This document shows, piece by piece, positions 1 to 15,011 of a stretch of DNA of 15,011 nucleotides. The DNA comes from Candidatus Lindowiibacteriota bacterium (lineage in GTDB: Bacteria; Lindowbacteria; 2-12-FULL-62-27), in contig JAHFCY010000056.1 of the NCBI GenBank assembly GCA_023249255.1, positions 1 through 15,011 on the forward strand. The letters are read 5' to 3'. Each line of letters opens with the position of its first letter. The first letter of the stretch is position 1. The translations under genes were made by a program, and so were the position numbers. Below the pieces are notes generated by a model. It was not told where the DNA came from and did no database searches. It saw nothing but the letters and a program-made list of their open reading frames with translations.

Positions 1-768
1 CGATTCCACGGCGCGGATGCCGCTGACCAACGCCGTCAATTCCGCCGGATCTAGGGAGAAGGCGTGATCGGGGCCGTCCATGTCTTTCCCCAAGGTAAAA
101 TGTTTTTCAATCACGCAGGCGCCGAGGGCGACCGCCGCCAGAGAGATTTCGATGCCGGGCGTGTGGTCGGAGAATCCGACCGGAACGTCAAATGTCCTGT
201 TCAATTCCATGATGACGCGAAGATTGGCGTCTTCCGGCCTGGCGGGATAATTGCTGACGCAATGGAGAAGAACCAGCCGATCATTTCCCGCGGAACGGAT
301 CGTTTCGACGGCCGTCCCGACTTCGTCCTGCGTGGCCATGCCGGTCGACAGAATGATCGTTTTTCCTTTCCGTGCGACATGGGCCAGGAAGGGCAAATTC
401 GTCAATTCGCCCGATGCGATCTTGAACGCCGCCACGCCCAGCCGATCGAGAAGGTCCGCGCTTTCTTCGTCGAACGGGGCCGACAAAAAAATGATGTTGC
501 GCGACCGGCAGTGCGCCCAAAGGACGCAGTGCGCCTCATCAGACAGTTCGAGACGGTGGAACATCTCCTGCGCGGGACCCGCCGACACAAGCCTGGCGGC
601 CTTGAATGTTTGAAACTTGACGACATCCGCGCCGGATTTCCACGCGGCGTCCACCATGTCGCGGGCGATGCAGGCATCGCCATTATGATTCACGCCCGCT
701 TCAGCAACGATCAAGCACGGGGCGCCGGGACCGACGATCCTGTCTCCGATTTGAATCTGTTCCCTCAC
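1..768 (-). CDS. neuB: NeuB-family nonulosonic acid synthase (N-acetylneuraminate / legionaminate / pseudaminate synthase-like), 3' end beyond window
   Basis: This enzyme family condenses phosphoenolpyruvate with a 6-carbon amino sugar to make a nine-carbon nonulosonic acid in the cytoplasm. I translated the first 256 codons. They contain the family's hallmark blocks in order: AEAGVNHNG (residues 22-30), KFQTFK (51-56), LSAPFD (95-100), IASGEL (117-122), STGMA (141-145), LHCVSNYP (168-175), GFSDHT (198-203) and IEKHFTLGK (220-228). The frame is still open at base 1, so the C-terminal third and the usual antifreeze-like (SAF) domain lie outside the window. I chose GTG at 766-768 because a GAGGGGGTGGAG ribosome site precedes it and homology begins at once. 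The gene starts 68 nt inside the end of the upstream frame. The segment between KFQTF and LELS is about 18 residues shorter than in typical NeuB proteins, as I recall them. The family assignment is secure; the exact product (Neu5Ac, Leg, Pse or another) cannot be told. Confidence 0.93.
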   Translation of the reverse strand, partial: MREQIQIGDRIVGPGAPCLIVAEAGVNHNGDACIARDMVDAAWKSGADVVKFQTFKAARLVSAGPAQEMFHRLELSDEAHCVLWAHCRSRNIIFLSAPFDEESADLLDRLGVAAFKIASGELTNLPFLAHVARKGKTIILSTGMATQDEVGTAVETIRSAGNDRLVLLHCVSNYPARPEDANLRVIMELNRTFDVPVGFSDHTPGIEISLAAVALGACVIEKHFTLGKDMDGPDHAFSLDPAELTALVSGIRAVES

Positions 769-2818
769 GGTTCTCCACCCCCTCACCTATTCTATCTTGT
801 CCCCACTGCCGCCGATACAACTGCGACGCGGACGCCACAGCCGAGTCGGGCGCAGAGTCGTTGTCGAGACTCTCGAGAAGCCACTGAAGATATTGAGCCA
901 TGCGTCCGGACGCGCCGCCGTCCCGGAACGGATCCTTCTTCTCAATCCCTTCGGAGAGATCTCCAAACCGCGAACCTCCGGGCGATGTCCGATGCGCCGA
1001 CAGAGCGGCGCGCAATTCCTCCCAGGATGAATAGACCACCTGATGGGGCCATCGATATTCCGGCCGCGTCACGAGTCCATCGATGTCGAGAAACACCGTC
1101 GGCACGCCGGACAGAAAGGATTCCAGAGCCACCGTTCCGCCGCGCAACAACGCAACAGCGGCATCTCCCGCCTGCGCGGCCTCGGTCGGAAGAACGTCCG
1201 TCAATCGGGCGCCCTCCTCGATTAAGACGCATCGGCCGGTCGCCACCGCTTTTTCGACAAGCGGTTTGATCTCCGGCATGCGGATAAAGAGCGAGCGGGG
1301 ATGTTTCGGTTTGATGATCAAGCCGAGAGACGGATCAGCCAGCACGGTTTCAATCATCCGGCGGTAGAGATCCGCGGTCCGGCGATGGGAGGCATAGGCA
1401 ATGCCGGCGGCCGCGGTGTTTTCGTCAAAAAAACAAAGGATGAATTCCGCGCCGGCGGCGCGAAGCCGAGACCTCAAGAGTTTAGCGCCCGATTGAACGG
1501 CGGCAAACGACAGGTCAGTGATGTAACCGCAGTAGACAATAGCCCCGATCGCCGAATGGGATTGACACAACGGCTCGCGAAAAGCCGGGCCGAACGCGAA
1601 ATAGACGTCACGGCAAACCGCCAGGGGGAGTTTCGAGACGTGCAACTGGGAAAACTGGAAGCCGACTCCGATACCGCCCAGCTCCCGAATCGCCGCCTGC
1701 AGCGGAACGGCCTCATCCGAAAACTCGTTGTTCTGAATGTGGATTCGGATCCCGCTCCATTCGAAGAAATCGATCCACCACGCATAATTCCGGACAAAGA
1801 GAATCATGAGGTCGGCAAAGATCGCCGGCTCCTCACGCAGGCGAATCCACGCGGACATCAGGGTCCACGCGATTTTCGCGTTCCACTTCAGGCATGTCCT
1901 CAAACTTCTCCACCCCGGCCGGAAGAGGGGAATCCGGGGATCGCGCCGGGCCTCCGGTCTGAACGCGACGGCACGGATGCCCGCCTCGTTCAACCGATCG
2001 ACCATGTCGGAAGTCACCGGCACGTCGGTTCTGTCGAAGCAGATCACCACCCGATCTCTGCGAATCGACGGAGGGATGAGCCAAAACAAGTCCGTTCGGA
2101 AGCGGGGATCCAGGCCGATGCCCTTTCCGTTGAAGAGCGCGCCGATCGACGGTTCGCGATCCAGGCTCGACGGACGAAAGAGCAGGCCGCGCATCGAGAG
2201 TACCGGCCAGAGGAGGCGGCGCATGACGCGGCCCAACCGGCGCGGCCATCGGCCGGGATGCGGATAAGATTGAGCCTGGACGCCCTGCGTCCGCGCATCT
2301 TCGCAGAGGATGCCGGCAAAGGCATGCGAAAACAGAAACAGACAGGAAGCCGGGGTCGCGCGGGTGACCCGAATGTGCCACCGCACGGCATCGATCATTG
2401 CAACCACGCTTCGAATGGAGGGACTCATTTTTTTCATCACGTAGAGGGCGACGCGGTCTCTGCCAAACCGGTCCGCAAACGCGGAAAAGACGCGGGCGCG
2501 GCTCGCATGGTCCTCCACAATCCGTTCGCAGGCCCGCGTGACGTCGTTCGCCGTCCTGGCCTCAAACATCCCTTCGCCTCCATCGGCGTGAATTTCTCCC
2601 AGATGGAAAGAAAGCGGCTGAATCCTCGCCGACCGGAAACCCATCCGGTCAAGCCGGGGAAGAACTCGGCGCATGAAAGGCGTGATCGAGAAGTAAAAAA
2701 CTTCAGAGAGGCGGCGGGCGGAAAATACCCGGGCGAGTGTGACGAAATTCAGCTCGTCAACGTAAATCCGATCGATGGGCAAACCCGTCAGACCGGCCGA
2801 AGAAGCGCAGGCGCGCAC
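701..2818 (-). CDS. Large GT-B-like surface polysaccharide biosynthesis protein, specificity unknown
   Basis: About 705 residues, with no clear transmembrane segment or signal peptide. The C-terminal third looks like the nucleotide-sugar-binding half of a GT-B glycosyltransferase or CDP-glycerol-transferase-like protein: IIKPKHP, then a Gly-rich turn and helix (LLRGGTVALESFLSGVPTVF) and a strand ending FLDIDG. A central block, IQNNEFSDEAVPLQAAI, followed by a GGIGVGFQFS segment, recalls uncharacterised surface-carbohydrate proteins in LPS loci, from memory. The frame stays open far upstream, but that part only shadows the epimerase gene. I chose GTG at 2816-2818 because GGAGA sits 10 nt before it; this overlaps the epimerase end by 31 nt. 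A TTG at 2780-2782 is an alternative start. The last 22 or so residues overlap the neuB start and look low-complexity and Arg-rich. Most likely a cytoplasmic glycosyltransferase of this operon; donor and acceptor are unknown. Confidence 0.8.
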   Translation of the reverse strand: MRACASSAGLTGLPIDRIYVDELNFVTLARVFSARRLSEVFYFSITPFMRRVLPRLDRMGFRSARIQPLSFHLGEIHADGGEGMFEARTANDVTRACERIVEDHASRARVFSAFADRFGRDRVALYVMKKMSPSIRSVVAMIDAVRWHIRVTRATPASCLFLFSHAFAGILCEDARTQGVQAQSYPHPGRWPRRLGRVMRRLLWPVLSMRGLLFRPSSLDREPSIGALFNGKGIGLDPRFRTDLFWLIPPSIRRDRVVICFDRTDVPVTSDMVDRLNEAGIRAVAFRPEARRDPRIPLFRPGWRSLRTCLKWNAKIAWTLMSAWIRLREEPAIFADLMILFVRNYAWWIDFFEWSGIRIHIQNNEFSDEAVPLQAAIRELGGIGVGFQFSQLHVSKLPLAVCRDVYFAFGPAFREPLCQSHSAIGAIVYCGYITDLSFAAVQSGAKLLRSRLRAAGAEFILCFFDENTAAAGIAYASHRRTADLYRRMIETVLADPSLGLIIKPKHPRSLFIRMPEIKPLVEKAVATGRCVLIEEGARLTDVLPTEAAQAGDAAVALLRGGTVALESFLSGVPTVFLDIDGLVTRPEYRWPHQVVYSSWEELRAALSAHRTSPGGSRFGDLSEGIEKKDPFRDGGASGRMAQYLQWLLESLDNDSAPDSAVASASQLYRRQWGQDRIGEGVENREGTDSNRRQDRRSRRPVLDRC
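773..784 (-). promoter_or_regulatory. Ribosome binding site that decides the neuB start
   Basis: On the minus strand the purine-rich run GAGGGGGTGGAG ends four bases before the GTG start codon of the NeuB-like gene. It lies inside the 3' end of the preceding reading frame, so initiation probably depends partly on ribosomes finishing the upstream gene. Confidence 0.6.
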
Positions 2819-3837
2819 CGCACAAGGGTCTCCGTTCGATCGCGAAGCACGATCGAGCGACTCGGCGCGCTCAGAAGTTTGAGGACGGCCCGGCTTCGGC
2901 GGCCCGGAGCCGCGGCCACGGCCGCCTTCTTGTACGCGATCACTCGTCGAATCCCCTCGTCGAGGGAAATTTTCGGCATGAATCCGACCATCCGCCGGAC
3001 CTTGCTGATGTCCGGCAGGCGATTGTGGATTTCGCGGGATTTGGCGCGATCCTGCGATCCCAGGGGCGCGTGCCGGATCAGAGATGGACTGACGCCCGCG
3101 TGCTTGATGATCTTTCCGGCCAGATCGGCGATCGTGATGAGTTCGAGAGGATTTCCGATGTTGAAAACCGTGTTCCTGGTTTTCGGGCTGAACAGGAGGC
3201 GGATGACGCCGTCGACGATGTCGTCGACATAACAAAACGCGCGCGTCTGCAGTCCGTCGCCGTTGACGCGAAGAGGCAGGCCCAGAACGGCGTTTGTGGT
3301 GAAGACGGACATGACAAAATCGTCCCGCTGTTTGTCGCCGTAAGCGTTGAAAAACCGCGCGATGGTGAAGGGAAGGCCGAAGTGCTGGTAATAGGCGCGG
3401 CAATATTCCTCGCCGACAACCTTGCTCACACCGTATTCGGAGATGGGCGACAGCGTGGCGCCCTCCTTGATCGGGACGTCCCGGGGCTCGCCGTAAACCT
3501 CAGAGGACGAGCTGAAGAATATCCTCCTGACCTTCCGCTTGACACAGCACTCGAGCACATTGCGCGTGCCCATGATGTTGACGTCGAGGCATTCCAGGGC
3601 ATTGCGGGTCGAGGCGCGGACTCCCAAGAAGGCCGCCATGTGGACGACATACTCGCATCCCTCCATGGCCTCCAGAATGGCCGCCTGATCCAGAATACTG
3701 CCGCGAAAACATTTCGCGCCTGGAATTCTCACGTCGTATTTGTCCAGAACATGGACCTTGTGGCCGAGCGCAACCAAAGCCCGGGCCACCGACGACCCGA
3801 TGAATCCGCCGCCTCCGGTCGTCAGAACCCCCGCCAT
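2788..3837 (-). CDS. NAD(P)-dependent SDR sugar-nucleotide epimerase/dehydratase/decarboxylase
   Basis: An extended short-chain dehydrogenase of 349 residues that acts on nucleotide sugars through a transient keto intermediate. The N-terminus carries TTGGGGFIG with the GxxGxxG dinucleotide loop at residues 8-14. The FSSSSEVYGEP strand (108-118) holds the catalytic Ser region and is followed by YGVSK, giving the YxxxK pair Tyr135/Lys139. RFFNAYG (161-167) and TRAFCYVDDIVDG (198-210) are typical of UDP-sugar epimerases and UDP-glucuronate decarboxylases. These motifs do not separate a 4-epimerase, a 4,6-dehydratase and a decarboxylase. After about residue 305 there is a basic, Ala/Arg-rich tail of about 45 residues beyond the usual domain end. 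A strong ribosome site (GGGGAGGT, 3843-3850) fixes the ATG start. The gene lies 13 nt after the sulfotransferase gene and overlaps the GT-B-like gene. Confidence 0.92.
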   Translation of the reverse strand: MAGVLTTGGGGFIGSSVARALVALGHKVHVLDKYDVRIPGAKCFRGSILDQAAILEAMEGCEYVVHMAAFLGVRASTRNALECLDVNIMGTRNVLECCVKRKVRRIFFSSSSEVYGEPRDVPIKEGATLSPISEYGVSKVVGEEYCRAYYQHFGLPFTIARFFNAYGDKQRDDFVMSVFTTNAVLGLPLRVNGDGLQTRAFCYVDDIVDGVIRLLFSPKTRNTVFNIGNPLELITIADLAGKIIKHAGVSPSLIRHAPLGSQDRAKSREIHNRLPDISKVRRMVGFMPKISLDEGIRRVIAYKKAAVAAAPGRRSRAVLKLLSAPSRSIVLRDRTETLVRCAPALLRPV

Positions 3838-3842
3838 GTCGT

Positions 3843-3850
3843 ACCTCCCC
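3843..3850 (-). promoter_or_regulatory. Strong ribosome binding site of the SDR gene
   Basis: The minus strand reads GGGGAGGT five bases before the ATG of the epimerase-like gene. It directly follows the TGA stop of the sulfotransferase gene and is one of the best Shine-Dalgarno sites in the window. Confidence 0.7.
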
Positions 3851-5056
3851 TCAGCATGAAGACACGCGCCGGCGCAGGCATTGATTCAAGTATGACCGGC
3901 TCATGAACAGGCCTTCCACGACAGTTTCGTCGAGAGACGACGAGGCGTCCTCCTCGAGAAGAAGCATATTTTTTCGCAGAACTTCCTTCATCATTTCAAC
4001 GACGTTCGACGTGCGATCGGTGCAGGCATATTTTCTGATCCAGTCAGCCAGTTCGTCCGGTGGCACGATGGGTGGGTTCAGGACATCCGACAGGGGAATC
4101 TCGTCCGTCGAATCGCAGGACGGTTCATAGCCGAAGACTTGCATGTCCGGAGAACAGAGCGTTTCGACGAAACGAACTTCCTCCGGCGTCAGCACCTCCC
4201 GCCACTTCTCCGCCAGGCGGTTCGTGATGACGGATGAGGCGCCGCTGTAAACCGAATTCTGCCGCCACGGATTCCCCCACCCATCCCGGAACCCGCCACC
4301 GTCAATCATATCCGGCGAGAAATCGACGTCGAGAAAATTGCAGATGCGGCGGGCCGTCGATTCGCAGTCGGCGATCAACTCCTCATACCGGACCACCAGG
4401 ACCGATTCCCGAAGATCTGCGTCATGGGAAAAAATCCATGTCAACGCCGCGAGCTTCCGCCACTGTCTCACGAGAAACAGCCACGGATATCTGGCTTGCA
4501 GCCGGTTCGAGGCGAATACCGCCCTCGGATCCCGGACCATCAGAATGAACTTCATGTCCGGAAACGAACGCGCCAGAGGGCGGACGAATTCCGTGCACCA
4601 GACCTCCTTGTGTCCCACGATCCGCGCGCCCTGTTTTCCATACGTCCGCCGGACCAGATCCATCATGGACGAATAGATTTCGTCGTACGTGCCGCCGCCT
4701 ATCTCATGCATCCGTTCCGCAATTTTTGGGACGAACAGCCGCGCCCGCTCGATCAAGACCGGAACAAGGCGGCGCAAATCTTCCGCCGGAATCGGAACTG
4801 AGAGATTCGATTCCCGGACCGACTTCATGATTCGCCGTTCAGTTTCATCGCAGAAATAGGAGGAGAGAGGAGACTGCAGGGAATCCGGCGAGGCCAACCC
4901 GTTCCCGATCGCAATCCGGTCTCTGAGATCGTTAAACATCGGCCGATAGGGATCGGAGGCGAACGATACGCAGGGATGAGCGTCGAGCATGCGCGCCATG
5001 AGCGTCGTTCCGGACCGAAACATGCCGGTCACGAGAACGAACGGCATCCCGCTCAT
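3851..5056 (-). CDS. PAPS-dependent sulfotransferase family protein
   Basis: A 401-residue cytosolic sulfotransferase-type protein expected to move sulfate from 3'-phosphoadenosine 5'-phosphosulfate to a hydroxyl or amine of a carbohydrate. The 5'-phosphosulfate loop is GMFRSGTTLMARML (11-24), with Arg14-Ser15-Gly16-Thr17-Thr18. The 3'-phosphate-binding strand and helix are FILMVRDPRAVFASN (170-184), with Arg175 and Ser183 in the expected places. RYEELIAD follows later, as in bacterial sulfotransferase_3-type enzymes. The start is ATG at 5054-5056, overlapping the stop of the aminopeptidase-like gene as ATGA, so the two are probably translationally coupled. No PAPS-synthesis genes are in the window. 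In this operon a glycan or its lipid-linked precursor is the natural acceptor. The family call is firm; the acceptor is inferred. Confidence 0.92.
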   Translation of the reverse strand: MSGMPFVLVTGMFRSGTTLMARMLDAHPCVSFASDPYRPMFNDLRDRIAIGNGLASPDSLQSPLSSYFCDETERRIMKSVRESNLSVPIPAEDLRRLVPVLIERARLFVPKIAERMHEIGGGTYDEIYSSMMDLVRRTYGKQGARIVGHKEVWCTEFVRPLARSFPDMKFILMVRDPRAVFASNRLQARYPWLFLVRQWRKLAALTWIFSHDADLRESVLVVRYEELIADCESTARRICNFLDVDFSPDMIDGGGFRDGWGNPWRQNSVYSGASSVITNRLAEKWREVLTPEEVRFVETLCSPDMQVFGYEPSCDSTDEIPLSDVLNPPIVPPDELADWIRKYACTDRTSNVVEMMKEVLRKNMLLLEEDASSSLDETVVEGLFMSRSYLNQCLRRRVSSC

Positions 5057-6381
5057 CGGATGTCGATCAATCCTTTTTCGGCCCAGGCCCGAAGATAGGT
5101 TTCGACCGCCGGCAGAGACAGTCCCGTTCTTCGCGCGAGGGCGCGCGAGGCCGCGGGCTTTTCAAGCGTCGGAATCAGATCCATTAACTCCCGAAGCCTC
5201 CGGCGCTCTTCCGAGAGTTCGCTGCCAAATGCGCCCTGACCCGGTTCGACATACAGATCGTAACGGGGATTGGAAAGGCATACCGTCCCGCGAAATTTTT
5301 TGGAGACCCAATTCGTTTGTTCCAGCCGGTCGATCGACGCCATCAGAAGATCCACCGATTCCGCCAGAGAAGATTCCGAGATGATATCCAGGTCGTCCCG
5401 GCTCGAGTGATATTCGGGATACGGAAAACGGGACAGGCTCGACATGGGAATGCCGTAGGACTCCCAGACCGCCTCGTCGTTGCAGACCACGGTTCGGTAG
5501 TCTCCGATTCCGAGCGGAATCTGAAGCTCCTCCGCCGCATTCGTGACGCTGTATTCGAGTTCCGTTTGGCCGCTCAATGAACGCTGGAGATTCAAAGGCG
5601 TCCGGCTTCCCAGCATTTCCAGATAGATGGCTTCCAAAATGGGCGACGGCGGGCGGGAATGGGCCAGATAAAATTCCGAGCCGATGATTTCCTGAAGGAG
5701 AAGAAGTTTGTAGGTGAACTTGCGGGGCGCGGCGGCAAGTTCCTTGAAAAGCTGAACACCCACGGCGCATCCCGCAAGATCGTCATTCGACATGCCGGGA
5801 TGGTCCAGATGCGCAACGAACGCGAACGTTTCCGGAAGCCGGCCGGGGATCGTGTATTCCAGCATCCTCAACTCGCCCGGAGATTCCTCCGTTCGGATGA
5901 CGACGCGATAATTTCCCGGACCAAGATTGTCATGGAATTGTTTTGTCACGCAAAATCCCCAGTCCCGCTCCCACGGACGATATTCGAAGCGAAAGTGATA
6001 GGGGATCGCGTCATCGAAGCGGCGATCGTAGTGGAGGTGTCTTTTGAGTTCAGGCAAATCGACTTCACCTTCAAACGGGTTGGAGAGGGCGGCCACGGCC
6101 AGGGGATGCGCGAGGCCGTCGTAAATCACGCGACCGTCCCTGTATATCTTTGCCTCCTTCAGGTTCCAGCGCGGCGGAACGACCCAGCCGTTATGGGAAT
6201 CGGAGGCGCCGGCGGTGACAATATTGAAAGGAAGAATTTGCCGGAGATAATCGATGGCCTGGTCATAATCATCCGAGCAGAAGACTCTCCGGAGGGGCGT
6301 GAGATCCCTCACCATCTGCATCATCAAGTCCGCAGTCAAAACCGCGTACCCATCCCCATTTCCCACCGTCTCAACTTTCAT
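5053..6381 (-). CDS. M28-like aminopeptidase-domain protein (DUF2172/DUF4910 type) with C-terminal winged helix
   Basis: 442 residues with the architecture of a family often annotated 'DUF4910 domain-containing' or 'aminopeptidase-like'. The N-terminal part (about 17-120) contains WVVPPRWNLKEA, typical of the DUF2172 insert. The M28-like metal site shows HLDHPGMSNDDLAG (191-204), EIIGSE (231-236) and EYHSSRDD (323-330), giving candidate zinc ligands His191, Asp201, Glu231 and His325. The C-terminal 40 residues (RALARRTGLSLPAVETYLRAW) look like a winged-helix. Members recur in surface-polysaccharide clusters, but I know of no established reaction; amide hydrolysis on a sugar N-acyl group or small peptide substituent is a guess. 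No signal peptide is seen, so it is cytoplasmic. Homology is obvious only from about residue 15, so a later start (GTG at 6364-6366, TTG, or ATG at codons 20/21) is possible. The annotated ATG lacks a ribosome site. Confidence 0.88.
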   Translation of the reverse strand: MKVETVGNGDGYAVLTADLMMQMVRDLTPLRRVFCSDDYDQAIDYLRQILPFNIVTAGASDSHNGWVVPPRWNLKEAKIYRDGRVIYDGLAHPLAVAALSNPFEGEVDLPELKRHLHYDRRFDDAIPYHFRFEYRPWERDWGFCVTKQFHDNLGPGNYRVVIRTEESPGELRMLEYTIPGRLPETFAFVAHLDHPGMSNDDLAGCAVGVQLFKELAAAPRKFTYKLLLLQEIIGSEFYLAHSRPPSPILEAIYLEMLGSRTPLNLQRSLSGQTELEYSVTNAAEELQIPLGIGDYRTVVCNDEAVWESYGIPMSSLSRFPYPEYHSSRDDLDIISESSLAESVDLLMASIDRLEQTNWVSKKFRGTVCLSNPRYDLYVEPGQGAFGSELSEERRRLRELMDLIPTLEKPAASRALARRTGLSLPAVETYLRAWAEKGLIDIR

Positions 6382-6390
6382 GTGGAACGG

Positions 6391-6419
6391 ATGTTAGACG
6401 ATCCCTCCCCCCCTGTCAA
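6391..6419 (-). promoter_or_regulatory. Near-consensus sigma-70-type promoter ahead of the aminopeptidase-like gene
   Basis: Reading the minus strand, a perfect -35 box TTGACA (6419-6414), a 17-nt spacer and the -10 box TAACAT (6396-6391, 4 of 6 consensus bases) lie in the 55-nt gap after the upstream methyltransferase gene. The -10 box ends only 9 nt before the ATG at 6381, so the predicted transcript would begin about 3 nt before that codon and be leaderless or nearly so. It would start a separate transcription unit for the aminopeptidase-like, sulfotransferase, SDR, GT-B-like and neuB genes. Confidence 0.6.
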
Positions 6420-6436
6420 CATTCCGGCCGGGCCCC

Positions 6437-7531
6437 TCACGCGCAGAGGAAAGTCGCGGGGCAGCGCGGTTTGAATCTGCTCAAGATCCGGTCACTGCTG
6501 TCGCCATAGGGAAGAATAAGCGTGTCCCGCGCCGTCAATTCAGCCGGATGAACAACTTTTTTGCCCCGGAAAATCCCGCCAACCTTGGATGAATCCTCGT
6601 CGGCAAAAAAGAGGGCGCGATCTCCGAGGACGCTGTCCGCAAAGGCGGCGTTGAGCGTCGTGCCCAAGATGCCGAGACGGTCGACGCGGGACACGGAGGA
6701 GATGTTGTCCGCCATACGATCGAGGCGTGAAACACACGATTGCAGAATCCCCTCTGAAGCGCGCGTGGACGCTCCGTTGCGCCGAAACCGGGCGAGACCG
6801 ACGGCGTCGCGCGGCGACCAATCCACGGGAATCGGCGTGAATTCAAATCCGGCCTGACCAAGCACGCGCGGAAGGGAAGACGCGGAAAAAAAGCAGTATT
6901 GATCTGCGAGGAGGAGGGCCGGCGGATTTTTGTCCGCATCCGTTGTCTGAACGAACCATATTCCGCCGGGTGCGAGCATTTTTCCGATCCGAACCAGACT
7001 ATCGCGCAGGTTCGGGAGGTAGATGAGGGAATGCGAGGAACAAATCAGATCGTAGGGGCCGGTCAGATCATCCAGACTCGTCGAAAAATGAAATCGCGGG
7101 CCGCGCGGAAAGGCGCCGCGCAAATGGCCGTTGGAGTCGAGCCCGTGCAGGCGCGCTTCAGGAAAGCGGCGACCGATTTCGGACAACAATTCGCCTTTGA
7201 AACATCCGATGTCGAGGATGGCCGGGGCGGCGGCGCGAATCAAGGGCGAGAGAATTTCCGCCTGAAGGAACCCTCGCGTCACGGGCGCGGGATACCCGGC
7301 CGCATTCACCGTCTGCGCCGCATGGTCTCTCCGCGCGTAGGCCGGCTCCGTCAGACGGCCGAGAACCGCCGGATCGCGGCTTCCTTCGAGGACCTGAAAA
7401 AGCAGGCCGCAATCAGCGCATTCACCGATTTGAATCGAATCCGCGGCTGTTTCAAAATCGATGTGCCGAAAAACGGCGCGGCGGACTTCAGTCCGCTCGA
7501 TGCGGCCGGAATCACAGAGCGGACAGTTCAT
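6437..7531 (-). CDS. Zn-finger class I SAM-dependent methyltransferase of the sugar C-methyltransferase superfamily, catalytically divergent
   Basis: 364 residues in three parts. An N-terminal Cys4 zinc site has CPLC at residues 3-6 and CADC at 38-41. A Rossmann methyltransferase domain has motif I LDIGCFKG (106-113), LHGLD (128-132) as the acidic SAM-ribose strand, and a MLAPGGIWFV block. The C-terminal region (about 286-350) is a second nucleotide-binding-like fold with LGILGTTL and a VHPAEL-type strand, as in the C-methyltransferase C-terminal domain. In well-studied family members a Glu-His pair precedes the S-Y-F-S segment; here it reads ADQYCFFS, so Asp210-Gln211 replace it, and the earlier His is Tyr (SLIYLPN). 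It may be an O-methyltransferase, have another role, or be inactive. It overlaps the next methyltransferase gene by 20 nt and was probably co-translated with it. ATG start at 7529-7531. Confidence 0.87.
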   Translation of the reverse strand: MNCPLCDSGRIERTEVRRAVFRHIDFETAADSIQIGECADCGLLFQVLEGSRDPAVLGRLTEPAYARRDHAAQTVNAAGYPAPVTRGFLQAEILSPLIRAAAPAILDIGCFKGELLSEIGRRFPEARLHGLDSNGHLRGAFPRGPRFHFSTSLDDLTGPYDLICSSHSLIYLPNLRDSLVRIGKMLAPGGIWFVQTTDADKNPPALLLADQYCFFSASSLPRVLGQAGFEFTPIPVDWSPRDAVGLARFRRNGASTRASEGILQSCVSRLDRMADNISSVSRVDRLGILGTTLNAAFADSVLGDRALFFADEDSSKVGGIFRGKKVVHPAELTARDTLILPYGDSSDRILSRFKPRCPATFLCA

Positions 7532-8777
7532 TCCATCCGACCACAGTTACTTCTGGACAGGCCACGATGAAACGCCCGCCTTCCTCCAGATACTTCGCGT
7601 TGCCGGCCATGATCTTCTTCGCGTGGATCCACGCGAGAATGAAACAGTAATCCGGGCGGCGAACCAGAAGCTCTGATGTCGGCACGACCGGAATGTGATG
7701 GCCGGGGCTGAACTTGTTCACCTTCTGCGGATGATCGTCCACAATAAATCGGATGGTCTTCCCCAGGTCGAGCTGGCAGATCAGGGTCGTGCCGCTTCGG
7801 GCAGCGCCGTAGCCGGCGGCGATTTTCCCTTCGCGGCCAAAGTTTGACGTCAGATTCCCGACCTCGTCCCTGAGCCGGCGGATGCGCTCCGAAAATGTCT
7901 TCATCGTCTCCGGCCGGTCCAGCCCGCGGCGCAGTTCCAGATCGAGAAGTTCGCCGACGGTCGGCGATGCGCAATGCGGCCCCCCGGACATCTGCGCCAG
8001 GCCGACGACGGAGCCGCCCTGGATGGGGACCCGTTCGACGTCGATCAGATCCAAGCCGTGGCGTTTCAGAAATCCCGCCATCGGTTTCATGGAATGATGC
8101 GACAGATGCTCGTGAAAAATCGTCCCGAGAAGCATGTGGTCGACGATATCGAGCAGATAGGACACCTCGAAAATAAAAACGCCGTCGGGCGCCAGAAGAT
8201 GCCGGACGCATTCGGCCATGCCGGCCAGATCGTCAGCGTGCGCGAACACATTGAAGGCTGCCACGCATTTCGCAGGGCCGCGCTCCGTCCGGATTTTCCG
8301 CGCCAGATCCATCGAGAGAAAATCCGGGATCGTTTCAATCCCGGAAGATGTCGCTTTTGCAGCGATATCTTTCGCCGGATCCACGCCCAGAACCGTCATG
8401 CCGCGTTTCTTGAAGGACCGCAGGAGCGTGCCGTCGTTGCTGCCGATGTCCACCACGAGATCCCCGGGAGATGATCCAATGCGCCGGCAGATTTTCTGCA
8501 CGCAGTCCTCGAAGTGGTTGACCATGTCTTTGTTCTGGCCTGACTGGTACGTGAAATTATCCCAGAGGAAAGCCGGATTGACGATGTCGAGCATCTGCAC
8601 ATGGCCGCAGGCACAGTACATGTAGAGGTCGAGCGGAAAGGCCGGAGTCGGATCGTTCAATTCCTCTTCCGTCACATATTTTTCCGCCACCGGCGTCGGC
8701 GAGAGCGGCACAACGAGTTCGAGGTCGCGACCGTCGCAGAGGCGGCAGGAGACGCGCCGGCTTGCCTGAACCTTCAC
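7512..8777 (-). CDS. Sugar C-methyltransferase (NovU/TylC3/TcaB9-type)
   Basis: 421 residues with the full architecture of dTDP-sugar C-methyltransferases, which add a methyl branch to a 4-keto sugar nucleotide. The zinc-binding N-terminus has Cys11 and Cys14 (CRLC), then Cys55 and Cys57 (CACGHVQ; a CxC spacing instead of the usual CxxC). SAM motif I is VVDIGSNDGTLL (108-119). NVFAHADDL supplies His180, and IFHEHLSHHS supplies Glu223-His224, matching the catalytic His and Glu-His described for TcaB9-type enzymes; the Tyr usually just before is Phe221. The C-terminal domain begins GYGAARSGTT (322-331) and includes FIVDDHPQK. The GTG start at 8775-8777 lies 3 nt after the aminotransferase stop, with GGGGAAGTGAG as ribosome site. 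Next to a sugar aminotransferase this suggests a branched amino-sugar; the substrate is inferred. Confidence 0.92.
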   Translation of the reverse strand: MKVQASRRVSCRLCDGRDLELVVPLSPTPVAEKYVTEEELNDPTPAFPLDLYMYCACGHVQMLDIVNPAFLWDNFTYQSGQNKDMVNHFEDCVQKICRRIGSSPGDLVVDIGSNDGTLLRSFKKRGMTVLGVDPAKDIAAKATSSGIETIPDFLSMDLARKIRTERGPAKCVAAFNVFAHADDLAGMAECVRHLLAPDGVFIFEVSYLLDIVDHMLLGTIFHEHLSHHSMKPMAGFLKRHGLDLIDVERVPIQGGSVVGLAQMSGGPHCASPTVGELLDLELRRGLDRPETMKTFSERIRRLRDEVGNLTSNFGREGKIAAGYGAARSGTTLICQLDLGKTIRFIVDDHPQKVNKFSPGHHIPVVPTSELLVRRPDYCFILAWIHAKKIMAGNAKYLEEGGRFIVACPEVTVVGWNELSAL

Positions 8778-8780
8778 AGC

Positions 8781-9866
8781 TCACTTCCCCGAAAAGAAAT
8801 TTCGGACGGACGAAACGACATACTCCAACTCCTCCCGCGTGATGTCCTGATGAACCGGAAGACTCAGGATTTGCCGGATCAGCCGCTCCGCCACAGGCGC
8901 CGGCGCGGGCAGATGCCGGTAGGCTGCCTGCTGGGTGATGAGAAACGGCTGTCGGATGCGGACCTCGATTCCGCGGGACTGCAGATAGGCGGAAAGTTCA
9001 TCGCGGCGGTCCGTCTGGATGGTGTAGGTGTAGAAAATGTGATCGACGCCCACGTCGGGACACCGGACCACGTCGCGGAGCGTTTCCGTGTAGAACTGCG
9101 CGTTTGCGCGGCGGCATTCGATGCGGCGGCGGAGACGTTTGGCGTTGACCAGCAGCAGGGCGGCCTGGATCGTGTCGATCCGCGCGTTCAAACTTGGATC
9201 ATGACAGTCCTCCTTGTTGATCGTCCCCGCGTATCGCAGGCTGATGAGCCGGTCCCGAATCGTCTCGTCGTCCGTGACCACGGCGCCCGCCTCGCCGTAC
9301 GCGCCCCAGAGTTTCATCGGGTTCATGCTGAAACAATTCACACGCCCGAACGATCCGGCGCATCGTCCGTCACGTTCCGCGAGAACGGCCTGCGCGGCGT
9401 CTTCGACGACGGCAATCCCGCGGTCCGCCGCGGTCCGGCAGATTTCCGTCATGCGGCACAGTCTGCCGTGCCAGTGGACAGGCAGGATGACTTTCGTCCG
9501 CGACGTGAGGCCGGCCGGAATGAGGGATTCGTCGATATTCATGTCATCCCGCACGTCCACAAAGACGGGCGTTGCGCCGCAGAGGGTGATGGCGTTGGCG
9601 GTGGCGACCCAGGCCAGCGGCGTGGTGATGACCTCGTCGCCGGGCCCCACGTCAAGCGCGCGGAGGGCGAGGTAGAGGGCGTCTGTGCCCGAGGCCATGC
9701 CAACCGCAAACCGCTTGCGGCTCATTTCCGCAATTAATTTTTCGAGCGCTTCGACTTCCGGTCCCAACATGAGCTGACCGTGCGACAACACGCGGTCAAC
9801 GGCCTCCAACAATTCACGCTTGAGTTCCGGATCCTTCACCCGCAAATCCAAAAAAGAAACATCCAT
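8781..9866 (-). CDS. DegT/DnrJ/EryC1/StrS-family PLP-dependent sugar aminotransferase
   Basis: 361 residues, the usual length for this family, which transfers an amino group from glutamate or glutamine to a keto-sugar nucleotide. ASGTDALYLAL (58-68) is the phosphate-binding turn, VVEDAAQA (153-160) has the Asp156 that pairs with the PLP pyridine nitrogen, and FSMNPMKLWGAYGEAGA (179-195) holds the Schiff-base Lys185. PVHWHGRLCRM (129-139) matches the conserved VHLYG-type region of C3-aminating members such as FdtB/QdtB/DesV, but regiochemistry cannot be assigned safely. It is the first gene of a tight run with two methyltransferases and is transcribed divergently from the radical-SAM-like gene. 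The ATG start has AGGACAGGGGCGGA upstream, a usable ribosome site. Cytoplasmic. Confidence 0.94.
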   Translation of the reverse strand: MDVSFLDLRVKDPELKRELLEAVDRVLSHGQLMLGPEVEALEKLIAEMSRKRFAVGMASGTDALYLALRALDVGPGDEVITTPLAWVATANAITLCGATPVFVDVRDDMNIDESLIPAGLTSRTKVILPVHWHGRLCRMTEICRTAADRGIAVVEDAAQAVLAERDGRCAGSFGRVNCFSMNPMKLWGAYGEAGAVVTDDETIRDRLISLRYAGTINKEDCHDPSLNARIDTIQAALLLVNAKRLRRRIECRRANAQFYTETLRDVVRCPDVGVDHIFYTYTIQTDRRDELSAYLQSRGIEVRIRQPFLITQQAAYRHLPAPAPVAERLIRQILSLPVHQDITREELEYVVSSVRNFFSGK

Positions 9867-9943
9867 TCCGCCCCTGTCCTACAATCAGACGTTTATGAGC
9901 GCAAGGTTGGCATCGCGGGCGTTCCCATGTTAAAGACTTCCGC
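9867..9943 (+). promoter_or_regulatory. 77-nt divergent intergenic region, candidate promoters only
   Basis: This is the only gap separating two divergent genes. On the plus strand TTGGCA (9907-9912) lies 18 nt before TAAAGA (9931-9936), which has an upstream TG; the ATG at 9944 follows 7 nt later without a ribosome site, so that transcript would be leaderless. On the minus strand TTGCGC and TAGGAC are 17 nt apart before the aminotransferase start, a poor match. No convincing operator palindrome is seen. That promoters lie here is inferred from gene orientation; the exact boxes are weak. Confidence 0.35.
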
Positions 9944-11677
9944 ATGAGCGGGGATACAAGTCTGCTGATACCGGCGATGTACCCGAATTGGACGGCGCCG
10001 ATCGGGGATGAGAGTTTGCTGTTGGCGGCGCTGCGAAACGCCGGACGGTGCGACCCGGTCGGTCCGGTCTTCATCGCCACGGCTCCCGCCTCAAAGGAAT
10101 TGTGCAGACAACAGTCCGCCTCATTCGGAGCGGCGGCGACGTTCCTGGATTTTCCGGCGGAACCCCAGGCTTCCCAGCCGTCCTCCGAACTCGACGTTTT
10201 TATCCGGGCCCTCCGCGAAATGAAAACGGAATGGCTGGCCGCGCTTCCGCCGCTTCAATCCAATTATTTCGATCCCGGCGCGTTTGAATACGCGCGGGAC
10301 GCCGCGGAAAAGAAAAAGGCGCGGGTCGTCCGGTGTTCGGCGATGAAAGGCTGGGACCTGATCGGCTTTCACAAATCCATTCTTCCAAAATTGGAGGAGA
10401 TTGCCGGCAATCTCCGGCGGATCGGCTACGCGCCGATCGATCTTCATGCGGCGCTGCACACGCTGAGATCGGAGTATCACGACTGCGTGGATCCGTACCG
10501 CGCCGCCATCGCCGCAAGACGCGGCCGGGCGCTACCGCTCAGCAAACTCAATCCCGCGTTTCTGTGGTGCTGGCCCGGAACGATCGACGCCTATCGGTCC
10601 GTGACGGAAACGCAGCGCTGCCGCCTGTCGGAGCTGACGATCGACCGGATGGCCGATGCGGCCGACAGCCCCGGTGTTCTTCGCGGCGCGAACCCGTTTT
10701 CGGCCTGGCTCGAACTTTCGGCCGTCAACGATCTGCCGTCGATTTATTCTCCCCTGCGGCACTGGTCCAAACCAGACCGTTATCCGGCCTACATGGACGC
10801 CGGCGTCTTCGAGCGGTTCATGTCGATCGTCTATGAAGACATCTCGGCCTGCGCCGAAATCCATCTGTCGGGCCTTGGCGAGCCCACGCAGTCTCCGGCG
10901 TATGTCGATTTTCTGAAATCGGTCCAGCAGGCGTTTCGAAGCCGTCCGCTGACGCCCGCCATCCACTGCTACACGGACGGGCGGCTGCTGGATGAGGAAA
11001 CCGCGAGGCTGATGACGATGGGCGGGGTGACGTCCGTCATGATCTCGCTGGACGCGGTGGAGAAAGGCTTCTATGAGAAAGTCCGGCCAGGCGGAGACTT
11101 CGACGCCGTGAAATCGAATGTGGAACGTCTGCTGGAATTCAAACGGACGCGGCCCCGTCCCGCGGACTGGGCCGGCGTCGAGCCGGTCATCGCCCTCACG
11201 ACCACGCTCGCGGCCGAATTGGAGGACCACATTGACGCCTTCATGTCATCCCGCATGTACATGAACAAATGGCTCAAACAGCACGGCAAATCCCTTGCGC
11301 CAAACGCCGTCTGGGAAGTGCGGGACCGGTTCTACGCCGAAGGGCACACGGTGGAACATCTCGTGATCCAGGGGGCGTCGACCTACGCGGGACAGATTCC
11401 CGACCGGCGGCTGGCGGTGTACACGCCGCTCAAGCGATTCCCCTGCCGGCGCCTGCTGAACACGCTCTTTGTGAAAACGGACGGCAGCATCGTGGTCTGT
11501 GACAGGATTTTTGATCCGACGGACGGTGCAGTCGTCGCAAACGTCCGCGATATCCATTCGATCCGGGACGTCTGGGGCCTCCTGGCCGACAAGCGGAATG
11601 CGCACGAGGACGGGCGGTACGCGGAGGCGCACGCGCGCTGTCAATCCTGCGAAGACTGGTTTATTCCGGTGGACTGA
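9944..11677 (+). CDS. Radical-SAM/SPASM-like protein lacking the CxxxCxxC cluster motif, with degenerate nucleotidyltransferase-like N-terminus
   Basis: 577 residues, the only plus-strand gene. Residues 1-120 resemble a worn GT-A/cytidylyltransferase fold (IPAMYP, GDESLLLAAL, then ALPPLQSNYFDPGAF). From about 253 a radical-SAM barrel is recognisable: AWLELS, then SGLGEPT (309-315) as the GGE-like motif, and MISLDAVEKGFYEKVRPGG. Where CxxxCxxC should stand, the protein has NDLPSIYS: Asn262, Ser266 and Ser269 at exactly the cysteine spacing. The SPASM-like end is intact: Cys501-x12-Gly514-x4-Cys519, then Cys566-x2-Cys569 before EDW. Such a protein could not hold the canonical SAM-cleaving cluster but could hold one auxiliary cluster. 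It resembles proteins called spiro-SPASM in spirochaetes, from memory; I do not know whether those keep the cysteines. Its location suggests a link to glycan synthesis, but function is unknown. The ATG has no clear ribosome site. Confidence 0.85.
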   Translation: MSGDTSLLIPAMYPNWTAPIGDESLLLAALRNAGRCDPVGPVFIATAPASKELCRQQSASFGAAATFLDFPAEPQASQPSSELDVFIRALREMKTEWLAALPPLQSNYFDPGAFEYARDAAEKKKARVVRCSAMKGWDLIGFHKSILPKLEEIAGNLRRIGYAPIDLHAALHTLRSEYHDCVDPYRAAIAARRGRALPLSKLNPAFLWCWPGTIDAYRSVTETQRCRLSELTIDRMADAADSPGVLRGANPFSAWLELSAVNDLPSIYSPLRHWSKPDRYPAYMDAGVFERFMSIVYEDISACAEIHLSGLGEPTQSPAYVDFLKSVQQAFRSRPLTPAIHCYTDGRLLDEETARLMTMGGVTSVMISLDAVEKGFYEKVRPGGDFDAVKSNVERLLEFKRTRPRPADWAGVEPVIALTTTLAAELEDHIDAFMSSRMYMNKWLKQHGKSLAPNAVWEVRDRFYAEGHTVEHLVIQGASTYAGQIPDRRLAVYTPLKRFPCRRLLNTLFVKTDGSIVVCDRIFDPTDGAVVANVRDIHSIRDVWGLLADKRNAHEDGRYAEAHARCQSCEDWFIPVD

Positions 11678-11679
11678 AG

Positions 11680-11700
11680 AAACGAGAAATTAAATCGTTT
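11680..11700. terminator. Weak candidate bidirectional terminator between convergent genes
   Basis: AAACGA (11680-11685) and TCGTTT (11695-11700) form a 6-bp stem with a 9-nt A/T-rich loop exactly at the junction of the two convergent genes. On both strands the stem ends in a short T tract. The stem has only two G-C pairs, and it overlaps the isomerase stop codon, so it is plausible by position but weak by stability. Confidence 0.25.
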
Positions 11701-12358
11701 TCCGCCAGAAGTGCGGACGCGGCGCGGAGTCGGAAGGATTTTTAGGCAAGTCGATGAATTCCTCAAGGATCGCCGTGAGAATTCCCAAGTGCGTCAATTC
11801 GACCAGACCGTACGACACGGACGGCACGTAGAAACTCAGACCGCCCATTGACCGCAGGGGATTGTCCGATGAAAATCCGGTCAAGGTGAGGACGGCGCAT
11901 TTTTGCGCGAGAGCGGCTTCGGCGGCGCGGAGAATGTTTTCCGACCGGCCGGAACTGCTGACAGCCACGATCGCATCACCCGGCCGGGCTGTCCGGCGGA
12001 TGGGTTCCGCAAACACTTCGCGGTAGCCGCGGTCGTTGGCCATGCAGGTCAACTGCACGGGATCGTTGAATCCCAGGGTCCGGATGCGGCCCGCATTCCA
12101 GAAATCAAGCGCCATGTGTCCCGCCACCGCCGCGCTTCCGCCGTTTCCGACAAAGATGACCTGTCCGCCCGACCCGGAACATCGGCGGATCATGTCGACG
12201 GCCAGGGCCAGACCCCGCTTGAACGGCACGGCGCGGCCGTCCCGCCAAACCTCGATCCGCGACGGCGCGTCGACCCACTTCGAGATGAACGCGGCGGACA
12301 GTGGAGCCGAAGGCGGCATGGATTTCTTTCGCGTCCGAGGACGGATCGTATCCTTCAT
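11690..12358 (-). CDS. GmhA-like SIS-domain sugar phosphate isomerase
   Basis: 222 residues with a SIS fold. GmhA converts sedoheptulose 7-phosphate to D-glycero-D-manno-heptose 7-phosphate. FVGNGGSAAVAGHMALDFW (69-87) is the sugar-phosphate loop, VSSSGRSENI (133-142) is the second Ser-rich phosphate site, and ELTHLGIL (187-194) supplies His190, at the place of the catalytic His of E. coli GmhA (His180). The catalytic Glu of E. coli GmhA (Glu65) appears to align with Asp85, so the acid/base pair may be altered. The first 20 or so residues are a basic, Pro-rich extension. The ATG overlaps the stop of the HldE-like gene as ATGA, strongly linking the two as consecutive steps. A DiaA-like or other ketose-phosphate isomerase role cannot be excluded. 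Confidence 0.85.
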   Translation of the reverse strand: MKDTIRPRTRKKSMPPSAPLSAAFISKWVDAPSRIEVWRDGRAVPFKRGLALAVDMIRRCSGSGGQVIFVGNGGSAAVAGHMALDFWNAGRIRTLGFNDPVQLTCMANDRGYREVFAEPIRRTARPGDAIVAVSSSGRSENILRAAEAALAQKCAVLTLTGFSSDNPLRSMGGLSFYVPSVSYGLVELTHLGILTAILEEFIDLPKNPSDSAPRPHFWRKTI

Positions 12359-13887
12359 TTCAAGAGCGCCTTGATGAAGGGAAAGAGCCGGGCGGGACGG
12401 ACGGGATCCCGGTTGCAGACCGTTTCAACCGCCAGGGCGCCCACGCAATTTCCGATGAATCCGATCATCTCGGGCTCCATGTGGCGGAAGACGCACGGCG
12501 ACGTGACGGCGAAGAGCGCGTCCCCGGCGCCGGTGCGGTCGATGACGCGCGTGGTCATGACAGGCACGCGGTCGACGGATTTGCAGTCGTTCAAAATCAC
12601 GAGGCCGTTTGATCCGAGGCTGACGGTCAGGACGGAGGCGGCCAGGCGCCGCTTGATATCCGGCGCGATCGATTCGACCGGCCCGTGGGGACGGCCGGCG
12701 GCGAGGCGCAGTTCGGGGTCGTCGATGCAGACGTAATCGGCCCGGCGGTACCGGGTCACGGGATTGAATCCCATGTTCGCGCTGTTCGTCTGCGTGTTCA
12801 ACGCGAGAAAGGGCGCTGAGGCGCACAAAAACTCCCGGACGGACTCGGTGAGCAAGCCGTGGCCAAAATCATTCACGACCACGAGGTCATGCCGGCCCAT
12901 CTGTTCCCGCAGCGCGCCGATGATACGCCGCTCGAGTTCCGGCGAAACCGGTGAATCATCCAGAAACTGGATTTCAAACATCTTGGATACGTACGTCGGA
13001 TCGACGTACCTCCGTTTCGTGACGGTGGGCCGGTCGGCGGTCACCATGGGAATCCAGTCGACATTGGGCGCGAGTTTGCTTCGGATGAACGCCTGATCTT
13101 TTTCCGACGATCCGATGGATGTCATCAGCGTCACGCGACCGCAGAATCCGGCCAGATGATTGGCGGTGGCCAGCGCCCCGCCCGCGAACTGTTCCTCCGA
13201 GAGAAACTTGGTCGCCACAATCGCTTCCTTGGGGGATTTGCCGAGGGCCGTGCAGTAGCAGTATTGATCGAGAATCGCCTCGCCCACCACGAGGACATTC
13301 AATTCGGCCAGGCGTTTGATCTCCGAAATGACGTCATCCGCCGAATGACGTTTCCGAAAATCCTTCAAGAACATCTCCATCTCCGCCGGATAAGGAGCGA
13401 GAAAATGGTTGATGAGATGGCTGGAGCTGAAGACCTCGCCGTCGGTGAAGACCAGTTCAGCCCCCACCGATTTTGCGGCTTCCTCCTCCAGCGCGATGTT
13501 TCCCGTCGGATCGTTCCCGGCCTCTTCGTATTCCCTGCCTTTCACGTAAATGTCCGGTTTGATTTTCCGGATGGTTTCGATGGCGGTGGGCCAGTCATTG
13601 AGGGCGACATGATCGACGCACTCCAGCGCGGGGAGAGTCTCGAGCCGCAGGCTTTCCCGGAAGACGGGCCGGAAGGGCCCCTTGTTCACGAACCGATCCG
13701 GCGTGAGCGTGACGATGAGCCGGTCTCCCAGCCGCCGCGCGGCCTTGAGGTGCGCGATGTGTCCCGGATGCAGAAGATCGAAGACGCCGTGACAGTGGAC
13801 GGTCCGCAATCCCTGCCGGCGGCCTTCGAGAACAATCGACTCGAGGTGATCCAGCGTCGTGACCTTGGAATTGGCCGCGACGCTCAT
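12355..13887 (-). CDS. HldE-like fusion with reversed order: N-terminal nucleotidyltransferase, C-terminal PfkB-family kinase
   Basis: 510 residues. In E. coli HldE the kinase comes first and the adenylyltransferase second; here it is the other way round. The N-terminal domain (about 25-160) is a cytidylyltransferase-like fold with HGVFDLLHPGH, HxGH motif His40-Pro-Gly-His43. The C-terminal domain (about 195-505) is a ribokinase/PfkB fold with FAGGALATANH (234-244), VVVNDFGHGLL (336-346) and TGAGDALFAV (452-461), with catalytic base Asp456. It would phosphorylate heptose 7-phosphate at C1 and transfer NMP to heptose 1-phosphate, supported by the coupled GmhA-like gene. ADP- versus GDP- or CDP-activation, and the anomer, cannot be read. 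The ATG at 13885-13887 lacks a good ribosome site, but an in-frame stop soon upstream excludes a longer start. Confidence 0.9.
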   Translation of the reverse strand: MSVAANSKVTTLDHLESIVLEGRRQGLRTVHCHGVFDLLHPGHIAHLKAARRLGDRLIVTLTPDRFVNKGPFRPVFRESLRLETLPALECVDHVALNDWPTAIETIRKIKPDIYVKGREYEEAGNDPTGNIALEEEAAKSVGAELVFTDGEVFSSSHLINHFLAPYPAEMEMFLKDFRKRHSADDVISEIKRLAELNVLVVGEAILDQYCYCTALGKSPKEAIVATKFLSEEQFAGGALATANHLAGFCGRVTLMTSIGSSEKDQAFIRSKLAPNVDWIPMVTADRPTVTKRRYVDPTYVSKMFEIQFLDDSPVSPELERRIIGALREQMGRHDLVVVNDFGHGLLTESVREFLCASAPFLALNTQTNSANMGFNPVTRYRRADYVCIDDPELRLAAGRPHGPVESIAPDIKRRLAASVLTVSLGSNGLVILNDCKSVDRVPVMTTRVIDRTGAGDALFAVTSPCVFRHMEPEMIGFIGNCVGALAVETVCNRDPVRPARLFPFIKALLK

Positions 13888-13975
13888 GGAAATTGAAGTC
13901 TTGGAAACATCATCGATTTTCCCCTCTCACAGCATCCAAATGATGGGAGAGACTATCATTGCCTCCGAATCCTGA
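13888..13975. other. 88-nt intergenic gap between partial methyltransferase and HldE-like genes
   Basis: No gene is seen. On the minus strand CTCTC and GAGAG can pair around an inner CATC/GATG stem, but no T-run follows, so it does not make a standard terminator. A possible -35 (TTGATC) and -10 (TAGTCT) pair about 18 nt apart is too poor to call. The HldE-like gene may be transcribed from upstream or from an unrecognised promoter here. Confidence 0.3.
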
Positions 13976-15011
13976 TCAAGACACGCGCAGGGCGTTGGGA
14001 CTGGCCGGAAAAATGGAGGCGAATGTCCCGCCCCGTGCGGCGTATCGGCCGTTGGCCCCAATGACGCCGGGCTCGCTGTCGGCGTTGATCCCCAGCAGGC
14101 ACAACCGGGTCCGACCGTCGGCCAGGGCCGCCGGGCCGCGAATGGGCCGATGGTTGCCCGGCATGAACAGTCCCTGTTTTTGGGGATGATCGTCCACCAC
14201 AAAATCAATTTGTCCCGCCAGGCCGAGGAGATTGATGAAGACACAGCTCAAATGCCCGGCGCCGAATACTGCCACCTCGTCGGGGCCGATGCGATGATCG
14301 AAAAAATATCGGCGGAATTTTTCCCCCCGGCCGGCCAGACCGTCCCGAAATCCGAAGGCACGATTTTTTTCCAGCTCCAGAGACTCCTGTTCCATCCCGG
14401 CGGGGGGAGGCGAGGCGGAGCCGGAGAACCGGCCGATGCAAACCAGGACGTCCTCCGGGGCGTAGGGAAACACTTCAAAATGAACGGAGGAAAATCCGCC
14501 GATCGTCATGGCCCGCTTGAATGTCCACGGCGTGAAATACAGGACATGCTCCTCCCAGATCGTACTGTAATCCAGGTTCTCAAGGGCGCGCGCGCAATCC
14601 GGAACCTCCAGCACCAGATAACCGGATGGATTAAGGAGCCCACGCAGAGCGGACATGAACCGAAAGACATCGCGGGAATGCTCCAGAATATGCCGGGCCA
14701 CAACCACGTCCGCCGGTCCAAGCGTTTTCGCCAGCGAATGGCATCGCTCAGGCGTGAGCCGATCCTGAACCGTTTCGACCCCGGCCCGGCTGTCCTCGAT
14801 ATCCAGATCAGTCTTCACATCAAGGCGGCGTGTCCGCCCCAGTCCCCGTTCGGCCAGCGCGGTCAGGATGGAATCATCCTTGAAACTGACGCCGTAACAA
14901 ACGGAATTTTTTCCCAAACCCGGCAAGCGGGCGATCGTGTCGGCCATCCGATTGACATGCCGTTCCGGTTCGGCGTAGGTGATCCAATCGAAGCGGGGGC
15001 GAAGCTCCGCG
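13976..15011 (-). CDS. Partial SAM-methyltransferase of the sugar C-methyltransferase superfamily, N-terminus beyond window
   Basis: 345 codons up to and including the TGA (13976-13978). The frame is open and protein-like through the right edge (DWITYAEPERHVNRM precedes the first internal ATG at 14945-14947), so the true start and the expected N-terminal zinc-binding domain lie outside. RHILEHSRD and IWEEHVLYFT carry the conserved His and the Glu-His pair of C-methyltransferases. The C-terminal domain has VAVFGAGHLS and FVVDDHPQK, nearly the same as the second methyltransferase in this window. The SAM motif I is unusual: where the relative at 7512-8777 reads DIGSNDGTLL, this one reads YGVSFKDDSIL. 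It is either a specialised subfamily or altered in SAM binding. The gene lies 88 nt before the HldE-like gene, so a methylated heptose-type sugar is possible but not shown. Confidence 0.87.
   Translation of the reverse strand, partial: AELRPRFDWITYAEPERHVNRMADTIARLPGLGKNSVCYGVSFKDDSILTALAERGLGRTRRLDVKTDLDIEDSRAGVETVQDRLTPERCHSLAKTLGPADVVVARHILEHSRDVFRFMSALRGLLNPSGYLVLEVPDCARALENLDYSTIWEEHVLYFTPWTFKRAMTIGGFSSVHFEVFPYAPEDVLVCIGRFSGSASPPPAGMEQESLELEKNRAFGFRDGLAGRGEKFRRYFFDHRIGPDEVAVFGAGHLSCVFINLLGLAGQIDFVVDDHPQKQGLFMPGNHRPIRGPAALADGRTRLCLLGINADSEPGVIGANGRYAARGGTFASIFPASPNALRVS

Follow-up and report, generated by a model that had tools for sequence, protein, structure and literature searches.

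Radical-SAM enzymes are usually recognized by the cysteine motif CX3CX-phi-C, which defines the superfamily. The protein described here shares with anSME, SuiB, BtrN and other radical-SAM/SPASM or Twitch enzymes the barrel, the C-terminal fold, the GEP motif, the aromatic phi residue and the Ser/Arg of the ribose motif; however, enzymes of the anSME, SuiB and BtrN type carry CX3CX-phi-C and the catalytic cluster, whereas our protein lacks the motif, and it has cysteines for one auxiliary cluster in place of the two of anSME and SuiB. Among named protein families the nearest is spiroSPASM (TIGR04321), which has the same architecture of a nucleotidyltransferase-like N-terminus (on the spirochaete side judged from sequence only), a barrel and a SPASM domain with the same four cysteines, and many of whose members likewise lack the cysteine triad. 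Another curated NCBIfam family, TIGR04347, is already named a pseudo-SAM/SPASM protein and sets a precedent for the idea. Since NCBIfam names both families, the kind of protein is already known. Our literature search found no mention of spiro-SPASM, TIGR04321 or TIGR04347, and nothing on radical-SAM SPASM pseudoenzymes; within the literature searched, the Lindowbacteria form and its degenerate GT-A fusion appear to be undescribed, as do the repeated losses and the link to NeuB genes.

The stretch of DNA analysed (15,011 nucleotides from a Candidatus Lindowiibacteriota bacterium, hereafter the window) contains a gene whose product fuses three parts: a degenerate GT-A domain, a barrel unable to hold the canonical cluster, and a SPASM domain with the ligands of one cluster (Table 1). 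It looks like a new use of a fold, that of radical-SAM enzymes, for another job.

Table 1. Coordinates of the gene, its domains and motifs, and two neighbouring genes in the window.
Feature	Position	Strand	Basis or remark
Complete gene, 577 aa: GT-A-fold domain, Cys-less radical-SAM barrel, one-cluster SPASM domain	9944..11677	+	residues encoded 9944-11674
Nucleotidyltransferase (GT-A) fold, residues 2-240	9947..10663	+	structure model; pLDDT mostly > 80
Partial (beta-alpha)6 radical-SAM barrel, residues 250-475	10691..11368	+	structure model
Radical-SAM cluster loop slot, AWLELSAVNDLPSIYSPL; N262, S266, S269 replace three Cys	10706..10760	+	alignments
GEP (312-314), SAM amino-group motif, invariant in five homologues	10877..10885	+	alignment
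S368-L-D370 and R381, SAM ribose/carboxylate positions, invariant in five homologues	11045..11086	+	alignment; roles from PMC6231123
Insertion between strands 5 and 6, about residues 437-465	11252..11338	+	alignments
SPASM-type domain, Cys 501, 519, 566, 569	11444..11650	+	alignment; Pfam SPASM
DegT/DnrJ/EryC1/StrS aminotransferase, divergent neighbour	8781..9866	-	nearest named model PseC, under cut-off
NeuB-family nonulosonate synthase, truncated by contig end	1..786	-	TIGR03569, E 3.2e-97; missed by closed-ORF lists

A preliminary description of this DNA had claimed that all three Fe-S cysteines of a radical-SAM fold are replaced in register, and this observation is real. N262, S266 and S269 were aligned gap-free to the C/C/C of seven Cys-bearing radical-SAM/SPASM proteins (profile-profile alignment, probability 99.85, E 1.2e-30), a free multiple alignment likewise set them at the CxxxCxxC of Cys-bearing relatives, and the register at position 262 was retained when the slot was masked with X before alignment. 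Y268 is at the position of the aromatic phi residue. The three changed codons and the following proline were also found as described, AAC, TCG and TCT lying at window positions 10727, 10739 and 10748 and being followed by CCC (P270). Neither CX3CX-phi-C nor CxxxCxxC occurs anywhere in the 577-residue chain, judging from the positions of its cysteines (36, 54, 131, 181, 209, 226, 303, 342, 501, 519, 566 and 569), and a search of the close homologues for an intact CxxxCxxC elsewhere in the chain found none. The match to the Pfam Radical_SAM model starts only at profile position 47, beyond the Cys motif, and its score of 28.9 bits lies below the cut-off of 29.5. In the full-length structure model (mean pLDDT 72) the slot loop is modelled at pLDDT < 50, as are parts of the SPASM domain.

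Two other Candidatus Lindowbacteria genomes, G001 and G002, encode two further copies each, at 42-45% identity, and the triad is missing in all five homologues of the three genomes (window protein included). N262, D263, P265 and Y268 are invariant in the slot, position 266 is S/P/P/P/A and position 269 is S/S/S/F/S; the common motif is S-x-V-N-D-x-P-x-[IV]-Y. As a trio, N/S/S is not conserved in the clade. Since S266 is unconserved, the three residues have not simply taken over as ligands of the cluster; we reject the holding of a cluster by them, as positions 266 and 269 vary among the five proteins.

The models show the radical-SAM fold. The barrel strands of the full-length model comprise residues 253-257, 305-309, 339-344, 362-368, 415-420 and 470-475, and its residues 250-575 match SuiB, anSMEcpe, ChlB and BtrN at Z 14-15. 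When residues 241-577 were folded alone, they matched anSMEcpe (4k39_B; Z 15.2, rmsd 3.7, 224 aligned), SuiB (Z 14.9) and BtrN (Z 13.7), the best structural matches listed for this segment being radical-SAM enzymes; structure prediction and overlay thus agree with the barrel proposed earlier. As judged from the alignment only, the GGE-type motif and the ribose/carboxylate residues for SAM are present as GEP, S368 and R381; in SkfB the corresponding motifs touch the amino group, the adenine and the ribose/carboxylate of SAM (PMC6231123). Further polar residues, in the barrel or close to it, are invariant in the five homologues (E257, N262, D263, H307, H341, D345, R347, T420, T421, D428, H429, E466, H468 and H472), and so many of them argue for a pocket in use rather than for relaxed decay.

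The SPASM-like cysteines 501, 519, 566 and 569, reported earlier as retained, align with the auxiliary cluster I cysteines of Cys-bearing relatives and are conserved in 63 of 63 aligned proteins; the Pfam SPASM model (PF13186) gives 17.8 bits, below its cut-off of 21.5. No extra cysteines for the auxiliary cluster II of a full SPASM domain were found, and as just four cysteines follow residue 342, the protein can have at most one SPASM cluster. At the other end of the chain, residues 2-254 match a Leptospira cytidylyltransferase (6oew_A; Z 17.1, rmsd 3.5, 221 aligned), closely followed by IspD, GlmU, TarI, MobA and KdsB. Residues 2-240 share the fold of GT-A cytidylyltransferases (6oew, IspD, KdsB, NeuA; Z about 14-17), but the window protein possesses neither their P-loop-like N-terminal nucleotide-binding motif nor the metal aspartate of D-x-P, PAMYPNWTAPIGDE and ALPPLQSNYFD standing there instead (read by eye). 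The D-x-P aspartate is absent, also by eye, from all seven non-spirochaete Cys-less proteins. This N-terminal domain, together with the repeated spiroSPASM losses, the retained SAM-pocket motifs and the NeuB-type context, goes beyond the preliminary description.

The window protein matches TIGR04321 with E 2.4e-24 and 85.9 bits, and its relatives score 78-96 bits, under the 250-bit cut-off of the model. It differs from spiroSPASM in lying outside the spirochaete clade of the tree, in the insertion between strands 5 and 6, in the NeuB genes nearby and in the loss of the D-x-P aspartate. The insertion is missing in Cys-bearing relatives and recurs in a second rare phylum, whose two proteins (genomes G210 and G069) are of equal length to ours and also Cys-less. 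TIGR04347 matches these two weakly (E 4e-9 and 1e-8); with the window protein it gives no match up to an E-value of 1. One query protein retrieved no close relatives from genome contigs, nor did a profile from viral contigs. An intact paralogue in the window genome was also considered and rejected: the other TIGR04321-like matches that were read comprise a MoaA-like protein, shorter radical-SAM proteins and two weak matches, none with the fusion.

In the phylum of G305, which is probably Spirochaetota, judging by the name of the family, 234 of 296 genomes have one spiroSPASM match. The triad is missing, by our own alignment, in 33 of 52 sampled members, a sample skewed toward high-scoring matches; the can_G036 protein was left out of the family alignments and trees. 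Some slots are devoid of cysteine (YPLKSIYKPN), and others hold an intact CPQACxxCPYP. Partly decayed triads, in which the first cysteine only (NCLANPFYNPY) or the second only (REEGECIYSPY) is left, were seen in L097, L101, L104 and L105 and in L113, L115, L117 and L118. The L143 member reads CPAHCDNKFCPY, with two extra residues between the second and the third motif cysteines.

The tree built without the slot columns requires nine state changes, three of them forced by well-supported branches, and we read these changes as losses because the motif defines the superfamily, the tree itself giving no direction. A single clade of all Cys-less forms is rejected (p-AU 4.2e-5), and so is a single clade of the spirochaete ones (p-AU 1.5e-4); a clade that joins the Lindowbacteria proteins to those of the second phylum is not rejected (p-AU 0.49). 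E313 is present in 39 of 40 Cys-less proteins. The Ser of the ribose motif is kept in 9 of 40 Cys-less rows versus 17 of 23 Cys-bearing ones, and its loss from most spirochaete Cys-less members means that SAM binding cannot be general in the family. Tyr at the phi site occurs in 30 of 40 Cys-less and 5 of 23 Cys-bearing proteins (Fisher 6e-5), a difference that offers just three independent contrasts on well-supported branches and leaves a tree-aware test powerless; we do not retain this Tyr as an adaptation to cysteine loss.

The opposite strand of the window carries surface-sugar genes, including those of an HldE-like kinase/cytidylyltransferase, methyltransferases, an epimerase and a sulfotransferase. 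Adjoining the gene, at 11690-13887 (-), lie an SIS isomerase and a fused cytidylyltransferase-kinase with the HldE order reversed, and a similar pair is found in a G002 cluster (L051:12317-14550). The sugar cluster also contains a DUF4910/DUF2172 M28-type aminopeptidase-like gene (5053-6381, -), and at 701-3403 (-) there is a 900-aa open frame with no NCBIfam match, whose middle resembles, by eye only, a 702-aa protein encoded beside a G001 Cys-less copy (L050:4876-6981, no Pfam match). The divergent pair with the DegT gene is common to the window and L049. A B12-binding radical-SAM gene lies at L049:1053-3146 (+), between the two Cys-less copies of G002, and a Maf/PseD-like flagellin-modification gene with an MptE-like domain (L051:6032-7849, +) about 50 bases upstream of the second of them.

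A NeuB-family gene is located within 20 kb of every copy outside the spirochaetes, at 9.2 kb in the window, 7.7 kb in G002 and about 5 kb in G069; the second copies in G001 and G002 have theirs 17-19 kb away. In G001 (L048) it overlaps the Cys-less gene on the same strand and its product scores above the PseI cut-off; in G210 it is 1.1 kb away and accompanied by a PseG-like gene and a cytidylyltransferase gene. This proximity may be a mere sign of a large glycan island around the gene. No glycan genes were seen in two spirochaete neighbourhoods read by eye, which means that a glycan role may hold only outside the spirochaetes.

We suppose, with a probability of about 0.5, that the window protein is a repurposed (pseudo-) radical-SAM/SPASM protein with one cluster, which takes part in nonulosonate glycan synthesis by binding a nucleotide or sugar-nucleotide. 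Without a site-differentiated [4Fe-4S] cluster, reductive cleavage of SAM would not be possible. The barrel could still bind SAM, SAH or another nucleotide via GEP, Tyr268, Ser368 and Arg381, as these conserved positions suggest, and the auxiliary cluster may support the fold or sense the redox state. The protein as a whole would then have a binding, carrier or regulatory role in the synthesis of sialic- or pseudaminic-type surface glycans. The earlier suggestion, that a one-time radical-SAM enzyme has been retained as a pseudo-enzyme or as a protein with one cluster, is supported by the fold, the clade-wide loss and the SPASM cysteines. Extended to the entire, widespread family, the reading is more tentative: the catalytic cluster would have disappeared on several independent occasions, with retention of the auxiliary cluster and of most of the SAM pocket, and a radical enzyme with a fused nucleotidyltransferase fold would have become a cluster-bearing nucleotide or sugar-nucleotide binder of nonulosonate glycan synthesis.

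A rather unlikely alternative is an enzyme with redox or substrate-binding activity, in which the auxiliary cluster, perhaps open-sited as in MoaA, acts on a sugar-nucleotide without SAM. The invariance of the four SPASM cysteines and of the polar barrel residues would suit it, as would the presence of BtrN, a one-cluster sugar dehydrogenase, among the structural neighbours; however, the SAM-pocket residues retained in the Lindowbacteria group would be needless in such an enzyme. We are more doubtful about a pseudo-enzyme acting as a partner: it would associate with a true radical-SAM enzyme encoded at its own locus, to position the substrate or to activate that enzyme. Both second-phylum genomes do have Cys-bearing radical-SAM/SPASM genes at the locus, and the B12-binding gene of G002 could encode such a partner, but these candidates differ in kind, and neither the 15 kb window nor the annotated G001 neighbours included another radical-SAM gene.

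It is improbable that the protein is still a radical-SAM enzyme in which other loop residues (Asn, Asp, Tyr, Ser) or a nearby His bind the first cluster. N262, D263 and Y268 are invariant, and auxiliary clusters of LipA, BioB and PqqE have non-Cys ligands (Ser, Arg, Asp; PMC6231123), but Pro or Ala at position 266 and Phe at position 269 in homologues speak against this, and in the Cys-less proteins of spirochaetes all three sites are occupied by unrelated residues, no set of three ligands being conserved. As to a decaying pseudogene, a sequencing error or a misassembly, the source genome is indeed fragmented (88.7% complete, 366 contigs); nevertheless, the homologues refute this explanation, whose probability is negligible. 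The 577-codon frame is maintained open across three genera in spite of their divergence, the same loss recurs in all five copies, and the differences between homologues are concentrated at third codon positions, the pattern of a gene under purifying selection.

Proteins that are devoid of the motif and keep every SPASM ligand provide a test of independent roles for auxiliary clusters, and the repeated loss, together with partly decayed motifs in living lineages, forms a natural series from enzyme to pseudo-enzyme. Annotation tools that rely on the Cys motif or on the Radical_SAM model miss or misname such proteins. Finally, the NeuB-linked members hint at an undescribed component of sialic- or pseudaminic-type glycan synthesis.
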